Positions 1-64,000 of a stretch of 64,000 bases of DNA are shown piece by piece (positions within the stretch are counted from its first letter, which is position 1; each line of letters begins with the position of its first letter). Made by a program: the position numbers and the translations under genes. Source of the stretch: Fictibacillus halophilus (GTDB lineage: Bacteria > Bacillota > Bacilli > Bacillales > Fictibacillaceae); NCBI RefSeq assembly GCF_016401385.1, contig NZ_JAEACF010000001.1, positions 1,922,001 through 1,986,000 on the forward strand. Reading direction: 5' to 3'. Under the pieces are notes generated by a model. The model was not told the DNA's origin. It worked only from the letters and a program-made list of their open reading frames with translations, and made no database searches.

Positions 1-773
1 ACACCTAGGAAAACGGTGAAAAAAAAGGCGAGTGCACCCATGCTGATATTTCTTAACAGCTTGGCCAACTGTGTGACTTTGTGATGCTCTGACATCGTTG
101 AAACGATGCTTAATAGTGCAGATAAAAAAAGAAGCGGCAATACAAAATTCTTGATTAAAAGGCCGCTAGTATTGACTAAAAACAAGATAACCGGATGAAA
201 AAAAGCGACTGAAGCGATGCTTCCCACCGTTGCCATCAAAGCCAGCAGAAGGGGGATGAGGGCAATCATGAAACTTAACATGCTATCGATCGCTTCTGTT
301 GCATAAGAAATCGCAACATGAAAACTGTTTAAAGCTAAAATGATTAAAACCATATAAATAATGCCATACGCCACTTTAGAGATAGCTGATCGATCAAAAG
401 CATTTTGGATGGATTGAAGCAGCATGCTGAATACGGTAAGCAGAATTAAGGTTCCAAGCAGTTTTCCGTGAACAACAAGTTCATGAAACATAAACTTTAA
501 AAGGCCGATCATGTAGCCTTTTATAGAAAATTCTTTTTCTCCTTTTACAAATTCAAGGAAGGTTCCTTTTTGGCTTTCTGGCAAGAATCCTCCGTACTCA
601 CGGGAGATGCTGTCCCAGTATTGTTTGATTTCATCTAGCTGCATAGAGGAAACTTGTTGATCTACCATTTTTGAAGTGATCGAGCTCGCTGATGCGGATT
701 CTATGGGGCCAAATAGGTTGAAGGAAAAGATTATGAGTAGAAGTAGACTTGTCCGCACCATCACTTTCTTCAT
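1..773 (-). CDS. spoIIIAE: Stage III sporulation protein AE (partial, N-terminal part)
   Basis: Reading the minus strand from an ATG at 773 gives an open frame that runs off the window edge, so only about 257 N-terminal residues are present. The start has a signal-peptide-like hydrophobic stretch, then a soluble segment containing QYWDSISREYGG, then several long hydrophobic helices. SpoIIIAE is a polytopic membrane component of the SpoIIIA-SpoIIQ channel that links mother cell and forespore during engulfment. Identity rests on these features plus position directly after spoIIIAD in the fixed order AA-AB-AC-AD-AE. The gap to spoIIIAD is 17 nt. The rest of the operon (AF-AH) would lie outside the window. 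Confidence 0.9.
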   Translation of the reverse strand, partial: MKKVMVRTSLLLLIIFSFNLFGPIESASASSITSKMVDQQVSSMQLDEIKQYWDSISREYGGFLPESQKGTFLEFVKGEKEFSIKGYMIGLLKFMFHELVVHGKLLGTLILLTVFSMLLQSIQNAFDRSAISKVAYGIIYMVLIILALNSFHVAISYATEAIDSMLSFMIALIPLLLALMATVGSIASVAFFHPVILFLVNTSGLLIKNFVLPLLFLSALLSIVSTMSEHHKVTQLAKLLRNISMGALAFFFTVFLG

Positions 774-790
774 CTTTACAACCCGCCTTC

Positions 791-1180
791 TTATTTCGGT
801 ATAAGCGTCAGAACGGTTTCAATAATGACCGTTAGAATTGGTATCGCCATCACGAGAATCAGTATCTTACCACCTAGTTCAATCTTAGAAGCTATAGCTC
901 CCTGACCTGCATCTCTGGTTATCTGTGCTCCGAACTCAGCAATATAAGCAATACCAATTATCTTTAGTAACGTTTCAACATAGACCATGTTTACATTTGC
1001 GTTGATGGCAAGCCGTTGAAGCATCGTTAGAATTTGCCCGATCTTATCAATCAGAAACAAAAAGATTCCTGCTCCGACCATGAGTGTGACCAAAAAAGCA
1101 AAATTCGCTTTTTGTTCCTTAAGGACTAAGGCTAAGAAAGCAGCAACCAGTCCAAAACCAACAATTTGGATAATTTCCAA
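791..1180 (-). CDS. spoIIIAD: Stage III sporulation protein AD
   Basis: A 129-residue membrane protein starting LEIIQIVGFGLVAAFLAL, with four hydrophobic segments and the family-typical 'LVLKEQK' after helix 1. I place the start at a TTG (1180) because AAGGAGG lies 8 nt upstream. The longer frame from an upstream ATG would run back into spoIIIAC and has no ribosome site. SpoIIIAD is an integral membrane part of the mother-cell side of the SpoIIIA feeding-tube complex needed for late sigma-G activity. It is fourth in the spoIIIA operon, between AC and AE. Confidence 0.93.
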   Translation of the reverse strand: MEIIQIVGFGLVAAFLALVLKEQKANFAFLVTLMVGAGIFLFLIDKIGQILTMLQRLAINANVNMVYVETLLKIIGIAYIAEFGAQITRDAGQGAIASKIELGGKILILVMAIPILTVIIETVLTLIPK

Positions 1181-1193
1181 TCTGGCCCCCTCC

Positions 1194-1400
1194 TTAATTC
1201 TGAAACAAAAAGACACCCTTTACTTTTTCAAATAAATCATCTAAAAGAGTGATGACCATAAAAAGGGCAACAACAAAACCTAGAAGAGTGACCCAGTGAG
1301 CATAATCCTCTTTTCCGATCATCTTTAATACGGTATGAAGCATCGCAACGATAATGCCAAGTCCAGCAATCTGAAACACCGCGTTTACATCCAATCCCAT
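1194..1400 (-). CDS. spoIIIAC: Stage III sporulation protein AC
   Basis: A 68-residue protein (MGLDVNAVFQIAG...) with two membrane helices, the usual SpoIIIAC size. AGGGAGG sits 9 nt before the ATG. The sequence 'MIGKEDYAHWVTLLGF' between the two helices is characteristic of the family. SpoIIIAC is a small membrane subunit of the SpoIIIA channel; together with SpoIIIAD it resembles flagellar or type III export membrane components (family knowledge). It lies 16 nt downstream of spoIIIAB and 13 nt before the chosen start of spoIIIAD, consistent with one transcript. Confidence 0.95.
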   Translation of the reverse strand: MGLDVNAVFQIAGLGIIVAMLHTVLKMIGKEDYAHWVTLLGFVVALFMVITLLDDLFEKVKGVFLFQN

Positions 1401-1416
1401 TCGTAAAACCTCCCTG

Positions 1417-1932
1417 TTACATTAAGAGAATAACGATTAAAAGTCCCATTAAAACCCCAAGACTTTTACACATTTTTTCATAACGTTCTTGTATGTCCCT
1501 TGCTTCTTTTTCTTCGCGATTAAGGTGAGCTAACGTCAACTGAATCTGCTTCTGCTGATGCTCTTTATCATGCCTGCCAAGGGTTGCCCCAAACTGGCGG
1601 AGGACTTCGATCTCCCCCATCTTAAAAGAAGTTTCTTTGGCCAGAACAGCTAACTGATTATCCCAAGCTTCTTGCACCGAAAGCTCGCCTTCCGCTAATC
1701 GGTCTGATATGGTAAGAAAGAAAGTGGACAAAGGTTCTTTTAAAGGTCTTCCGATATGCAAAAACGCCTCATAAAGAGGAGTTGATCCGTACATGATCTC
1801 GGCCTCCAAGGCTTGTAGGGTTACTTTTAATTCTCTTAACTTCTTCGGCCGTTCTCTTACTCGCTTTGCCCACTCAAAACCAAAGACCGTTGTGGCTGAA
1901 AGAATAGCGATCGCACCTATCCAACTCATCAT
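1417..1932 (-). CDS. spoIIIAB: Stage III sporulation protein AB
   Basis: A 171-residue protein with an N-terminal membrane helix (IGAIAILSATTVFGFEWA), a long charged helical central domain and a C-terminal helix (LGVLMGLLIVILLM). This is the SpoIIIAB pattern, related to the GspF fold of type II secretion. It overlaps the end of spoIIIAA by 4 nt (ATGA), which suggests translational coupling. Two adjacent ATG codons could serve as start; the first is used here. It probably partners the SpoIIIAA ATPase at the membrane. Confidence 0.94.
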   Translation of the reverse strand: MMSWIGAIAILSATTVFGFEWAKRVRERPKKLRELKVTLQALEAEIMYGSTPLYEAFLHIGRPLKEPLSTFFLTISDRLAEGELSVQEAWDNQLAVLAKETSFKMGEIEVLRQFGATLGRHDKEHQQKQIQLTLAHLNREEKEARDIQERYEKMCKSLGVLMGLLIVILLM

Positions 1933-2858
1933 GCTGCACCACCAGATGATCTGTAGATCTCATTCAATGCTCCGTCATAGATTCTTTGAATCGTTCCCGG
2001 TCCTTTATCTCGGCTCAAAATAACATACCTTTCAAATAAAGAAAGATCTCCTAAAGGTTTCATCACAGGTCGTTTCAGTGCATCTTCTATAGAGCTACCA
2101 TGTGCGGTAAAAATCATTTGAACACCCGCATGCATCGCTTCTAATATAGCTTCACCGTCTTCTTTTCGACCGATTTCATCAACAATCATCACTTGAGGGC
2201 TCATTGAACGAATGAGCATCATCATCCCTTCCGCTTTCGGACATGCATCAAGAACATCAACACGTCTTCCAAAGGTATGTTGCGGAACACCCTTTATGCT
2301 ACCCGCTATTTCAGAGCGCTCATCTACTATTCCAACTTTAAAAGAAGGAATATTTCTTTGCTGAAGGCCACAACTCACGAGTCTTGCAATATCTCTTAAT
2401 AAAGTGGTTTTCCCGGTTTGTGGAGGACCGATCAGCAATGTATTGAGCCATTTTTTTTGATAAAGATAAGAAACAAGCGGTTCTGCGATTCCAATCTTCT
2501 CTCTTGCTATCCTTACGTTAAACGAACTAATATCTTTAATGGCTTTTACGAATCCATGCTCAGTGATCACTTTTCCTGCTAGTCCTACACGATGACCGCC
2601 TGAGATGGTGATATAGCCCCTTTTTAATTCCTCTTCAAGTGCGTAGAGAGAGTGCTGACTTAACCGATTGAGCAATACTTGCGATTCTTCAGCCGTGATT
2701 GAACCTTCAGACGGATAGATCGGTTTGCCGGAACAAAGGATTTCCATCGGTTGTCCAATTCTAACCCTGATCTCTTCTACAGATTGAAGAACAGATGGGG
2801 GCAAATTTCTTAAGATATGCTGAATTTTATCTGGAAAAAGTCTAAAGATCGTCTCCAT
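1929..2858 (-). CDS. spoIIIAA: Stage III sporulation protein AA, secretion-type ATPase
   Basis: A 309-residue P-loop ATPase (B. subtilis length about 307). The Walker A motif GPPQTGKTT is near residues 144-152 and the Walker B-like segment MIVDEIGRKED is downstream. SpoIIIAA resembles AAA+/type II-IV secretion ATPases and is thought to energise assembly or transport of the SpoIIIA-SpoIIQ complex. The start METIFRLFP at 2858 is chosen because AAAGGAG lies 9 nt upstream; the frame is open further upstream but that extension has no family similarity. It is first in the operon, with a sigma-E-like promoter just upstream. Confidence 0.95.
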   Translation of the reverse strand: METIFRLFPDKIQHILRNLPPSVLQSVEEIRVRIGQPMEILCSGKPIYPSEGSITAEESQVLLNRLSQHSLYALEEELKRGYITISGGHRVGLAGKVITEHGFVKAIKDISSFNVRIAREKIGIAEPLVSYLYQKKWLNTLLIGPPQTGKTTLLRDIARLVSCGLQQRNIPSFKVGIVDERSEIAGSIKGVPQHTFGRRVDVLDACPKAEGMMMLIRSMSPQVMIVDEIGRKEDGEAILEAMHAGVQMIFTAHGSSIEDALKRPVMKPLGDLSLFERYVILSRDKGPGTIQRIYDGALNEIYRSSGGAA

Positions 2859-2891
2859 GACCGTTTTCTCCTTTAAAAGGCTAGTACTATA

Positions 2892-2920
2892 AACGTATGG
2901 CAGACATTTAAGCTTTATGC
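2892..2920 (-). promoter_or_regulatory. Sigma-E-type promoter for spoIIIA operon
   Basis: On the minus strand the -35-like GCATAAA is followed by 14 nt and a -10-like CATACGTT. This fits the sigma-E pattern (kmATAtt, 14 nt, CATACAnT), about 30 nt upstream of the spoIIIAA start. Mother-cell sigma-E control of spoIIIA is established in B. subtilis; the exact site here is inferred from sequence. Confidence 0.65.
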
Positions 2921-3284
2921 CAATAAAGGTAGATTTGAAGTTAGAAGGGAAGATAGAGGGGTTTTTGATAGATTGTTCATAAAACATTCATGAAAGAGTC
3001 TGTATTGATGGTAGGGCTTCTCATATAGTAGGAAGCCCCATTGGTATCAATTGATTGAAAAAATAAGTCGGAAGCCACTGTAGTAGAAAAAAAGCTCAGA
3101 TTGTTTATAAATATAGGGTTATGTAAAGTTTATTTCCAATTTCAATCGGATTTAAGTGATTTTTTATGGAAGATAAACAAAATAGTGAGCAAAGGTTCTA
3201 AACACTGTATGTGGAACTATACGTAGTGGGGTATTTTAGGTATTAATCCCTGAAATCCTTATAAACATTCAAGAAATTTCGGAC

Positions 3285-3347
3285 TTAATTCCGCGAGTTT
3301 CAGCATTAATCCCGCGAGTTCTTGCCTTATATCCGCGAGTCTACAAG
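3285..3347. repeat. Three-copy 21-nt repeat with CCGCGAGT core
   Basis: Three consecutive 21-nt units begin TTAATTCCGCGAGTT, TTAATCCCGCGAGTT and TTATATCCGCGAGTC. The CCGCGAGT cores start at 3291, 3312 and 3333. The 3' third of each unit varies. More degenerate TTAATCCC-like copies occur upstream from about 3242. The array lies in the 625-nt gap between spoIIIAA and efp, where no convincing gene is present; B. subtilis has the small gene yqhV here. Read on the minus strand the units give a seven-residue TRGINAE-like repeat without a ribosome site. Confidence 0.8.
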
Positions 3348-3436
3348 AATCGACAAACAACAGGCATCAGATACCCTACTTCAAACAAACCTGCATCCAT
3401 TTGCGTCCTGTTCGAAGCTTACTACATCATTACTAC

Positions 3437-3472
3437 ATAAAAAAACCTCACTCCAGAATGGAATGAGGTTTC
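3437..3472 (-). terminator. Rho-independent terminator after efp
   Basis: Minus-strand hairpin AACCTCATTCCA / TGGAGTGAGGTT followed by a run of T, 10 nt beyond the efp stop codon. Confidence 0.85.
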
Positions 3473-3483
3473 AAAGTTATAGA

Positions 3484-4041
3484 CTATGCACGAGAAACGT
3501 AAGCTGCATTTCTTGTATCGATGATCAGCTTGTCCCCTTGGTTTACGAAGAAAGGAACTTGTACGATCAAGCCTGTTTCAAGCGTCGCTGGCTTCGTTCC
3601 ACCAGAAGCTGTGTCCCCTTTAATACCAGGCTCAGTCTCTGCTACTACTAATTCAACGGTGTTTGGAAGTTCTACACCAATCGTCTCACCTTGGTACGTC
3701 ATGATGTGAACGGTCATGTTTTCAAGCAAGTACTTTAATTCGTATTCGATTTGAGAAGCTTGAAGTTCGATTTGCTCATAAGATTCGTTATCCATGAACG
3801 TGTGAGTATCTCCTGATGCATATAGATATTGCATCTTACGGTTTTCGATATGAGCTTTTGCTACTTTTTCTCCACCGCGGAATGTTTTCTCCTGGATACC
3901 ACCTGTACGAAGGTTACGAAGTTTCGAGCGCACAAATGCTGCTCCTTTTCCTGGCTTTACGTGTTGGAACTCAAGAACTTGCCAGATTCCTCCGTCAACC
4001 TCGATCGTTAATCCTGTTTTAAAATCGTTTACTGAAATCAT
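3484..4041 (-). CDS. efp: Elongation factor P
   Basis: 185 residues, full length for EF-P. The N-terminal KOW-like domain contains [17 protein letters not shown], with Lys32 at the tip that carries a post-translational modification in B. subtilis. The C-terminal part ([21 protein letters not shown]) is the second OB domain. EF-P enters the ribosomal E site and relieves stalling at polyproline stretches. CAGGAGG lies upstream of the ATG. It follows the Xaa-Pro peptidase gene by 21 nt, as in B. subtilis, and a hairpin terminator closes the unit. Confidence 0.98.
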
Positions 4042-4062
4042 GTTTTATCCTCCTGAAATACC

Positions 4063-5136
4063 TTAACTTAACGTTAAAAGGGTTTTAGTAGAGTGGGTAA
4101 GTGATTCATTGCCGTCTTTTGTAATGAGAGCATCGTCTTCGATCCGAACTCCGCCTACACCTGAGATATAAATACCTGGTTCAACTGTCACAAGCATTCC
4201 CGGTTCAAGAACCGTGTCAGACTTCATGGATAGAGCTGGACCTTCATGCACATCTAAGCCAATTCCATGTCCTGTTGAATGTCCAAAGTAATCACCATAT
4301 CCTTTTGAAGCGATGTAATCACGCGTTAACGCATCTGCATCCTTACCTGTCATTCCTGGTTTAATGCCTTTCATACCTAGCATCTGTGCATCATATACGA
4401 CCTGGTAGATCTCTTTTAGCTCATCCGAAACATTTCCAATGGCTACAGTACGAGTGATATCTGAACAATAACCTTTGTAGTATGCTCCAAAATCCAAGGT
4501 TACCAATTCACCCGTTTCAATCTTCTTATCCGAAGCAACTCCATGCGGAAGTGCTGATCGGTAGCCTGAAGCCACAATAATATCAAACGATGAAGAGACG
4601 GCTCCATTTTTTCTCATGAAGAATTCTAATTCATTTGATACTTCCCGCTCAGTAAGTCCGGGGCGAATATACTCGATAATATGTGAAAAAGCGGCATCGG
4701 CAATGGATGCTGCATCCTTTACTATCTTAATCTCTGATTCATCCTTAATCAAGCGCAACTTTTCCACAAGCCCGGATACCGGAACAAGTTCAGTTGTATT
4801 GTAATCTAATTGTTTCTCATATGTACGGAATGTAGAGTATGTCACATGGTCTTGCTCAAAACCAAGCTTACGCACAGAAAGCTCCTTCGTTAACTTTGCA
4901 ACCTCTTCGGGAATAGGATCGGTGTGCATCACAACACGGTAACCTTGTGCCTGTTCCGCTGCTTGAGTCTTATATCTAAAATCAGTCACTAGAATCGCTT
5001 CGTCTCTCGTGATCAAAAGCACGCCTGAACTTCCTTTAAAACCACTTAAATAAAAACGGTTTGAAGAAGATGTAACCAATAGTGCATCAATATCAAACGT
5101 ATCGAATAAACGTCTTGCCCGTTCTACACGATTCAT
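4063..5136 (-). CDS. yqhT: Xaa-Pro aminopeptidase/dipeptidase (M24B, YqhT-like)
   Basis: A 357-residue M24 metallopeptidase. The N-terminal creatinase-like domain (about 1-125) is followed by the pita-bread catalytic domain. Metal ligands are visible: Asp in TLDFGAYY, Asp in CSDITRT, His in STGHGIGLDVHEGP, Glu in VTVEPGIY and Glu in VRIEDDAL. It is expected to cleave N-terminal residues next to proline in cytoplasmic peptides. The ATG overlaps the aroQ stop codon by 4 nt. The pairing with efp is conserved in Bacillus; whether it matters for proline-rich peptide turnover is inference. Confidence 0.93.
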   Translation of the reverse strand: MNRVERARRLFDTFDIDALLVTSSSNRFYLSGFKGSSGVLLITRDEAILVTDFRYKTQAAEQAQGYRVVMHTDPIPEEVAKLTKELSVRKLGFEQDHVTYSTFRTYEKQLDYNTTELVPVSGLVEKLRLIKDESEIKIVKDAASIADAAFSHIIEYIRPGLTEREVSNELEFFMRKNGAVSSSFDIIVASGYRSALPHGVASDKKIETGELVTLDFGAYYKGYCSDITRTVAIGNVSDELKEIYQVVYDAQMLGMKGIKPGMTGKDADALTRDYIASKGYGDYFGHSTGHGIGLDVHEGPALSMKSDTVLEPGMLVTVEPGIYISGVGGVRIEDDALITKDGNESLTHSTKTLLTLS

Positions 5137-5594
5137 AACGTTTCCCCCTTCTGTTGATTATGAAAAACTTGAAGAGCTAATTTATAACTATCAAAACCAA
5201 ATCCCGAAATCTGTCCGATCGTAACTGGAGCAATAACAGATTCTCGTCGGAATTCCTCTCTAGCATGAACATTTGATAAATGGACTTCGATTACGGGGAC
5301 ATCAACACTGGCAATTGCATCTCTAATGGCATAACTATAATGAGTATAGGCACCTGCGTTTAAAACGATACCACTAAACTCACCTTCAGCTTCGTGAATA
5401 AAATCAATGAGATCTCCTTCATTATTGCTTTGTTTAAATGAGATATCCAAGAGTAGTTCTTTTGAAAAAGAAACAAGTTCCTCTTCTAGATCTTCCAATG
5501 TATGCGCGCCATATATGCCAGGCTCCCGCTTCCCCAATCGATTTAAGTTCGGTCCGTTTATAACAAGAAAGTTTCTGTTTTTCACCCGAAACAC
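5133..5594 (-). CDS. aroQ: 3-dehydroquinate dehydratase, type II
   Basis: 153 residues, close to the roughly 148 usual for type II enzymes. Hallmarks are NGPNLNRLGKREPGIYG with the catalytic Tyr in the flexible lid, NAGAYTHYSYAIRDA, and EVHLSNVHAREEFR with the general-base His region. It dehydrates 3-dehydroquinate to 3-dehydroshikimate in the shikimate pathway. The start is uncertain: a GTG at 5594 has AAAGG only 4 nt upstream, whereas a second GTG at 5585 is better spaced and would shorten the protein by three residues. It is coupled to the peptidase gene downstream. Confidence 0.95.
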   Translation of the reverse strand: MFRVKNRNFLVINGPNLNRLGKREPGIYGAHTLEDLEEELVSFSKELLLDISFKQSNNEGDLIDFIHEAEGEFSGIVLNAGAYTHYSYAIRDAIASVDVPVIEVHLSNVHAREEFRRESVIAPVTIGQISGFGFDSYKLALQVFHNQQKGETL

Positions 5595-5604
5595 CTAGCC
5601 TTTG

Positions 5605-5640
5605 CATAAAAAAATAGAATGTTCATAAAACATTCTATCA
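5605..5640 (-). terminator. Terminator after yqhR
   Basis: Minus-strand perfect hairpin ATAGAATGTT / AACATTCTAT with a short loop and a run of T. It lies between the yqhR stop and aroQ, so aroQ-efp probably depends on its own promoter or on read-through. Confidence 0.85.
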
Positions 5641-5662
5641 TAGCGTCTAATCATTTGAATAG

Positions 5663-6178
5663 TTACGAACTTTGTGTAGATTCCTTGTTTCCTTGGGACT
5701 GGCCATGACGTTCACTGTATTCAAATGAGATCGAGTAACCTACAAAAACACCATATAAAATATAGATGCACAGCGTTGTTGTTATCGTATTTTTACCAAT
5801 CGTATTCATGGGTTCCAATCCCGGAAAGATCGGGTGAAGCAAGAAAAATACAATTCCCCATAGTGCAACACCGAAAAGAATACCAGCCCACATGGATTTG
5901 ATCTTGGCAAACGCATATCGATATGCAATTGCTACTAAGATCGAAAGTAGAGCAATAATCAAAATACTGATTAGTTGGCCAATCCACTCAGTTTTCCACT
6001 TTCCAAGTGCCCATGGTGCTAAAACCAGTGCAGGACCTACTTTTGAAAAATTTAAATAGTAGGCGATAAATCCGAAAGAAGCCCAAATCAAGCCTCCAAA
6101 AAAACCAACACCAACGACTCTGCTCATGAATGAAGATTGAGATTCTTGTTTATTTTGTTCTAGTTTTGAATCGCTCAT
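5663..6178 (-). CDS. yqhR: YqhR-like conserved membrane protein
   Basis: A 171-residue protein with about four membrane helices and polar ends (MSDSKLEQNKQ...; ...SQGNKESTQSS). Helix 1 contains GVGFFGGLIWASFGFIAYY. No catalytic motif is visible. Its position between aroQ and the divergent yqhQ matches B. subtilis yqhR, a conserved membrane protein of unknown role. GGAGGTGG lies upstream of the ATG and a hairpin terminator follows. Confidence 0.8.
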   Translation of the reverse strand: MSDSKLEQNKQESQSSFMSRVVGVGFFGGLIWASFGFIAYYLNFSKVGPALVLAPWALGKWKTEWIGQLISILIIALLSILVAIAYRYAFAKIKSMWAGILFGVALWGIVFFLLHPIFPGLEPMNTIGKNTITTTLCIYILYGVFVGYSISFEYSERHGQSQGNKESTQSS

Positions 6179-6366
6179 TAACGACCACCTCCAACACTAT
6201 TAGTATGTCCACAAAACCACTGCCCAAACTTCTCACACTCTTAACCAATCATATTCCGGGTAAATCATGTATAAAATGGGAAAAATACAATCATCCTTTG
6301 TGGAGGAATATCCTGCTTTCCTGTAGAATAGAAAGTACCTACAAAACTTTAGGCTGGGGGTTCAAC

Positions 6367-7311
6367 ATGACAAAAGAGAAAAAGCCCGCTTACGGCGGCC
6401 AGGCCGTATTAGAAGGGGTTATGTTTGCCGGAAAGCACACCTATGTAACGGCAATACGCAGAAATGATGATACGATCGAGTATTTCGAACTTAAGAAAAA
6501 ACCTTCTCCTGTTCTTTCAAAATTAAAGAAGATTCCTTTCTTAAGAGGATTTATAGCCATTATCGAAGCGAGTATGAACGGTACTCAGCATTTAAATTTT
6601 TCAGCTGAACGATTTGGTGTTAACCCCGGTGAAGAAGAAAAAGAGGAAGAAGAAAAACCATCTAAATTTGCCTTTTTCTTTTCTTTAGCCATTATCGGTG
6701 TATTATCTTTCCTATTCGGAAAATTTGTTTTTACGCTCGTACCCGTTTTTTTAGCAGAAGCTTTTCGTTTTATCGTACCCGGTCATTTAGGACAGAATCT
6801 GTTAGAAGGTTTGTTCAAGTTCATCTTTTTATTAAGCTACATCTATTTTGTTTCTTTAACACCAGCGATCAAAAGAGTATTCATGTATCACGGAGCTGAA
6901 CACAAAGTAATCAACACCTATGAAGCAGGAGATGAGCTCACCGTTGAAAACGTAAAGAAGCATTCAAGGCTTCATTACCGTTGCGGCAGCAGTTTTATTC
7001 TATTTACCGTGATCGTCGGCATGTTTATCTATTATTTCTTTCCATCAGATCCGTTATGGCTAAGAATTTTATGCAGACTCGCGCTTATTCCTGTCGTTTT
7101 AGGGGTATCTTTTGAAGTATTACAGTTAACTAATAAACTAAGAGATGTTCCTGTTCTTCGTTACCTTGGATACCCTGGTTTATGGCTTCAACTTTTAACA
7201 ACGAAAGAACCCGATGAAAAACAAATAGAAGTTTCTATTATTTCTTTTAATGAAATGTTACGTCGTGACGCATCCTATGAAAGTGAACTTAACGCAAGTA
7301 AAATCGTTTAA
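6367..7311 (+). CDS. yqhQ: YqhQ family DUF1385 membrane protein
   Basis: 314 residues. The N-terminus MTKEKKPAYGGQAVLEGVMFAG and the central HGAEHKVINTYEAG...SRLHYRCGSSFILF segment are hallmarks of DUF1385. At least four hydrophobic helices are present. GGGGGTTCAAC precedes the ATG at 6367; the frame is open upstream but that part lies in the divergent promoter region. The conserved HGAEH/E/C/H residues look like metal ligands, but the function is unknown. It is the first of a two-gene plus-strand unit with yqhP. Confidence 0.9.
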   Translation: MTKEKKPAYGGQAVLEGVMFAGKHTYVTAIRRNDDTIEYFELKKKPSPVLSKLKKIPFLRGFIAIIEASMNGTQHLNFSAERFGVNPGEEEKEEEEKPSKFAFFFSLAIIGVLSFLFGKFVFTLVPVFLAEAFRFIVPGHLGQNLLEGLFKFIFLLSYIYFVSLTPAIKRVFMYHGAEHKVINTYEAGDELTVENVKKHSRLHYRCGSSFILFTVIVGMFIYYFFPSDPLWLRILCRLALIPVVLGVSFEVLQLTNKLRDVPVLRYLGYPGLWLQLLTTKEPDEKQIEVSIISFNEMLRRDASYESELNASKIV

Positions 7312-7330
7312 TCATAAGGAGGTGAACCTG

Positions 7331-7705
7331 TTGCAACAGAATCAAAGAAGATTGCATCCTATCATTTGGTTTGTTATTTCACTGGCTATTGTCGGTATTC
7401 TCTATCAACTAGTCACTTCACCTCGCGATTTATTTACAACCATTCTGATCGGAGCAGCAGTGGTCGCCGTGTTTTACTTTATCTTTCGCAGAACCTCATC
7501 GGGTGTAAACGGCAAGTATAGAAAAGCAGTCAAGCAATCTCAAAAACGGTATGGCACGAACCAAAAACCAGCAAAAACTGCCTCACCGTTGTTCTCGAGC
7601 AAAAAGACTGCTAAGAGTTCCGCACAAAGAAAGAAAACACGTGAACATCACTTAACCGTGATCGAAGGGAAAAAGAATAAGAAAAAAAATCGAGCCTCCT
7701 TTTAA
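7331..7705 (+). CDS. yqhP: YqhP-like small membrane protein
   Basis: 124 residues starting at TTG (7331), preceded by AAGGAGGTGA. Two hydrophobic helices near the N-terminus (PIIWFVISLAIVGILYQLV and LFTTILIGAAVVAVFYFIF) are followed by a very basic tail ending KKNKKKNRASF. It resembles the SA1362/YqhP family of Bacillales. The role is unknown; the lysine-rich tail could contact nucleic acid or phospholipid (inference). It lies 19 nt after yqhQ and ends at a bidirectional terminator. Confidence 0.8.
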   Translation: MQQNQRRLHPIIWFVISLAIVGILYQLVTSPRDLFTTILIGAAVVAVFYFIFRRTSSGVNGKYRKAVKQSQKRYGTNQKPAKTASPLFSSKKTAKSSAQRKKTREHHLTVIEGKKNKKKNRASF

Positions 7706-7724
7706 GGATTAGGCTCGATTTTTA
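7687..7724. terminator. Bidirectional terminator between yqhP and yqhO
   Basis: AAAATCGAGCCT / AGGCTCGATTTTT hairpin with A-tract and T-tract flanks. It can stop both converging transcripts. Its left arm includes the last codons of yqhP. Confidence 0.88.
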
Positions 7725-8638
7725 TATGCTGGATTCGGGTATCTCTTACTTGTTATCCAGCTCTGTAAAAATTGCTCAGCTCGGTCATGACCAAACGTAT
7801 AAAGTTCATTCTTTGCTTCTGAAGACAATTGAAAATCGATAACAGATACATGCTTTACGGGCATAAAAATAATATCCCGGGCATCATGCGAATCGATGTA
7901 TCGGTTATCATGCGCTTGCATCATCGTTTCAAACAAAGCTTTAAACAGCTGAACCGCATTTTTTACATTATGAGTTGGAATATGGTCGTTGATGTACGAA
8001 CTCAATTGAAAACCTAACACCGGCCGAACAGGCACCCTGTCTTTTCTTTGAAAAAGCCACATCGGAAAATTACTCAAAACGCCTCCATCTACTATAAGAC
8101 TTTTTTGTCCAACACGATTAAAAAGTTTGATGGGATAAAAGAAATAAGGAAGACTGCAGCTCATCCTAACCGCTCTTGCCACCGGAAAACGCTCCGGCAA
8201 TAACCCATACTCCTCGAGATCATCTGGCAAAACGATCAGCCTTCCTCGAGAAATATCAGACGCAATGATCTTAAGACTGCCATAAGGAATATCCGCAAAC
8301 GTAACAATTCCCCGTGCCGCTAGAAGAGAAGCTACCCAGTTCTCTAGATAATCTCCCTTAAAAAGACCTAGTTTCCAATAAAGTTTCAACCAATTCATAA
8401 AAGGAACAGGCACAATCGTTTTGCTTGTATCCAGAAACTTTCGAAAGTCTAATTTATCAATGATTTCTTTCATTTCTCCCGCGTTATAGCCTGCCTTGAT
8501 CAAAGCAGCCATCAAAGCCCCCGCACTTGTCCCAGCTACCCTCTCGAAACAGAGGCCACGATTCTCAGCTGCTTCAACAGCACCAATCAACGAAAGCGCC
8601 TTGATGCCTCCACCTGAAAACACACCATCAATTCGCAT
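7709..8638 (-). CDS. yqhO: Patatin-like phospholipase family protein (YqhO-like)
   Basis: 309 residues. The patatin hallmarks are all present: oxyanion loop GVFSGGGIKALSLIG at the N-terminus, nucleophile elbow GTSAG with the catalytic Ser, and the DGG motif (IVDGGVLSNFP) supplying the catalytic Asp. It is probably a cytoplasmic or membrane-associated acyl hydrolase of unknown substrate. I use the ATG at 8638 (MRIDGVF) because GGAGGAG lies 6 nt upstream; a GTG five codons earlier overlaps that ribosome site. Confidence 0.9.
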   Translation of the reverse strand: MRIDGVFSGGGIKALSLIGAVEAAENRGLCFERVAGTSAGALMAALIKAGYNAGEMKEIIDKLDFRKFLDTSKTIVPVPFMNWLKLYWKLGLFKGDYLENWVASLLAARGIVTFADIPYGSLKIIASDISRGRLIVLPDDLEEYGLLPERFPVARAVRMSCSLPYFFYPIKLFNRVGQKSLIVDGGVLSNFPMWLFQRKDRVPVRPVLGFQLSSYINDHIPTHNVKNAVQLFKALFETMMQAHDNRYIDSHDARDIIFMPVKHVSVIDFQLSSEAKNELYTFGHDRAEQFLQSWITSKRYPNPAYKNRA

Positions 8639-8803
8639 AAACATCTCCTCCACTACTATCCTAATCAGTAGAAGATGTCCTTTATTACCGATTCTTCAAA
8701 AATAACCTCTTTTATTATGATTTGTTTTGGTCAGGGAGGCGGGAGGCGGAACTAACTTACGGTATTCTCAAGGGATACAGGCTGGGTATGGTTGAGATTT
8801 CAA

Positions 8804-8925
8804 TTTTACTGTCCACTTCACAAGAAATACTGTCGGGTTTTCTTCATTTACTGTCCACTCTTAGAAAAATACTGTCCACTTTTCATATTTTACTGTCCAC
8901 TTCTTACAGAATACTGTCCAATTGT
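8804..8925. repeat. Six-copy array of TACTGTCC core at exact 21-nt period
   Basis: The core TACTGTCC (second copy TACTGTCG) starts at 8807, 8828, 8849, 8870, 8891 and 8912: five intervals of exactly 21 nt. Copies 1, 3 and 5 are preceded by TTT and copies 2, 4 and 6 by A-rich sequence, giving a 42-nt superperiod. Most copies continue ACTT. The array fills most of the 344-nt gap between yqhO and mntR. One plus-strand frame reads a seven-residue ILLSTxx repeat but has no credible ribosome site. Confidence 0.88.
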
Positions 8926-8959
8926 CTCGACGGACCTTAGCACGTATATATAAAAAAAC

Positions 8960-8993
8960 AAAATAAAAACAACCATAAAAATTTATGATTGTT
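8960..8993 (-). terminator. Terminator overlapping the mntR stop codon
   Basis: Minus-strand AACAATCATAAA / TTTATGGTTGTT stem followed by T-rich sequence. The TAA stop of mntR lies inside the left arm. Confidence 0.7.
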
Positions 8994-9417
8994 CTTGTTC
9001 TTCATTCTTTGCTTGAACTTCTCTTAATGACTTTATCCGATTTTCATCTTCTTCAAAAAATTGAACTAGATCTCCAATTCGATCAATAGCGTTCCAACTT
9101 AAATGATGTTCGATACCCTCAACATCTTGGTAGATGTTTTCTTGGTCGACCCCAATAACTTTCAAGAATTCTTCAAGTAACTCATGTCTATAAACTAGAC
9201 GTTTTCCAAGTTTTTTTCCGTTCGGTGTTAGAACGAAACCTCTGTATTTTTCATAAACGACATACTTGCCTTTGTCGAGTTTTTGAATCATCTTGGTTAC
9301 TGAAGAGGGATGCACTTCTAGGTTCTCAGCGAGATCTGATACCCTGGCATAGCCTTTCTCTTCGATTAGGGCATAGATGCGTTCTATATAGTCTTCCATA
9401 CTTGGGGTTGGCGGCAA
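8983..9417 (-). CDS. mntR: Manganese-responsive transcriptional regulator MntR
   Basis: 144 residues of the DtxR/MntR family. The N-terminal winged helix ([26 protein letters not shown]) is followed by the dimer and metal domain with Glu, His and Asp ligands in [13 protein letters not shown] and [11 protein letters not shown]. It represses manganese uptake when Mn(II) is bound. I choose TTG at 9417 because GGGAG lies 8 nt upstream and the resulting start matches the B. subtilis protein; an upstream GTG overlaps the ribosome site. A 21-nt repeat array lies downstream. Confidence 0.96.
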
Positions 9418-9510
9418 ATTGTTCACTCCCTATACTAAACCAGCTTGGTCTCTATAAAAAGGATACTATAGAATGGTAAGCGTGACAAGGGAAGCTGTCT
9501 TGGCATTTGA

Positions 9511-10548
9511 TCAAGTAAAATATTCAATCTTTGCTTGTGGAAACATCGTATGAATATAATTTTCTACCGTTTCACGCAGTCTTGTCGCCTGATCATCTTG
9601 ATAAACATATTTTCCAATTCCATATCTACCCCACTTATACTTACGCTCTTCTTCATTCATTTCAAGCTTTGATTTTGGGTAGTTTTTTTCGATAACACGT
9701 TTTGCAGGTTTCGTAAAACGGTGCTGAATCAGCTCAAACGTAAGGTCGTTCGTTAGATGCTTTGGAATCTTCGCTTCTAAGATATCAAAAAGTTCTTTAT
9801 AGCCTTCTTCCCAATCTTTATGAAGATAAAGTGGTGCCACTATAAAACCTAATGGATACCCTGCTTCTGCAACTTTTATGGCAGCATTAATACGCTCCTC
9901 AAGCGGACTTGTTCCAAGTTCGAAGTTCTTTATTACATATTGGGAGTTTACGCTAAAACGGAAGCGGGTTCTACCTTGGTGTTTCGCATCTAATAGATGA
10001 TCTACATGATGATACTTCGTCGTAAATCTAAGTCGACCTAAGTCTGTTGCACCAAAAAACTCAATCGCTCTTTTCAAATTATGTGTAAGATGGTCTATGC
10101 CGACAATATCAGATGTACATGAAGCTTCGAATCGCGTGATCTCAGGCGCCCTTTCCTGCATATACTTTTCGGCTTGCGCGAAGATCTCATCTGTATTCAC
10201 ATATGTTCGTAGGTAAGGCTTGCTGCCGAGTGTCGTCTGTAGGTAACAATAGTGACAATGCCCCATGCATCCCGTAGCAAGAGGGATCGCATACTCCGCA
10301 GATGGTTTTGATGTATCAAATTTCAACGTTTTTCTGATACCTACCACAAGCGTTGATTTTGCCGTTCTATATTTTTGAAAGTCATTATCTCCTGGCAAAT
10401 CACGAATTTGGTTATGTGATGTGGTCTCTCTGATTTCAACTTCTAACTTACTAAAACGATCGTACAGTTCTTTACCTAATGGATACTCAAGTGCTCGCGG
10501 TTCAAAATAGATCAACTGCGGCATAAACGGTTTATTGGCACCAGCCAT
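9511..10548 (-). CDS. splB: Spore photoproduct lyase
   Basis: 345 residues, radical SAM family. The cluster-binding motif is C-x3-C-x2-C in ATGCMGHCHYCYLQT, the unusual spacing typical of SPL. The N-terminus PFMPQLIYFEPRALEYPLG matches SplB. The enzyme reverses the thymine dimer 'spore photoproduct' in germinating spores, using SAM and a [4Fe-4S] cluster. The start at 10548 (second ATG) has GGGG 9 nt upstream. B. subtilis has splA before splB; no splA is visible here. Confidence 0.96.
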   Translation of the reverse strand: MAGANKPFMPQLIYFEPRALEYPLGKELYDRFSKLEVEIRETTSHNQIRDLPGDNDFQKYRTAKSTLVVGIRKTLKFDTSKPSAEYAIPLATGCMGHCHYCYLQTTLGSKPYLRTYVNTDEIFAQAEKYMQERAPEITRFEASCTSDIVGIDHLTHNLKRAIEFFGATDLGRLRFTTKYHHVDHLLDAKHQGRTRFRFSVNSQYVIKNFELGTSPLEERINAAIKVAEAGYPLGFIVAPLYLHKDWEEGYKELFDILEAKIPKHLTNDLTFELIQHRFTKPAKRVIEKNYPKSKLEMNEEERKYKWGRYGIGKYVYQDDQATRLRETVENYIHTMFPQAKIEYFT

Positions 10549-10588
10549 AGTCATACACCCCACAATTTTTTTTCACAAATGATGGAGT

Positions 10589-10595
10589 TAGTATG
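10589..10595 (-). promoter_or_regulatory. Sigma-G-like -10 element before splB
   Basis: Minus strand CATACTA, identical to the sigma-G -10 consensus, 41 nt upstream of the splB start. No good TGAATA-like -35 is visible at 17-18 nt, so this is tentative. Forespore sigma-G control is known for B. subtilis splAB. Confidence 0.45.
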
Positions 10596-10612
10596 TGCCA
10601 ATCACCACAAAA

Positions 10613-10645
10613 GAAAAAGGAAGGAACATTTCCAGTTCCTTCCCT
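10613..10645 (-). terminator. Terminator after nrdJ
   Basis: Minus-strand GGAAGGAAC / GTTCCTTCC hairpin followed by TTTTTC, directly downstream of the nrdJ stop codon at 10652. Confidence 0.85.
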
Positions 10646-10651
10646 TCCTTT

Positions 10652-12394
10652 TTATAGTCCGCATTTTAACTGTGCGTTACAGTTTGTACATGTGTTGCAT
10701 CCACCGATTTCTTTCACTTTCCCTTTTCTACATACCGGACAAGTGTTTCCAACTTCGTTACCAATGGTAACATCTGTAGAACGAAGATCAGTGATCGTAT
10801 CTAAAATAACAACTTTGCTTTTTTCTTCTTCCATACCAAGATCGATCTCAGTTTGTTCAAATGTCTCTTCCGCTTTTAGTGTAAGAACCTGTGAGTCACG
10901 GCTTCCATCTACATACACCGTTCCACCTTTTGCTCCACCCTTATAAAGGCGTTCGTAAACTTTTTGAACTTGATCAACTGTATAACCTTTAGGAGCGTTA
11001 ACCGTTTTTGAGATCGAGCTGTCTACCCAACGCTGGATGACACATTGAGTATCTGCATGTGCTTCTGGCGCAAGCTCCATTGCAGCAACAAACCACTCAG
11101 GCAGTTCATTTTCGTTCGCTTCAGGATTGCTGTCTAAATATTCTTTTACAATATCAGCTTTCACTTCAATAAATTTCCCAAGACGACCACTGCGGAAGTA
11201 TGAGAATGAGAAGTAAGGCTCTAATCCTGTGGAGACACCAACCATGGTTCCTGTGGATCCAGTTGGAGCAACAGTCAACAAGTGAGAGTTACGAATGCCA
11301 AATTCTAAGATGTCTTTGCGTAAATCTTCAGGAAGCTTCTTCATATACCCTGTTTCAGTAAATCGTCTACGCAACTCGTTAGTCGTCTCATCTGAATCGC
11401 CTTCTAAGAACGGGAAACTTCCCTTCTCTTTAGCAAGTTCGATTGAAGTGCGGTAAGCCGTTACAGCGATCGTCTCGAAAATTTGGTCTACCAGTTGGTT
11501 TCCTTCTTCAGATCCGTAAACGGTCTCGCAATAGATAAGAAGGTCATGTAATCCCATAACTCCTAACCCTACACGACGTTCCCCTAGTGCTTGGACTCGG
11601 TTTGGTTCCAAGAAGTATGGTGTTGCATCAATTACGTTGTCCTGCATACGTACGCCAACTTCAACCGTTTGTTTTAGTTTTTCAAAGTCCACCGTTTTGT
11701 TTTCTTTGTCAGCCATGTTTCCAAGGTTAACTGCAGCGAGGTTGCAGACACTGTATGGTGCAAGTGGTTGTTCTCCACATGGGTTCGTTGCTACAACTTT
11801 TTGTCCATAAGCTGTAGCGTTCGTCATGTCATTTGCATTATCGATAAAGAAAATTCCTGGCTCAGCTGAGTATGTTGCACAAATGTTGATCAGGTTCCAC
11901 AGTTCCCGTGCTTGAATTCGTTTGTATACGCGAATACCATAGCCTTTCTCTTCCCAAACACGAACATCTCCGACCTCATGCCACTCGTTGTTGTAAGCTT
12001 CCATCTCTTCCGGCGTGTATGCCTCAACGCTAGGAAAACGTAATAGATACTCAGAGTCATTTTCTACGGCTTCCATAAATTCCTTCGTGATCGTAACAGA
12101 GATGTTTGCACCTGTTAAAAATTCAGAATTATGAACGCTGTACGTTCCTCCATCGCGAAGCATTGTCTCAGCATCGCGTAGAACGTCCGAATCAAATCCG
12201 CCTGTCCCTGGAATATCCTTATAGCGAAGGATTCCTTCGTACATCGCTTTTTGAGCTGGTGTCAGTGGTGTAAACTTCAATTTATCTTGAGCGACTTGTT
12301 TAATCTTCTCGTCATTTGTATTTTCAATTAAGTAACGCAAAATGCGAGGATTTTGCATTTTAGAAATAATGAAATCAATGATGTCAGGGTGCCA
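10652..12394 (-). CDS. nrdJ: Adenosylcobalamin-dependent ribonucleotide reductase, exon 2
   Basis: 580 residues beginning at the codon for WHPDIIDFIISKMQN, which directly continues exon 1 once the intron is removed. It contains the active-site segment NPCGEQPLAPYSVCNLA with catalytic Cys and Glu, the phosphate-binding APTGSTGTMVGVSTG, and a C-terminal CPVCRKGK...CNTCTNC tail with redox or zinc Cys pairs. The joined protein has 853 residues, normal for the single-chain class II enzyme that makes deoxyribonucleotides using B12. The upstream open frame from an ATG at 12427 is intron sequence. No cobalamin riboswitch is seen. Confidence 0.96.
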   Translation of the reverse strand, partial: WHPDIIDFIISKMQNPRILRYLIENTNDEKIKQVAQDKLKFTPLTPAQKAMYEGILRYKDIPGTGGFDSDVLRDAETMLRDGGTYSVHNSEFLTGANISVTITKEFMEAVENDSEYLLRFPSVEAYTPEEMEAYNNEWHEVGDVRVWEEKGYGIRVYKRIQARELWNLINICATYSAEPGIFFIDNANDMTNATAYGQKVVATNPCGEQPLAPYSVCNLAAVNLGNMADKENKTVDFEKLKQTVEVGVRMQDNVIDATPYFLEPNRVQALGERRVGLGVMGLHDLLIYCETVYGSEEGNQLVDQIFETIAVTAYRTSIELAKEKGSFPFLEGDSDETTNELRRRFTETGYMKKLPEDLRKDILEFGIRNSHLLTVAPTGSTGTMVGVSTGLEPYFSFSYFRSGRLGKFIEVKADIVKEYLDSNPEANENELPEWFVAAMELAPEAHADTQCVIQRWVDSSISKTVNAPKGYTVDQVQKVYERLYKGGAKGGTVYVDGSRDSQVLTLKAEETFEQTEIDLGMEEEKSKVVILDTITDLRSTDVTIGNEVGNTCPVCRKGKVKEIGGCNTCTNCNAQLKCGL

Positions 12395-13516
12395 CGTTAA
12401 TACCCTCTCGTTAGAGATATTTCTCAAGGCAATAAGCCTATCGGGACTAGACTATATCATCATCCTCAGCATAACCTGTTAGGAGTCGGGCACTTCGGAA
12501 GAATCTCTCCCTACTCTACTCATTCACCTTAGCAAACTTTCGATAGTCGTTGAACCTTCCTCATATCCAAAAGGACTTAGAGGCTTGGCTGCTGATTTCC
12601 CAATCCAATCACTTTTCTAGCATTTACGTTCACCGTTTCCGGTCCCGATTTAGCAGATTGGCTCTAAGGGGTTTCCAGCAATTCACCCGATTTTCTAGTC
12701 GCTCATTTTCTGAACGACGCGGACTAAACAATTTATATAATCTTTTTCCTTACCATAGGTTTTTTCATGACATTTTCTACATAATGTTATACCATTAGAA
12801 ATTTCAAACATCTTTTCAGGAAATGTTTTTTTAGGAAAAATATGATGTGCTGCAATATCTCTTGTATCACTATTACATAGTGGCATTTTACAACGATACC
12901 CATCTCTTTTATATACTTTCAATCTCCACTCTTTGTAGTCTGCTGAATCGGTTATATCTATAGTTTCTTTTCGGTTATCAAAAAGATAATTTCTATAACA
13001 AGTTTGATTACAGAAGTTATTCTGAGACTTTTTATACGAAGAGAATCTAATCTCTTTGAGTTGATTGCAATAAAAGCATCTAATCTTTACTCTTTTTTTT
13101 ATTCTGGATGCCTTTATCTTATCAATGGTTTCCTTTGTCCTTTTTTTACCTCTATTTGGCTTACCCTTATCGATTCCGTGGTGGTTTCTGATAGGTATAC
13201 CATGATACCTAAGACGATCAAGTATAACCGAATAACTAACACCGCATTCATCAGCAATTTGAGTGTAACCTTTTTGATATTCTATATACTGTGTTTTTAA
13301 CCAGACTATATCATCATAAATTTTCCCTGAGTTTTTTATAACGGTTTTTCTTATCCCGTACTTTCTAAGTAACCTTTTTATTTGGTTTCTCGTTTTTCCT
13401 GTAAGAATACTAATTTCTAATGCAGATTTATTTTTATTAATGTATAAGTCATGTAGGTATTCATAGTTGTTCATTTGAATACCCCCTATAAAAGGAATTT
13501 TTTATTGTTTTTTTTA
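12395..13516 (-). mobile_element. Group IA intron interrupting nrdJ (1122 nt) with HNH gene
   Basis: The 5' exon ends GCGGAT and the 3' exon starts TGGCAC; the intron ends in G as group I introns do. The internal guide GTCCGC (12719-12724) pairs with the last six exon bases, including the required U-G wobble at the splice site. P (AATTGCTGGAAA), Q (AATCAGCAGCC), R (GTTCAACGACTA) and S (GATATAGTC) core elements are present in order. P3 (TCGGG/CCCGA) and P2 (GTCGTTC/GAGCGAC) can be drawn. A long P7-P3 insertion fits subgroup IA. Removing it joins MIMLAD to WHPDII in frame. The HNH ORF fills the P1 loop. Confidence 0.95.
12695..13474 (-). CDS. Intron-encoded HNH homing endonuclease
   Basis: 259 residues. 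The N-terminal half holds two helix-turn-helix-like DNA-reading segments (SALEISILTGKTRNQIKRLL and TQIADECGVSYSVILDRLRYHG). A CFYC...FCNQTC zinc-ribbon-like pair follows. The C-terminal HNH nuclease is RDGYRCKMPLC...AAHHIFPKK...NGITLCRKCHEKTYGKE, with the His-His, Asn and His of the motif. GGGGG lies 8 nt before the ATG. It should cut intronless nrdJ alleles and so mobilise the intron. Its last codons (VRVVQKMSD) are the same bases that form the internal guide sequence and P2 helix. Confidence 0.93.
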   Translation of the reverse strand: MNNYEYLHDLYINKNKSALEISILTGKTRNQIKRLLRKYGIRKTVIKNSGKIYDDIVWLKTQYIEYQKGYTQIADECGVSYSVILDRLRYHGIPIRNHHGIDKGKPNRGKKRTKETIDKIKASRIKKRVKIRCFYCNQLKEIRFSSYKKSQNNFCNQTCYRNYLFDNRKETIDITDSADYKEWRLKVYKRDGYRCKMPLCNSDTRDIAAHHIFPKKTFPEKMFEISNGITLCRKCHEKTYGKEKDYINCLVRVVQKMSD

Positions 13517-14335
13517 ATCCGCTAACATAATCATCTGAGCGCCTCTGCGACTTCCGCCCTGCTCAACCAGATGCGTCAACTTCGCGATGTCATCCAACCA
13601 GGATACTGATCCAGATGATTTTCCGTTTACGCCTCTTGCTAGTGCGTTCTTCGGTCGAAGCGTAGATCCGTTCGTTCCAACTCCGCCGCCGCGGCTCATG
13701 ATCTCCATGACTTGCTTACGGTGATCAGAGATGCCTTCACGCGAATCTTTCACGTATGGCATTACGTAACAGTTAAAATACGTTACATCTGTTTCTGCGC
13801 CTGCTCCGTATAAAACGCGTCCAGCAGGTACAAAATTCATTTCTGAAAGTTCTTTATAAAACTTTTTGAATGATTCTTGGCGTTTTTCTTCTGTCGTTTC
13901 CACAGATGCTAAGCCTGTGGCATTTCTTAGTGCGATCTGCTCGTAGTAAACTTCTAACGGCTTGTCCATCACATCTAGTGAACGTGTGATCAAACCAGAT
14001 TCAGCTTCTTCCGGCTTTTCTAGCACTGCTTTGAACTCATCTTCAACCAATACAACTGCGTTTTTATCATCCCAGTTGACAGATTGAATATAGCCTAGCC
14101 CTCTTGCTGGAAATTTTGGGTCTTCTTTTACCGTTAATACAACAAAATCACCCGGTTTTAAGGTTTTCTTCTCTGTGTCTTTGAAGCTGTATCGATCTAG
14201 CATGACCAGCCGTGAAACACCTTTGTGTGTTGTTTTCATTGTAGAAGTTACGGGGTGCACTTGTGGAAATTGAGCTATATCACTGTTGAGAGCGTCAATA
14301 TTAATACCCTTTTTAACAGTTGCGACTGTGTCCAT
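13517..14335 (-). CDS. nrdJ: Adenosylcobalamin-dependent ribonucleotide reductase, exon 1
   Basis: 273 residues (MDTVATVKKGINIDALNSD...GGSRRGAQMIMLAD) ending exactly at the intron boundary. Unspliced message meets a TAA as the first intron codon. The segment includes FNCYVMPY, which carries an active-site Cys of class II enzymes, and the nucleotide-binding GGGVGTNGSTLRPK. GAGGAGG precedes the ATG. The ribonucleotide reductase gene sits between splB and lipM, an addition relative to the B. subtilis order. Expression should require RNA splicing of the group I intron. Confidence 0.95.
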
Positions 14336-14404
14336 CTTTCTCCTCCTCTATTAAAATCACATACGGATGCACATCTATATCTTGTATGTATAAGTTCTAC
14401 CCTT

Positions 14405-14433
14405 ATACTATATATACGTAAACCTCATGTCAA
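14405..14433 (-). promoter_or_regulatory. Sigma-A promoter of nrdJ
   Basis: Minus strand TTGACA, 17 nt, TAGTAT, about 70 nt upstream of the nrdJ ATG. The leader is too short for a B12 riboswitch. The 360-nt gap to lipM otherwise holds only the lipM terminator and AT-rich sequence. Confidence 0.75.
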
Positions 14434-14657
14434 AGAAAAAAAATTGTCAAACTTAAAATCATGAGGATTTTACAGCAATTTGATGAATCCTGAATATTTT
14501 TGATGATTTTATTAATGAATGGGGTTTATTTTAGATTTGTATAATTTGGTAGTTTTGAAAAGCCGTACGAACTCTTGGTTTTCAAAATATCCTCTTACTT
14601 TCCAAAAAAAATTAATATCTTGACATCTTTTTTTCTGATAATTAGAGAGCAAAAATA

Positions 14658-14692
14658 AAAAATCGATATCTCTATGAGATTTCGATTTTTCA
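14658..14692 (-). terminator. Terminator after lipM
   Basis: Minus-strand AAATCGAAATCTC / GAGATATCGATTT hairpin followed by T-rich sequence, immediately after the lipM stop codon. Confidence 0.85.
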
Positions 14693-14695
14693 CTA

Positions 14696-15532
14696 TTAAC
14701 GCCTGAACGTCCACTCATCGTTACGATAACGAGTATCGGCTATGTTTTGTACTTCTGCCCACTGATCATCTGTAAGCGTGTACGGCACAAGGTTTACGTT
14801 TAAACCGTCCTCAAATCCTTTTTTAAAGGCAGTCTTCGCGTCATCAATTGAAACAGGAGCATCTAGCAGTGTGTTGATCGCCACAGCTTTTTTCTTAAAC
14901 GCTGTCTGCATTCTCTCTCTTAATCTGTCACTAGAATACTTAAACAGATCGAACAGTTTGTCTTCATCTAGGTCCAAAAGAATTGATCCGTGTTGCAGGA
15001 TCACACCTTTTTGCCTCGTTTGAGCACTTCCCGCTACTTTTCTTCCCTCTACGACTAATTCATACCACGAAGGAGCATCAAAGCAAACTGCTGACCGGGG
15101 ATTCTTCAACCCTTCACGCTCTTCTTCTGTTTTCGGAACAGCGAAGTAAGCATCTAAGCCTAAACCTTGAAACCCTTCTTTGATTCCTTCTGAGATCACT
15201 CGATAAGCTTCGGTTACACTTTGTGGCATATCTTTGTGTGATTCAGATACGATGACGCTATATGTGAGTTCTTGATCATGAAGAACTCCGCGACCACCTG
15301 TTGGACGTCTCACAAAGCCCAGTCCATATTTTTTTACAGCATCAAGGTTAATCTCTTTTTCTACTTTTTGAAAGTATCCAATAGATAGAGTAGCTGGATT
15401 CCATCCGTAAAAGCGGATAACAGGTGGAATCTTTCCTTCACTGTGCCAAGTTAGAAGTGCTTCGTCCATTGCCATATTAATTGCAGGTTCGCAATTTCCA
15501 GAATCGATATAATACCAGTTTTCTTTTTCCAC
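14696..15532 (-). CDS. lipM: Octanoyl-ACP:protein N-octanoyltransferase
   Basis: 278 residues, the same length as B. subtilis LipM (YqhM). It has the biotin/lipoate ligase-like fold with [19 protein letters not shown], and Cys150 in [12 protein letters not shown] is the acyl-transfer residue. It moves octanoate from acyl carrier protein to GcvH, the first step of lipoate assembly. The GTG at 15532 is chosen because AGGGAG lies 9 nt upstream and a promoter places the transcript start near 15558; the ATG at 15556 would then be almost leaderless. Proximity to the gcv operon fits its GcvH substrate. Confidence 0.94.
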
Positions 15533-15564
15533 GTTTTTCGTCTCCCTGCCATTCATTCGTAACT

Positions 15565-15592
15565 AGTGTACCAAATTCGGCGAGTGTGTCAA
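15565..15592 (-). promoter_or_regulatory. Promoter of lipM
   Basis: Minus strand TTGACA, 16 nt, TACACT. The predicted start near 15558 supports the GTG rather than the upstream ATG as lipM start. Confidence 0.7.
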
Positions 15593-15620
15593 AACAATCG
15601 CTTAAAGTCAGATTTTTCTT

Positions 15621-15649
15621 TTGCCTATAGAGCCGCGCACCGCTATAAT
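15621..15649 (+). promoter_or_regulatory. Promoter of yqhL
   Basis: TTGCCT, 17 nt, TATAAT, 33 nt upstream of the yqhL ATG and divergent from the lipM promoter. Confidence 0.78.
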
Positions 15650-15681
15650 TGTGGTAGATTGTTTAAAGGAGTGCAAGCGTT

Positions 15682-16059
15682 ATGGGATGGATAGTTTTAG
15701 CAGGTATTGTAGTAGCTTTATTGGCGTATGTAATTGGTATGGGGCTTTATCAAAAGAGATTTTTAACTACTTTAAACGAGGAAGAGTTTAAAGCAGGTTA
15801 TCGAAAAGCACAACTGATCGATGTTCGTGAGCCTGAAGAGTTTAAAAAAGGACATATCCTAGGAGCACGTAACATTCCTCTTTCTCAAATGAGACAGAGA
15901 TTAAAAGAAGTGCGCAGCGATCAGCCTGTTTATCTATATTGTGAAAGTGGATTCAGAAGTGCTCGTGCAGCCAATTTTCTTAAAAAGAAAAAATATGGCC
16001 AGCTTCATCACCTACATGGCGGCTTCCGCAAATGGACTGGCCGTGTAAAATCAAACTAA
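15682..16059 (+). CDS. yqhL: Membrane-anchored rhodanese-like protein (YqhL)
   Basis: 125 residues: one N-terminal membrane helix (WIVLAGIVVALLAYVIGMGLY), then a rhodanese domain with LIDVREPEEFKKGHI and the active-site loop CESGFRSARA carrying the catalytic Cys. It is probably a sulfurtransferase or sulfur carrier facing the cytoplasm. AAAGGAG precedes the ATG and a strong hairpin terminator follows. In Bacillus it lies between lipM and gcvPB, which suggests but does not prove a link to sulfur supply for lipoate. Confidence 0.92.
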   Translation: MGWIVLAGIVVALLAYVIGMGLYQKRFLTTLNEEEFKAGYRKAQLIDVREPEEFKKGHILGARNIPLSQMRQRLKEVRSDQPVYLYCESGFRSARAANFLKKKKYGQLHHLHGGFRKWTGRVKSN

Positions 16060-16064
16060 TATTA

Positions 16065-16101
16065 AAAGCAGCTCAGGAAAATTTCCAGAGCTGCTTTTTT
16101 G
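16065..16101. terminator. Bidirectional terminator between yqhL and gcvPB
   Basis: AAAAGCAGCTC / GAGCTGCTTTTTT hairpin with an A-tract on the other side; serves both converging transcripts. Confidence 0.9.
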
Positions 16102-16106
16102 TATGT

Positions 16107-17570
16107 TTAAACTTGTTTTGAATATTTTAAGATTGGCTTTCTTGCGGCTGTTGCTTCATCCAGTCGTTTAACAACTGTAGTGTGAGGAGCTTCTTGAACC
16201 AATTCAGGTGTTTCTTCTGCTTCTTTTGAAATCTGAATCATCTTTTCGATAAATTCATCGAGTGTTTCTTTCGATTCCGTTTCTGTTGGCTCGATCATGA
16301 TCGCTTCTTCTACACTTAACGGGAAGTAGATCGTTGGCGGGTGATAGCCAAAGTCTAAGAGACGTTTTGCGATATCAAGCGTTCTTACGCCAAGTTTCTT
16401 CTGACGGCGACCTGATAATACGAACTCGTGCTTACAGTGTTGTGTAAATGGAAGATCGAAATGAGGTTCAAGTCGGCGCATCATGTAGTTAGCATTTAAT
16501 ACGGCGTTCTCTGATACTTGATGTAACCCGTCTGGCCCCATCGTCATGATGTACGTAAATGCTCGTACGTTAATGCCGAAGTTGCCATAAAAAGGCTTCA
16601 CTCGTCCGATCGATTGCGGGCGATCATATTCGAATTTATAAAGATCATCTTCTTTAACAAGAACTGGTTTTGGCAAGAATGGAATCAGATCTGCCTTAAC
16701 CCCAACTGGTCCTGATCCTGGTCCACCACCACCGTGTGGCCCTGTGAACGTTTTATGAAGGTTCAAGTGAACGACATCAAAGCCCATGTCTCCAGGTCGA
16801 GCAAATCCTAATATCGCATTTGCGTTCGCTCCGTCATAATATAGCTTTCCGCCAGCTTCATGGACGATCTTAGCCATTTCTAATATATGCTCTTCAAAAA
16901 GACCAAGCGTATTTGGATTTGTAAGCATAAGAGCCGCAACATCTTGATCGACTACTCGTTTCAAATCTTCTAGATCAACAAGACCGCGCTCATCGGATTT
17001 CACCGTGATCGATTCAAAACCTGCAACGGTTGCAGACGCTGGATTAGTTCCGTGCGCTGAATCAGGAACGATTACTTTTGTACGATTGAAATCACCGTTT
17101 GCTTCATGGTAAGCACGGATCATCATAAGACCTGTCCATTCACCATGTGCACCAGCTGCCGGCTGCAGAGTTACTTCGTCCATACCTGTGATCTCAGCTA
17201 GAGATGTTTGCAGACGGTACATCATTTCCATCGCACCTTGAACCGTTTCTTCTTCTTGAAGCGGATGGATATTTGCAAATCCAGGGAAACGTGCTACATC
17301 TTCATTGATCTTCGGATTATATTTCATCGTACATGATCCAAGTGGATAAAAACCAGAATCCACACCATGGTTACGATTGGATAACGCTGTGTAATGACGA
17401 ACGATTTGAAGCTCTGACACTTCAGGAAGATCCGCTTCTTCCGTACGCAAATAATCGGAAGGGATGATAGATTCTACGTTAATCTCTGGAACGTCAAGTT
17501 CAGGGATGCTGTACCCTACTCGACCTGGTTTAGACAATTCAAAAATTAATGACTGATGTTCTGTACGCAT
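16107..17570 (-). CDS. gcvPB: Glycine dehydrogenase (decarboxylating) subunit 2
   Basis: 487 residues, the P2 half of the two-subunit P-protein. The PLP-binding lysine lies in [20 protein letters not shown], a glycine-rich loop diagnostic of the family. With GcvPA it decarboxylates glycine and passes the methylamine to lipoyl-GcvH. GGAGGGA precedes the ATG. It overlaps gcvPA by 25 nt, consistent with coupled translation of the heteromer, and ends the riboswitch-controlled gcvT-PA-PB operon. Confidence 0.98.
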
Positions 17571-18910
17571 GCTAATCCCTCCAATACATTTGCAAGCTGA
17601 TCGATCTCTTCTTTTGTTCTCATTTCCGTAACCGCTAAAAGCATATGGTTCTTAAGTTCTGAATACGAAAGACCTAAATCATATCCACCGATGATGCCAG
17701 ATTCTAATAGTTTGGCGTTCACTTCTTTAGCTGTACACTTTAACTCGATAACAAACTCGTTAAAGAAAGGTCCAGTGAACGCTGTCTTGAATCCTTTTTC
17801 CTCAAGAACTTTTTTTGCATAATGAGCTTTTTGTATATTTTGGTGTGCTACTTCCTTCACACCTTGTTTTCCAAGTGCCGTCATGGCAATTGAAGCTGCA
17901 AGTGCGTTAAGCGCTTGGTTCGAACAGATGTTACTCGTCGCTTTATCACGTCTGATATGCTGTTCTCTTGCTTGAAGGGTAAGAACGAATCCGCGCTTCC
18001 CGTCTTCATCAACCGTTTGACCGACCAAGCGGCCAGGAACTTTACGCATCAATTTGGTTGTTACTGCAAAATATCCACAGTGTGGTCCGCCAAAACCTTG
18101 TGCGATCCCGAACGGCTGTGCATCACCAACTACGATATCCGCACCGAATTTACCAGGAGGAGTCAGTGCGCCGAGTGCTAAAGGATTGGAAGAAACTACG
18201 AACATTCCTTTAGCACTATGCACGATTTCTTCTATTTCTTTTAAAGGTTCGATCTGACCGAAGAAGTTAGGATATTGAACGATCACACATGCTGTTTGTT
18301 CATCAACTTCGGCACGCAATGCATTTAATGAAGTAACACCATCTTCTGTATCCACTTCTACCACTTCAAGATGCTGGCCTTTTGCATAAGTGTGCAAAAC
18401 GGCACGTGATTCTGGATGTACGGATTTTGATACAACAATTTTCTTTCTACGTGTTTGAGCTGCTGATAATAAACCAGCCTCCGCAAGTGAAGTTCCACCA
18501 TCGTACATAGAAGAGTTGGCAACATCCATACCTGTTAGTTCACAGATCATCGTTTGAAACTCAAAGATCGCTTGAAGTTCACCTTGAGAGATCTCAGGCT
18601 GATATGGTGTATATGCTGTATAGAACTCCGAACGAAGAAGCATGTGGTTTACGATTGATGGTGTGTAATGATCATATACACCAGCGCCTAAGAACGAAGC
18701 ATGATCTTTTGTATTTTTGTTTAATGCTGCCAAGCGGCTCATCTCTTTAACTAGTTGAGGTTCTGACAAAGCTTCCTCGATTTGTAAGCGTCCTTTAAAC
18801 CGAACTTCTTCGGGAATATCCTGAAAAAGATCTTCTGTCGTTTCGATTCCAATCGTTTCAAGCATTTCCTTTTTGTCTTGAGCAGTCATCGGTAAATAGC
18901 GGAACGTCAT
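17546..18910 (-). CDS. gcvPA: Glycine dehydrogenase (decarboxylating) subunit 1
   Basis: 454 residues, the P1 half of glycine decarboxylase. It shows [10 protein letters not shown], the [14 protein letters not shown] segment and the [12 protein letters not shown] region typical of the subunit. It lacks the PLP lysine, which is in GcvPB; the active site forms at the interface. GGGGGAG lies before the ATG. It follows gcvT by 21 nt and overlaps gcvPB. Confidence 0.98.
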
Positions 18911-18931
18911 GGTTTCTCCCCCTTAAATATC

Positions 18932-20032
18932 TTATTTTCCTCGTTTATAAAATGGTGAAGCGACTACTTTTGCTTTTAAACGTTTTTGACGAATTTGTAC
19001 TTCGACCTCTGTTCCAAGCTCCGTGAAATCCTTTTCAAGTAGAGCAAGTCCTAGGTTCTTCTTCAATGTTGGCGATTGTGTTCCTGTTGTAACTTCTCCG
19101 ATCTTCACATCACCTTTAAATACCTCGTAATGTGATCGAGGAATTCCTTTATCGATCATTTCGATACCAACTAGCTTACGAGGTGCACCGTTCTTCTTTT
19201 GATCTGCTAGAATTTCTTTTCCAATAAAATCTGCTTCTTTATCTGTTTTTACAGCGAATCCGATACCTGCTTCTATCGGGGTAATTTCTTTTGTGAGTTC
19301 TTGACCGTATAGAGCAAGCTTCGCTTCAAAACGCAAAGTATCACGCGCCCCAAGTCCTGCAGGAAGCAATCCATCTTCATGACCCGCTTCAAGAACCGAT
19401 CTCCACAGTTTTTCTGCATGTTCAGTTTTCAAATAAATCTCAAACCCATCTTCTCCTGTGTAGCCTGTTCGAGAAACAAGAGCAGATATTCCAGCTAGTG
19501 AAACATCTTCTTTAAAACGGAAGAATCCGATCTCAGAAAGATTGGTATCCGTAAGTTTTTGTAAAATCTCTTCTGCTTTAGGTCCTTGAATAGCAAGCTG
19601 CGCATATTCAGGAGATACATTCACAAGTTCTACACCTTCAGGCTTCTTGCTCATAAGCCATTCAAAATCTTTTTCAATATTTGAGGCATTCACAACGAGT
19701 AAGTAATCGTTTTCATCTCTTTTATAGATTAAAAGGTCATCTACTGTACCACCGTTTTCATAGCACATAGCCGTATATTGCGCTTGGCCGTTTTGAAGTT
19801 TCGAAACATCATTGGTCATTGTATATTGCAAGAACGATAGGGCATTAGGTCCTCGAACATCAAATTCTCCCATGTGAGATACATCGAATAAACCGGCTTT
19901 CGTTCTAACCGCTTCGTGTTCCTCTTTAATACTTGAGAACTGAACAGGCAACTCCCAACCACCAAAATCAATTACTTTTCCACCGTGTTCTTTATATGTC
20001 TCAAATAACGGTGTTCGTAACAATGTAGCCAT
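18932..20032 (-). CDS. gcvT: Glycine cleavage system T protein (aminomethyltransferase)
   Basis: 366 residues. The N-terminus [25 protein letters not shown] and [15 protein letters not shown] mark the folate-binding core; [14 protein letters not shown] and [11 protein letters not shown] complete the signature. It transfers the one-carbon unit from aminomethyl-lipoyl-GcvH to tetrahydrofolate. The ATG at 20032 has GGAGG 7 nt upstream; the open frame upstream is riboswitch RNA, not protein. gcvH is not in this window. Confidence 0.98.
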
Positions 20033-20082
20033 GTGAATTCCTCCTTTTTCATACTTAAAAATTTTCGGACTTTTCTGGACAA

Positions 20083-20288
20083 AAAAAGGACAGAAAGACC
20101 CCTTATAAATGGGATCCTCTGTCCTGCAACCTGTAAGTTTCTCAAGTAAATATCCTTGAGTTTCTTCGTTGGTGGCTTTCATCTATTAAAAAAGCACTCT
20201 CCAGAGATGCGTCTAGCAAGAGTCTTTTTGCCTGAGAGTTTCACAATTGTTTGCTCCTTCGGCGCCGCTAACGCAGTCTCTCCTCTTA
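20083..20288 (-). ncRNA. Tandem glycine riboswitch with terminator before gcvT
   Basis: On the minus strand the first aptamer has GAGGAGAGACTGCG, GCCGAAGGAGCAA and ACTCTCAGGCAAAAAGAC. The second has CCACCAACGAAGAAAC, a P3 hairpin and GAAACTTACAGG...AGGACAGAGG. The 3' end AGGACAGA can pair with TCTGTCCT followed by seven T, an intrinsic terminator (about 20083-20127). Glycine binding should prevent termination and turn the operon on, as in B. subtilis. The adjoining 120 nt toward yqhH hold the divergent promoters. Confidence 0.95.
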
Positions 20289-20412
20289 CTTTCATTCGCG
20301 AGTATGTTATTGTCCAAGGTCGCACATACTATTACTATGTTTACTACATTATTATCCTATCATTTTTACAAAAGGAATGGCAACGAACTTTTTTAAAGAA
20401 AGGAAATCCGTT

Positions 20413-22110
20413 ATGAAAATCGACGTTCAGTTTCAGCGAGAATGGCATGATGACTTTTTAAAGCGTGTGGAAGAAGATGGACCTTGGGCCAATTGGGAAT
20501 TATATAACTTAGCTCTTGAAGCCGAACACCACTTAGCAATTCCTGATTTCCTCGGTCTTCAAGCTCCAGATCATCTCCCACAGATGACTTTTTTGCCTCA
20601 TCAGCTGGACGTTGCGACTACCGTTATTGAACAGATGAACGGAAAAGCAATCTTGGCAGATGAAGTAGGATTAGGAAAAACGATAGAAGCAGGTTTGATT
20701 CTAAAAGAGTACATGATACGCCGACTCGCTAAGAAAATTTTGATCCTCGTTCCTGCATCACTCGTTATTCAATGGACGAACGAGCTGAATCAAAAGTTCT
20801 TTATTCCTGCAATTGCTCAGAAAAAGGCATATGTATGGGAACAATGCGATGTAGTCGTATCCTCTATTGATACGGCAAAACGAGCCCCGCACCGCGACAT
20901 CGTTCTTAATCAAGACTATGATCTTGTTATCATCGATGAGGCACATAAGTTAAAGAACAAGAAAACGAAAAACTATGAATTTGTACAGTTATTAAAAAAG
21001 AAGTTCTGTTTACTATTAACAGCTACTCCGGTACAAAACAGAGTTGAGGAGATTTTTAATCTTGTATCTCTATTAAAGCCTGGCCATTTAGGAAATCGAG
21101 AAAACTTTGACAAAGATTATAAAGAAGATAAGTATTCACTAAAAAATGAAGAAAAGCTGAAGCAGCTCGTAAATAAGGTGATGGTTCGTAATCGACGAGA
21201 AGAGACTGGTCTAAAATGGCCGAAGCGTCTTGTTCAAACCATTCCTATTACATTATCAAAAACAGAACGTGATCTATACGATGAAATCTCTCAACTAAAA
21301 AAAGACTCTTACTTTGACCGAAGTAAATTTTCTATCGTAACCCTGCAGCGAGAAGCATGCAGTTCGCGTGAAGCCGTTTTTCTAACATTAAAAAATATGC
21401 TTCAAAAAGATGTATCAAACTCTTTAATGGAACAACGAGTCTTAGCGTTGATGAAGAAAATTGAACTCGTCGATCAAAACTCTAAAGCTCTAAAAGCGTT
21501 AGAGCTGATTCAATCGATTGATTCCAAGGTCATCATTTTTACAGAATACCGTGGTACTCAATTGTATCTGCAATGGTTTTTACAGCAGCACGGCATCTCT
21601 TCTGTACCGTTTAGAGGCGGGTTTAAGCGAAGCAAAAAGGACTGGATGACTCACCTCTTTAGAACACGAGCTCAAGTGTTGATCGCAACAGAAGCCGGTG
21701 GTGAAGGAATAAACCTGCAGTTCTGTCAGCATATCATCAATTATGATCTGCCATGGAACCCGATGAGGATCGAGCAGCGGATCGGACGTATCCATCGTAT
21801 CGGTCAGCAAGGTGACGTTCATATCTATAACTTCGCTACTCAGAATACGATTGAAGAGCACATCTTAAACTTGCTGTACAATAAGATCAATCTGTTTGAG
21901 AGTGTTATTGGAGAACTCGATGAAATCTTAACGAAATTTGAAATCAAGAACATAGAACGCCATATTGCAGATATCATGAATACGTCTGAAAGTGAAGGTG
22001 AGATCCGAGTAAAGATGGATAACCTTGCTTCCTTGATCAACCTTGATGGCGGGATCAAGCAGAAAGGATGGGAAGAGCATGCAGCAGCACGAGATACATC
22101 GCTTTCTTGA
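20413..22110 (+). CDS. yqhH: SNF2-family DEAD/DEAH helicase (YqhH-like)
   Basis: 565 residues. SF2/SNF2 motifs in order: Q-like LPHQLDVA, Walker A ILADEVGLGKTIEAG, Walker B IIDEAHKLKN, motif III LLTATPVQNR, motif V ATEAGGEGINLQFC and motif VI RIEQRIGRIHRIGQ. It is a nucleic-acid translocase or remodelling ATPase related to RapA/HepA, with unknown target. AAAGGAAA precedes the ATG at 20413. It is divergent from the gcv operon and overlaps yqhG by 32 nt. Confidence 0.93.
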   Translation: MKIDVQFQREWHDDFLKRVEEDGPWANWELYNLALEAEHHLAIPDFLGLQAPDHLPQMTFLPHQLDVATTVIEQMNGKAILADEVGLGKTIEAGLILKEYMIRRLAKKILILVPASLVIQWTNELNQKFFIPAIAQKKAYVWEQCDVVVSSIDTAKRAPHRDIVLNQDYDLVIIDEAHKLKNKKTKNYEFVQLLKKKFCLLLTATPVQNRVEEIFNLVSLLKPGHLGNRENFDKDYKEDKYSLKNEEKLKQLVNKVMVRNRREETGLKWPKRLVQTIPITLSKTERDLYDEISQLKKDSYFDRSKFSIVTLQREACSSREAVFLTLKNMLQKDVSNSLMEQRVLALMKKIELVDQNSKALKALELIQSIDSKVIIFTEYRGTQLYLQWFLQQHGISSVPFRGGFKRSKKDWMTHLFRTRAQVLIATEAGGEGINLQFCQHIINYDLPWNPMRIEQRIGRIHRIGQQGDVHIYNFATQNTIEEHILNLLYNKINLFESVIGELDEILTKFEIKNIERHIADIMNTSESEGEIRVKMDNLASLINLDGGIKQKGWEEHAAARDTSLS

Positions 22111-22855
22111 GCGATATTTTGATGCAAACGAATGTAGGATTCAAGAGAAAAACTTTAGTTATATGAAGGTTCAACTGACCACTGAACTCGATAAAGTTTT
22201 AATGAACCGTCCGTTCTACTGGCATTATCTCGAAAAAACGGGAGGTACCCCGAATCCGATGACGTTAACTTTAGTAACGGGTCAACAGCAAGCTCCTGAT
22301 GGAAAAGGTGAGTTTATCCACTTTGGTTCACCGAGACTTCATCAGATCTTTGGGTCGACTAAGAAGCTCGCCTCTTTCATTCGGCTGTATGAATCTGTTC
22401 CTCAGCAAGGAGCACAGGTACCACTGCAACCTTGGTTATGTTTGAACGTTAAAGTTACGTTTCAGTGTGATCAAAAGAAAGATCAGGTTCTCTCATACGG
22501 CATTCAACTAATAAACGGAACGATAGAAGATCAATTTCATCAACGCCTTCAAAAAATGCTGTTAACGAAGAGGATCCCAGATTTTTGTTATACGCTCTCT
22601 CCTTTTATTAAGCCTCAGAGTGCGATAAAAAGATTGGAAAATAAAATTCAGGAAGTCATTGAGGCAGATGATCACACGTGGGCCGAAGATGCTAAAAAAA
22701 GATGGAATGAAGATCTCGAACTATTAGAGAGTTTTTATGAGGATTCTTTAACGAAACCAGAAGCCTATCACATAGAAAAAGAAGCACTTCGTACCCAATA
22801 TGAGCCACAGATTATCGTAGAGATCATAAATGGCGGACTTTTCTATCTTGCCTAA
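22079..22855 (+). CDS. yqhG: YqhG-like conserved protein
   Basis: 258 residues (MQQHEIHRFLERYFDANECRI...). It has no membrane helix or signal peptide and no enzymatic motif that I recognise. It always accompanies the YqhH helicase in Bacillus and here overlaps its 3' end by 32 nt, so a partner role is likely (inference). The start at 22079 has GGGAAG nearby and matches the family N-terminus; an ATG twelve codons earlier lies deeper inside yqhH. Confidence 0.88.
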   Translation: MQQHEIHRFLERYFDANECRIQEKNFSYMKVQLTTELDKVLMNRPFYWHYLEKTGGTPNPMTLTLVTGQQQAPDGKGEFIHFGSPRLHQIFGSTKKLASFIRLYESVPQQGAQVPLQPWLCLNVKVTFQCDQKKDQVLSYGIQLINGTIEDQFHQRLQKMLLTKRIPDFCYTLSPFIKPQSAIKRLENKIQEVIEADDHTWAEDAKKRWNEDLELLESFYEDSLTKPEAYHIEKEALRTQYEPQIIVEIINGGLFYLA

Positions 22856-22860
22856 TAAAT

Positions 22861-22897
22861 AAGAGCCGGGAACTGTATCCCGGCTCTTCCTTTTTCC
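22861..22897. terminator. Terminator between yqhG and yqzE
   Basis: AAGAGCCGGGA / TCCCGGCTCTT hairpin with T-rich sequence on the plus side. The plus-strand yqhG transcript ends here and the opposing comG transcript may also stop. Confidence 0.85.
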
Positions 22898-22900
22898 AGC

Positions 22901-23089
22901 CTACTTCTTTCTCTTTCTACGGAACACGAGACCAAGTCCCATTGGCACAACACCAAAAAGATAAGTAAGTAAAGGCTCCCGCTCATTCTTTTTTGTGATA
23001 CGCCTTTCCTTTCTTACTGATTGTGGTTCATCCAAATATTTAACGACTCTCTGAGTAAGAAACTTGATAACGTCTGATCCTGCAGCCAT
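22901..23089 (-). CDS. yqzE: YqzE-like small protein at the end of comG
   Basis: 62 residues. The start is ATG at 23089 with GGGAG 8 nt upstream. Features: SDVIKFLTQRVVKYLDEPQ, a basic middle, a short hydrophobic segment (LLTYLFGVVPMGLGLVF) and a tail RRKRKK. It resembles YqzE, which ends the comG operon in B. subtilis. The role in competence is unclear; it could sit at the membrane with the pseudopilus. Confidence 0.75.
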   Translation of the reverse strand: MAAGSDVIKFLTQRVVKYLDEPQSVRKERRITKKNEREPLLTYLFGVVPMGLGLVFRRKRKK

Positions 23090-23135
23090 TGGCAAAACTC
23101 CCTTATAGAAGCACTCATTGATTAGTTTTGGCCAA

Positions 23136-23654
23136 TTAACGTAGGTTTAAACGGCTTAATTTTTCTAAAATGTGGGCGCATACTTCTTCAGTCGTAAATT
23201 GGTCTGTGACGATCTCAATATCACTTTTTTCATAATGTGAACTTCTCTCGTTAAAGAGTTTCTGTACCTCTTCTTTTGAAGAAGTTAATAGAATAGGTCT
23301 CTTGTTTCTCTCTTCTTCTTTCATCAGCCTTTCCCAAAGAACTGGAAAACTCGTCTTTAGATAGATGACAATCCCATTGTTCTTCATGTACGTTAGGTTC
23401 TCTTCTCTTACGACCGCACCGCCTCCCGTCATAACAACAGCATGTTGTACAGGCAGCTGACGAATGGCAAGAGACTCGTAATTACGAAAAGCCTCTTCCC
23501 CTTCGTTTTTAAATATTTCTTTTATCGTTTGTCCGCGATCTTTTTCAACTGTTGAATCAACATCATAAGGAGGAACTTCTAGACGTTTTGAAAGCTCTCT
23601 TCCTACAGATGTTTTTCCACAACCCATGAAACCGACTAAATATATGGTGTTCAA
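23136..23654 (-). CDS. aroK: Shikimate kinase
   Basis: 172 residues. P-loop GFMGCGKTSVGREL, the DVDSTVEKDRGQTI substrate region, FRNYESLA and MTGGGAVVREEN (shikimate-binding GGG), and lid RNKRPILL. It phosphorylates shikimate at O3. The likely start is TTG at 23654 because GGAGGG lies 6 nt upstream; a slightly earlier ATG overlaps that ribosome site. It is inserted between comGG and yqzE, co-oriented, with no terminator before it, so it is probably partly transcribed with comG. Confidence 0.93.
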   Translation of the reverse strand: MNTIYLVGFMGCGKTSVGRELSKRLEVPPYDVDSTVEKDRGQTIKEIFKNEGEEAFRNYESLAIRQLPVQHAVVMTGGGAVVREENLTYMKNNGIVIYLKTSFPVLWERLMKEEERNKRPILLTSSKEEVQKLFNERSSHYEKSDIEIVTDQFTTEEVCAHILEKLSRLNLR

Positions 23655-23656
23655 AT

Positions 23657-24031
23657 TTAACCCTCCACCCATTTTGTAACGCTTTTCTGGGTAACATTAT
23701 AATACACTTTTACCCTTTTTGTAGACTGCCGCGAGGTAACAGCTTCAATCATGAACATTACTTCATCAACAGATGTTTGCGTAACCAACACCTTTAGTTG
23801 TCCCTCGTTAACGTTAAGTATACGTTCTGATGGATAAACTGCAAGATTCTCTACCCATATAACAGCTCGATCAACACCTTGCTGGATAAGTCGAACTTGT
23901 CTGAGTTGCTCTTCTTGCATGTATACAAAACGCCGTTCTGAAGCTACTTTTTCTGTTAGAAAACTAAAGAAAATTAAGACGATAAAGCAAAGAGTTAGGA
24001 TTAAAGGATAAACCATTCCTCTCTCATTCAT
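23657..24031 (-). CDS. comGG: Competence pseudopilin-like protein ComGG
   Basis: 124 residues. A single N-terminal hydrophobic segment (GMVYPLILTLCFIVLIFFSFL) is preceded by a short charged leader MNER, then a polar domain. It lacks the Glu5 and clear K-G-F cleavage site of classical prepilins, as known for ComGG. It is last of the pilin genes and overlaps comGF by 8 nt. GGAGAATGG precedes the ATG at 24031. It should help prime or cap the DNA-uptake pseudopilus. Confidence 0.85.
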   Translation of the reverse strand: MNERGMVYPLILTLCFIVLIFFSFLTEKVASERRFVYMQEEQLRQVRLIQQGVDRAVIWVENLAVYPSERILNVNEGQLKVLVTQTSVDEVMFMIEAVTSRQSTKRVKVYYNVTQKSVTKWVEG

Positions 24032-24521
24032 GACCCATTCTCCTAAAACCACGACGAGCCTCGTTTCCTTCCTTATCCGTCAGCGTAACGTTAACAAAAC
24101 TATCCTGAATTTCTTCTACTTTCATCTCTTGAATATTTTGAACCCATACTTCGTGACCCAACCCATCCACTTGTTTTCGTATAAGAGAATGATAACGTGT
24201 AAAACTGATCACTTCACCGGTTGATAAAGTAATAAACAACGCGTTGTTCTTTACCTCAACAGCCGCTGCTTCTCTTATTTCTTTTCCAATCATTGAAAAA
24301 AACAGAGCTGTTTCCTCAGACTGAATAGATTGTGGTTGTTTTTGTAAATGTGTTAACAACAGTGTGATCATAAAAGCAGTTACGATCAATACGCCTAGAG
24401 CGATCATCGATTCTACAAGCGTATAGCCGTTTTTGTTTGCGGTAATTCTAGAATGAACTCGCACATGTTGTATACTCTTTTTGGTTAGAACCTCTGAACG
24501 AAATACAAGTTTCGTATTCAT
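24024..24521 (-). CDS. comGF: Competence minor pseudopilin ComGF
   Basis: Prepilin motif ANKNG-YTLVESMIALGVLIV followed by a globular domain ending GFRRMGHE. From ATG 24521 (AAAGGTG upstream) the protein has 165 residues and a leader of about 32, longer than usual; a GTG at 24461 would give a normal short leader and a 145-residue protein. 'HSLIRKQVDGLGHEVW' matches the conserved ComGF segment. A minor component of the comG pseudopilus processed by ComC. Confidence 0.88.
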   Translation of the reverse strand: MNTKLVFRSEVLTKKSIQHVRVHSRITANKNGYTLVESMIALGVLIVTAFMITLLLTHLQKQPQSIQSEETALFFSMIGKEIREAAAVEVKNNALFITLSTGEVISFTRYHSLIRKQVDGLGHEVWVQNIQEMKVEEIQDSFVNVTLTDKEGNEARRGFRRMGHE

Positions 24522-24780
24522 CCGTCACACCTTTTCGTGTTTTTAGCTTATATACTATTCCATCATCTATCCACTCACGCTCATCTGTTACAAGCGTCGT
24601 CACACTTCTTGAGGCAGCTGCATGATCCGCTTCTGTCATCGCATATAGCAGTTGCTCTGAGGTTTTTTGTTCTTGATACGAGGTATTGATGAAAGGCAAA
24701 CATATCGAAAACACTACTGAAATCAACAGTACACTAAACAAAGCTTCAAGCAAAAGGTAGCCCTTATTGTTTCGCAACAT
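24448..24780 (-). CDS. comGE: Competence minor pseudopilin ComGE
   Basis: 110 residues with prepilin motif RNNKG-YLLLEALFSVLLISVVF. The C-terminal part has a Cys pair (YETCISF, YTTCASSF). It overlaps comGD by 17 nt and comGF by up to 74 nt, typical of the compact comG pilin block. Predicted minor pseudopilin in DNA uptake. Confidence 0.87.
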   Translation of the reverse strand: MLRNNKGYLLLEALFSVLLISVVFSICLPFINTSYQEQKTSEQLLYAMTEADHAAASRSVTTLVTDEREWIDDGIVYKLKTRKGVTDEYETCISFRGSNQKEYTTCASSF

Positions 24781-25222
24781 AAAATTTACCTTTACCTAAT
24801 TGAAAAACCATCTTATACGAAGCATTAGCAGAGTGAATATAGAACGTCCCTGCGCGACTGATATTTCCATTCTGGTTAAATTGAACAGATAATATCATCG
24901 AATGACTCTCAAACCAGATATGCTTTGGAAAGTGCTTTTTTACGGGTTCTTTACTGCCGTTTCCTCGCACTTCGTATTTATGCTTTTCATTATCGATCGA
25001 TAAGTTATAGGTTCGATTCTCATTAACTGCTCTTTGTTGCATGTGCACGATATCTTTTTGAAAAGTCCGGATAAAATATTCAGTCTCCCGATTTTTTCTA
25101 AAACTATCATAAGATGGGTACGCAACAGCACTAATTGTAGCAATGATCAAAAGAACGATCATCATCTCTATCAAACTAAAACCTAATTGACTTTTCTTTA
25201 TGTGCTCTGCTCCTCCGTTCAC
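24764..25222 (-). CDS. comGD: Competence minor pseudopilin ComGD
   Basis: 152 residues as read from GTG at 25222, with prepilin motif KSQLG-FSLIEMMIVLLIIATISAVAYP. The GTG shares bases with the comGC stop codon (GTGA) but has no good upstream ribosome site. GGAGGAG lies inside the first codons, correctly spaced only for an ATA codon at residue 8. The true start is therefore unsettled. Product should be a ComC-processed minor pseudopilin. Confidence 0.87.
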   Translation of the reverse strand: MNGGAEHIKKSQLGFSLIEMMIVLLIIATISAVAYPSYDSFRKNRETEYFIRTFQKDIVHMQQRAVNENRTYNLSIDNEKHKYEVRGNGSKEPVKKHFPKHIWFESHSMILSVQFNQNGNISRAGTFYIHSANASYKMVFQLGKGKFYVAKQ

Positions 25223-25521
25223 TCTTCACTGCTCACTGAAACGACTCCTTTACTATCGATTAGCAAAGGTTTTTTGTCTGGGCATGTTGCCGTATCAATA
25301 TATCCACCATCTTTCAGTTCTTCTATTGTAGGCAGTGTGTTTTTTTCTGCCTCATAGGCCCCAACTTGCCCTTGCACAAGATCAATGGTCGCTTCACAGC
25401 CTAACGATTTTACGAGACTGTTATTCTTTGTCATACTCGGTAGAGCGATAAGCATTAACACCGAAATAATTAAAAGCACGATCATCATCTCAATCAAAGT
25501 AAATCCTTTTTCATTTTTCAT
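25219..25521 (-). CDS. comGC: Major competence pseudopilin ComGC
   Basis: 100 residues with a textbook prepilin N-terminus MKNEKG-FTLIEMMIVLLIISVLMLIALP, including Glu5 after cleavage. Two Cys (LGCEAT, ATCPDK) fit the intramolecular disulfide of ComGC. AGGAGG sits 6 nt before the ATG at 25521. It forms the shaft of the transformation pseudopilus. Confidence 0.96.
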   Translation of the reverse strand: MKNEKGFTLIEMMIVLLIISVLMLIALPSMTKNNSLVKSLGCEATIDLVQGQVGAYEAEKNTLPTIEELKDGGYIDTATCPDKKPLLIDSKGVVSVSSEE

Positions 25522-25532
25522 ATTATTCCTCC

Positions 25533-26564
25533 TCATAACGCTTCCATGAGTGTAAACATAGGCAATAACATAGAGGCAAACATTAATAAGACAAATACAC
25601 CAATCCCTGCGAATAGAATGGGTTGTATCTTTTGCAGCGATGAGTAGATCTTTTCTTCCAACTCCTTAAAGATCCATTCGCCATAAGAAATCAATTCTCT
25701 GCCAAGTTCTCCATGAGCCAAACCAAAGCGAACAATCTCGGCTAATTCATTCGTAAAATATGGCTTTGCAAGCAATAGGTCAGTTAGTTCAGCTCCATTT
25801 AGGAGACCTTTTTGAAGCCTCTGACTTTCTTCCTTATAAAAACCTTTGTCTAAATGCTTCTCCATAACAAGAAGGGCATCTGAAACAGATAAACCACTTT
25901 GCAGCATCGACCCAAAATGAACACTAAAGAAATGTGTATTCATTAAAACAAGAAATTTTTTTAAGATTGGAATTCTCATGAGTAGGTCCATCTGAGTAGA
26001 AGGCTTAGCCCTCTTTCTCATAACAGTGATGACAATCCATAGAGTGATGCCTAAAGCGAGGAAACATGCTCCAAAGACTGGCATGATTCCTAAAAACGTA
26101 AGCATCCATGTAGTAAACAACGGGGTTTTGACTTCAAGTGATGAAAACAGGATTGAAAACTGAGGAAATAAGAATTGATAAAATACGATCGCGATCCATA
26201 CGGTAAGGAATAGCAGGAAGAGAGGATATCTAATCGATTTGTTCAAACGTGCACGCCAATCAGCTTTTTTCTTCATAAACGTTCCGTTCTCCATGAGACT
26301 TCTCGTCAAGTTGCCATTCGCACTGTTTATAGCTATAGAACTTACAATTTCTTTTGGCAAATGCAATGGCGAAAAGATATCGATAACAGGATTTCCAGAG
26401 ACAAGGATCTCAAGCATGTCATCAGCAACTTCTCGCCGTTTTTGCGGAAGCTGAGACTTGACGAGCTCAATGCTCTTGTTAATGGAATAGCCTTGATCTA
26501 ACAAAAAACCAAGCTTAAAAAGAAACGTCCCTTGAGAAGTCCGATTCCAGCCCCTTCTTATCAA
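25533..26564 (-). CDS. comGB: Competence membrane protein ComGB (GspF/PilC type)
   Basis: 343 residues with two repeated GspF domains, each with FLFKLGFLLDQGYSINKSIELV-like cytoplasmic helices, and three membrane segments (around LFLLFLTVWIAIVFYQFLF, FLGIMPVFGACFLALGITLW and the C-terminus). It anchors pseudopilus assembly with the ComGA ATPase. The start is TTG at 26564 with GGAGGAG 9 nt upstream, inside the 3' end of comGA (50-nt overlap). Confidence 0.95.
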   Translation of the reverse strand: MIRRGWNRTSQGTFLFKLGFLLDQGYSINKSIELVKSQLPQKRREVADDMLEILVSGNPVIDIFSPLHLPKEIVSSIAINSANGNLTRSLMENGTFMKKKADWRARLNKSIRYPLFLLFLTVWIAIVFYQFLFPQFSILFSSLEVKTPLFTTWMLTFLGIMPVFGACFLALGITLWIVITVMRKRAKPSTQMDLLMRIPILKKFLVLMNTHFFSVHFGSMLQSGLSVSDALLVMEKHLDKGFYKEESQRLQKGLLNGAELTDLLLAKPYFTNELAEIVRFGLAHGELGRELISYGEWIFKELEEKIYSSLQKIQPILFAGIGVFVLLMFASMLLPMFTLMEAL

Positions 26565-27621
26565 TTTTTGTTTCTCCTCCCATCCATCTTTCGTAGCTTT
26601 CTTTTGTTACATAACCTGCTGCAAAGGCGTGGTTAAAGTAAAAAGAGAGATTTTTATAAGTAGGCTTGTTACGACTCACCTTACTTAAAGCATATAATAG
26701 TTCCTGATTGCAAAGCATCTCGTATATTCCAGCTCTTCTATACGTTCTAGATTTAAAACAAAAATCAACGCATTCGTCTCCACAAAAAGGACACGGTATT
26801 GAGATCAGACGCTGAGATACAATTCCCATCAATGTTTGTTGCAGTTCCGTTTCTTGGATACCAAATTCTCGAAGACGTTCGATACACCCGATACAATCTG
26901 CAGCATGCATCGTAGATAATACGAGGTGTCCAGTCAATGACGCGCGAATAACAAGTCTCGCTGTTGATTCATCTCTGATCTCACCGATCATGATGACATC
27001 GGGATCATGACGCAATAATGACTTGAAACCTTCACCGTATGTCAGACCTGCTTTTTCATTGATTTCCATTTGCAGAAACGAATCTACTTTACGTTCCACG
27101 GGATCTTCGAGCGTTACGACTTGTCGTTTGTAGTTTTTTTGGAGGTGATGAAGTAAGGAATATAAAATAGTGGTTTTACCTGATCCGGTCGGTCCGGAGA
27201 ACAATAAGAGACCGCTGGATCGTTTGATAAGGGATAAAAGTCTTTGGAACATATGAGGAAAAAGTGATAGTTCATGAAGAGTTAGTGTTTCTTGCTGAGG
27301 AAGTAATCGAATGACGAGTGATTCATTAAACGCGGATGGTATAGATGAAAAACGAAGATTTACATTTACATTATTAATCATTACGTCCATAGAACCGCTC
27401 TGAGGCTTACGATGTTCGCCAATGTCCATTCTTGCGGAATATTTGAAATGAGCGAGCACCCTGATATACTCTTCTCCAGTAAGCGTTCTGTGTTCAATCA
27501 GCCGATCATCTATACGGAATTGGACGATCCCCCCTTTTTTTATCGGTATAAAATGAATGTCTGATGCTTTCTGAAGAGCTGCTTCATGAAGGATTGTATT
27601 GCCTAATAGCTTTATCGGCAA
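26515..27621 (-). CDS. comGA: Competence assembly ATPase ComGA (GspE/PilB type)
   Basis: 368 residues. Walker A GPTGSGKTTILYSLL, Asp box VTLEDPVERKV, Walker B VIMIGEIRDESTA and His box LVLSTMHAADC are in order; a CPFCGDEC zinc-like pair follows. It powers assembly of the competence pseudopilus at the cell pole. The start is TTG at 27621 with GGGAG about 10 nt upstream. First of the seven-gene comG operon. A 17-nt palindrome lies in its promoter region; I could not fit a complete ComK box there. Confidence 0.95.
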   Translation of the reverse strand: MPIKLLGNTILHEAALQKASDIHFIPIKKGGIVQFRIDDRLIEHRTLTGEEYIRVLAHFKYSARMDIGEHRKPQSGSMDVMINNVNVNLRFSSIPSAFNESLVIRLLPQQETLTLHELSLFPHMFQRLLSLIKRSSGLLLFSGPTGSGKTTILYSLLHHLQKNYKRQVVTLEDPVERKVDSFLQMEINEKAGLTYGEGFKSLLRHDPDVIMIGEIRDESTARLVIRASLTGHLVLSTMHAADCIGCIERLREFGIQETELQQTLMGIVSQRLISIPCPFCGDECVDFCFKSRTYRRAGIYEMLCNQELLYALSKVSRNKPTYKNLSFYFNHAFAAGYVTKESYERWMGGETKIDKKGLESDFSRDVSF

Positions 27622-27683
27622 ATAGTATCATCTCCCTTTTATTTTATTGGTTAATCATTTCTCTCATAAAACGACAATTCCTG

Positions 27684-27700
27684 CATTTTTTCAAAAAATG
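27684..27700. promoter_or_regulatory. AT-rich palindrome between comGA and tRNA-Gln
   Basis: CATTTTTTCAAAAAATG is a perfect inverted repeat around one base. It lies 63 nt upstream of comGA and 45 nt upstream of tRNA-Gln. The A-run/T-run style recalls ComK or AT-rich operator sites, but the spacing is not the ComK consensus. Confidence 0.4.
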
Positions 27701-27744
27701 TATGTATATAAATTTCGACAGAGCTCATACTAGTATTGTTGCAT

Positions 27745-27819
27745 TGGGCTATAGCCAAGCGGTAAGGCAACGGACTTTGACTCCGTCATGCGTTGGTTCG
27801 AATCCAGCTAGCCCAGCCA
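27745..27819 (+). tRNA. tRNA-Gln (TTG)
   Basis: Acceptor stem TGGGCTA pairs with TAGCCCA; the anticodon loop ACTTTGACT gives TTG; the T-loop GGTTCGAATCC is standard and CCA is encoded. It is a single tRNA gene divergent from comGA, 75 nt with CCA. Confidence 0.95.
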
Positions 27820-27821
27820 AA

Positions 27822-27857
27822 AAAAATAACACTCTTTAAACGCAAAGAGTGCTATGT
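27822..27857 (-). terminator. Terminator after mgsR
   Basis: Minus-strand AGCACTCTTTG / CAAAGAGTGTT-like stem (GCACTCTTT pairs with AAAGAGTGT) followed by ATTTTTTTT. It faces the tRNA-Gln gene. Confidence 0.85.
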
Positions 27858-28247
27858 TCAGGACACATGACTAGAAATGTGTTCTTTTTCTTTTGTTGAA
27901 CATAATTTTTTCATATCTCCAGGACTATATCCCGCTATGAGTTGTTTTCCGTCTGTAACTAATGGGCGTTTTAATAGTTTTGGGTTTTTAGTCAATAGCG
28001 TTAATAGTTCATTGGTTGAAAGATCATAAATATCAACATCAAGTGATTTGAATGACTGACTTCGTTTAGCCAAGATATCTTCTGTTCCATACTTTGTTAG
28101 TTTCAATAGTTCTCTAAGTTCTTCAACCGACGGCGTTTCTTTGAATAGGTGTCTTTCATCAAACGATACTTTATTTTGCTTAAGCCACATTTTCGCTTTA
28201 CGGCACGAGGTGCAGCTTGGGTATGTGTAAAATGTTATTGAACTCAT
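27858..28247 (-). CDS. mgsR: Spx-family stress regulator MgsR
   Basis: 129 residues, ArsC/Spx thioredoxin-like fold. The redox motif CTSC is at YPSCTSCRKAKMWL near the N-terminus; RPLVTDGKQLIAGYSP is the conserved Spx/ArsC C-terminal loop. MgsR (YqgZ) works with RNA polymerase alpha to activate part of the general stress regulon in B. subtilis. AGGAG lies 8 nt before the ATG at 28247. Position next to yqgY and yqgX supports MgsR rather than Spx itself. Confidence 0.92.
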   Translation of the reverse strand: MSSITFYTYPSCTSCRKAKMWLKQNKVSFDERHLFKETPSVEELRELLKLTKYGTEDILAKRSQSFKSLDVDIYDLSTNELLTLLTKNPKLLKRPLVTDGKQLIAGYSPGDMKKLCSTKEKEHISSHVS

Positions 28248-28360
28248 AAGACTCACTCCTTTTGGTTTACATTACCTTTAAAAGAGGCATAATAAACCAA
28301 AAAACAGCTAATATTCATGAATTATCTTTAAATTGTGTATTTATCCGCTTACAATTGGCA

Positions 28361-28390
28361 TTTACAAGTGAGTGGAAACTCATATATAAT
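28361..28390 (+). promoter_or_regulatory. Promoter of the DUF2626 gene
   Basis: TTTACA, 18 nt, TATAAT, 43 nt upstream of the ATG at 28433. Confidence 0.7.
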
Positions 28391-28432
28391 ACTAAAGGAT
28401 ACAAGTATTGGCGAAAAAAGGAGGGGATACAT

Positions 28433-28681
28433 ATGTCAAGAATGTATAAGGTTTTAGGCTTTTGGACTGGAATCATCGGAGTCATGGCGTATCTAGGCGA
28501 TATGCAAGACATGGCGTTATTGTTCTTAGGACAAACGATTATGTTCGTTTCTTTAGGGTATTTGAACTTATCTGAGCGTATGTATATTTATATCTTTGGT
28601 GCTTATTTAACTGTTTTCTTTGTTGGTTTTACATACTGGTCAACGTTTATGATGACTCCTGGCGCTGGTGGCGGACACTAA
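28433..28681 (+). CDS. yqgY: DUF2626 small membrane protein (YqgY-like)
   Basis: 82 residues with three hydrophobic segments (VLGFWTGIIGVMAYL; MALLFLGQTIMFVSLGYL; YIYIFGAYLTVFFVGFTYW) and a glycine-rich end GAGGGH. It matches DUF2626 of Bacillaceae, unknown function. GGAGGGG lies 7 nt before the ATG; the longer open frame upstream has no support. A strong promoter and terminator make it a single-gene unit. Confidence 0.87.
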   Translation: MSRMYKVLGFWTGIIGVMAYLGDMQDMALLFLGQTIMFVSLGYLNLSERMYIYIFGAYLTVFFVGFTYWSTFMMTPGAGGGH

Positions 28682-28702
28682 TACGTTCTCTAAAAGAGCC
28701 AC

Positions 28703-28740
28703 AAAAAAGCAGGCCGTTACGATACGGTCTGCTTTTTTTG
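28703..28740. terminator. Bidirectional terminator between yqgY and methyltransferase gene
   Basis: AAAAAAGCAGGCCGT / ACGGTCTGCTTTTTTT hairpin with A-tract and T-tract. One arm overlaps the last codons and stop of the methyltransferase gene on the minus strand. Confidence 0.9.
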
Positions 28741-29802
28741 TTGTATAATTTGAAATCCATTCGCTAAAGTGTGATCGAGAAGGAATGAACGTATGGCACG
28801 GTTTCTCTTATGTTCTATCGAGAATGGGTCCTTATTTTGTGTATCCTGCAACAGTGTTAAAAGTCCTTCTTCTAATAAGAAGTCTCCTTGATTCATTAAA
28901 CGTAAAGTTTTAACACCGAAATCCTTCCCTACCCGTATCACTTGATCCCAATCTATATGACACGTAATATCCATCATCCCGGGAAATGCTAATGGATTGT
29001 TTTGTATTTGATGACGATAATAGCCCCTTATACTTCCTTCTTTTAACGGTATGGTGTTCCACTCTTCACCTATTAATCCGTAATCGACAAAAAATAAGCA
29101 AGAGTCTTTTTCTATCCATTCATAAATGGTTTTTAGCCAAGTGAGCATGGAAAAGGATACTTCAAGTTCATTCTTTTTGTCTCTAGAAGAAAAGATTTCA
29201 TCCAATTTCTTTTCTAAACAAGAATCCTCCACTTTTCTATAAAGAAAACAAAGATCTTCATTGTTTCTAAGCAATGAGACTCCTTTTTCATACCATTCTT
29301 CATTTTTTTCCTGAAATATTCGAAGGGGAAACGCATCAAGTACTTCATTTGCAAAAATAAGCCCTTTAAATGATGGGTAACGCTGAATCAGTTCATCCAA
29401 TGAACAAAGAACTGTAACCGGAAAACCAGCTAAATTTCTTTCCAATAAGCTTCTATGGTAAGGACTAGGTTCTACGATAACATACGAAATATGTTCGATT
29501 GATTTTGAAGACCAACTCTCTTGAACTTGTCGTGCAAAATGACCGCTTCCTCCTCCAAACTCCACGACTATTGGATCAAGGTTATGATCAGCTATCGTTC
29601 TTAAAAATAAATCAGCCCACACCTTAGCAAATACGTCTGACACAAGGCTAGCCGTATAAAAGTCACCATTTTTACCGATCTTCGTGTTCTCTTTCATGTA
29701 ATAACCCTCTATCGGATGATACAGCGCATGTTCCATGAACTCTTCCATCGTTATCCATTCAAATTGTTCTAATCTTTTTTGCAGCAAACTCGTGAGTAAC
29801 AC
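28717..29802 (-). CDS. Class I SAM-dependent methyltransferase, MidA/NDUFAF7 family
   Basis: 361 residues. N-terminal ITMEEFMEHALYHPIEGYYMKE...IGKNGDFYTAS is the family signature. The SAM-binding glycine loop is VVEFGGGSGHFARQV, and EVLDAFPLRIF follows. NDUFAF7-type enzymes methylate an arginine in mitochondrial complex I; the bacterial substrate is not established. A GTG start at 29802 has only a weak ribosome site and lies 2 nt after yqgX, so translation is probably coupled. Its 3' end lies in the shared terminator. Confidence 0.87.
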   Translation of the reverse strand: MLLTSLLQKRLEQFEWITMEEFMEHALYHPIEGYYMKENTKIGKNGDFYTASLVSDVFAKVWADLFLRTIADHNLDPIVVEFGGGSGHFARQVQESWSSKSIEHISYVIVEPSPYHRSLLERNLAGFPVTVLCSLDELIQRYPSFKGLIFANEVLDAFPLRIFQEKNEEWYEKGVSLLRNNEDLCFLYRKVEDSCLEKKLDEIFSSRDKKNELEVSFSMLTWLKTIYEWIEKDSCLFFVDYGLIGEEWNTIPLKEGSIRGYYRHQIQNNPLAFPGMMDITCHIDWDQVIRVGKDFGVKTLRLMNQGDFLLEEGLLTLLQDTQNKDPFSIEHKRNRAIRSFLLDHTLANGFQIIQQKKQTVS

Positions 29803-29804
29803 GA

Positions 29805-30437
29805 TTAAAACCCGCTTAAAAATGGATTCGAATCCATTTCCATTCCAACTGTTGTTTCTGGCCCATGACCGGATAAAACGATCGTTTCTTCTGGCAGATT
29901 AAGCAGTTTTTCATGAATGCTGTTAATCAGTACCTCCTGATCTCCGCCATGCAGATCTGTTCTTCCGATGCTTCCTGCGAACAAAGCATCACCTGAAAAA
30001 ACAGCTCCACTGCTTTTAAGATAATACGAAACACTTCCCGGCGAATGACCAGGAGTCGTTAGGACCTCGAATGAAAAACTTCCGATCTTCAATGTATTGT
30101 CTTGATTCGTTAAGATGTGACTTGCTGGCTTCGCTGTAATGCTTTGACCAAAATATTTTGATCCGTTCTTTTTTGTGTCACTCAGCCAATCTGCTTCTTT
30201 TTTATGAACATACAACGGAATATTATATTTTTCACGGACGTCATCTACCGCTCCGATATGATCAAAATGAGCATGCGTTAATAATACGGCTAAAGGTTTC
30301 ACTTTTAATGACTCTAATGCTTGTATGATCTTTCTCCCTTCACTACCTGGATCAATGACTATAGCTTCATTCTGAGTATTGTAGATAATATATGTATTCT
30401 CTTGTACAGGACCCACCGTTAACTTTTTCCACTTCAT
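29805..30437 (-). CDS. yqgX: Metallo-beta-lactamase-fold hydrolase (YqgX-like)
   Basis: 210 residues. Metal motifs LTHAHFDHIGAV (HxHxDH), TTPGHSPGSV, SGDALFAGSIGRTD and VLSGHGPETT are complete. It belongs to the glyoxalase II-like group; hydrolysis of a bacillithiol or other thioester is inferred, not shown. The ATG at 30437 has GGAGG 8 nt upstream; an upstream start with seven extra residues has no site. Confidence 0.9.
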   Translation of the reverse strand: MKWKKLTVGPVQENTYIIYNTQNEAIVIDPGSEGRKIIQALESLKVKPLAVLLTHAHFDHIGAVDDVREKYNIPLYVHKKEADWLSDTKKNGSKYFGQSITAKPASHILTNQDNTLKIGSFSFEVLTTPGHSPGSVSYYLKSSGAVFSGDALFAGSIGRTDLHGGDQEVLINSIHEKLLNLPEETIVLSGHGPETTVGMEMDSNPFLSGF

Positions 30438-30509
30438 TATATAAGCCTCCAATTGCAAGTTGTTACTTTCTATCTTACACTAAAACAAACATTATTTCGG
30501 AGGAAACAC

Positions 30510-30938
30510 ATGAAAGTATTTTTCGGATACGAAAATATAGATACACCCGCTCCTGTTTCTGTGTATGATCAGCAAGAAGATCTGATCATTACTTCTCATA
30601 GAGATGAAGACCTTTTTGAAGCAATACCTCTGCTTTCAATCAAACCTTTAAGAACGACTCTTTTATTTGAGGATTATGGATTTACATCTGACTCAGAACA
30701 AACGTATCTTTATCTTGATATGATATGTGTCTTTTATATCAAGGAAGGTGAAGAGCAAGAAAAGACGATGTTTCTACTTCAAGCAGAAGAAGAATTAATA
30801 GCAGAAATCATTGATAAAGAACAAAGGTTTTTTATCCTTGGGAGCCAACATAAACTTCTTGTTAAAAAGTGGGCTTCTGCCTATAAACTAACAATTGAGT
30901 TCATTTTGTTCCAATGTGCACTCGACAAACCAGAATAA
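30510..30938 (+). CDS. Uncharacterised soluble protein
   Basis: 142 residues (MKVFFGYENIDTPAPVSVYDQQED...), acidic, no signal peptide or membrane helix, no motif I recognise. CGGAGGAAACAC precedes the ATG at 30510 well, so it is probably a real gene. It is divergent from yqgX and upstream of yqgW. The alternating strand/helix look (IITSHRDEDLFEAIPLLSI; KTMFLLQAEEELIAEI) suggests a small alpha/beta domain. Confidence 0.7.
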   Translation: MKVFFGYENIDTPAPVSVYDQQEDLIITSHRDEDLFEAIPLLSIKPLRTTLLFEDYGFTSDSEQTYLYLDMICVFYIKEGEEQEKTMFLLQAEEELIAEIIDKEQRFFILGSQHKLLVKKWASAYKLTIEFILFQCALDKPE

Positions 30939-31030
30939 AACAAGTAAAATAATACAAGGTTATACCTGTGTGAAAGCGTTATACTTATACATAGGATTGG
31001 TATTACTCCAGAGCAAGGGGGCACAGAATA

Positions 31031-31216
31031 ATGGGATTAGCCATTATATTCGGCTTAGTAGCTATTTTAGCTGCGTTGGGACTATTGCGTTCGTTAAAAA
31101 TTAAAAATTTAATGGCAGCAGGTTTTGCCTTTTTAACGTTTGCAGTTTTTGGCTGGTTTACAGTCATGACTGTTCTGGACGTTTTAGTAGGCAGCGGCGG
31201 CTCTACAGGCCATTAA
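31031..31216 (+). CDS. yqgW: DUF2759 small membrane protein (YqgW-like)
   Basis: 61 residues with two membrane helices (LAIIFGLVAILAALGLLRSL and MAAGFAFLTFAVFGWFTVM) and a short tail GSGGSTGH. It fits DUF2759/YqgW, unknown role. AAGGGGG lies about 10 nt before the ATG. It is followed by a clear hairpin terminator. Confidence 0.85.
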   Translation: MGLAIIFGLVAILAALGLLRSLKIKNLMAAGFAFLTFAVFGWFTVMTVLDVLVGSGGSTGH

Positions 31217-31226
31217 AAACTCAAAA

Positions 31227-31262
31227 AACCATCAGAATTCACTTTCTGATGGTTTTTTCTTT
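31227..31262. terminator. Terminator after yqgW
   Basis: AAAAACCATCAGA / TCTGATGGTTTTTT hairpin; also has an A-tract so may act on both strands. Confidence 0.9.
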
Positions 31263-31326
31263 CTTTTAAATAACATAAATGGGGTTGAAGTGAGGCATAT
31301 AGTTCAGAAGAAGTCTCACTCCTATC

Positions 31327-32520
31327 TTACATGTAGAGAGCTGCTAACATAATTCCTCTTGTATCTTCATAGATCGTATCAAACTGTCTTAATGGAAGTG
31401 GGTTAACCCCTATTCCGAGTTCGATGGTAAATCCAGGTTTTCTGTATTCTTGTATAAACCAATCTTTGTAGCCCGCATAACTATCCACATACCTAATCGC
31501 TTTATACCCGCTAACCCTCTCAAATTCACCAGCGATCTCTCCTGATATCGGCATAGGTTCTTCCCCTTCGAAACCCCAGTATAATTCTTTACCTTGTGTA
31601 TGAAGGGCTACCACTCGGTCGAATAGGTGCTTTTCTGTAATCTCTGCCATCACTCTTGCTTCTGGTTCACTTAATGGAGCGATACCAGGGTAATCCCGTG
31701 GGGCAGGAGAAGTTGGTTTTCTTACTTGTTCAAGCTCCCATCTTGCAGGAAATTGATTATTAAGGTCTACCCCGCGAATATTCGCTTTCCATCCTGAGAA
31801 ATCTTTGCTTCCTTTATTTAATTTTAAGACAAGCTCTTTCCACTCAGAATCTTCAGGAGGACCATTCAAAACGAGATCGACTCCATCTGGGTCGACCATT
31901 GGTACGGCGTAAAGTGTAGTATCCCTATATAAGTCCGCAGCTTTATATCCATTCAAAATTTTATCCGCTGAAAGTGCAGCTGCATACTCATTAATAAACT
32001 TCATCAGGACCCCTGAAGTAATCCATTCGTTTCCATGAAACGAACCATTGATGTGCACTTTCTTTTTTCCATTTCCAATTATAAGCATATCTATAGGTTT
32101 GCCGAGAACAGATTTACCAATTTCCTGTTTTCTAATGAATGGATATACGTTAAGAAGTTTATCCAAATCATATTTTAGTGCAGCAGTATCATATTTTCTC
32201 TGACATTTGATAGATGGATACGGCAACACTCTAGGAATATTGATAATGTCCTTCGTAAATATTTCCTTCGGTTTTATTGTAGGGTTAACTAGATATAAGG
32301 CATCAAGAGGAATATCAAATTTATCTGCTATTGTAAAAAACGTGTCACCATTTTTAATCTTGTATTTTTCTAAGAACATTCCAGGAATCTCTATGCTCTC
32401 CCCTGCATGCATATTCGTTGCTGTTACGTTAGGATTAGAGTCCTTAATCAACACGTAAGGGATAGATAATAGACGTGAGTAATACCAAAAAGAATCGCCG
32501 TTACGCATGACAATTTCCAA
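31327..32520 (-). CDS. yqgT: Gamma-D-glutamyl-L-diamino acid endopeptidase, LysM + M14
   Basis: 397 residues. Two LysM-type repeats (about 3-47 and 52-97; NGDSFWYYSRLLSIP and NGDTFFTIADKFDIP) precede a zinc carboxypeptidase domain: HGNE zinc motif in INGSFHGNEWIT, the third ligand in VALHTQG and the catalytic Glu in FTIELGIG. It should cut the gamma-D-Glu-diaminopimelate bond of cell-wall peptides, like endopeptidase I of sporulating Bacillus. The start is TTG at 32520 with GGAGGG 6 nt upstream. No signal peptide, as in YqgT. Confidence 0.93.
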   Translation of the reverse strand: MEIVMRNGDSFWYYSRLLSIPYVLIKDSNPNVTATNMHAGESIEIPGMFLEKYKIKNGDTFFTIADKFDIPLDALYLVNPTIKPKEIFTKDIINIPRVLPYPSIKCQRKYDTAALKYDLDKLLNVYPFIRKQEIGKSVLGKPIDMLIIGNGKKKVHINGSFHGNEWITSGVLMKFINEYAAALSADKILNGYKAADLYRDTTLYAVPMVDPDGVDLVLNGPPEDSEWKELVLKLNKGSKDFSGWKANIRGVDLNNQFPARWELEQVRKPTSPAPRDYPGIAPLSEPEARVMAEITEKHLFDRVVALHTQGKELYWGFEGEEPMPISGEIAGEFERVSGYKAIRYVDSYAGYKDWFIQEYRKPGFTIELGIGVNPLPLRQFDTIYEDTRGIMLAALYM

Positions 32521-32582
32521 ACATAGCCCTCCCTTTAAACCTTCCTCTTAAAGGTGTATGTTTGCACAAAGCAGTTATGCAG

Positions 32583-32616
32583 AAAAAAAGCACTCAACCG
32601 AAGTTGAGTGCTTCTA
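32583..32616 (-). terminator. Terminator after yqgS
   Basis: Minus-strand AAGCACTCAAC / GTTGAGTGCTT hairpin followed by TTTTT, just after the stop codon at 32620. Confidence 0.9.
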
Positions 32617-32619
32617 TTT

Positions 32620-34533
32620 TTACTGTTTTTGCTTTTCTTCTTGCTTAACAGCTTTATCTTTTGCTTTATCTTTATCGTAGAATCTTAAAAGATCTCCATA
32701 AATGATACGATCTGACATATCAAGTTCAGTCTTAGCGCGTTCACTGTATGGCTCACAAGCATTGTTCTCACCTTCAACAGGTTCACCCGTTGCTTTGTCA
32801 TAACACTTGCCGTCTGTGAACACATTATCTTTAGTGATATAAGAATTATCACGAAGTACAGCAAAATCTTCTCTGTCTTTAGAGAATAAATCAGAGCCAA
32901 GCTGAATGTCACCTTTTGTATCAATACCTAACAAGTGAAGAATCGTTGGTTTAAGGTCGATCTGTCCACCGACTGTTTCCATCGTCTTTCCTTTTTCACC
33001 TGGCATATGAATGATTAAAGGTACTTTTTGCAATTGAGTAGATTCAAAAGGAGTAATTTCTTTTCCTAAGAATTGCCCCATCGCATCATTATGGTTTTCG
33101 GAAATCCCATAATGGTCACCATACATGATAAAGATTGAATCTTCATAAAGACCTGCTTCTTTAACATCATCGAAAAACTCTTTTAAAGCTTCGTCTGTAT
33201 AGCGAACGGTTGTAAAGTAACGGTTAACTGTTCCATCGCTAGACGTCCATTCTGGAATCGTCTCATCTTCCTCTTCTAACGTAAACGGGAAGTGATTCGT
33301 TAACGTAATATATTTCGTATAGAACGGTTTGTTCATCGCTTGCATCTCTTTTAGATGTGGAATGGATTGTTTAAAGAAATCTTTATCCTTTAAGCCCCAT
33401 CCAATTGAGTTCTCAGGTGTTACCTCGAAATCTTTTAATGAGTAATAACGGTCGTAACCGAAATTATCATACATGATATCACGGTTCCAGAAACTTTTGT
33501 TATTAGCATGCTGTACGGATGAATAGTAACCTTGCTCTTTTAAAATTTCTGGTGTTGCATTGTATTGGTTCTGAGAATGAGTAAAGAAAACCGCTCCACT
33601 TGGAAGTGGGTATAAAGAGTTATCTAATAAAAACTCTGAATCAGACGTTTTACCTTGCCCTGTTTGGTGATAGAAGTTAGGGAAGTAATAACTGTCTTTG
33701 ATTAGATCATTCATAAACGGCGTGATCTCTTTACCGTTTACCGACTCATTTATAACAAAGTTTTGTGTTGATTCAACTGAAATAACGAAAACGTTCTTAC
33801 CTTTCGCTTTTCCAAACATTTCAGGATTTGGTTCTTTATAATTTGCACGTGAGTAGTTCTCAACATCTGTAATCTCACTTCCATCAGCAAATGCACGCTG
33901 TGCTTTTGCTTTAGATTGAATGATGGAATCATAGATGTGATAATTATATGAACCGATGTTTTTAATCAACATTTCACGGTCAAAAGTACGTGTTAACAAT
34001 TGCGGTCTTTCAGTTTCTGCGATACCAACATTAACAATAAATAATACAATTGCAGCAGCAAAAGTAATCGTGATCTGCTTGCGTGAAGCACGTGCAGGAC
34101 GGTAATCAGCTCGTCTCATAAAATAAGCCAAAATAACGATATCAATGAATACCAATAAATCAGTAGGTTGAATCAATTCAAATACGCTATTACCTAAGTC
34201 ACCCATGTTGCTTGTTTGAAACAAAACTGGAATGGTAATAAAGTCATTAAAGAAACGATAGAACACCATATTGGCATACATAACAAAACTCATGATCGCA
34301 CTGACTGCCACGATCATTCTTCTGTGCGTTCTTCCCTTGAAGTAAAGTGTTATACCTAGGAAAAGAACGATGGAACTAATCGGGTTAATAAACAGAATTA
34401 ACTCTTGAACTTTGTTGTCCATCGGCAGTTCAAATGCCGTTTTATAAATGATAAATGTTTTAATCCACAATAAAGCAATTGCTATAAAGAAAAATCTATA
34501 TTCAGCAAAAGCTTGTTTCATTTTTTCTTTCAT
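32620..34533 (-). CDS. yqgS: LtaS-family lipoteichoic acid synthase/primase (YqgS-like)
   Basis: 637 residues: about five N-terminal membrane helices, then an extracellular sulfatase-like domain. Catalytic features are the Glu in VFVISVEST, the nucleophile Thr in [14 protein letters not shown] and the metal ligands in [12 protein letters not shown]. It polymerises glycerol phosphate from phosphatidylglycerol on the outer face. Bacillus has several paralogues; position between yqgT and glcK points to YqgS. The ATG at 34533 has GAGGAGG 9 nt upstream. The C-terminus ([17 protein letters not shown]) is charged. Confidence 0.93.
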
Positions 34534-34827
34534 ATGTTCTCTGACCTCCTCAATCAAAAAGAACTCTCGTTTTCATTTTTATTCCTTTTAACTGAACTCT
34601 CATTGCATCCGGTAAGCATTGATCAAGAATGTAAATTCATCCTTTACATATTTACAAAACCTTAATCAAAGGATTACATAAAGAGTATATTAAATGGTTT
34701 CACACAAGAATTCAATACCCTAACGTACTATTTCAAGATTCTGACAAATAGGACAACAAAACTATATTAGTTTTACCCCTTTTTTAAATCCATAAACCAT
34801 TAGACGAACTTGACTCAAAAAAGTTTC

Positions 34828-34868
34828 AAAAAAAAAATGAAAACGAACCGCCGAGAAGCGATTCGCAA
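34828..34868 (-). terminator. Terminator after glcK in a 443-nt gap
   Basis: Minus-strand CGAATCGC / GCGGTTCG hairpin followed by TTTTCATTTTTTTTT. The gap 34534-34976 otherwise holds AT-rich sequence including the presumed yqgS promoter; I see no gene in it. Confidence 0.75.
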
Positions 34869-34976
34869 TTCTTAATTTCCTCAAATATATTTAAACTAAT
34901 GTTTACAAAGCTCTGTGAAGAGAAAAGTTCCTTCCTATTACCTACACTGCCACAGCTACACATCCAGAACTTATTA

Positions 34977-35936
34977 TTAGCGGTTGTGTTTCGCTAACCA
35001 AGCTCCTCCGATTACACCAGCGTCGTTGCCTAACGTAGCCACTTTCATTTCAGCACCCTCAGCAACTCTCGGAAGTGCAAAGTGTTTAAATTTCTGTTCT
35101 AAACGTTCCATTAGGGTATGACCTGCTTTAGAGACTCCTCCACCGATTACGATCTTCCCTGGATTAATGCTGTTTGCAAGGTTTGCTATCACTAATCCTA
35201 AATGGAATGTCACTTCTTCCAACGTATCAATTGCTACTTGATCTCCCATTTCAACAGCTTCAACAACATCTTTAGCTTTTATCACACCATTTTCTTTTAA
35301 TATTGCATTAAGAGACGAAGATGTGTCATGAAGAGCTTTTTCTTTTGAAATTCGTGAGATACCTGTTGCAGAAGCGATCGTTTCAATGCAGCCGGTACGA
35401 CCACAGTTACATGGAGCTCCACCATCTGGTATAGCCGTAATATGGCCGATCTCCCCAGCCATACCGTTTGTTCCATGCATAATATGTCCATTTACGATAA
35501 TTCCGCCACCTACTCCAGTACCTAATGTAACCATCAATAAGTTACCTTCACCATCACCTGCACCACGCCACATTTCTCCGATCGCGGCGATGTTAGCATC
35601 GTTATCAACGATGACAGAAAGACCTGTTGCTTTTTCTAGCTCTTCTTTTAACGGGTAATCTCTCCAACCGATGTTAACGGCATGGTAGATGAATCCTGTT
35701 TTCATATCGATGAAACCTGGTGCGCCCATTCCAATTGCTTCAAGCTTTTCTTTTGGTTCTGATAAATCTTTTAGCTTTAAATTAATGGATTCAGTAATAT
35801 CCGTAACGATATGCTTTCCGTCTTCGCTAATGTTTGTAGGGATCTCCCATTTCTCTACAATATGACCGTCTAACGTTACAAAAGCGATTTTAATTGTCGT
35901 TCCACCTAAATCAACACCAACTAACCATTTCTCCAT
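34977..35936 (-). CDS. glcK: Glucokinase, ROK family
   Basis: 319 residues. Phosphate loop VGVDLGGTTIKIAFV, catalytic Asp in VIVDNDANIAAIGE, second loop VTLGTGVGGGII, and the ROK zinc motif CNCGRTGCIET. It phosphorylates glucose with ATP. It follows yqgQ by 13 nt, the same pairing as B. subtilis yqgQ-glcK, and ends before a hairpin terminator. Confidence 0.97.
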   Translation of the reverse strand: MEKWLVGVDLGGTTIKIAFVTLDGHIVEKWEIPTNISEDGKHIVTDITESINLKLKDLSEPKEKLEAIGMGAPGFIDMKTGFIYHAVNIGWRDYPLKEELEKATGLSVIVDNDANIAAIGEMWRGAGDGEGNLLMVTLGTGVGGGIIVNGHIMHGTNGMAGEIGHITAIPDGGAPCNCGRTGCIETIASATGISRISKEKALHDTSSSLNAILKENGVIKAKDVVEAVEMGDQVAIDTLEEVTFHLGLVIANLANSINPGKIVIGGGVSKAGHTLMERLEQKFKHFALPRVAEGAEMKVATLGNDAGVIGGAWLAKHNR

Positions 35937-35949
35937 CTTGTCTCATCCT

Positions 35950-36141
35950 CTATTGTAATTTATTGTGTGCTGCGCGAATAATGATGATTGCATTCTTGAA
36001 TTCGTTTACATCAATGAGTTTTTGTTCATAGAGTTCTCTAACTTCGTCTTGAATCAATTCTAAATCAGCTATCTTGTTTCCTGTATATATAAAGGTTCCA
36101 AACCTTTTTAATAGCTGTTGAACATCATACATTGTTTTCAT
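35950..36141 (-). CDS. yqgQ: YqgQ-like small protein
   Basis: 63 residues (MKTMYDVQQLLKRFGTFIYTGN...), mostly helical, of the DUF910 type. The ATG at 36141 has AAAGGTGA 5-8 nt upstream; the open frame further upstream is not conserved. YqgQ proteins are small helical-bundle proteins of unknown role, some proposed to bind nucleic acid. Co-transcription with glcK is likely. Confidence 0.88.
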   Translation of the reverse strand: MKTMYDVQQLLKRFGTFIYTGNKIADLELIQDEVRELYEQKLIDVNEFKNAIIIIRAAHNKLQ

Positions 36142-36210
36142 TATAATCACCTTTGTCATTATAACAAATAGTATAGGGAAAAATGCAAGCCTTTGCACAG
36201 AATTTACATA

Positions 36211-36245
36211 CAAAAAGACAGCTGAAAAAGGTCAGCTGTCTTAAA
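36211..36245 (-). terminator. Terminator after SpoVAF-like gene
   Basis: Minus-strand AAGACAGCTGA / TCAGCTGTCTT hairpin followed by TTTTTG, directly after the stop codon. Confidence 0.88.
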
Positions 36246-36247
36246 CT

Positions 36248-37711
36248 TTAACGGTCGGGGTCTTTTGGGTGCAATACGATTGGCCTTCTGTTCTTTAATG
36301 GCATTGGAATCCTTAAGATCACATCTCGGATCGCCTTTGGATTAAAAGGAATGAAAGGCCAGAGATAAGGTATATGGAAGGACTTGAACGACACAAAGAA
36401 TAATACGGCTAATGTAAAGCCTACTATATATCCTGGTACACCTAACAGTGCAGTTAAACCTAATAAAGAAAGTCTTAATAACCGATTTGCTAGACTAAGC
36501 TCATACGTTGGAGTAGCAAATGTTCCAATTGCAGCTACAGCAATATAGAGCACTACTTCATTTACAAATAAACCAGCTTCAATCGCTACTTGTCCGACCA
36601 CAATCGCTGAGACCAATCCTAGTCCGGTTGAAACAGATGTAGGCGTATGAATCGTAGCCATTCTGAGCATATCCATACCTAGTTCGATGATCACAAACTG
36701 CAAAAACAATGGGACGACACCTATCTCTTCAGGACCTATGAAGGATAAATTCACTGGTAGAAGTTCTTTCTGTACGGAAAACAGGTACCATAATGGCAAT
36801 AAAAAGATCGATATCCACACAGCTAAAAATCGCACAAACCTTAAATAAGCACCAACGACCGGTTTCTGCCTGTATTCTTCTGCATGCTGGAGATGATGCC
36901 AAAAAGTGGTTGGTGTGATCAAGACAGACGGTGATCCATCTACATAAACTAAAACATGTCCTTCAAATAAATGAACCGCTGCTGTATCAGGACGTTCTGT
37001 ATACCTCACTAACGGATAAGGATTGAGGTGCCGGCCACAGATAAATTCTTCGACTGTTTTCTCACCCATCGGAAGTCCATCCGTATCAATTTTTTTCAAT
37101 GATTCCTTAATTCGTTCCACGATATGCGGATCTGCAATATCTTCAATATAAGAAATACATACGTCAGTCTTCGATCGCCTGCCTATACTCATGTACTCCA
37201 TACGAAGTGAACGATCACGAACTCTTCTTCTCGTGAGTGCGGTATTGAACACGATTGTTTCGACAAAACCATCTCTTGCTCCTCTAACAACGCGCTCAAC
37301 ATCCGGTTCTTCAGGTCCTCGAACCGGGTATGTTCTTGCATCGATTTGAAGGATTTCAGAAACTCCCTCAACGAGCAGAACTGTGGGACCACTTAAAACC
37401 CAATCGATTCCTTGGTTCAAATCATCTGACGTAGAGATTTCTATATAGGGCAGATACGTCTTCATCAACTTTACAAGTGGATCCGGATCTAATTGACCTG
37501 GCTCGAGATCGGCTAGTAACTTCATTAAATAATGAAGAATATCATCTTTAACGAATCCATCTACCATAAATAAGGCCATTCTTCTTCCGGCATATTCTAA
37601 ATCAAGATGAATACAATCAAAACTTATATCGACGCCTAGTTGATCTTTCATATACTGAACGTTTTCATTAAAATTTGGTGAAAGAGGTTGTTTTTTTGGC
37701 AGATATGACAT
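36248..37711 (-). CDS. SpoVAF/GerA-family spore germination protein
   Basis: 487 residues. The soluble N-terminal domain has RTYPVRGPEEPDVERVVRGARDGFVETIVFNTALTRRRVRD and the signature DGLPMGEKTVEEFI...NPYPLVRYTERPD; then about five membrane helices. This is the GerA A-subunit architecture, closest in pattern to SpoVAF. Such proteins sit in the spore inner membrane. Here the gene stands alone, away from any spoVA operon in view. The start at 37711 (MSYLPKK) has GAGGAG 11 nt upstream; a closer ATG is too near. Confidence 0.88.
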   Translation of the reverse strand: MSYLPKKQPLSPNFNENVQYMKDQLGVDISFDCIHLDLEYAGRRMALFMVDGFVKDDILHYLMKLLADLEPGQLDPDPLVKLMKTYLPYIEISTSDDLNQGIDWVLSGPTVLLVEGVSEILQIDARTYPVRGPEEPDVERVVRGARDGFVETIVFNTALTRRRVRDRSLRMEYMSIGRRSKTDVCISYIEDIADPHIVERIKESLKKIDTDGLPMGEKTVEEFICGRHLNPYPLVRYTERPDTAAVHLFEGHVLVYVDGSPSVLITPTTFWHHLQHAEEYRQKPVVGAYLRFVRFLAVWISIFLLPLWYLFSVQKELLPVNLSFIGPEEIGVVPLFLQFVIIELGMDMLRMATIHTPTSVSTGLGLVSAIVVGQVAIEAGLFVNEVVLYIAVAAIGTFATPTYELSLANRLLRLSLLGLTALLGVPGYIVGFTLAVLFFVSFKSFHIPYLWPFIPFNPKAIRDVILRIPMPLKNRRPIVLHPKDPDR

Positions 37712-37829
37712 TTTTTTCATCACTCCTCTGCCTATCATCCTTCACTTTCTTTTCATGTTTCATACCTTGGTCAACAACGATTATTCTAAATGTCTCATAA
37801 ATCCAACAGATTCAATGATCGTATAGAAA

Positions 37830-37862
37830 AAGAAAACCCCTTAGCTATGCTAAGGAGCTTTT
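37830..37862 (-). terminator. Terminator after M42 peptidase gene
   Basis: Minus-strand CTCCTTAGC / GCTAAGGGG hairpin then TTTTCTTTTTC. Confidence 0.8.
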
Positions 37863-37865
37863 AGG

Positions 37866-38909
37866 CTATACAAGTGGAGACTTTAAATAGGCGTGAATAA
37901 GTTCTGCTGTATTTTTTAAAGACTTGATATGTGTACGTTCAAAAGCATGAGATGCATCAATTCCAGGTCCGATCAGACCATGCACGATATCTGCACCAGC
38001 ACGAATAGCAGCTGTAGCATCTGAACCATAGTAAGGATAGATATCCACTTTATATCCAATATTTTGTTTTTCAGCTAGGGCTACAAGATGTTTTCTTAAA
38101 CCATAATGGTAAGGACCCCCAGAGTCTTTTGCACAGATACTTACTGTAAACTCATCTGTTGACTGACCATCACCGATTGCTCCCATGTCAACCGCTAAAT
38201 ACTCGACTGTTTCGATTGGTATGTTCGAATTACCACCATATCCAATCTCTTCATTGTTACTAATTAAAAAGTGAGTCGTGTATGGCAGCTTGATTGAGTG
38301 GGTCTTAATTTGTTTAATCACATGCATTAAGATTGCAACGCTTGCTTTGTCATCTAGATGACGCGACTTCACAAATCCACTATCCAATTGCTCAAATCTA
38401 GGATAGAAAGAAACAAAATCTCCTATTGAGATTCCCGCCTCTTCAACATCTTTCTTAGAATGAAACTCTTCATCTACTCGAACAACCATGTTCTTCTGAT
38501 CACGTTTTAATTCATTCATTCCTTTGTATACATGAGCAGCTGTTTGATGCATCATGATCGTGCCACTAAACGTTTTTCCTGAGTTTGTGTGTATAGAACA
38601 ATATTCTCCTTCTATCGTATTCCAATAAAATCCACCGATTAAGTCTAATTTTAGACGGCCATCGCTTTTGATCTCTTTCACCATAGCACCTAAAGTATCT
38701 ACATGTGCTGTCAACAGGCGATGTTTTGAATCATTTTCACCCGGAATGGTAGCGATGACAGCACCTTTGTTCGAAGTTTTGAATGATACCTGATTTTCTT
38801 CAAAGAATGATTTCATAAACTCGATTGCGGCTTCTGTATTCCCAGACGGGCTTGGGATATGTACGAGTTCTTTAATATAACTTACGATCTCTTCTGTTCG
38901 TATTTCCAA
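37866..38909 (-). CDS. M42 family metallopeptidase
   Basis: 347 residues. Zinc ligands and catalytic residues are visible: AHVDTLGAMV, KSRHLDDKASVA, SNNEEIGYGG, VDMGAI and DASHAFERTH. Family members are cobalt- or zinc-dependent aminopeptidases forming large cytoplasmic shells; some are annotated as endoglucanases in error. The start is TTG at 38909 with GAGGGG 8 nt upstream. It is a single-gene unit between divergent neighbours. Confidence 0.92.
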   Translation of the reverse strand: MEIRTEEIVSYIKELVHIPSPSGNTEAAIEFMKSFFEENQVSFKTSNKGAVIATIPGENDSKHRLLTAHVDTLGAMVKEIKSDGRLKLDLIGGFYWNTIEGEYCSIHTNSGKTFSGTIMMHQTAAHVYKGMNELKRDQKNMVVRVDEEFHSKKDVEEAGISIGDFVSFYPRFEQLDSGFVKSRHLDDKASVAILMHVIKQIKTHSIKLPYTTHFLISNNEEIGYGGNSNIPIETVEYLAVDMGAIGDGQSTDEFTVSICAKDSGGPYHYGLRKHLVALAEKQNIGYKVDIYPYYGSDATAAIRAGADIVHGLIGPGIDASHAFERTHIKSLKNTAELIHAYLKSPLV

Positions 38910-39025
38910 TCGTCTAACCCCTCTCTTTTAACCCCTTCATACGTTTTCTTGAACTCGAGCCTTCTAATTTGGACAGGGATGCATAGAATTTAGGAACAAG
39001 TTGTCCGAAAGGGAGGCTGATTTGT

Positions 39026-39889
39026 ATGAAGTGGAGAATTTCAATTTATCTGTTAATTATTATACTTGTAATAGGTATCATCTACCAGCCGTTTGTCAAA
39101 AAAGAAGCACGTGAAAGCATTACATTCTTTCCGTTAGACAATGCATTTTCTTTTAAGGAAGCAGATACGAATCTATCTTTCCTAAACGGGAACTCTTCAA
39201 GTTATGACTTGCTTTGGAAAGTGAACTCTGAGACTTCTGAACGTGTTTATTTGAGGCAAGATATTGCAATGATTTATGAGAACGGAAGGCTTAACAACAA
39301 GATGACAGAGTGGAAAACATCTGCTGTTGAAATTGACCTTGAAAAAGATGTTATAAGTTCGATACCGGGGCTATGGGAGGCCATCTCCTATCATCAAGGA
39401 GAGATCCATCTTAGCGAAGAGAAATATCGTTCTGTACAGAGAATGAGTAATGATTATCTATATGCAGCAAAACTAGGTCAATCCTTTTCAAGTTTTAAGA
39501 TTCCTAAGGATAACACGGAACGGAAAGCTAAAAATGATCTGGATGAAAAAACGAATAAATACTTACAGCAAACACTTACTCAAACAACAAACTTCTATCA
39601 GATTGACATAAACGAATATTACGTGATCTCATTAGAGTCGTTAACGGATTATAACAGAAAACCACTACCCGGGTTCTCTTCATCCAAAAGTCAGGAAATT
39701 ATCGGGAAGCTTTGGGAAGGATTATACAAGAATTACTTTGTAGGAATCACGACCAAAAATGGACAGAGAGTAAGTCCAATCGGAAGTTCGATGCCTTTCA
39801 TCTTGATCAGCAAAGACAAAAAATATTTATTCGTTCTCTTTCAAACAACTAATGGAGAGAACATCCAGCTGATTCAATATATCTCGTGA
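39026..39889 (+). CDS. Uncharacterised exported or membrane-anchored protein
   Basis: 287 residues with an N-terminal helix (ISIYLLIIILVIGIIYQPF) that could be a signal anchor, then a polar domain without recognisable motif. The domain contains many aromatic and Ser/Thr residues (YYVISLESLTDYNRKPLPGF). GGGAGG precedes the ATG by about 10 nt. Its last 41 nt overlap the 3' end of the convergent HAD gene. No terminator separates the two. Function unknown. Confidence 0.72.
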   Translation: MKWRISIYLLIIILVIGIIYQPFVKKEARESITFFPLDNAFSFKEADTNLSFLNGNSSSYDLLWKVNSETSERVYLRQDIAMIYENGRLNNKMTEWKTSAVEIDLEKDVISSIPGLWEAISYHQGEIHLSEEKYRSVQRMSNDYLYAAKLGQSFSSFKIPKDNTERKAKNDLDEKTNKYLQQTLTQTTNFYQIDINEYYVISLESLTDYNRKPLPGFSSSKSQEIIGKLWEGLYKNYFVGITTKNGQRVSPIGSSMPFILISKDKKYLFVLFQTTNGENIQLIQYIS

Positions 39890-40595
39890 TGACTTCTATT
39901 AATGCACGGCTAGAGTAACAGGTATGATGAGGACGTTTGTCATTCGTTACAGAATGCTTCAACGGATTCCACCATATAGCTGTCCAAAGAGCATGGATCG
40001 CTGGAACCATATCTAAAGAATAAGAATCACCAATATAGTAAAAGTCACTACCATCTGTATTCCTTTTTACAAGATGGAAGATCTCCGGACTAGGCTTAGC
40101 CACTTTTATTTCCGATGAAATATATATATGTTCCTCAGGAATAGCTAGTTGTAGATGTTTTATCTTGTTTCTCTGAACGGCAGCCTCTCCATTGGAGATG
40201 ATACCGTGCGTAATTTCATATCGATTTAGCAACTCAAAGATATCTCTTACCCATGAGTAGGGTTGCACAAATAGATGTACATTCTCTTCAAAAAGCTGTT
40301 GATACCTCTCGATTTCTTGGTTACTAAAATTTCTTAGTCCTATTGCGCGTAATGAAGATAATAGGCGGTTCCTTTGATATTCTTTTCGGTTGATCCATCC
40401 TTTTTCATAAGCCTGCCAATAAAAATCACAAAACGTTTTATAGCAAGAAAACCATTTACCTTCTACATTCATATTTATCTCATCTGAAGAGACGATGGAA
40501 CGAAATGCAAATAAAGAAGCCTTCTTAAAGGAGGCTTCATAATCAAACAGCGTATTGTCTAGATCGAAGAAGAATGCTGTTTTTTCCGATTGCAT
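39849..40595 (-). CDS. HAD-superfamily hydrolase
   Basis: 248 residues. HAD motifs: I AFFFDLDNTLFDYEAS with nucleophile Asp, II HGIISNGEAAVQ, III Lys in SSEIKVAKPSPEIF, IV YYIGDSYSLDMV. A helical cap of about 90 residues marks a YjjG/pyrimidine-nucleotidase or phosphoglycolate-phosphatase-like enzyme; the substrate is not predictable. The ATG at 40595 lies 2 nt after the stop of the 58-residue gene upstream and has no strong ribosome site of its own, so translation is probably coupled. Confidence 0.88.
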   Translation of the reverse strand: MQSEKTAFFFDLDNTLFDYEASFKKASLFAFRSIVSSDEINMNVEGKWFSCYKTFCDFYWQAYEKGWINRKEYQRNRLLSSLRAIGLRNFSNQEIERYQQLFEENVHLFVQPYSWVRDIFELLNRYEITHGIISNGEAAVQRNKIKHLQLAIPEEHIYISSEIKVAKPSPEIFHLVKRNTDGSDFYYIGDSYSLDMVPAIHALWTAIWWNPLKHSVTNDKRPHHTCYSSRALIEVITRYIESAGCSLH

Positions 40596-40597
40596 GG

Positions 40598-40774
40598 TCA
40601 AATGATTTCATCCATCATTTTAGATCGCAAACCTGGAAATGACATAGCACTTCCCACTAAGAAACGACGAATAAACGGGTTGCCAAGAGCGCTATTCATC
40701 AAACGGTATCTCATTCTGTAACCGAGCACAATAGCAAGGAATATCAAAAAGCTTTTAATCACAAATCCTTTCAT
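40598..40774 (-). CDS. Small membrane-associated protein, 58 residues (YqgO-like position)
   Basis: An open frame of 58 codons from ATG at 40774 with an excellent AAGGAGG 7 nt upstream. The protein starts with a hydrophobic helix MKGFVIKSFLIFLAIVLGYR and ends SKMMDEII; the middle is basic (RMRYRLMNSALGNPFIRRFL). The stop codon is 2 nt from the HAD start. B. subtilis has the small gene yqgO near yqgN; homology is possible but I cannot confirm it. Codon use and the ribosome site support a real gene. Confidence 0.75.
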   Translation of the reverse strand: MKGFVIKSFLIFLAIVLGYRMRYRLMNSALGNPFIRRFLVGSAMSFPGLRSKMMDEII

Positions 40775-40817
40775 GTGAAAACCTCCTTGCTACTACTTTC
40801 TGTTTGGAATGCACTTT

Positions 40818-41423
40818 TTATTCGTCCTCTAGATTTAAAAGGTCTTCTTTCGTATTTACATTTTCAAAAAAGTGAGCCTCTTCTTTTCGTACTTCTATGT
40901 ATTTCGTACGTTTACGGTCTAGTAATGAAAGAACCTTTAAGTTATCCTTCATTAAGTTCTCTTTCAATTCAGGAAGGCAAGATCGCTTGTATACACCGTT
41001 AAGCGGATAGACTTTTCCGTTCAAAACTGGAACGATGCAGTCATACTCGGGATGTTCAATAGCCCGTTCTATCCATGTTCCATACATATGGCTGCTCATT
41101 CTAGGCATGTCACAAGGGGTAATCAAATAATAATCTCCCTTTTTTTTCAGCATCGCACTGTATATGCCGGCTAATGGACCTTTACCTCTAAAAGCTTCAA
41201 CATCGGAAATTAGTTCTGCAGCATGAGAATGGTCTTGCTCTAATTTCTCCATCCATTCTTCACGAACGACAGCTACCAGCTCATCTGAATGTGGAGCGAT
41301 CGCATTCATCGCTTTTTCAAAAAAAGTGGTATGACCCCATTTAGCGAACAATTTTGGACTTCCAAATCTTCTAGACTCACCGCCTGCAAGAACAACCCCT
41401 ATTACGCTCAAGTTATGATCCAT
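40818..41423 (-). CDS. mobA: Molybdenum cofactor guanylyltransferase
   Basis: 201 residues. The nucleotide-binding signature VVLAGGESRRFGSPKLFAKWG, metal/GTP region LISDVEAFRGKGPLAGIYSAML, catalytic YYLITPCDMPRMSS and VYPLNGVYKRS are all typical of MobA. It attaches GMP to molybdopterin. No other Mo-cofactor gene is in the window. It overlaps the DUF92 gene by 16 nt and is followed by the 58-residue gene after 43 nt. Confidence 0.92.
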   Translation of the reverse strand: MDHNLSVIGVVLAGGESRRFGSPKLFAKWGHTTFFEKAMNAIAPHSDELVAVVREEWMEKLEQDHSHAAELISDVEAFRGKGPLAGIYSAMLKKKGDYYLITPCDMPRMSSHMYGTWIERAIEHPEYDCIVPVLNGKVYPLNGVYKRSCLPELKENLMKDNLKVLSLLDRKRTKYIEVRKEEAHFFENVNTKEDLLNLEDE

Positions 41424-42193
41424 GTGTATAAACCTCCCGCAATCATACCTCCTATAATAGTAGAAGAAAAGTTCACAAGATCGTTTGTAAAAAAGGAATA
41501 CCCAAATACTTTTATTGTTTTAACACCACAATGAACGTGACTTTCTGTTTCTTTTTTACAAATAGAACAAACATACTTTTGTTCAAACCAAGCCCCAAAA
41601 AGGGTATCTGCTACATTGCCTAAAAATCCAGAGATCGCAATACACAACAGAATACTAAATGATGTTTCATAGAGAAAATAAAAGCCAAAGCCTATTAAAG
41701 ATGCTCCGGTAGCTGCTGCAACTGTACCTAGACTTGATACTGCACCTGATAAGCCAGGATCGACCTTCTTCCATTCTTTTATATGAAACGGTCTTTGCTG
41801 TGATAGGACACCGATCTCTGAAGCCCATGTATCTGCTGTAGCTGTTGCAAAGGTAGCAGCGAATACTATAAGCCATACAGGATCTGAAACCGTTAGATGA
41901 GCAATTGCTGCAAGTAGAGCAGCTCCACCATTGGCAAGCACTTGCCCGGCCGACCTTCCCTTTTTCTCTTCGGTGTTTAAAGCGTCTTGATCCTGTTTTT
42001 TGTCTTTTTTCCATTTGGTCAAAAATGTAGAAGTTATGAAGAACAGACCGAGTATGATCAAACCTTGCCAACCAAAGGCAAGATATATAATCACACCCAA
42101 TATAAACGCTGTTAAACTTCCTGCGATGGTGAGCCATTTAAAGCAGGCTGACAATATGGAAAGAAGAGCGATACCTACTAGTATGTTTATCAT
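41408..42193 (-). CDS. DUF92 / TMEM19 family membrane protein
   Basis: 261 residues with about six membrane helices. Family markers: GRSAGQVLANGGAALLAAI, ATATADTWASEIGVLS and DPGLSGAVSSLGTVAAATGA; a CSICKKETESHVHCG segment near the C-terminus could bind metal. Plant VTE6, a phytyl-phosphate kinase, belongs to this family; the bacterial substrate is not known, but a CTP-dependent polyprenol kinase role is conceivable. It starts the base after yqgN ends and overlaps mobA. Confidence 0.85.
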   Translation of the reverse strand: MINILVGIALLSILSACFKWLTIAGSLTAFILGVIIYLAFGWQGLIILGLFFITSTFLTKWKKDKKQDQDALNTEEKKGRSAGQVLANGGAALLAAIAHLTVSDPVWLIVFAATFATATADTWASEIGVLSQQRPFHIKEWKKVDPGLSGAVSSLGTVAAATGASLIGFGFYFLYETSFSILLCIAISGFLGNVADTLFGAWFEQKYVCSICKKETESHVHCGVKTIKVFGYSFFTNDLVNFSSTIIGGMIAGGLYTWIIT

Positions 42194-42751
42194 CTACTTG
42201 AATCGACCATCTTCCGTAATAATCTGATCAACAGGAACATCATAGTTTTCATGTGGAAGAAAATCCGTAGTCTGCAAGGTGTAAGCAAGTGAAAGTTTAG
42301 ATCCATCATAAGATTCTAAATAGCGATCGAAATACCCACCTCCGTAACCGATTCTGTACCCGTCTCTATCAAATACTAGTCCTGGGACGATAATCATGTT
42401 CATTTGAGACGGCTCTATGCATGAAGTAACATCAATCTTAGGTTCGTATAGATCCATGTATACATTTTCTAATGCTTCATAAGAACGTATCTCTCGGAAC
42501 TCCATCTGTTTGTGTTTAGAGTAGCACTTAGGGACTCCGACAGTCTTCCCTTCACTCCACGCTTGGTTTACGATGTAAGACGTATCGAGCTCAAAAGCTC
42601 TCGAGACAGTAATGCCGATACAATTTGCTGTTTTCCAATCGTCTGTTTGAAATAAGAAATTAGAAATCGCTTCGCTTTTTGCCTTTCTTTCTTCTTTTCC
42701 CATTGAGAGTAACAATTGTTTTAACTCTTTTCGCCATTGTGATTTATTCAT
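42194..42751 (-). CDS. yqgN: 5-formyltetrahydrofolate cyclo-ligase (YqgN-like)
   Basis: 185 residues. MNKSQWRKELKQLLLSM start, substrate region FELDTSYIVNQA, and the family signature VFDRDGYRIGYGGGYFDRYL. It converts 5-formyl-THF to methenyl-THF using ATP. AGAGGTG lies 8 nt before the ATG. It leads a five-gene run yqgN-DUF92-mobA-small ORF-HAD with overlaps or short gaps. Confidence 0.95.
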   Translation of the reverse strand: MNKSQWRKELKQLLLSMGKEERKAKSEAISNFLFQTDDWKTANCIGITVSRAFELDTSYIVNQAWSEGKTVGVPKCYSKHKQMEFREIRSYEALENVYMDLYEPKIDVTSCIEPSQMNMIIVPGLVFDRDGYRIGYGGGYFDRYLESYDGSKLSLAYTLQTTDFLPHENYDVPVDQIITEDGRFK

Positions 42752-42805
42752 GGATTAAACACCTCTATAACGTGATGTATTTATCATATCATGAGTATGA
42801 TTGCA

Positions 42806-42850
42806 TGAAAAAACGCCTGATCCCTCATTTGCATGGGTCTCAGGCGCTTC
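42806..42850 (-). terminator. Terminator after rpmG
   Basis: Minus-strand GCGCCTGAGACCC / GGGATCAGGCG hairpin then TTTTTTC, after the rpmG stop at 42860. Confidence 0.88.
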
Positions 42851-42859
42851 AACGTGAAA

Positions 42860-43009
42860 TTACTTTGTTTCACGGTGAACTGTGTATTTCTTTAAACGTG
42901 GGCTGTATTTTTTAAGCTCTAAACGGTCTGGATTCGTACGCTTGTTTTTTGTAGTGATGTAGTTACGATCACCAGTTTCAGTACAAGCTAAAGTAATGTT
43001 TACACGCAT
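42860..43009 (-). CDS. rpmG: 50S ribosomal protein L33
   Basis: 49 residues starting [20 protein letters not shown] and ending [10 protein letters not shown]. It is the L33 form with a single Cys, lacking the zinc-ribbon CxxC pairs, like RpmGA of B. subtilis, whose gene also lies beside yqgN. GGAGGG lies 9 nt before the ATG. It binds 23S rRNA near the E site. Confidence 0.97.
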
Positions 43010-43108
43010 TGTTGTTTCCCTCCACATCTTTACCAAAGTACATTATCATGGTTACTAACAGTCATATTCTCTATTAAACCATACCATAACATGATAACAA
43101 ATTCTTTT

Positions 43109-45091
43109 CTAACGAGCAAGTGAGTTTTGTGAAAGTTTCTCATAGACTTTCGTATATTCTTTGAGAACATCAATAAATGTGGCATGTGACCAGGTGAGAG
43201 GTGCAACCGACAAAGCCTCTCCCGTAAACGGGTGCAGTTGTTCAGGTAAAACACCTGTAGAAAAACTATGCTCGTGAACCCAGCGTAAAATTTCATGCGG
43301 CCGCTCTAGATCTTGAAGTGACTTCGCACATTGAACATACCATTTAGCAAGCCATAGCGTACAGATTAGCCAAGGATTCCCAGGCGCTCTTGTCATATCA
43401 TGCGTTTGTTGAAAGTAATAGTCATTCGTGTATCTTGCTATTCCGCCTACACCGGACTTAATGCTCAGCTCTTCATTCATCTGCTGCATCGTTCGGACAA
43501 CACGTTCATCATCGGCAGGGTATACACCGAACGCAAAAAGAGCATACATGCTTGATTCCATCGTGAAGTCTTTTTTATAAGCGTTATCATCCAACAGATA
43601 GATGCCTCTTAAAAATCTTCCTGAACTCTCATCGTATAAATGCTTCTCCATTCCAGCTTTTATTCGGTCTGCCCCCTTCTTGTACCTTTCTGCTCGGTCA
43701 TCCTCGCCGAAAAGTGTCGCGAAAGAATAAGCAGCCATAAGGCCACCATATACAGAACTAGCAGTAAAGGTAAAGATCCCTCTTCTTTCTTCCCAAAGAT
43801 CATAAGAAGGTAACGGGAGGTCTAGCTCTTCTTGCATATATTGAAGCAAGAATCTTGCACTCGGACGCACTAATGACCGATAGAGAGATTGAGCAAACTC
43901 AATATCTCCTGTTGCTTTATAATGCTCCCAAAATGCCCACAGTACGAGCGCTGTTTCATCTTCCTGAATTGGCAACTGGCTAGAACCTTCTTTGTCGATC
44001 ATAGGGTGCCATGATGATCCGATCGAGCCGTCGGGGTTATATTTATGATGAAGGTACCCCTCTTTTGTTAGTACATCCGCACATCTGCGATAAAAATTCT
44101 TTACCATTCCATGAAAGCCCGCTTTTGCGACAGCAGCGGCTATTAACGCCCCATCTCTTGGCCACATGTAACTATAATGGTCGCGGTTATAATGCTGAAT
44201 ATCGGAATCGTTCGCAGCAATAATATAGCCGTTCTCATTCGTTTGAGTACGAATGATCAGTAAACTCCTGTTATATAGATCAAGAAGTTCATCAGAAAGG
44301 TTGCATGGATTGATCTTTGTTTTATTAACCCATCTCCTCCAGTACACATCTATCTTATCTAACGTTAAAGATGGACCGATCTCCATGAGGTAATCGTAAA
44401 GCGAAAAAACTTCCTCTCTACTTTTTCCAACGGTTAAAGCATAGTTTACGTCTCCTTTTCCATGTGGCGGAACGATGCCTTGTACGGAGAAAGTACTATC
44501 CACTGATCCTTGGGCGATCGGGTTCACATGAAGATGACCATCTTCTGCATCTTTCCATGTTCCTTCTGCACTTAAAAAACGTTTCACCCCTGTTGTGTAC
44601 TGGTCGATTCCCTTTTGATCGAATGATGCTGTAAAAAGAAAGTAACGATTCTTCTTATAATGGATGATCACAGATTTTTCAGGATCAAAGTAGGCTGTGT
44701 CTCCCACTTCATTCTCATATATTGAAAGATCTTGGTGAAAGAACAGTTTGATCCTTTTTTCTTCATATGAATCGTTTAATACGGTGATTCTTCGCATAAA
44801 CATATTTTCTCTTTGATGAACGGCATCTTCAATCTTAAGCGTTATACCTTCTTTTGCGTTTTTTGCGTATGAGAGGGTAACGAGTGAATCTAAATGATAA
44901 CCCGGCTCGATCACCCATTCTTTTGAAGAAAGCCAAGAAAAGGAGCCATTGATACTGGCTCCTAGACGGTTAACATGCCCCTGGACATGATTTTGCTGAC
45001 CGACGTAAGGAAAATAGATGTCTCTGATCTGCAAATATTCATCTAAATTAATCAATAATTTTCCGTTTCCTAAAACCAAATGTCTTGGCAT
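43109..45091 (-). CDS. GH15-family glucan hydrolase (glucoamylase-like)
   Basis: 660 residues. An N-terminal beta-sandwich of about 250 residues (MPRHLVLGNGKLLINLDEYLQI...) precedes the (alpha/alpha)6 barrel. Substrate-site motifs YMWPRDGAL (about 308-316) and DLWEERRGIFTFT with the likely acid Glu (434-435) are present; VLPEQLHP near the C-terminus gives the likely base. No signal peptide, so it acts inside the cell. Prokaryotic GH15 enzymes hydrolyse alpha-glucans or trehalose-like sugars. It is last in the four-gene glucan operon, 3 nt after the nucleotidyltransferase gene. Confidence 0.9.
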   Translation of the reverse strand: MPRHLVLGNGKLLINLDEYLQIRDIYFPYVGQQNHVQGHVNRLGASINGSFSWLSSKEWVIEPGYHLDSLVTLSYAKNAKEGITLKIEDAVHQRENMFMRRITVLNDSYEEKRIKLFFHQDLSIYENEVGDTAYFDPEKSVIIHYKKNRYFLFTASFDQKGIDQYTTGVKRFLSAEGTWKDAEDGHLHVNPIAQGSVDSTFSVQGIVPPHGKGDVNYALTVGKSREEVFSLYDYLMEIGPSLTLDKIDVYWRRWVNKTKINPCNLSDELLDLYNRSLLIIRTQTNENGYIIAANDSDIQHYNRDHYSYMWPRDGALIAAAVAKAGFHGMVKNFYRRCADVLTKEGYLHHKYNPDGSIGSSWHPMIDKEGSSQLPIQEDETALVLWAFWEHYKATGDIEFAQSLYRSLVRPSARFLLQYMQEELDLPLPSYDLWEERRGIFTFTASSVYGGLMAAYSFATLFGEDDRAERYKKGADRIKAGMEKHLYDESSGRFLRGIYLLDDNAYKKDFTMESSMYALFAFGVYPADDERVVRTMQQMNEELSIKSGVGGIARYTNDYYFQQTHDMTRAPGNPWLICTLWLAKWYVQCAKSLQDLERPHEILRWVHEHSFSTGVLPEQLHPFTGEALSVAPLTWSHATFIDVLKEYTKVYEKLSQNSLAR

Positions 45092-45094
45092 CTG

Positions 45095-47506
45095 TTACAC
45101 CTGCTGATATAACTGGATTTTTTCGATATATTGTGATGCCGCTTGTTTCGCTTGTTCAGGATCCGTATTCTGGGAGTACACCGTGAAAACAGGTTGTTCT
45201 ACGTCTGGAAGGATAAGCGTCCATCCTCCTTCAGGATGAAAGACTTTAATGCCATCCAGCAATTCTACATTGTTATCACGGATATCTTCCATAAGTCTGC
45301 GCATCACTCGCCCTTTCTTATCTTTTGGGCAAGGCACATACTCTCTTAACATATGCACATCTGGAAGCATCTTCACGAGTTCAGATAATGTGATCTTTTG
45401 CATTGCCATGATCTCTAAGATGTGTACAAACGCATATTGAGCGTCGTATTGATAATTTAGAACCCCATCCCCTACTTCCATGATAGAACGTGGATTAGCT
45501 TTCGTACGGATCAGCTTACCTTTTAAACGCTCTGCAATGGAATCTAGGGCAGATGATCCATATACCGGGATAGCCATCTCTTTTTGTTTACCTTGAGAAA
45601 ATGCTGTGAAAACATAGAGAGCAAGCATGGTTTCTTCATCCAACACTTCACCTGTCTCTGTAATGAGACGCAAAGTCTCACCCGCTTCTCCGATCAAAAC
45701 CCCGATATTGGCATTTGTAACTCTTACAAAGGATGCCATTTCCTCCGGTTTCGTCTGATATGGAGCAGTCAGGATCTCACAGTTCAATCGGTTATAAAGA
45801 TTAGGGATAAAATTCAGATAAGGCTGATGATTGTAATTTACCACAACTCTAAACTTAGCTTCTTGAATCCCCTTTTCTTGGATTTCTTCTAATAGAGCGG
45901 AAATGTAATCTTCATGTTTGTTCGCCTGAACGGCACCTTTTCCAATACGATCAAATGAAGCACGTCTATAATCTTCCTGCCAATAGGCATTCTCGATCTT
46001 TCTTTCAAGGTCTGAATGAATCGGCAGCCCTTTGTTATCATAGAATTCGATCATTAGTTGTTTTTCTCCCGTAGGGTTTGAGAACCTTACGTAAACACCG
46101 CCCTCTAAGCGTTCTTCTTCGATAGAGAAACGGACAACTGGTGCGACAGTAGGACTGATATCAAGCGTGTGAACACCAGAAGAATGCAGACCCTGAATAA
46201 AAGATTGTTTAATCATAACTGAAAAATCATGTGAGTCACTTGCGATGATAATCTGTGACCCGTAAGGAAGAACAGCTCCATAGGCCGATGCAAGTCTTGC
46301 GATATAATCTGGTGTGATCTCAACGTTCGCAATCCCAGAAACCCCTCTCGATCCAAACAGAGATTTTGTAGCTTTTTTCCCCCATACGATTGAGGTGTGA
46401 ACAAGAGCTTCTTCAAAGATTTCTTTTTCTGGCCAGATCTTTACGTCTGGCTTTAGTGTCGCGTTTTTACCGATCGTACAATGGTTCCCGACTACAGCAT
46501 GTTCAAATACAGAAGCATCTTTTTCTACTTTCGTACCGTTTGCGATCGTTGCTCCTCTTAATTCGCACTGATCTCCAACAAAAACATCGTTCCATAAAAC
46601 CGTTTTCTTTAAAGAACTCCCAGAACTTACTACACTGTTCTTTCCAACAACAGATAGTTTGCCAATATGTGATCCCTTTCGGATAACCGCTCCATCTGCA
46701 ATACTTACCGGCGCTTCAATCTCGGCTCCATCTTCAATAAAAACATTCTTCCCAATCCAAACACCAGGCTCTTTTTCCTCTCCGGCAAAAGGTAGATCCA
46801 CCAATCCGTTCAACATATCATAATGCGATTGGCGATACTGCTGAAGGCTCCCTATATCAGACCAATAGCCTTCTGCTTGATAGCCAAACAAATTTTTATC
46901 CTCTTTCATAAGTAGCGGAAACAAATCCTTACTAAAATCTACTGGAACATCTTTTTCAATATAATTAAATACTTCTGGTTCAAGTACATAGATCCCCGTA
47001 TTCACCGTATCACTAAAGACTTCATTCCAGCTTGGCTTCTCAAGAAATCGAATGATCTTTCCTTCTTGATTGGTCATGATCACACCATATTCTAATGGCG
47101 AATCAACTTGCTTCATGAAGATAGTAGCGAGCGAATCGTTATCTTCATGAAATTGAATACCTTTTTCAAGGTTGAAATCCGTTAACGCATCGCCTGATAT
47201 CACGATAAAACGCTCATCTAAAAATTCCTCAGCATTCTTAATGGACCCCGCTGTTCCCAGAGGAGAATCTTCAACAAAATACTGAAGGTTCACACCAAAA
47301 TCGCGACCATCACCAAAATAATTTTTGATTGCGTCTGGTAAATAATGAACGGTAACGGCGATATCTGTAATGCCAAATTTTTTAAGAAGTTCAATACCAT
47401 ATTCCATCACAGGTTTGTGAAGCATTGGTACCATTGGTTTTGGCATATTGCATGTAAGAGGTCTTAATCGTGTCCCTTTTCCACCAGCCATAATTACACC
47501 CTTCAT
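45095..47506 (-). CDS. Sugar nucleotidyltransferase fused to degenerate phosphohexomutase domain
   Basis: 803 residues. Residues 1-235 are a nucleotidyltransferase: MKGVIMAGGKGTRLRPLT, KPMVP and VISGDALTDFNL. Residues 250-370 are left-handed beta-helix hexapeptide repeats. Residues 385-800 resemble phosphoglucomutase/phosphomannomutase, but the usual phosphoserine loop TASHNP reads VRFSNPTG (474-480) and the metal loop DGDxDR reads GEAGETLR (606-613). The mutase is therefore probably inactive or regulatory. It could make an NDP-glucose or GDP-mannose donor for the adjacent glycosyltransferase. The start overlaps the previous stop by one base. Confidence 0.9.
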   Translation of the reverse strand: MKGVIMAGGKGTRLRPLTCNMPKPMVPMLHKPVMEYGIELLKKFGITDIAVTVHYLPDAIKNYFGDGRDFGVNLQYFVEDSPLGTAGSIKNAEEFLDERFIVISGDALTDFNLEKGIQFHEDNDSLATIFMKQVDSPLEYGVIMTNQEGKIIRFLEKPSWNEVFSDTVNTGIYVLEPEVFNYIEKDVPVDFSKDLFPLLMKEDKNLFGYQAEGYWSDIGSLQQYRQSHYDMLNGLVDLPFAGEEKEPGVWIGKNVFIEDGAEIEAPVSIADGAVIRKGSHIGKLSVVGKNSVVSSGSSLKKTVLWNDVFVGDQCELRGATIANGTKVEKDASVFEHAVVGNHCTIGKNATLKPDVKIWPEKEIFEEALVHTSIVWGKKATKSLFGSRGVSGIANVEITPDYIARLASAYGAVLPYGSQIIIASDSHDFSVMIKQSFIQGLHSSGVHTLDISPTVAPVVRFSIEEERLEGGVYVRFSNPTGEKQLMIEFYDNKGLPIHSDLERKIENAYWQEDYRRASFDRIGKGAVQANKHEDYISALLEEIQEKGIQEAKFRVVVNYNHQPYLNFIPNLYNRLNCEILTAPYQTKPEEMASFVRVTNANIGVLIGEAGETLRLITETGEVLDEETMLALYVFTAFSQGKQKEMAIPVYGSSALDSIAERLKGKLIRTKANPRSIMEVGDGVLNYQYDAQYAFVHILEIMAMQKITLSELVKMLPDVHMLREYVPCPKDKKGRVMRRLMEDIRDNNVELLDGIKVFHPEGGWTLILPDVEQPVFTVYSQNTDPEQAKQAASQYIEKIQLYQQV

Positions 47507-50307
47507 TAAACAATACCTCCCACTTTTGTTGTTTTATTTTGTTCTGTCTTATATAGTTCTGCAGTCTTTTCTGCAATAGAATCCCAACTGAAAACGGTTC
47601 TAGCTATTTCCTCGCCGTTTTTAGCTATGTCTTGGCAGCGTTCACGGTTGCTAAGGATATATTCTACAGCCCACACAATACTATCTGGATCGTTCGGATA
47701 TACTTTTAGCCCTGTCTTTTCATGATCAACAATTTCCCTTAATCCACCCGTATCAGAAACGATGGTCAGTTTTCCGGACGCCATCCCTTCAAGTGCAACA
47801 ATGCCGAATGGTTCATAATGACTTGGAAAAAGGGCAGCATCAGCTTTTGCAAAATATTCATTCCGTTTCGCATCGCTAACGAATCCTGCCAGATGAACAA
47901 ACTCCTCTAGATTCTTCTGTCTGATCATTTCTTTTAGTTCATCCATTAAAGGACCTTTTCCAGCTATTACAAATCTGACTTGTTTGCCCCTATTCCTTAA
48001 AATATCTGCAGCCTCAATGATCGTTTGGAATCCTTTTTCTTTTACAAGCCTGCCAACTGAAAAAAGAAGAAGTTCTTGTTCGTTTCTCGTATCTTCTATA
48101 AAAGTACCTGTTTGAAATGTGATCTGCTCTGGATCAATTCCGTTTGGAAGAATCGTTATCTTATCTTCAGGTATGCTAAAAACTCCTGTTAGCTCATTTT
48201 TCATATAGTCACTGCACACGATCAGACTGTCTGATCCATCCATTAGTTCCCATTCCTTCTGATTGATCTCGTATTGTAGAGGTGATGTGATCCCGTTGTT
48301 TCTACCATGTTCTGTTGCATGAATAGTAGTGATCAAAGGGATGTTCAATTGTTTTTTAATGGCTAGTGCAGAAACGGAAACGAGCCAATCATGTGCGTGA
48401 ATGCAGTCAAAATCAAACTTATTTGCTAATGCCAGCGCTTGTTCAGTGATGGCCATATTCAAACTCCCAGTCCAATGGAAAAACGACTCAAAATTCGGCT
48501 GTTTACCAGCAACTCGGTATACATGAACACCATTATTCACTTCATGTTCCGGATATCCTGGGACAGACGAAGTAATGACATATACATCCGTTCCTTGCTC
48601 GACCAATTTTCTAGAAAGATCGAATACATGCCGTGCTAAGCCACCTACTACCATAGGAGGGAATTCCCATGAAAGCATTAATATCTTCTTTTTGCCTTTA
48701 GCCTTTTGTTCACTATAATGAGACGCCACATACTCATCATGTTTATTCTTAAAGAAGTGCCACAAACCTGTTTTAAGCATGAATGGGTATTGGTTTTCAT
48801 AGTCTGCTATCTCGGAAAGATGATATGTTTTATTATCAATCGAGCGATTCAGTTCATGAAACCTCTCGATATGCTCTTGAAATCTTGACTTTGCATATTC
48901 TGTAGCACTATTACCTTCAATGATAAAAGCCCAATCAGAACTGACAGCAAGCATCCATTCACGAACCATCTGATCTGCATATCGTTCAACAACGATGTTT
49001 GGTTCATCATGCGAAAGACGTGCTGCGAGTTCGACCAGCTTTCTTTCACAGTGATGCAAGTGTCTATACATCCAAGCATTTGACTCATTCAGCCATACTT
49101 CACCTGTTTGGTTTCTGCCCCATGTTGAAAAGCATGGTCTAACTGTCTCTAAATCTTGATAATGTCTTGTTAGAAATTCTTGAGGTGTGATCCACGTGAT
49201 GTTTTGTTTCGTTGAAACTTTCATGGATTGAAGTAAAAATTCCGGTCCTTCAAACCACCAGTGTCCAAATAGCTCTGCATCAAATGGTGCAGTTATTAGT
49301 TGAGGAGGGTAAGATTGTTCGTTGGTATGTAAATATTCTGTAATTCGATGACAAAAATCATGAGCATGATCTTGCACTTTATTTAATGCCCATTCTCTAT
49401 GGTACCAGTCTTTGTTCTCGGTTTTCCCAGTTATTCTCCAATACTTTAATCCAGTATCGACTCGAATCCCTTCTGGATGAATGAAGCTCTTTATATAATC
49501 ATTTTCTCGTTCATACGCAACATCTCGATAAAACTCTCGATAATCAAAATCGCCAGGATAACCAACAGAAGAGTTCCATATCGTTTCTGAGATACATTGA
49601 TTTCTTGAGAACAATGCTATCCCATGTGGAGAGTAAACAGGAGCTCCAATTCCTTTAGATGGAACAGGCTTACTTCTGAGTAGAGTTTCTTCATCTACAA
49701 AAGTATATTGAATACCTGCATCAGCTAACGCTTTATCTACTCCAGGAGAGTATGCACATTCTGGGAGCCAGAACCCTTTAGGTTTTTCACCAAAATACTT
49801 TTCAAATGTTTGAACGCCAGCAAAGATTTGTGCTTTAACTCCTTGCTCAGTTTGAATATAGGGAAGGAATGCGTGGGTTGCAGAGGAAGTGATGCAATTA
49901 ACCTTCCCAAGATCCATATAGTGTTTATAGGCATCTGTAACTTTACAATCGAATTCTTGATAGGTTTCCATGATTCTTTTATAACGATCTTCGTAAAAAT
50001 CGATAATCTTTTCTTCTTCCTTATAGGTAGAATGCTTTTTTTCTTTTTTAACAAGTTTTATCGTAAGGTCTAAATGTTCTAGGTAACGTTTTTGAATGAC
50101 TGGATCGTTCAATAACTCCAATAAAGGAGAGGAGAATGATAAGGTCCAAGACAAGGTTTCAGGCTGATCTTCGAGTACCCATAATAACGGGATATATGTC
50201 TCAGTAAGTGCCTCAAATACCCATCTTTCCTCTAATCGATTCGCTTCTTTATGCCTCACATAAGGAAGGTGAGCGTGCAAGACTAATGAAAAATACCCGT
50301 TAGACAT
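47506..50307 (-). CDS. GH57 branching-enzyme-like domain fused to GT4 glycosyltransferase
   Basis: 933 residues. Residues 1-520 form a GH57/DUF1957 module: SLVLHAHLPYVRH, nucleophile Glu183 in GFWLPECAYSP and acid Asp343 in APFDAELFGHWW, as in GH57 alpha-glucan branching enzymes. Residues 540-915 form a GT-B glycosyltransferase of GT4/GT5 type: LSWEFPPMVVGGLARHV, CIHAHDW, VGRLVKEKGF and donor motif EPFGIVALE (832-840). One polypeptide could both elongate and branch an alpha-glucan. AGGAG precedes the ATG. It lies 11 nt after the DUF4912 gene. Confidence 0.93.
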   Translation of the reverse strand: MSNGYFSLVLHAHLPYVRHKEANRLEERWVFEALTETYIPLLWVLEDQPETLSWTLSFSSPLLELLNDPVIQKRYLEHLDLTIKLVKKEKKHSTYKEEEKIIDFYEDRYKRIMETYQEFDCKVTDAYKHYMDLGKVNCITSSATHAFLPYIQTEQGVKAQIFAGVQTFEKYFGEKPKGFWLPECAYSPGVDKALADAGIQYTFVDEETLLRSKPVPSKGIGAPVYSPHGIALFSRNQCISETIWNSSVGYPGDFDYREFYRDVAYERENDYIKSFIHPEGIRVDTGLKYWRITGKTENKDWYHREWALNKVQDHAHDFCHRITEYLHTNEQSYPPQLITAPFDAELFGHWWFEGPEFLLQSMKVSTKQNITWITPQEFLTRHYQDLETVRPCFSTWGRNQTGEVWLNESNAWMYRHLHHCERKLVELAARLSHDEPNIVVERYADQMVREWMLAVSSDWAFIIEGNSATEYAKSRFQEHIERFHELNRSIDNKTYHLSEIADYENQYPFMLKTGLWHFFKNKHDEYVASHYSEQKAKGKKKILMLSWEFPPMVVGGLARHVFDLSRKLVEQGTDVYVITSSVPGYPEHEVNNGVHVYRVAGKQPNFESFFHWTGSLNMAITEQALALANKFDFDCIHAHDWLVSVSALAIKKQLNIPLITTIHATEHGRNNGITSPLQYEINQKEWELMDGSDSLIVCSDYMKNELTGVFSIPEDKITILPNGIDPEQITFQTGTFIEDTRNEQELLLFSVGRLVKEKGFQTIIEAADILRNRGKQVRFVIAGKGPLMDELKEMIRQKNLEEFVHLAGFVSDAKRNEYFAKADAALFPSHYEPFGIVALEGMASGKLTIVSDTGGLREIVDHEKTGLKVYPNDPDSIVWAVEYILSNRERCQDIAKNGEEIARTVFSWDSIAEKTAELYKTEQNKTTKVGGIV

Positions 50308-50318
50308 GTTTTACTCTC

Positions 50319-50960
50319 CTATCTAATTTTTTGATAATATGAATAGGTCGAAAAATTTTCTAGCCATTCCGGCTGTTCAACACTTTGGTGTTTCCATCTG
50401 TCGATCTTTTCATCATGAAAACTATTATAAAGAGAAGGACTGGTCTCGACAGGATTTGATCGTAACAGTGTGAAAAAACTTCCATCAAACGTACGCGTAC
50501 CTATATCAGCGATATATGTTCTTCCAGGTTCTAAGGAGTGAACGAACCAATTGTTAGTCATCGACGGAAGCTCTACCTCAAACGTCCGGTGAGCATTATG
50601 TCCGAAGAAATCAATGTCCGTTACGTCATAGATTTTTAGTATCGAAGGAAGCTCTTCCCACTTTGTGCGAAAATGATGTTCTGCCATCTGTTTTGTTGAT
50701 TCAGAAAAACTCCAATAAGCATACAAACTATCCGGGGTTCTTGGCATCAAATGAACATTAGCCTCTTCATATTCAAAGGGCATCGACCACTTCTCTTTTT
50801 TAAGAACGGGTTGAGATGAAATTTCATGATTCGATGGCGTTTGCTGCTGCCGGTATTTATTCCAGCGATACTGAACCTTTCCTAAAGACATGTTCATTCT
50901 TTGTGCGATTTCTTGGAGAGTTAAGCCATTTTCCTTTAATTTCACAATATCTTCGATCAA
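50319..50960 (-). CDS. DUF4912 protein with N-terminal helix-turn-helix
   Basis: 213 residues from TTG at 50960 (GAGG 8 nt upstream; a GTG three codons earlier overlaps the site). The first 45 residues (LKENGLTLQEIAQRMNMSLGKVQYRWNKY) are a helix-turn-helix. The rest is DUF4912: LMPRTPDSLYAYWSFSE and WFVHSLEPGRTYIADIGTR, a domain found beside glycogen-type genes in several phyla. It leads the glucan operon; regulation or glucan sensing is inference. Upstream, 50961-51335 (375 nt) is AT-rich promoter sequence without another gene. Confidence 0.85.
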   Translation of the reverse strand: MIEDIVKLKENGLTLQEIAQRMNMSLGKVQYRWNKYRQQQTPSNHEISSQPVLKKEKWSMPFEYEEANVHLMPRTPDSLYAYWSFSESTKQMAEHHFRTKWEELPSILKIYDVTDIDFFGHNAHRTFEVELPSMTNNWFVHSLEPGRTYIADIGTRTFDGSFFTLLRSNPVETSPSLYNSFHDEKIDRWKHQSVEQPEWLENFSTYSYYQKIR

Positions 50961-51335
50961 GTTCATCACCTCATCCTAATCTATTATTCTAATAAACGTT
51001 TCTTTATTACCTTATTTTTTTATAATCGTATCACTGGATATTTTTATATACAATGTGTCAAAAATGTCGAGAAATGGCGCTTCCTTACCCCACTTGAGAT
51101 TTCCGTATATGTAAAGTTTTTGTAACCGGTTAATCTCTCTGATTATTCTGTTAAATTGACAAAGTAAGACAAAAAACGTCGATTTTATTTCATTCCTTCT
51201 ATTGTTACACTGGAGTTAATTGAGAAAATAGTCGAATTGTAGTAATTTGTGTAAACTTTTGCGAAAAAGCCTATACCACAGCAGAATACTATGTTATAAA
51301 AGTAAAGGGTATAGCTTTAAATTAGGGAGGATATT

Positions 51336-51527
51336 ATGGAGTTTGCTATTTTTGGATTGTTACTAGTAGGTGTTATTCTTTTGATTCTTTCCTTTAGAAA
51401 AAACAAGGAAGCTTCAGTAGAAACACAGTTGGAGAACTTTACTATTCAGCTAATGAAAGAGATCTATCAAATAAAAAAGAAACTAAAAGTTCTTGAAGAC
51501 GAAATGATGATTAACGATAAGAACTAA
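51336..51527 (+). CDS. Small single-helix membrane protein (YqzD-like position)
   Basis: 63 residues: one membrane helix (FAIFGLLLVGVILLILSF) then a charged helical tail that may form a coiled coil (VETQLENFTIQLMKEIYQIKKKLKVLEDEM). AGGGAGG lies 6 nt before the ATG. It is followed after 19 nt by the larger yqzC-like gene, as in B. subtilis where two small yqz genes flank pst. Function unknown. Confidence 0.75.
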   Translation: MEFAIFGLLLVGVILLILSFRKNKEASVETQLENFTIQLMKEIYQIKKKLKVLEDEMMINDKN

Positions 51528-51546
51528 TTTGTGAGGGGTAATGGGT

Positions 51547-52014
51547 ATGACAAGCAAAAACCTTCGCGGATTTTCAGCAGGTATTATTCTTTCAACAGGA
51601 ATTTTGGCTGGTTTTTATTATACGGCTGACACTGAAAACGCTTCTGAACTTACAGAAGAGTCAGTAGCACAATATCTTTCTGAAAAAGGCGAATTAGCAA
51701 TTTCAAAGGAAGAGTATACTTCACTTAAAGACACTGAAAATACAGTTGCAGCTCCGGTTGCAAAAGAAGAACCTAAAACTGTCCCTCCAAAAGAGGAAGA
51801 AAAAGTGTATCAGATGACTTTAACGATCACTCAAGGAATGAGCACTGGAGAAGTATGCGATCTTCTGCAAAAAGAAAACATAATTAAAAATAGCGATGAG
51901 TTCTTAAAATATTTGCGCACGAACAATTTAGAAGGTGCAGTTAGAGCTGAATCTCATCAAGTAAACAGTAAGATGAGTTTTGATGAAATCGCGAAAGAAA
52001 TAACAAGTTCATAA
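51547..52014 (+). CDS. Membrane-anchored protein with MltG/YceG-like C-terminal domain
   Basis: 155 residues. N-terminal membrane anchor (GIILSTGILAGFYY), an acidic/proline linker (APVAKEEPKTVPPKEEEK), then TLTITQGMSTGEVCDLLQKENIIKNSDEFLKYL, the LysM-like front part of MltG endolytic transglycosylases without the catalytic part. It probably binds cell wall. The ATG at 51547 is better spaced from GAGGGG than the one at 51541. It resembles YqzC of B. subtilis by position and pattern. Confidence 0.78.
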   Translation: MTSKNLRGFSAGIILSTGILAGFYYTADTENASELTEESVAQYLSEKGELAISKEEYTSLKDTENTVAAPVAKEEPKTVPPKEEEKVYQMTLTITQGMSTGEVCDLLQKENIIKNSDEFLKYLRTNNLEGAVRAESHQVNSKMSFDEIAKEITSS

Positions 52015-52021
52015 TTCTACA

Positions 52022-52064
52022 TAAAAAAAAGCAAGCGCTGAGAGATTCAGCGCTTGCTTTTTTT
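52022..52064. terminator. Bidirectional terminator between yqzC-like gene and phoU
   Basis: AAAAAAGCAAGCGCTGA / TCAGCGCTTGCTTTTTTT, a long perfect hairpin with A- and T-tracts. Confidence 0.93.
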
Positions 52065-52092
52065 ATTTAGTATAGTTTTTTTAGTTAAATGG

Positions 52093-52752
52093 TTAATCGT
52101 TTAAACCGTATCTTTTTCCTTTTACTAAAAAGATAATGCTCTCTGCGATATTTGTAGCGTGGTCCGCTGTACGCTCGATATACCTGCATACAAACAGAAG
52201 CTGACTGATCTGAGAAAGATGTTCAGGATTTTTTGTCATAAGCTCTAATAGCTCTTTTATAATTTTTCCGTATGTTTCATCTACTTCATCGTCTAGTTCT
52301 GCTAGTTTCTTCGCTAGAGCCACATCTTCTTCCACATATGCCTTGGTAGCAGTTGTAAGCATGGCAATCGCATGATGTGCCATCTTAGGAAGCTCTTCTA
52401 ATGGTTTGATAAGCTCTTGCTTCCCGATTCGAATCGTTGACTTCGCAATATTAACGGCAAAGTCAGCCATTCTTTCAATGTCAGACGAAATTTTTATGGC
52501 TGCAACGATTCGTCTTAGATCTGATGCTACAGGTGCTTGTTTAGCGATCAATAGAATGGCCATGTCGTTGATTTCATCTTCAAGGACATTGATGCGATTA
52601 TCATTTTCAATAATCTGTAGGGCTTTATCGAGATCTTGGTTCTTTAATGCTTCGACAGAAAGCTCTAATGCTTCCTCTGCCAATTTAGATATTTGTACGA
52701 TCGCTTGTTTCATCTCTTCTAACTGAAGCTGAAAATTTTCACGAACCACCAT
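52093..52752 (-). CDS. phoU: Phosphate signalling complex protein PhoU
   Basis: 219 residues of two PhoU helical bundles, each with metal-binding E/D-x3-D patterns: ISSDIERMADFAVNIAKS and CRYIERTADHATNIAES. PhoU connects PstSCAB to the sensor kinase PhoR and dampens phosphate uptake. AGGAG lies 8 nt before the ATG. B. subtilis lacks phoU in its pst operon, so the presence here differs from that model. Last gene of pstSCAB-phoU, 23 nt after pstB. Confidence 0.96.
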   Translation of the reverse strand: MVVRENFQLQLEEMKQAIVQISKLAEEALELSVEALKNQDLDKALQIIENDNRINVLEDEINDMAILLIAKQAPVASDLRRIVAAIKISSDIERMADFAVNIAKSTIRIGKQELIKPLEELPKMAHHAIAMLTTATKAYVEEDVALAKKLAELDDEVDETYGKIIKELLELMTKNPEHLSQISQLLFVCRYIERTADHATNIAESIIFLVKGKRYGLND

Positions 52753-52775
52753 TTAACTCACTCCTAATCTCTTTA

Positions 52776-53585
52776 TTAACCGAATCGTCCCGTAATATAA
52801 TCTTCTGTTCGCTTATCGGATGGATTTGAGAACAATGTGCTCGTATCTGTATATTCCACTACTTCCCCATTTAGGAAGAATGCGGTACGATCTGATATAC
52901 GAGCCGCTTGTTGCATGTTATGTGTAACAATTACGATGCTATAGTCTTTCTTAAGCTCTTGCACGAGCTCTTCCACTTTTAAAGTTGAAATCGGGTCTAG
53001 AGCAGAAGTAGGCTCATCCATAAGAATAACATCTGGTTCGATCGCTAAGCATCTTGCAATACATAAACGTTGTTGCTGACCACCTGATAAACCATATGCG
53101 TTCTCATGCAGACGGTCTTTTACTTCGTCCCAGATCGCGGCACCTTTTAAGCTTTTCTCTACAACTTCATCTAATACTTTTTTATTCTTAATTCCATGAA
53201 TACGTGGGCCATAAGCTACGTTTTCATAGATCGATTTAGGAAATGGATTTGGTTTTTGGAACACCATACCAACTTGCGTACGAAGTTCTTCAACGCCGTA
53301 TTTAGGATTAAAAATATTTTTATCCCGATACATAATTTCCCCGGACATACGAACGATAGGAACCATTTCTACCATTCTGTTCAATGTTTTAATAAATGTT
53401 GATTTACCGCACCCGGATGGTCCGATGATGGCAGTAACCTGCTTTTCAGGGATATCAAATTTAATATCTTTTAATGCATGATCCTGTCCGTACCATAAGT
53501 TTAAATTATTTATCTTAAAAACAGGTGTAAAATCCTGTTCTTTTTCATTTTTTTGAACCATTTGTTTGTTGATTGTAATATCCAT
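52776..53585 (-). CDS. pstB: Phosphate ABC transporter ATP-binding protein
   Basis: 269 residues. Walker [11 protein letters not shown]-loop [12 protein letters not shown], signature LSGGQQQR, Walker [13 protein letters not shown] and H-loop [10 protein letters not shown]. PstB energises high-affinity phosphate uptake. Only one pstB is present, whereas B. subtilis has two (pstBA, pstBB). It follows pstA by 21 nt. Confidence 0.98.
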
Positions 53586-53606
53586 GTTCTCGTCCTCCTA
53601 CTTTTA

Positions 53607-54485
53607 TTAGAAGCGTTTATGAAACTTATTTCGGATTAATACTGCGATTGAATTCATGATCAGCAAGATGATCAATAAGATGATAATTCCACTCGCTGCA
53701 ATCATATGAAACTCTTCTTGTGGTCTACTTGTCCAGTTATACAGCTGAATCGGCAATACTGTAAACTGCGAGAATATGTTTTCCGGAACAAACGCTACAT
53801 AAGCCAGTGCACCTAATACTAATAGTGGTGCAGTCTCACCTACAGCACGAGATAAGGCAAGGATTGTTCCAGTCAAGATCCCAGGAAGCGCGGCAGGAAA
53901 CACAATTCTTCTGATTGTCTGCCATTTTGTAGCCCCCATTCCAAAAGAAGCTTCTCGAATTTCTCTTGGCACGGTTCTGATCGCTTCTTGTGAAGCAACT
54001 ACGATAACAGGCAGGATTAATAGACTCATCGTCAAACCACCCGCAAGAACACTTGAACCTAAGCCAAGAAGACGAACGAAAATCGTGAGACCTAATAATC
54101 CGAATACGATTGATGGAACACCTGCTAAATTTGAGATGTTTATCTGAACAAATTTAGTAAAAGCATTCTTTTTCGCATATTCTTCTAGATAGATCGCGGT
54201 TCCGACACCAAGAATGAATGAAACTGGTGCAGTAACTGCCATTACCCAAATGGTCCCGAGTAGCGCAGCCCATATCCCTGCACGTTCAGGCATTCGAGAT
54301 GCAAAGTTTGTAATAAAATCCAAGCTAAGATAAGGTAAACCTTCTGATAAGATTCTGTAAATTAATACACCTAATACGAGTAATGAAAAACATGTTGCAA
54401 GAACAAAGAGGAATTTAGCAAAACCGTTTGCCGCGATCCTGCTCCCCATTCTTTTTTTAACAGATTCTTTATTAATTAATGGCAT
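53607..54485 (-). CDS. pstA: Phosphate ABC transporter permease PstA
   Basis: 292 residues, about six membrane helices, with the permease EAA loop EIREASFGMGATKWQTIRRIVFPAALPGI. It pairs with PstC to form the channel. The start overlaps the pstC stop by one base (TAATG), indicating coupling. Confidence 0.97.
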   Translation of the reverse strand: MPLINKESVKKRMGSRIAANGFAKFLFVLATCFSLLVLGVLIYRILSEGLPYLSLDFITNFASRMPERAGIWAALLGTIWVMAVTAPVSFILGVGTAIYLEEYAKKNAFTKFVQINISNLAGVPSIVFGLLGLTIFVRLLGLGSSVLAGGLTMSLLILPVIVVASQEAIRTVPREIREASFGMGATKWQTIRRIVFPAALPGILTGTILALSRAVGETAPLLVLGALAYVAFVPENIFSQFTVLPIQLYNWTSRPQEEFHMIAASGIIILLIILLIMNSIAVLIRNKFHKRF

Positions 54486-55438
54486 TAATATTCCTCCCTA
54501 AACTTGCGGGAAATGAATTGAGCAAGTAGATTCATGATTAATGTAAATACGAACAAAGTCATACCTACTGCATAGATACTGTAATAGATCGTTGTACCAT
54601 AGCCTGTATCTCCTTGGCTTACCTGAACGATATAAGCTGTCATCGTTTGGATCGACTCTGTTAAATTGATATCAGCTGTTGGCCTAGAACCACCCGCAAT
54701 TGTAACGATCATCGTTTCACCGATTGCTCTGGAAATTCCTAGTACGAATGATGCGATAACTCCTGAGAGTGCTGCCGGAAGTACTACTTTCATTGCCACT
54801 TCAAAACGTGTTGCACCAAGAGCTAACGCACCTTCTCTCATAGAGTTCGGTACGGCATTCATCGCATCTTCAGACAATGATGCTATCATCGGAATAATCA
54901 TGATTCCTACTACAATCCCGGGACTTAGTGCGTTAAAGATTGAAATTCCGCCTGGAATGATCTTATCTAATAAAGGTGTAACAAACGTGAGAGCAAAGAA
55001 TCCATAAACAATCGTTGGGATTCCAGCCAACACTTCTAGAATAGGCTTAATAATTTTTCTTGTTTTTGCTGATGCGTACTCACTTAAATATATAGCTGCA
55101 GCAAGACCGATCGGGATAGCCACAACCATCGCAATAGCTGTAACCGTCAATGTACCCATTATTAGAGCAATGATCCCGAAGTCAGCATTTTCGTCAGATG
55201 CAAAAGGAAACCATCGTGTATTCGTGAAAAACTCAACTATTGAGATTCGGTTAAAAAAAGTAAAAGTTTCTGTTAACAATGTAAAGACAATACCTATAGT
55301 TGTAAAGATAGATATGATTGCACAGATTAGAAAGAGTTTTGGAACAACCTTTTCCATTACCGCCGATTGACTTCTTGAAGACTTATTCTCCTGAATCATA
55401 GAGCGGATTGATTTTTGGTTTGATTTATCTCTGGACAC
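54485..55438 (-). CDS. pstC: Phosphate ABC transporter permease PstC
   Basis: 317 residues with six membrane helices and EAA loop MREGALALGATRFEVAMKVVLPAALSGV. Three consecutive possible starts TTG-TTG-GTG follow AGGAGG; the GTG at 55438 has the best spacing (8 nt). PstC forms the membrane channel with PstA. Confidence 0.96.
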   Translation of the reverse strand: MSRDKSNQKSIRSMIQENKSSRSQSAVMEKVVPKLFLICAIISIFTTIGIVFTLLTETFTFFNRISIVEFFTNTRWFPFASDENADFGIIALIMGTLTVTAIAMVVAIPIGLAAAIYLSEYASAKTRKIIKPILEVLAGIPTIVYGFFALTFVTPLLDKIIPGGISIFNALSPGIVVGIMIIPMIASLSEDAMNAVPNSMREGALALGATRFEVAMKVVLPAALSGVIASFVLGISRAIGETMIVTIAGGSRPTADINLTESIQTMTAYIVQVSQGDTGYGTTIYYSIYAVGMTLFVFTLIMNLLAQFISRKFREEY

Positions 55439-55480
55439 CAACAAGACCTCCTATAATTCGACAATACTAAACAGGTGAAA

Positions 55481-55544
55481 GGTGAGGAGATTTCTCGCTC
55501 CTCACCCTTGTATATGATTCTTATTCCTTTATTTTCAATAAAGG
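55481..55544 (-). other. Two stem-loops between pstS and pstC
   Basis: On the minus strand CCTTTATTGAAAATAAAGG (55526-55544) is followed by GGTGAGGAG / CTCCTCACC (55481-55506). Neither ends in a clear T-run. Such intercistronic hairpins could protect the pstS message 3' end or partly terminate, giving more PstS than permease. Confidence 0.7.
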
Positions 55545-55548
55545 ATGT

Positions 55549-56508
55549 TTATTTACCTGCAAGCTCATCTAGCTTTTTCATTTGCTCTTCGTATTTCTCT
55601 TTAGGAAGAGATACGTATCCGATCGTATCAGATGATGCAAGTTCTCCAGAGTTTTCAAGAGCAAACTTCATGTATTCATATACTGCTTCGTTATCTTTTA
55701 AAGCTTTGTTATTCACATATGTGAACAATGGACGAGAAAGCGGTGCATATTCTCCAGATTCAATTGTCTTAGGTGAAGGTTCAACTGGTCCGTTACCTCC
55801 ATCGATTGGTACAGCTTTCACTTTTTCTTTATTTGCTTGGTAATACGCATATCCAAAGAATCCAATCGCGTTTTCAGAGCCTGTTACGCCTTGCACAAGT
55901 ACGTTATCATCTTCAGAAAGCTGTGCGTCACGACGCATAGGTTTTTCCTCCAGAATTACTTCGTCGAAGTAGTCATACGTTCCAGAGTCAGTTCCTGGTG
56001 AGAATACTTCGATTTTTTTGTTTGGCCAACCTTCACGAACATCTGCCCATGTTTTAGCAGGGTTTTCGTCTAAGAAAATCTTTTTCAGTTCATCTAATGT
56101 AAGGTGATCAACGAAGTCGTTGTCTTTAGAAACAACTACGGAAAGACCATCTTTCGCAAGTTCAAATTCTGTATATTTAATGCCTTTTTCTTCAGCTGCT
56201 GCTTTTTCTTCATCTTTAATCGGACGAGAAGCATTCGCAAGATCTAATTCTCCACGAACGAACTTTTCAAATCCTCCACCCGTTCCAGATACTCCTACAG
56301 GTGCTTGTACTTCAGGATTTGCAGCTTGGAACTCTTCAGAAACAGCTTCCATGATTGGGAATACTGTGGAAGATCCATCAATTTTAATTTTTCCGCTAAG
56401 ATCTCCGCCGCCTGCAGCTCCATCTTCACTCTTGTTTCCACATGCTGAAGCGAAAACTAGGATTAGCGACATTACTGCTAAAAGGTACACAGACTTCATT
56501 TTCTTCAT
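55549..56508 (-). CDS. pstS: Phosphate-binding lipoprotein PstS
   Basis: 319 residues. Lipoprotein signal peptide MKKMKSVYLLAVMSLILVFASAC with lipobox Cys, then a PBP fold with phosphate-binding IKIDGSSTVFPI, GGGFEKFVRGELDLANASRPI and SPGTDSGTYDYF. The ATG at 56508 has GGGGGA upstream; the upstream open frame is promoter DNA. It captures phosphate outside the membrane for PstCA. A PhoP box lies upstream. Confidence 0.97.
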   Translation of the reverse strand: MKKMKSVYLLAVMSLILVFASACGNKSEDGAAGGGDLSGKIKIDGSSTVFPIMEAVSEEFQAANPEVQAPVGVSGTGGGFEKFVRGELDLANASRPIKDEEKAAAEEKGIKYTEFELAKDGLSVVVSKDNDFVDHLTLDELKKIFLDENPAKTWADVREGWPNKKIEVFSPGTDSGTYDYFDEVILEEKPMRRDAQLSEDDNVLVQGVTGSENAIGFFGYAYYQANKEKVKAVPIDGGNGPVEPSPKTIESGEYAPLSRPLFTYVNNKALKDNEAVYEYMKFALENSGELASSDTIGYVSLPKEKYEEQMKKLDELAGK

Positions 56509-56628
56509 CTTGATAGGTCCCCCTAAAATATGATTATTTCGTCTTATCATGTTAGAGAAATTTTCTCAGGTCATGATCCCTTTTTTAACGTTTGTTTCTT
56601 TCTTACATGTTCTACAATAAACCTTGAA

Positions 56629-56667
56629 TATGAACTGCGTTTTAATGAATTGTAAAGGTATTGTTAA
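56629..56667 (-). promoter_or_regulatory. PhoP box with four 11-nt-spaced repeats upstream of pstS
   Basis: Minus strand TTAACA-N5-TTTACA-N5-TTAAAA-N5-TTCATA: four TT(A/T)ACA-like repeats at an exact 11-nt period, the arrangement bound by phosphorylated PhoP in B. subtilis. It lies about 120 nt upstream of the pstS start and implies induction under phosphate starvation. Confidence 0.85.
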
Positions 56668-56723
56668 GACTGGCTTATCTGTGAATATGTTCTTAGTGTT
56701 TACATTCCGAATTTATCTATACC

Positions 56724-56754
56724 AAAAAGAACCACGCTTGATTAGCGTGGTTTC
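56724..56754 (-). terminator. Terminator overlapping the pbpA stop codon
   Basis: Minus-strand ACCACGC / GCGTGGT hairpin followed by TCTTTTT. The left stem ends with the last pbpA codons and the TAA is in the loop. Confidence 0.88.
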
Positions 56755-58793
56755 TCTTGGTTTTCTTCTTTTGGATCAGGCTTAGTCGGAATTCCTTCTT
56801 TTTTCATTGAGAAGTAAGCGTCTAACGCACCCTCAGCGATCTCACTGTTTGTATTTCCTTCTTTAATATCTGGAACTACAACAGCAAATGCTACTTCTGG
56901 ATTTTCGTATGGTGCATATCCGATCAATGTTTTGTTAACGATTCCGGTAGCTTTATCAATCTCAGCAGTACCTGTCTTCCCTGCTGGATTATAGTCTTTG
57001 TTCTTAAACTTCCAAGCCGCGGTACCGTTATTACCATGCATCACTTCATAAAATCCTTTTTGTACAACCTTTATCTGACTAGGTGACATCTCAATCTTAT
57101 TTAAGACGTTTGGTTCAAAACGGTACTGAAGCTTTCCTAATTTATTTGGATCTACAGAGGGCTCTCTCACTTCTTTCAAGAGATGCGGCTGCATCCTTAA
57201 TCCACCATTAGCAATAGTTGAAACATATTGTGCCATCTGCATCGGTGTGTACGTATCAAATTGACCGATAGAGAAGAACATCGCTTGTGATAGTTCCCGG
57301 CTCATTCCGGTATTATACCCCGTAGCTTCTGAAGGAAGATCTATTCCAGTTGGTACACCAAGCCCAAACTGGCTGTATGAGTTTCTTAAGATTTCGAATG
57401 CTTCTTGAACTTTATTTTCATTAAATCGTTTGTTCGAATAATCGTATCCTGCAAGTTTCATCGCAATGTGCCACATATACACGTTAGATGAACGCTCAAG
57501 TGCTTCTACAGCATCAACCGGCCCCATACTTTCATGTGATTTTAAAGATCTTCCATCTCCAAATGTGAGTGGTGCATCATTTATCACGGTATTTGGTGAT
57601 ACAACACCTTGCTGTAGGCCGGTGAGTACGGTAGCTCCTTTAACGGTTGAGCCCATCGCATAAGAATGATAAACGTTACCAAAAGGAATATCTTTAAATT
57701 TTCCGTTTTTACGATCATATTCTTTAGCAGCCATAGAGAGGATCGCACCCGTATTCGGATCCATCATCACAACATAGGCGCTATCTAACTTACTGTTAGC
57801 GTAAGCATTTTTTCCTCGGATAGCGTCTTTTAATTTTTCTTCAATTACTTTTTCGACCTCTTGTTGAAGACTCATGTCAACTGTTAATACAAGATCGCTA
57901 CCTCTTGCTCCTTCTTCCTCAACAGGATCACCAACTGGATTCCCTTTTTTATCTGTTACATATTTAATTTTCGTTTTTGTACCGCGAAGCAGGGATTCGT
58001 ATTGTTCTTCAAGAAAACTCGTTCCAACCATATCATTGCGATCGTTGCCTCGAGAAGTATAATAGTCCATTCTCGATTTTGGAATTTGTTTTACTTGGCC
58101 GAATATATCACGAAATGAATTCTTAAACGGATAAGAGCGTTCAGCATCCGGCTTAATGTCCACCCCTTCTAACTCAGGTAAATGTTCACTGATCATCGCA
58201 ATCTCTTTTTCGGTCGCGCCAATCTTTATACGTTGTGGAGATAATGTGTAGCCACGGTCCATCTCGCTTTTTATGGCCAGAACTTCAAGTTCCTTTTCTG
58301 AAAATGAGTTAATATCCTCTTCTGTTACTTTTTCTAGCATTAGATCGTATAGCTCTTCAGGAGGTGTATCTTTCTTTTCCTGTTTAGAAATTCTTGATTC
58401 AACTTGCTTTTCGTTCAGAAAAATAAAATAGTCTTTTTTGTCTCGCTCAGTAAGCTCATCTGTTCCTTTTTCGATGAGATCTGCAAGCTTCTGTGCCAAC
58501 TGATGTCTTTCCTCTGCATCAGCTTCTTGTGTTCTCGTATATGTAATAGAGAAGACAGGTTCATTATCAACAACTACGCGATAGTTAGCATCAAGCATCT
58601 TCCCTCGCGGCGCATCAAGTTTTGTTGTAACGTTTTCTGTTAGATATGCTGTACGCTGATATTCCTCCCCTTTCACAATCTGCACATAGCCAAGGCGGAG
58701 AACTAGAACAGAAAAGAGAAAAAATACAGATAGAAATAAGGCATTGATACGAATCGGAACATGATTTTTCTTCTTTTTATCTTTTGTTTTCAT
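56742..58793 (-). CDS. pbpA: Class B penicillin-binding protein (PBP2-type transpeptidase)
   Basis: 683 residues: membrane anchor (INALFLSVFFLFSVLVLRLGYVQ), dimerisation/pedestal domain, and transpeptidase domain with AMGSTVKG (active Ser, SxxK), SSN in LERSSNVYMW and KTG in PAGKTGTAEI. It cross-links peptidoglycan during elongation or spore outgrowth, as PbpA of B. subtilis. The ATG is 12 nt from GGGAG, rather far. The leader carries a perfect inverted repeat and there is a good promoter overlapping the yqgE end. Confidence 0.95.
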   Translation of the reverse strand: MKTKDKKKKNHVPIRINALFLSVFFLFSVLVLRLGYVQIVKGEEYQRTAYLTENVTTKLDAPRGKMLDANYRVVVDNEPVFSITYTRTQEADAEERHQLAQKLADLIEKGTDELTERDKKDYFIFLNEKQVESRISKQEKKDTPPEELYDLMLEKVTEEDINSFSEKELEVLAIKSEMDRGYTLSPQRIKIGATEKEIAMISEHLPELEGVDIKPDAERSYPFKNSFRDIFGQVKQIPKSRMDYYTSRGNDRNDMVGTSFLEEQYESLLRGTKTKIKYVTDKKGNPVGDPVEEEGARGSDLVLTVDMSLQQEVEKVIEEKLKDAIRGKNAYANSKLDSAYVVMMDPNTGAILSMAAKEYDRKNGKFKDIPFGNVYHSYAMGSTVKGATVLTGLQQGVVSPNTVINDAPLTFGDGRSLKSHESMGPVDAVEALERSSNVYMWHIAMKLAGYDYSNKRFNENKVQEAFEILRNSYSQFGLGVPTGIDLPSEATGYNTGMSRELSQAMFFSIGQFDTYTPMQMAQYVSTIANGGLRMQPHLLKEVREPSVDPNKLGKLQYRFEPNVLNKIEMSPSQIKVVQKGFYEVMHGNNGTAAWKFKNKDYNPAGKTGTAEIDKATGIVNKTLIGYAPYENPEVAFAVVVPDIKEGNTNSEIAEGALDAYFSMKKEGIPTKPDPKEENQEKPR

Positions 58794-58823
58794 AATATTG
58801 TAAATCTCCCTTTAAAACAGCAC

Positions 58824-58845
58824 AGACACCTTTAAAAAGGTGTCT
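58824..58845. repeat. Perfect inverted repeat in the pbpA leader
   Basis: AGACACC / GGTGTCT arms around a TTTAAAAA centre, 31 nt upstream of the pbpA ATG and just 5' of its ribosome site. It has no T-run in either direction, so it is not a simple terminator. It could be an RNA hairpin affecting translation or an operator. Confidence 0.6.
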
Positions 58846-58876
58846 AAAGCGAACCGGTAATTATATCTACATAATA

Positions 58877-58906
58877 ATAGTATCCTTACCAAGGTAATTA
58901 TGTCAA
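58877..58906 (-). promoter_or_regulatory. Promoter of pbpA
   Basis: Minus strand TTGACA, 18 nt, TACTAT, between the yqgE stop (58914) and pbpA. The spacer contains TTACCTTGGTAA, a short near-palindrome. Confidence 0.75.
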
Positions 58907-58913
58907 AAGATAA

Positions 58914-60191
58914 TCATTGTTTATTTGGATTGTTGCCATCTTGTTGAGTTTCAGCAATCTCTATCGTTTTTGAAGAGTTATGGGGAGGGACCGATACTTT
59001 TCTTAAGCAGAAAAAGATAATAAAGTGTCCAGCACCTAGAATAGGAAGTAATAATGGAATGCCTCTTTCTTCTGATAGAAGATGAACTACGGTGATAAAC
59101 GTAAGAATAGAAACGATTCTCCCTGCATTCAGATACATCTCACGAACCACGATATACTCAATCCTTTTTTCGTGTATACCACGGCATTTTCCAATAATAT
59201 CGTAAGTTAATGATACATAAGGCACTAACAATAAAGGATAAGCGATCGATACAGAAACTCCATAAATGATCAGAAGCGTAAATGAAATAGGAAACAATAG
59301 CAGGAATGGAGACACAAACAATAGCAGTCCTCCTCCAAATATCGCCTTCATGCGATTGTTTGGATTCAAATAATGTGACACACAGTAATAGCCGATAAAC
59401 GAAACAAAGGATTGAACAAATCCATACGTTCCAAGTGCAAATTCACTTTTAGAAGCGGTGTACACCCAAATCACGATTAAAAAAATAAAAGTACCTTCAC
59501 GGAATCCTTGAAAAAAGTGTGCTCTCAATAGTTGAAGCCATGCTTTGTCGTGTTTACGTTCTTGCAATACTTTTCGGATGCCGTATTGACCATCCGCTTT
59601 TCTCCTTTTTAAAAAGAAACTGATGACTACGGCTATCAAAAATAAGACCATTGATATACTGAATATGGTTTCATACCCCTGATGTTTGTCCATCCTAGTA
59701 ATGATATAACCTGCACTCAGTGGTCCAATCATTCCTGATATCGAATTCAAAACACCTAAATAGCCGTTAAAAAAATCTCGAGTCTCAGGTTCTGTAACTT
59801 CTAGAGTCAATACATTAAATGCAAGCCAGTAAAATCCCAACCCGAATCCTAACATCGCTCCTAATAAAATGAGATAATTACTTGCCATTGAACCCATCAA
59901 AAGGACTCCGATATAAAACAAGGCAAGGATTAAAACGCCTATCCTAAGTACGATGACTCGATCGATCTTTTTGGCAAACCAACCTGCCAGGTAGAACGCT
60001 ATAGGCTGCATGATGACAATCGATAGATTATAAAAGGCAATATCCGTAATTTTACCGGATTGTTTCCAAAGAAATATGTTAACAAATGTATTAGATAGAG
60101 CCGTACTTAACGTAAACAATCCACCTACAAACAACAGCAAAAACAAATCTCTAGGGTACTGGTCGGTATCCATGAATTTTTTGATTCTCAT
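58914..60191 (-). CDS. yqgE: Major facilitator superfamily transporter (YqgE-like)
   Basis: 425 residues with about twelve membrane helices and the MFS A-like loop FAKKIDRVIVLRIGVL between helices 2 and 3. The C-terminus is polar (AETQQDGNNPNKQ). Position between pbpA and sodA matches B. subtilis yqgE, a predicted efflux-type MFS protein of unknown substrate. Confidence 0.88.
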   Translation of the reverse strand: MRIKKFMDTDQYPRDLFLLLFVGGLFTLSTALSNTFVNIFLWKQSGKITDIAFYNLSIVIMQPIAFYLAGWFAKKIDRVIVLRIGVLILALFYIGVLLMGSMASNYLILLGAMLGFGLGFYWLAFNVLTLEVTEPETRDFFNGYLGVLNSISGMIGPLSAGYIITRMDKHQGYETIFSISMVLFLIAVVISFFLKRRKADGQYGIRKVLQERKHDKAWLQLLRAHFFQGFREGTFIFLIVIWVYTASKSEFALGTYGFVQSFVSFIGYYCVSHYLNPNNRMKAIFGGGLLLFVSPFLLLFPISFTLLIIYGVSVSIAYPLLLVPYVSLTYDIIGKCRGIHEKRIEYIVVREMYLNAGRIVSILTFITVVHLLSEERGIPLLLPILGAGHFIIFFCLRKVSVPPHNSSKTIEIAETQQDGNNPNKQ

Positions 60192-60469
60192 GTATTCGCC
60201 CCCTTACATATCGTCGTTAGTGTCTTTCAAGACGATGGGAGCTATTCACTATTAAAGAAATTGGATTTTTTTGCAAAGGCTGTCTTCTTTTTTTCTTCTT
60301 TGACGGTTGAATTAGAGTTGAAGGTGCGAGACTCTCGTATGAGACAGGCGGGAAGTGAGACATTTATACGCGTAAGGTACGAATGTGGCTCACCGAGAAA
60401 AGTGAGCAACCTGGAACGGAGCAACAACGATTATGAAAGAGGATTTTTGTAAAGAAGGAGTGAACGAAT

Positions 60470-60730
60470 TTGTTTGAGTATTGGATATTTGAAATTGTTG
60501 ATGAAGCACTTCTGTTTCAAACCATACAGAGTTCTAAGAACGAAGATGTAGATCATCGTTTAATTTGGTATTTTCAATCAAAAAATGTATTTGTTGTTCA
60601 GTCAGCTGTTCCCTTTGGTGATGGAAACTTCATGTTAGATGAATTGCTCGTAAGATTATCTGATCATTATGAAATCCATGATAAAGGCATAATAAAAAGC
60701 CACTGGCTTTCCAGCGGCTTCATTACTTAA
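60470..60730 (+). CDS. Small uncharacterised protein, 3' end overlaps sodA terminator
   Basis: 86 residues from TTG at 60470 (AAGGAG 8 nt upstream): MFEYWIFEIVDEALLFQTIQ... No membrane helix and no known motif; I do not recognise it. The last residues KSHWLSSGF are encoded by the same bases that form the sodA terminator hairpin on the other strand. The ribosome site supports a real gene, but the overlap leaves some doubt. Confidence 0.6.
   Translation: MFEYWIFEIVDEALLFQTIQSSKNEDVDHRLIWYFQSKNVFVVQSAVPFGDGNFMLDELLVRLSDHYEIHDKGIIKSHWLSSGFIT
60692..60722 (-). terminator. Terminator of sodA, inside a convergent coding region
   Basis: Minus-strand GAAGCCGCTGG / CCAGTGGCTTTTTA hairpin with T-run, 9 nt after the sodA stop. 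It lies within the 3' coding part of the 86-residue plus-strand gene. Confidence 0.88.
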
Positions 60731-61342
60731 TTATTTTGCTTCGTTATAACGCTTTTCAACTTCGTCCCAGTTTACAACGTTCCAGAAAGCTGAAATGTAA
60801 TCAGGACGCTTGTTTTGATATTTTAAATAGTAAGCGTGCTCCCACACATCAAGTCCAAGGATAGGTGTCTTTCCTTCCATAACCGGAGTATCCTGGTTTG
60901 GAGTACTTGTTACTTCAAGTTCTCCATTGTTCACTACTAGCCAAGCCCAGCCAGAACCGAATCTTGTTTTCCCTGCGTTCGCAAACTCTTCTTTAAATGC
61001 ATCAAGACTTCCAAATTTGTTGTTAATCTTTTCAGCAAGTTCGCCTGAAGGTGTGTTAGCTCCACCTGGTGCGATTACTTCCCAGAATAAGCTATGGTTC
61101 GCATGTCCACCACCATTGTTTCTAACAGCGTTTTGGATGCTTTCTGGAAGAGCATCTAAATTCGTTAAAAGATCTTCTAAGCTTTTGTTCTCAAACTCAG
61201 CTTGCCCTTCAAGAGCAGCGTTTAAGTTATCAACGTATGTTTTGTGGTGGCGACCGTGGTGGATCTCCATTGTTTCTTTGTCAATATGCGGTTCAAGTGC
61301 ACTTGTTTCATAAGGTAATGCAGGAAGTTCAAATTTAGCCAT
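60731..61342 (-). CDS. sodA: Manganese superoxide dismutase
   Basis: 203 residues. Metal ligands are visible: first His in [11 protein letters not shown], second in [12 protein letters not shown], Asp in [13 protein letters not shown] and the following His. Gly-Gly-rich GWAWLVV and NQDTPVMEG match the Mn/Fe family, Mn type by synteny. It converts superoxide to peroxide and oxygen. The ATG at 61342 has GGAGG upstream; an ATG two codons earlier is closer to the site. Confidence 0.97.
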
Positions 61343-61508
61343 GTTCATTTCCTCCTCATAATATGTAAAATTTTATGTTCATTTTCAAGGGTTGCTTGAA
61401 AAGTGAAACCATTTAATCAACTTTCTTGTTTAGAAAGTATTCAACATGTTTACCTTATCAAATTTATAACGAACTTTCAATTCTTAAACACTGTACCCTT
61501 TTTAAACA

Positions 61509-61544
61509 TAAAAAAACCTTACGACACGCTTATCGTAAGGTTGA
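61509..61544 (-). terminator. Terminator of the tRNA operon
   Basis: Minus-strand AACCTTACGA / TCGTAAGGTT hairpin followed by TTTTTTT, 13 nt beyond tRNA-Phe. The 61343-61508 stretch is the sodA upstream region without a gene. Confidence 0.9.
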
Positions 61545-61557
61545 TGTTATATATGTA

Positions 61558-61633
<76 letters not shown>

Positions 61634-61643
61634 AAATATGTAA

Positions 61644-61736
61644 TGGAGGAGGTAGAGGGATTCGAACCCCCGCGGGTCGTTAAACCCCTGTCGGTTTTCA
61701 AGACCGATCCCTTCAGCCGGACTTGGGTATACCTCC
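61644..61736 (-). tRNA. tRNA-Ser (TGA)
   Basis: Class II tRNA with a long variable arm, acceptor GGAGGTA/TACCTCC, anticodon loop CTTGAAA giving TGA and encoded CCA. The discriminator base reads T. Confidence 0.95.
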
Positions 61737-61743
61737 TCGATTA

Positions 61744-61820
61744 TGGTGGACCCTGTAGGACTCGAACCTACGACCAATCGGTTATGAGCCGACCGCTCTG
61801 ACCAACTGAGCTAAGGGTCC
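61744..61820 (-). tRNA. tRNA with CAT anticodon, probably tRNA-Ile2
   Basis: Acceptor GGACCCT/AGGGTCC fully paired, anticodon loop CTCATAA giving CAT, encoded CCA. Paired first base excludes initiator Met. The body resembles B. subtilis tRNA-Ile whose CAT is modified to lysidine; the elongator Met is a separate gene in the same cluster. Confidence 0.85.
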
Positions 61821-61845
61821 AATGGAAAAACTTATGTAAATGTTA

Positions 61846-61922
61846 TGGGGCGGACGAGGGGAATCGAACCCCCGAATGTCGGAACCACAATCCGATGCGT
61901 TAACCACTTCGCCACGACCGCC
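61846..61922 (-). tRNA. tRNA-His (GTG)
   Basis: G at position -1 encoded, anticodon loop TTGTGGT giving GTG, T-loop GGTTCGATTCC, encoded CCA. The acceptor arms GCGGTCG and CGTCCGC leave a U-U mismatch at pair 5-68. Confidence 0.93.
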
Positions 61923-61943
61923 ATCGTGAGTAAAGAAACATTT

Positions 61944-62020
61944 TGGTAGCGGCGGAGGGAGTCGAACCCACGACCTCACGGGTATGAACCGTACGCTCTA
62001 GCCAGCTGAGCTACACCGCC
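61944..62020 (-). tRNA. tRNA-Met (CAT), elongator
   Basis: Acceptor GGCGGTG with CGCCGCT (terminal G-U pair), anticodon loop TTCATAC giving CAT, encoded CCA. The sequence follows the B. subtilis elongator tRNA-Met pattern. Confidence 0.93.
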
Positions 62021-62024
62021 AAAA

Positions 62025-62099
62025 TGGCTCCACAGGTAGGACTCGAACCTACGACCGATCGGTTAACAGCCGATAGCTCTACCACTGAGCTACTGTGGA
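62025..62099 (-). tRNA. tRNA-Asn (GTT)
   Basis: Acceptor TCCACAG/CTGTGGA, anticodon loop CTGTTAA giving GTT, discriminator G, encoded CCA. First gene of the tRNA operon. Confidence 0.96.
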
Positions 62100-62132
62100 A
62101 TAACGTCTTAACGTTTGTTAAGGACAAGAACT

Positions 62133-62162
62133 ACTATAGCACGATGCCGCGTTTAAAGTCAA
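62133..62162 (-). promoter_or_regulatory. Promoter of the tRNA operon
   Basis: Minus strand TTGACT, 18 nt, TATAGT, about 33 nt upstream of tRNA-Asn. Confidence 0.8.
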
Positions 62163-62253
62163 TAACATTTTTAAAATAAACTTAAACGAACACATGTGCT
62201 TTTTCAGAACAAAAATAATATAGCATGGGTAGTACGTAATTAGCAAGGAAGTT

Positions 62254-62736
62254 TTATAAGACTTGGAAATAAAAATAACCGATCATTATAGCTTGCGACA
62301 GAACTTTTATTAGTGTTGTACCGACAAAGGCAAGAACAGTCCCTATGCCTATTGATACTGCTGCTTTAATTCCTTTCTTTTGAAAAAGCAGTTCGGCTAA
62401 TACAGCACCTATAAACGGTCCAACCAAAATCCCTGCGACCGGAATAACAAATGGTCCTGCGATCAAACCGATCGTACTTCCCCAGAGGGCAGCTTTTGAT
62501 CCGCCTTTCTTCTTCACTGCATACGCATTTCCTACATAGTCCACAACAAATAAACTGATAAACAATAATACTTGAACAATAATAAAGAATGGTGTGAAGG
62601 GTTCGAACGAAAAAGCAAATCCATAGATAACAAAACCAGCAGCAAGAAATAATACACCCGGTAAGATCGGATAGATTAACGCTATAAAGCTAATGAGAAA
62701 TGCTATACCTATGATGATCCAATATAAAATATCCAT
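62254..62736 (-). CDS. yqgC: DUF456 membrane protein (YqgC-like)
   Basis: 160 residues, about five membrane helices, with ALIYPILPGVLFLAAGFVIYG and the glycine-rich GSTIGLIAGPFVIPVAGILVGPFIGAVLAELL repeats of DUF456. Length and place near sodA agree with B. subtilis YqgC. No function is known. Start ATG at 62736 with AAGGAGA upstream. Confidence 0.88.
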   Translation of the reverse strand: MDILYWIIIGIAFLISFIALIYPILPGVLFLAAGFVIYGFAFSFEPFTPFFIIVQVLLFISLFVVDYVGNAYAVKKKGGSKAALWGSTIGLIAGPFVIPVAGILVGPFIGAVLAELLFQKKGIKAAVSIGIGTVLAFVGTTLIKVLSQAIMIGYFYFQVL

Positions 62737-62772
62737 ATGTACTTCTCCTTAGGGAATCTAGGACATCAATAT

Positions 62773-62806
62773 ATAAAAAACCAAGAGACTAAAATAGCCT
62801 CTTGAT
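62773..62806 (-). terminator. Terminator after the Na/Pi cotransporter gene
   Basis: Minus-strand CAAGAGGCTA / TAGTCTCTTG hairpin followed by GTTTTTTATA. Confidence 0.88.
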
Positions 62807-62811
62807 TCATT

Positions 62812-64000
62812 TTACTTCTCTAATACAGCTTCTGCAATGTTTACAGCATGATCCCCTATTCTTTCAAGGTTACTGACAATATCTACGAACACAATACCCG
62901 CATTACCTTCGCATTGTCCCTCGTTCATACGCATAATGTGTTGTTTTCGAAGAGTTCGTTCCATTTTATCAATTTTGTCTTCCAATCCAAGTACTTCTTT
63001 GGCTAGTTCAATGTTTTCCACTTCTAATGCCTTTACAGATTTATCTACTGTTGAGAGGGTTAATTCGAACATTGCATTAAGATCTTGTTTTGCGGTATCT
63101 GTTAAACGTACATTATTTCTTATCAAATAATCTACTAGTTCAATTATATTCTCCATGTGGTCTCCAATTCTTTCAATATCACGAGTTGTATCTAGCAGCA
63201 TTGAATGTTCGTTGGATTCTTGTGGAGTTAACGGATGGGCAGATAGTTTTACAAGATAAGAAGTAATCTGACGATCAAGATTATTTATAGCTTCCTCGTA
63301 TTGTAGAGCTCTTGCAGATGTCTTTTTATCCATTTGGTTTAAATAATGTACGGCTTGATTCAAGCCTTCTTGTGAATAACTTGCCATACGGATGATTTCT
63401 TTCTTGGCTTGTTGTATAGCAAGAGTTGGTGACGTAGCTAAGACAATCTCATCCAAATGCTTTGCCTTGAATTCAATAAAATTATCTTCACCCTTTATTA
63501 ATTTTGTCACCAAAAGAGCTAAAGCACCTATAAACCAAAATTGAATGAACACGTTCGTTATGTTAAATGTTCCGTGTGCAAATGCAATTTGCATAGCTGG
63601 TTCTAACTTAAGCTTCCCAGCCAAAAATTCAATATAGGTTTGAAACGGAACTAATAGAATCATAAATATTATTGTACCCAAAACATTAAAGATAACGTGC
63701 GTTAATGCTGCACGTCGAGCGGCAACAGTGGTTCCTATAGCCGCTAAAATAGCAGTAATTGTGGTACCAATATTGTCTCCGAATAAGACTGGTAGGGCTG
63801 CATTCAAACTAATTAAATTTTGAGAATACAATTCTTGGAGAATGCCGATCGTTGCACTTGAAGATTGAATAATTAGGGTAAACAAGGTACCAAACACTAC
63901 ACCGAGGATCGGGTTATCACCCATTGTTAACATTAGCTCTTCAAATGCTCCCGAATTGCTTAACGGCTGCATTCCTTCACCCATAAGTCTTAATCCTAGG
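62812..64000 (-). CDS. Na/Pi cotransporter family protein with PhoU domain (partial)
   Basis: At least 396 residues; the frame stays open to the window edge (LGLRLM before MGEGMQPLSNSG), so the N-terminus is missing. The QSSS motif in FTLIIQSSSATIGI and a second inverted half NIGTTITAILAAIGTT define NptA-type sodium-phosphate carriers. The C-terminal half is a PhoU-like helical domain with TTRDIERIGDHMENI and VDIVSNLERIGDHAVNIAEA. It resembles B. subtilis YqeW. It is a second phosphate transport route beside pst. Confidence 0.93.
   Translation of the reverse strand, partial: LGLRLMGEGMQPLSNSGAFEELMLTMGDNPILGVVFGTLFTLIIQSSSATIGILQELYSQNLISLNAALPVLFGDNIGTTITAILAAIGTTVAARRAALTHVIFNVLGTIIFMILLVPFQTYIEFLAGKLKLEPAMQIAFAHGTFNITNVFIQFWFIGALALLVTKLIKGEDNFIEFKAKHLDEIVLATSPTLAIQQAKKEIIRMASYSQEGLNQAVHYLNQMDKKTSARALQYEEAINNLDRQITSYLVKLSAHPLTPQESNEHSMLLDTTRDIERIGDHMENIIELVDYLIRNNVRLTDTAKQDLNAMFELTLSTVDKSVKALEVENIELAKEVLGLEDKIDKMERTLRKQHIMRMNEGQCEGNAGIVFVDIVSNLERIGDHAVNIAEAVLEK

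Follow-up and report, generated by a model that had tools for sequence, protein, structure and literature searches.

The nrdJ gene of Fictibacillus halophilus, encoding a B12-dependent class II ribonucleotide reductase, is interrupted after codon 273 by a 1122-nt insert that is very probably (about 0.92) a self-splicing group I intron, likely of subgroup IA, with homing driven by its own HNH endonuclease. The splice sites are exact, the guide pairs with the exon end through a U.G pair, the core covaries, the HNH open reading frame (ORF) is intact, and the site is occupied in some species and empty in others. Positions below refer to the window, the whole 64,000-nucleotide stretch of DNA analysed, and the nrdJ features, all on its minus strand, are as follows:

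13517 to 14335 (minus): nrdJ exon 1, codons 1-273, ending MLAD; ORF and NF005991 match
13517 to 13522 (minus): 5′ exon hexamer GCGGAT, exon strand of P1; in 29/29 same-site introns
12395 to 13516 (minus): group I intron, 1122 nt, starting TAA and ending G; RF00028, spliced frame and same-site relatives
13514 to 13516 (minus): in-frame stop TAA, first intron codon; TAA or TGA in 29/29
13482 to 13487 (minus): AGGGGG, likely ribosome-binding site of the intron ORF, read from the sequence
12695 to 13474 (minus): intron ORF, 259 aa, in the P1 loop; HNH domain PF01844 above cut-off
12428 to 12746 (minus): RF00028 covariance-model match, 80.7 bits, E 6.3e-19
12719 to 12724 (minus): internal guide sequence GTCCGC; in 29/29 same-site introns
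12698 to 12718 (minus): P2 hairpin, 8 pairs, 100% of cells paired, 4 two-sided changes
12684 to 12690 (minus): P3 5′ strand, paired in 100% of cells, with a two-sided change in one pair
12544 to 12548 (minus): P7 5′ strand GACTA, invariant, paired in 18/18
12486 to 12492 (minus): P3 3′ strand, from the same 18-intron structure test
12463 to 12484 (minus): P8, 2/7 pairs changed on both sides
12450 to 12454 (minus): P7 3′ strand TAGTC, invariant, paired in 18/18
12395 (minus): terminal intron guanosine at the 3′ splice site; G ends all 38 introns extracted (29 distinct)
10652 to 12394 (minus): nrdJ exon 2, codons 274-853, starting WHPDI; NF005991 match

Splice sites and ribozyme core

Exon 1 ends in ATGTTAGCGGAT and runs into the codon TAA, the intron closes with ATTAACG, and exon 2 begins with TGGCACCCTGAC. 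Joining 13517 to 12394 produces an 853-aa NrdJ with zero internal stops, which bears out the uninterrupted class II reductase that a preliminary description had predicted. Against NF005991, the equivalog model for the B12-dependent class II reductase, the exons score 505 bits (exon 1) and 1136 bits (exon 2), and exon 2 alone exceeds the cut-off of 854 bits, placing the product within class II NrdJ. That description had also proposed a comparison with relatives lacking the intron. A search of predicted proteins returned an uninterrupted 853-aa protein (P0051), encoded on a 284,459-base contig and 100% identical to spliced NrdJ over its whole length. As a NrdJ search of the host genome finds the interrupted copy and a class I homologue, and nothing else, we read P0051 as the probable product of an intron-free allele from a near relative of the host. 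The best named matches are 98-99% identical and nearly all from Fictibacillus. An intein is ruled out, since the insert opens with an in-frame stop.

The genome also encodes class I reductase alpha and beta genes, both above their NCBIfam cut-offs. These rule out nrdJ as the only reductase, and the essentiality assumed in the preliminary description is therefore not established.

The RF00028 match lies well above the curated cut-off of 50 bits and is the sole intron match to Rfam in the window; together with the covariation, the 29 same-site introns and the identical uninterrupted protein, it sustains the group I assignment and the splice sites first proposed. The hexamer GCGGAT (13522-13517) pairs with the guide GTCCGC (12724-12719) with U.G at the 5′ splice site, exactly as previously described, and the P3 and P7 pairings also hold, P3 by covariation and P7 by pairing in every intron aligned.

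The core was aligned from the guide to the 3′ end for 18 introns at this codon (the host intron, two others of the genus and 15 of named genomes). The structure keeps 59 of 67 RNAalifold pairs, drops eight (five between the guide and the 3′ exon, three crossing P7) and adds P7 and P7.2; its helices are P2, P3, P4, P5, P5a, further P5 helices, P6, P6a, P7, P7.2, P8 and P9.2. RNAalifold had paired the guide with the 3′ exon, and these pairs were left out because the 5′ exon is absent from the alignment. Across the 18 introns 99.4% of structure cells are paired, a figure biased towards these sequences, as the structure was mostly drawn by RNAalifold on the same alignment; sliding the helix partners lowers pairing to 32.5-39.0%. 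Two-sided changes occur in 26 of 68 pairs versus a shuffle mean of 11.0, with none of 500 shuffles as high. Covarying helices are P2, P3, P4, P5, P6a, P8 and P9.2; P6 and P7 are invariant but paired, and P1 and P7, being without any variation, contribute no covariation signal.

The intervening ORF puts 792 nt between the exon strand of P1 and the guide. In G011, a relative without the ORF, these strands fold as an 8-bp hairpin beside P2 (59-nt piece, z -5.2), and the extension of P1 that the first two bases of the intron stop TAA can provide is present in that fold. Subgroup IA is defined by extra hairpins, P7.1 and P7.2, between P7 and P3. Two hairpins occupy this interval in the host intron, folding no better than shuffles (z -0.9), and one is found in the short intron type (z -3.0); across 9 rows, a single P7.2 pair is changed on both sides. 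The arrangement is consistent with subgroup IA, the likely assignment.

The HNH reading frame and its overlap with the guide

The intron ORF was overlooked in the earlier sequence-only reading. Its AlphaFold2 model has a mean pLDDT of 82.8 and a pTM of 0.38, which leaves the placement of domains uncertain; in it we read a predicted layout of two three-helix helix-turn-helix-like units, a beta ribbon and, at the C terminus, an HNH fold. PDB searches returned a generic HNH fold and a helix-turn-helix repeat and nothing else; in one of them the best E was 0.016, with none at or below 0.001. Four mid-protein cysteines (a four-cysteine ribbon) and the HNH region are invariant in an alignment of 23 sequences, including that of the host. 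In the four pairs with dS below 1.2, from 105 pairs of 15 ORFs, dN/dS is 0.12-0.34. Closer homologues, at 76-94% identity, came from a protein search without genome context (P0001-P0003), and single-protein scans of genome and viral contigs found no relative.

The stop of the ORF at 12695 lies 3′ of the guide, so the guide falls within coding sequence: GTC CGC doubles as codons 251-252 (V251-R252), and the P2 hairpin overlaps the last codons (VVQKMSD). The same guide is kept by 12 introns that lack the ORF, and the RNA thus needs it independently of the protein.

In the mechanism we favour, translation of exon 1 would halt at the first intron codon, keeping the ribosome off the ribozyme core, and a guanosine bound in P7 would start two transesterifications that excise the intron and restore full-length NrdJ. 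The HNH protein would be translated from its own start codon within the P1 loop and would cut intron-free nrdJ alleles near codon 273, with repair copying the intron in. What speaks against self-splicing is the spacing of the P1 strands and the position of the ORF over P1 and P2, as ribosomes there could hinder splicing.

Distribution and descent of the codon 273 intron

An HNH alignment scan of named genomes gave 67 loci with some similarity. The analysis covered the top 15, at 48-60% identity, and the lower-ranked L068, with the other 51 outside it; each of the 15 falls within nrdJ, at the junction of codons 273 and 274, and no NrdJ is found at L068. Carriers at codon 273|274 include Priestia, Robertmurraya, Mesobacillus, Neobacillus, Sporosarcina and other Bacillales, and a match to the core occurs in at least 142 of 397 genomes, mostly to a partial core (two candidates scored per genome).

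Among 50 loci examined, 38 have an intron at the site and 12 were unfit for the pattern; nine of the 38 are letter-identical to kept introns and were dropped, leaving 29. Every one of these has GCGGAT, GTCCGC and TAA or TGA as first codon, under a pattern that fixed four of six exon letters (GCNGAY), required a stop at the intron start and sought the guide as GT[CT][CT]G[CT]. A looser pattern (GC, any base, GA, then T or C, stop not required) gave TAA in 16 and TGA in 1 of the 17 rows listed. Empty sites, 65 in number from 75 loci and one of them a misread peptide, have GCGGAT in five cases, all among the 43 that conform to GCNGAY; a Fisher p for the hexamer at occupied versus empty sites overstates the case, as related genomes are not independent. 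The ORF is intact in 15 of the 29 (257-278 aa), broken in two (L066 and L067) and absent from 12, whose longest ORFs are 22-53 aa; the ORF of G112, called intact by length only, is 57% identical to that of the host.

Within the genus, codon 273|274 is occupied in three genomes and empty in 15, with GCGGAT at 1/15 of the empty sites and an ending in GAC at 13/15. The gene is interrupted in nine of the 18 genomes, at four places. On a genus nrdJ tree built without columns 760-860, which surround sites A and B, each place requires as many changes as it has carriers (A 4/4, B, the codon 273 intron, 3/3, C 2/2, D 2/2). The three site-B carriers stand apart on this tree, yet their cores form one 100/100 clade. 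The host core is 97.6% identical to that of G011 and the whole exons 87.5%; the host exons are 92-93% identical to those of clade mates without the codon 273 intron. The core is constrained and, on average, better conserved than exon DNA, which makes the pairwise comparison uninformative by itself. Taken with the trees it favours transfer, with multiple loss as a possible alternative.

The strongest competing explanation is a splicing but immobile intron, inherited vertically with many losses, in which the HNH ORF would be a passenger or a maturase. We regard this as unlikely. Core and exon trees agree across genera for several pairs, grouping the same genera, so that much of the descent may be vertical, and the 12 introns without an ORF above 53 aa retain both guide and core. 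Four clade comparisons by the AU test divide evenly: in one, the core data reject a grouping seen in the exon tree (p-AU 0.0008), and in another, a grouping from the core tree is disfavoured by the exon data (p-AU 0.03), both groupings having been picked after viewing the trees. The other two are without conflict (p 0.42 and 0.26). A test for exon co-conversion gave a weak signal that depended on the window, with p about 0.03 in two of three and 0.11 in the third, all picked post hoc. The codon 273 intron was found on no viral contig and in no phage or plasmid record: a DNA search of phages and plasmids yielded 122 phage and 3 plasmid records sharing part of the core, none covering 80%, and a search of phages with the HNH protein yielded eight records alike in the nuclease domain, no match extending over 80% of the protein. 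An immobile intron accords poorly, however, with an ORF that is intact and evolves at low dN/dS in related introns, with the patchy occupancy and one change per carrier within the genus, and with the two AU conflicts. Homing, with stretches of vertical descent, is the likely history, and patchy occupancy alongside intact, broken and missing ORFs fits the usual homing cycle of gain, decay and loss.

Two further possibilities concern the class I reductase, and both appear very improbable. Were the intron defective, nrdJ would be a pseudogene and the class I enzyme encoded in the genome would serve the cell; both exons are intact, however, the protein is 98-99% identical to those of uninterrupted relatives, and the guide, exon hexamer and terminal G are the same as in 28 other introns. 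Retention of the intron could instead act as a switch between NrdJ and the class I reductase, since the stop at intron codon 1 would give a 273-aa fragment from retained RNA and two reductase classes are at hand; nine of the 18 genus genomes, however, are without any nrdJ interruption. A prophage reductase carrying a phage intron, rather than a chromosomal housekeeping gene, can be practically dismissed: phage reductases often have group I introns, and the accessible part of PMC3653736 describes split nrdJ genes in two phages, but NrdJ of the same family is present in 18/18 genomes of the genus and 107/120 of the order, and the eight phage records match only part of the HNH protein.

An intron-rich gene among known intron hosts

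The preliminary description regarded nrdJ as an unusual host, a view that its frequency of interruption overturns: in addition to half of the genus, 32 of 107 NrdJ-bearing genomes of the order have an interrupted gene. In this sample of 120 genomes drawn evenly across the order, the 107 genes comprise 73 uninterrupted, 32 interrupted on one contig and two split over contigs (G048 and G089), the last two left out of the intron count. Exons end at codons 263, 265, 273, 480 and 652, with single cases at codons 189, about 460-480 and 482. Thirty interrupted loci were rescanned, of which 18 have RF00028 above cut-off, three only below it and nine none; the nine comprise six with the codon-480 insert, one with a group II intron match within nrdJ (G127, L201) and two unclassified (G082 and G097). 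Group II and group I matches occur together in G065 (L206), with three breaks in one nrdJ. By eye, the ORF at site D in G008 looks like an HNH gene.

In at least seven genomes, a second intron lies just upstream of the codon 273 intron, separated from it by an exon of 30 nt (G011, G007, G112, L055, L062, L065) or 24 nt (G095). The upstream insert matches RF00028 in 7/7, below cut-off in G011 and G095, and carries a LAGLIDADG ORF in G011. The tandem-intron loci are:

L037, L038, L055, L062, L065 and L192: exon of 30 nt, 10 codons
L187: exon of 24 nt, 8 codons

Of 18 loci probed for an insert at codon 480|481, 16 yielded one:

L039, L040, L053, L057, L060, L066, L195-L200, L202, L204, L205 and L207: codon-480 insert

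The insert is 245-290 nt long at 13 of these loci and 757-1234 nt at the other three, starts after TGTGGT, just past NPCG, and ends in G before GAAC; its site lies one codon beyond the cysteine of NPCGE, the radical cysteine. The 12 of these 16 loci that were scanned have no Rfam match in the insert, and a lax Rfam scan of two loci gave chance-level matches only (on the insert, SNORA65 at 19.4 bits versus 70). A consensus fold shows two-sided changes in 31 of 63 pairs and includes a helix that resembles P1 and has U.G at the 5′ end, where an exon-intron double change occurs in 1 of 12 rows; the fold offers no convincing candidate for P7. A broad model search for this RNA matched one of 299 genomes. 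The insert also lies at the matching place of distant NrdJ of about 40% identity (L209 and L211). Similar RNAs are found outside nrdJ: one with a changed guide (L217, about 1456-1710, minus) seems by eye to split the Walker A motif of a helicase-like gene, and a relative (L219, 1501-1688, minus) lies beside what appears by eye to be a conjugation-type coupling-protein ORF. The codon-480 insert may be a divergent group I lineage.

Taken as a whole, we tentatively suggest, with somewhat less than even confidence, that the chromosomal nrdJ of Bacillales is an undescribed collector of introns, with no fewer than five recurrent sites that host different introns (their ORFs being HNH, LAGLIDADG or of other types), some group II introns, micro-exons of 24-30 nt, and a codon-480 intron that is possibly a separate, compact group-I-like lineage.

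The host genome contains a second group I intron in the T-loop of tmRNA, near smpB by eye (G000:C1:2567393-2567669, minus; L002 1501-1777), where the tmRNA matches at 170 bits and its intron at 35.7 bits, below cut-off; 883 such tmRNA introns are reported in the accessible text of PMC11915505. Other features of the window are a glycine riboswitch aptamer (20210-20295, minus, 70.1 bits), an ORF resembling a glycine cleavage protein by eye (16107-17570), a six-tRNA gene cluster (61558-62099, minus) and a lone tRNA-Gln (27745-27819, plus).

One metabolic gene displays, at one codon, all the stages of homing: empty, with the endonuclease, with a broken one and without. The nucleotides that serve as ribozyme guide and P2 also encode the end of a protein, a clean case that can be compared over many genomes. 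The tandem introns pose the question of how a pair of ribozymes can splice a bacterial mRNA when only 24-30 nt of exon lie between them, and Bacillales nrdJ genes annotated as frameshifted or split may be whole genes with introns.

The codon 273 intron is of a well-known kind; the intron-rich nrdJ setting is little described. Accessible parts of the literature place group I introns in recA, nrdA, nrdE, nrdF, thyA, flagellin, dsrA and a Nostoc RIR gene (PMC3984707, PMC1995217, PMC3653736, PMC2795772, PMC12702839, PMC6145125, PMC3019208, PMC4853749), and the same set includes inteins in metagenomic nrdJ and mentions over 100 group I introns curated in RNRdb, with no by-gene list in those accessible parts. 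Searches of open-access literature gave no title or abstract dealing with introns in Bacillales nrdJ, and RNRdb may hold such cases.

Among the closest parallels are the same-site Bacillales introns, which share the codon, exon hexamer, guide and core, with HNH proteins 48-60% identical in the 15 named loci; they differ in that the ORF is absent or broken in some and a second nrdJ intron is present in some. Group I introns in phage and prophage reductase genes, several with HNH endonucleases, are tabulated in the accessible portions of PMC1995217 and also described in those of PMC3653736, and those of T-even nrdB (I-TevIII), Twort nrdE (I-TwoI), SPbeta bnrdF and Bacillus anthracis nrdE (I-BanI) likewise combine a reductase host with a homing ORF. 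I-BanI is a GIY-YIG enzyme (PMC1995217, PMC3653736, same portions). These introns, as far as those sources describe them, reside in class I genes, mostly of phages, whereas the present one interrupts a chromosomal class II gene, the endonucleases being compared by description only. Group I intron ORFs that extend into core sequence are described in the accessible part of the review PMC3984707; in the nrdJ intron the overlap takes in the guide itself. The Nostoc RIR intron, as presented in the accessible text of PMC12702839 and PMC1995217, is likewise of group I, and its host is a reductase gene on a bacterial chromosome. The cyanobacterial case differs in phylum and, judging from a paper title, carries an insertion element rather than an HNH ORF. 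We take the cyanobacterial RIR to be B12-dependent, as a title cited in PMC12702839 hints, like the NrdJ that hosts the intron described here.
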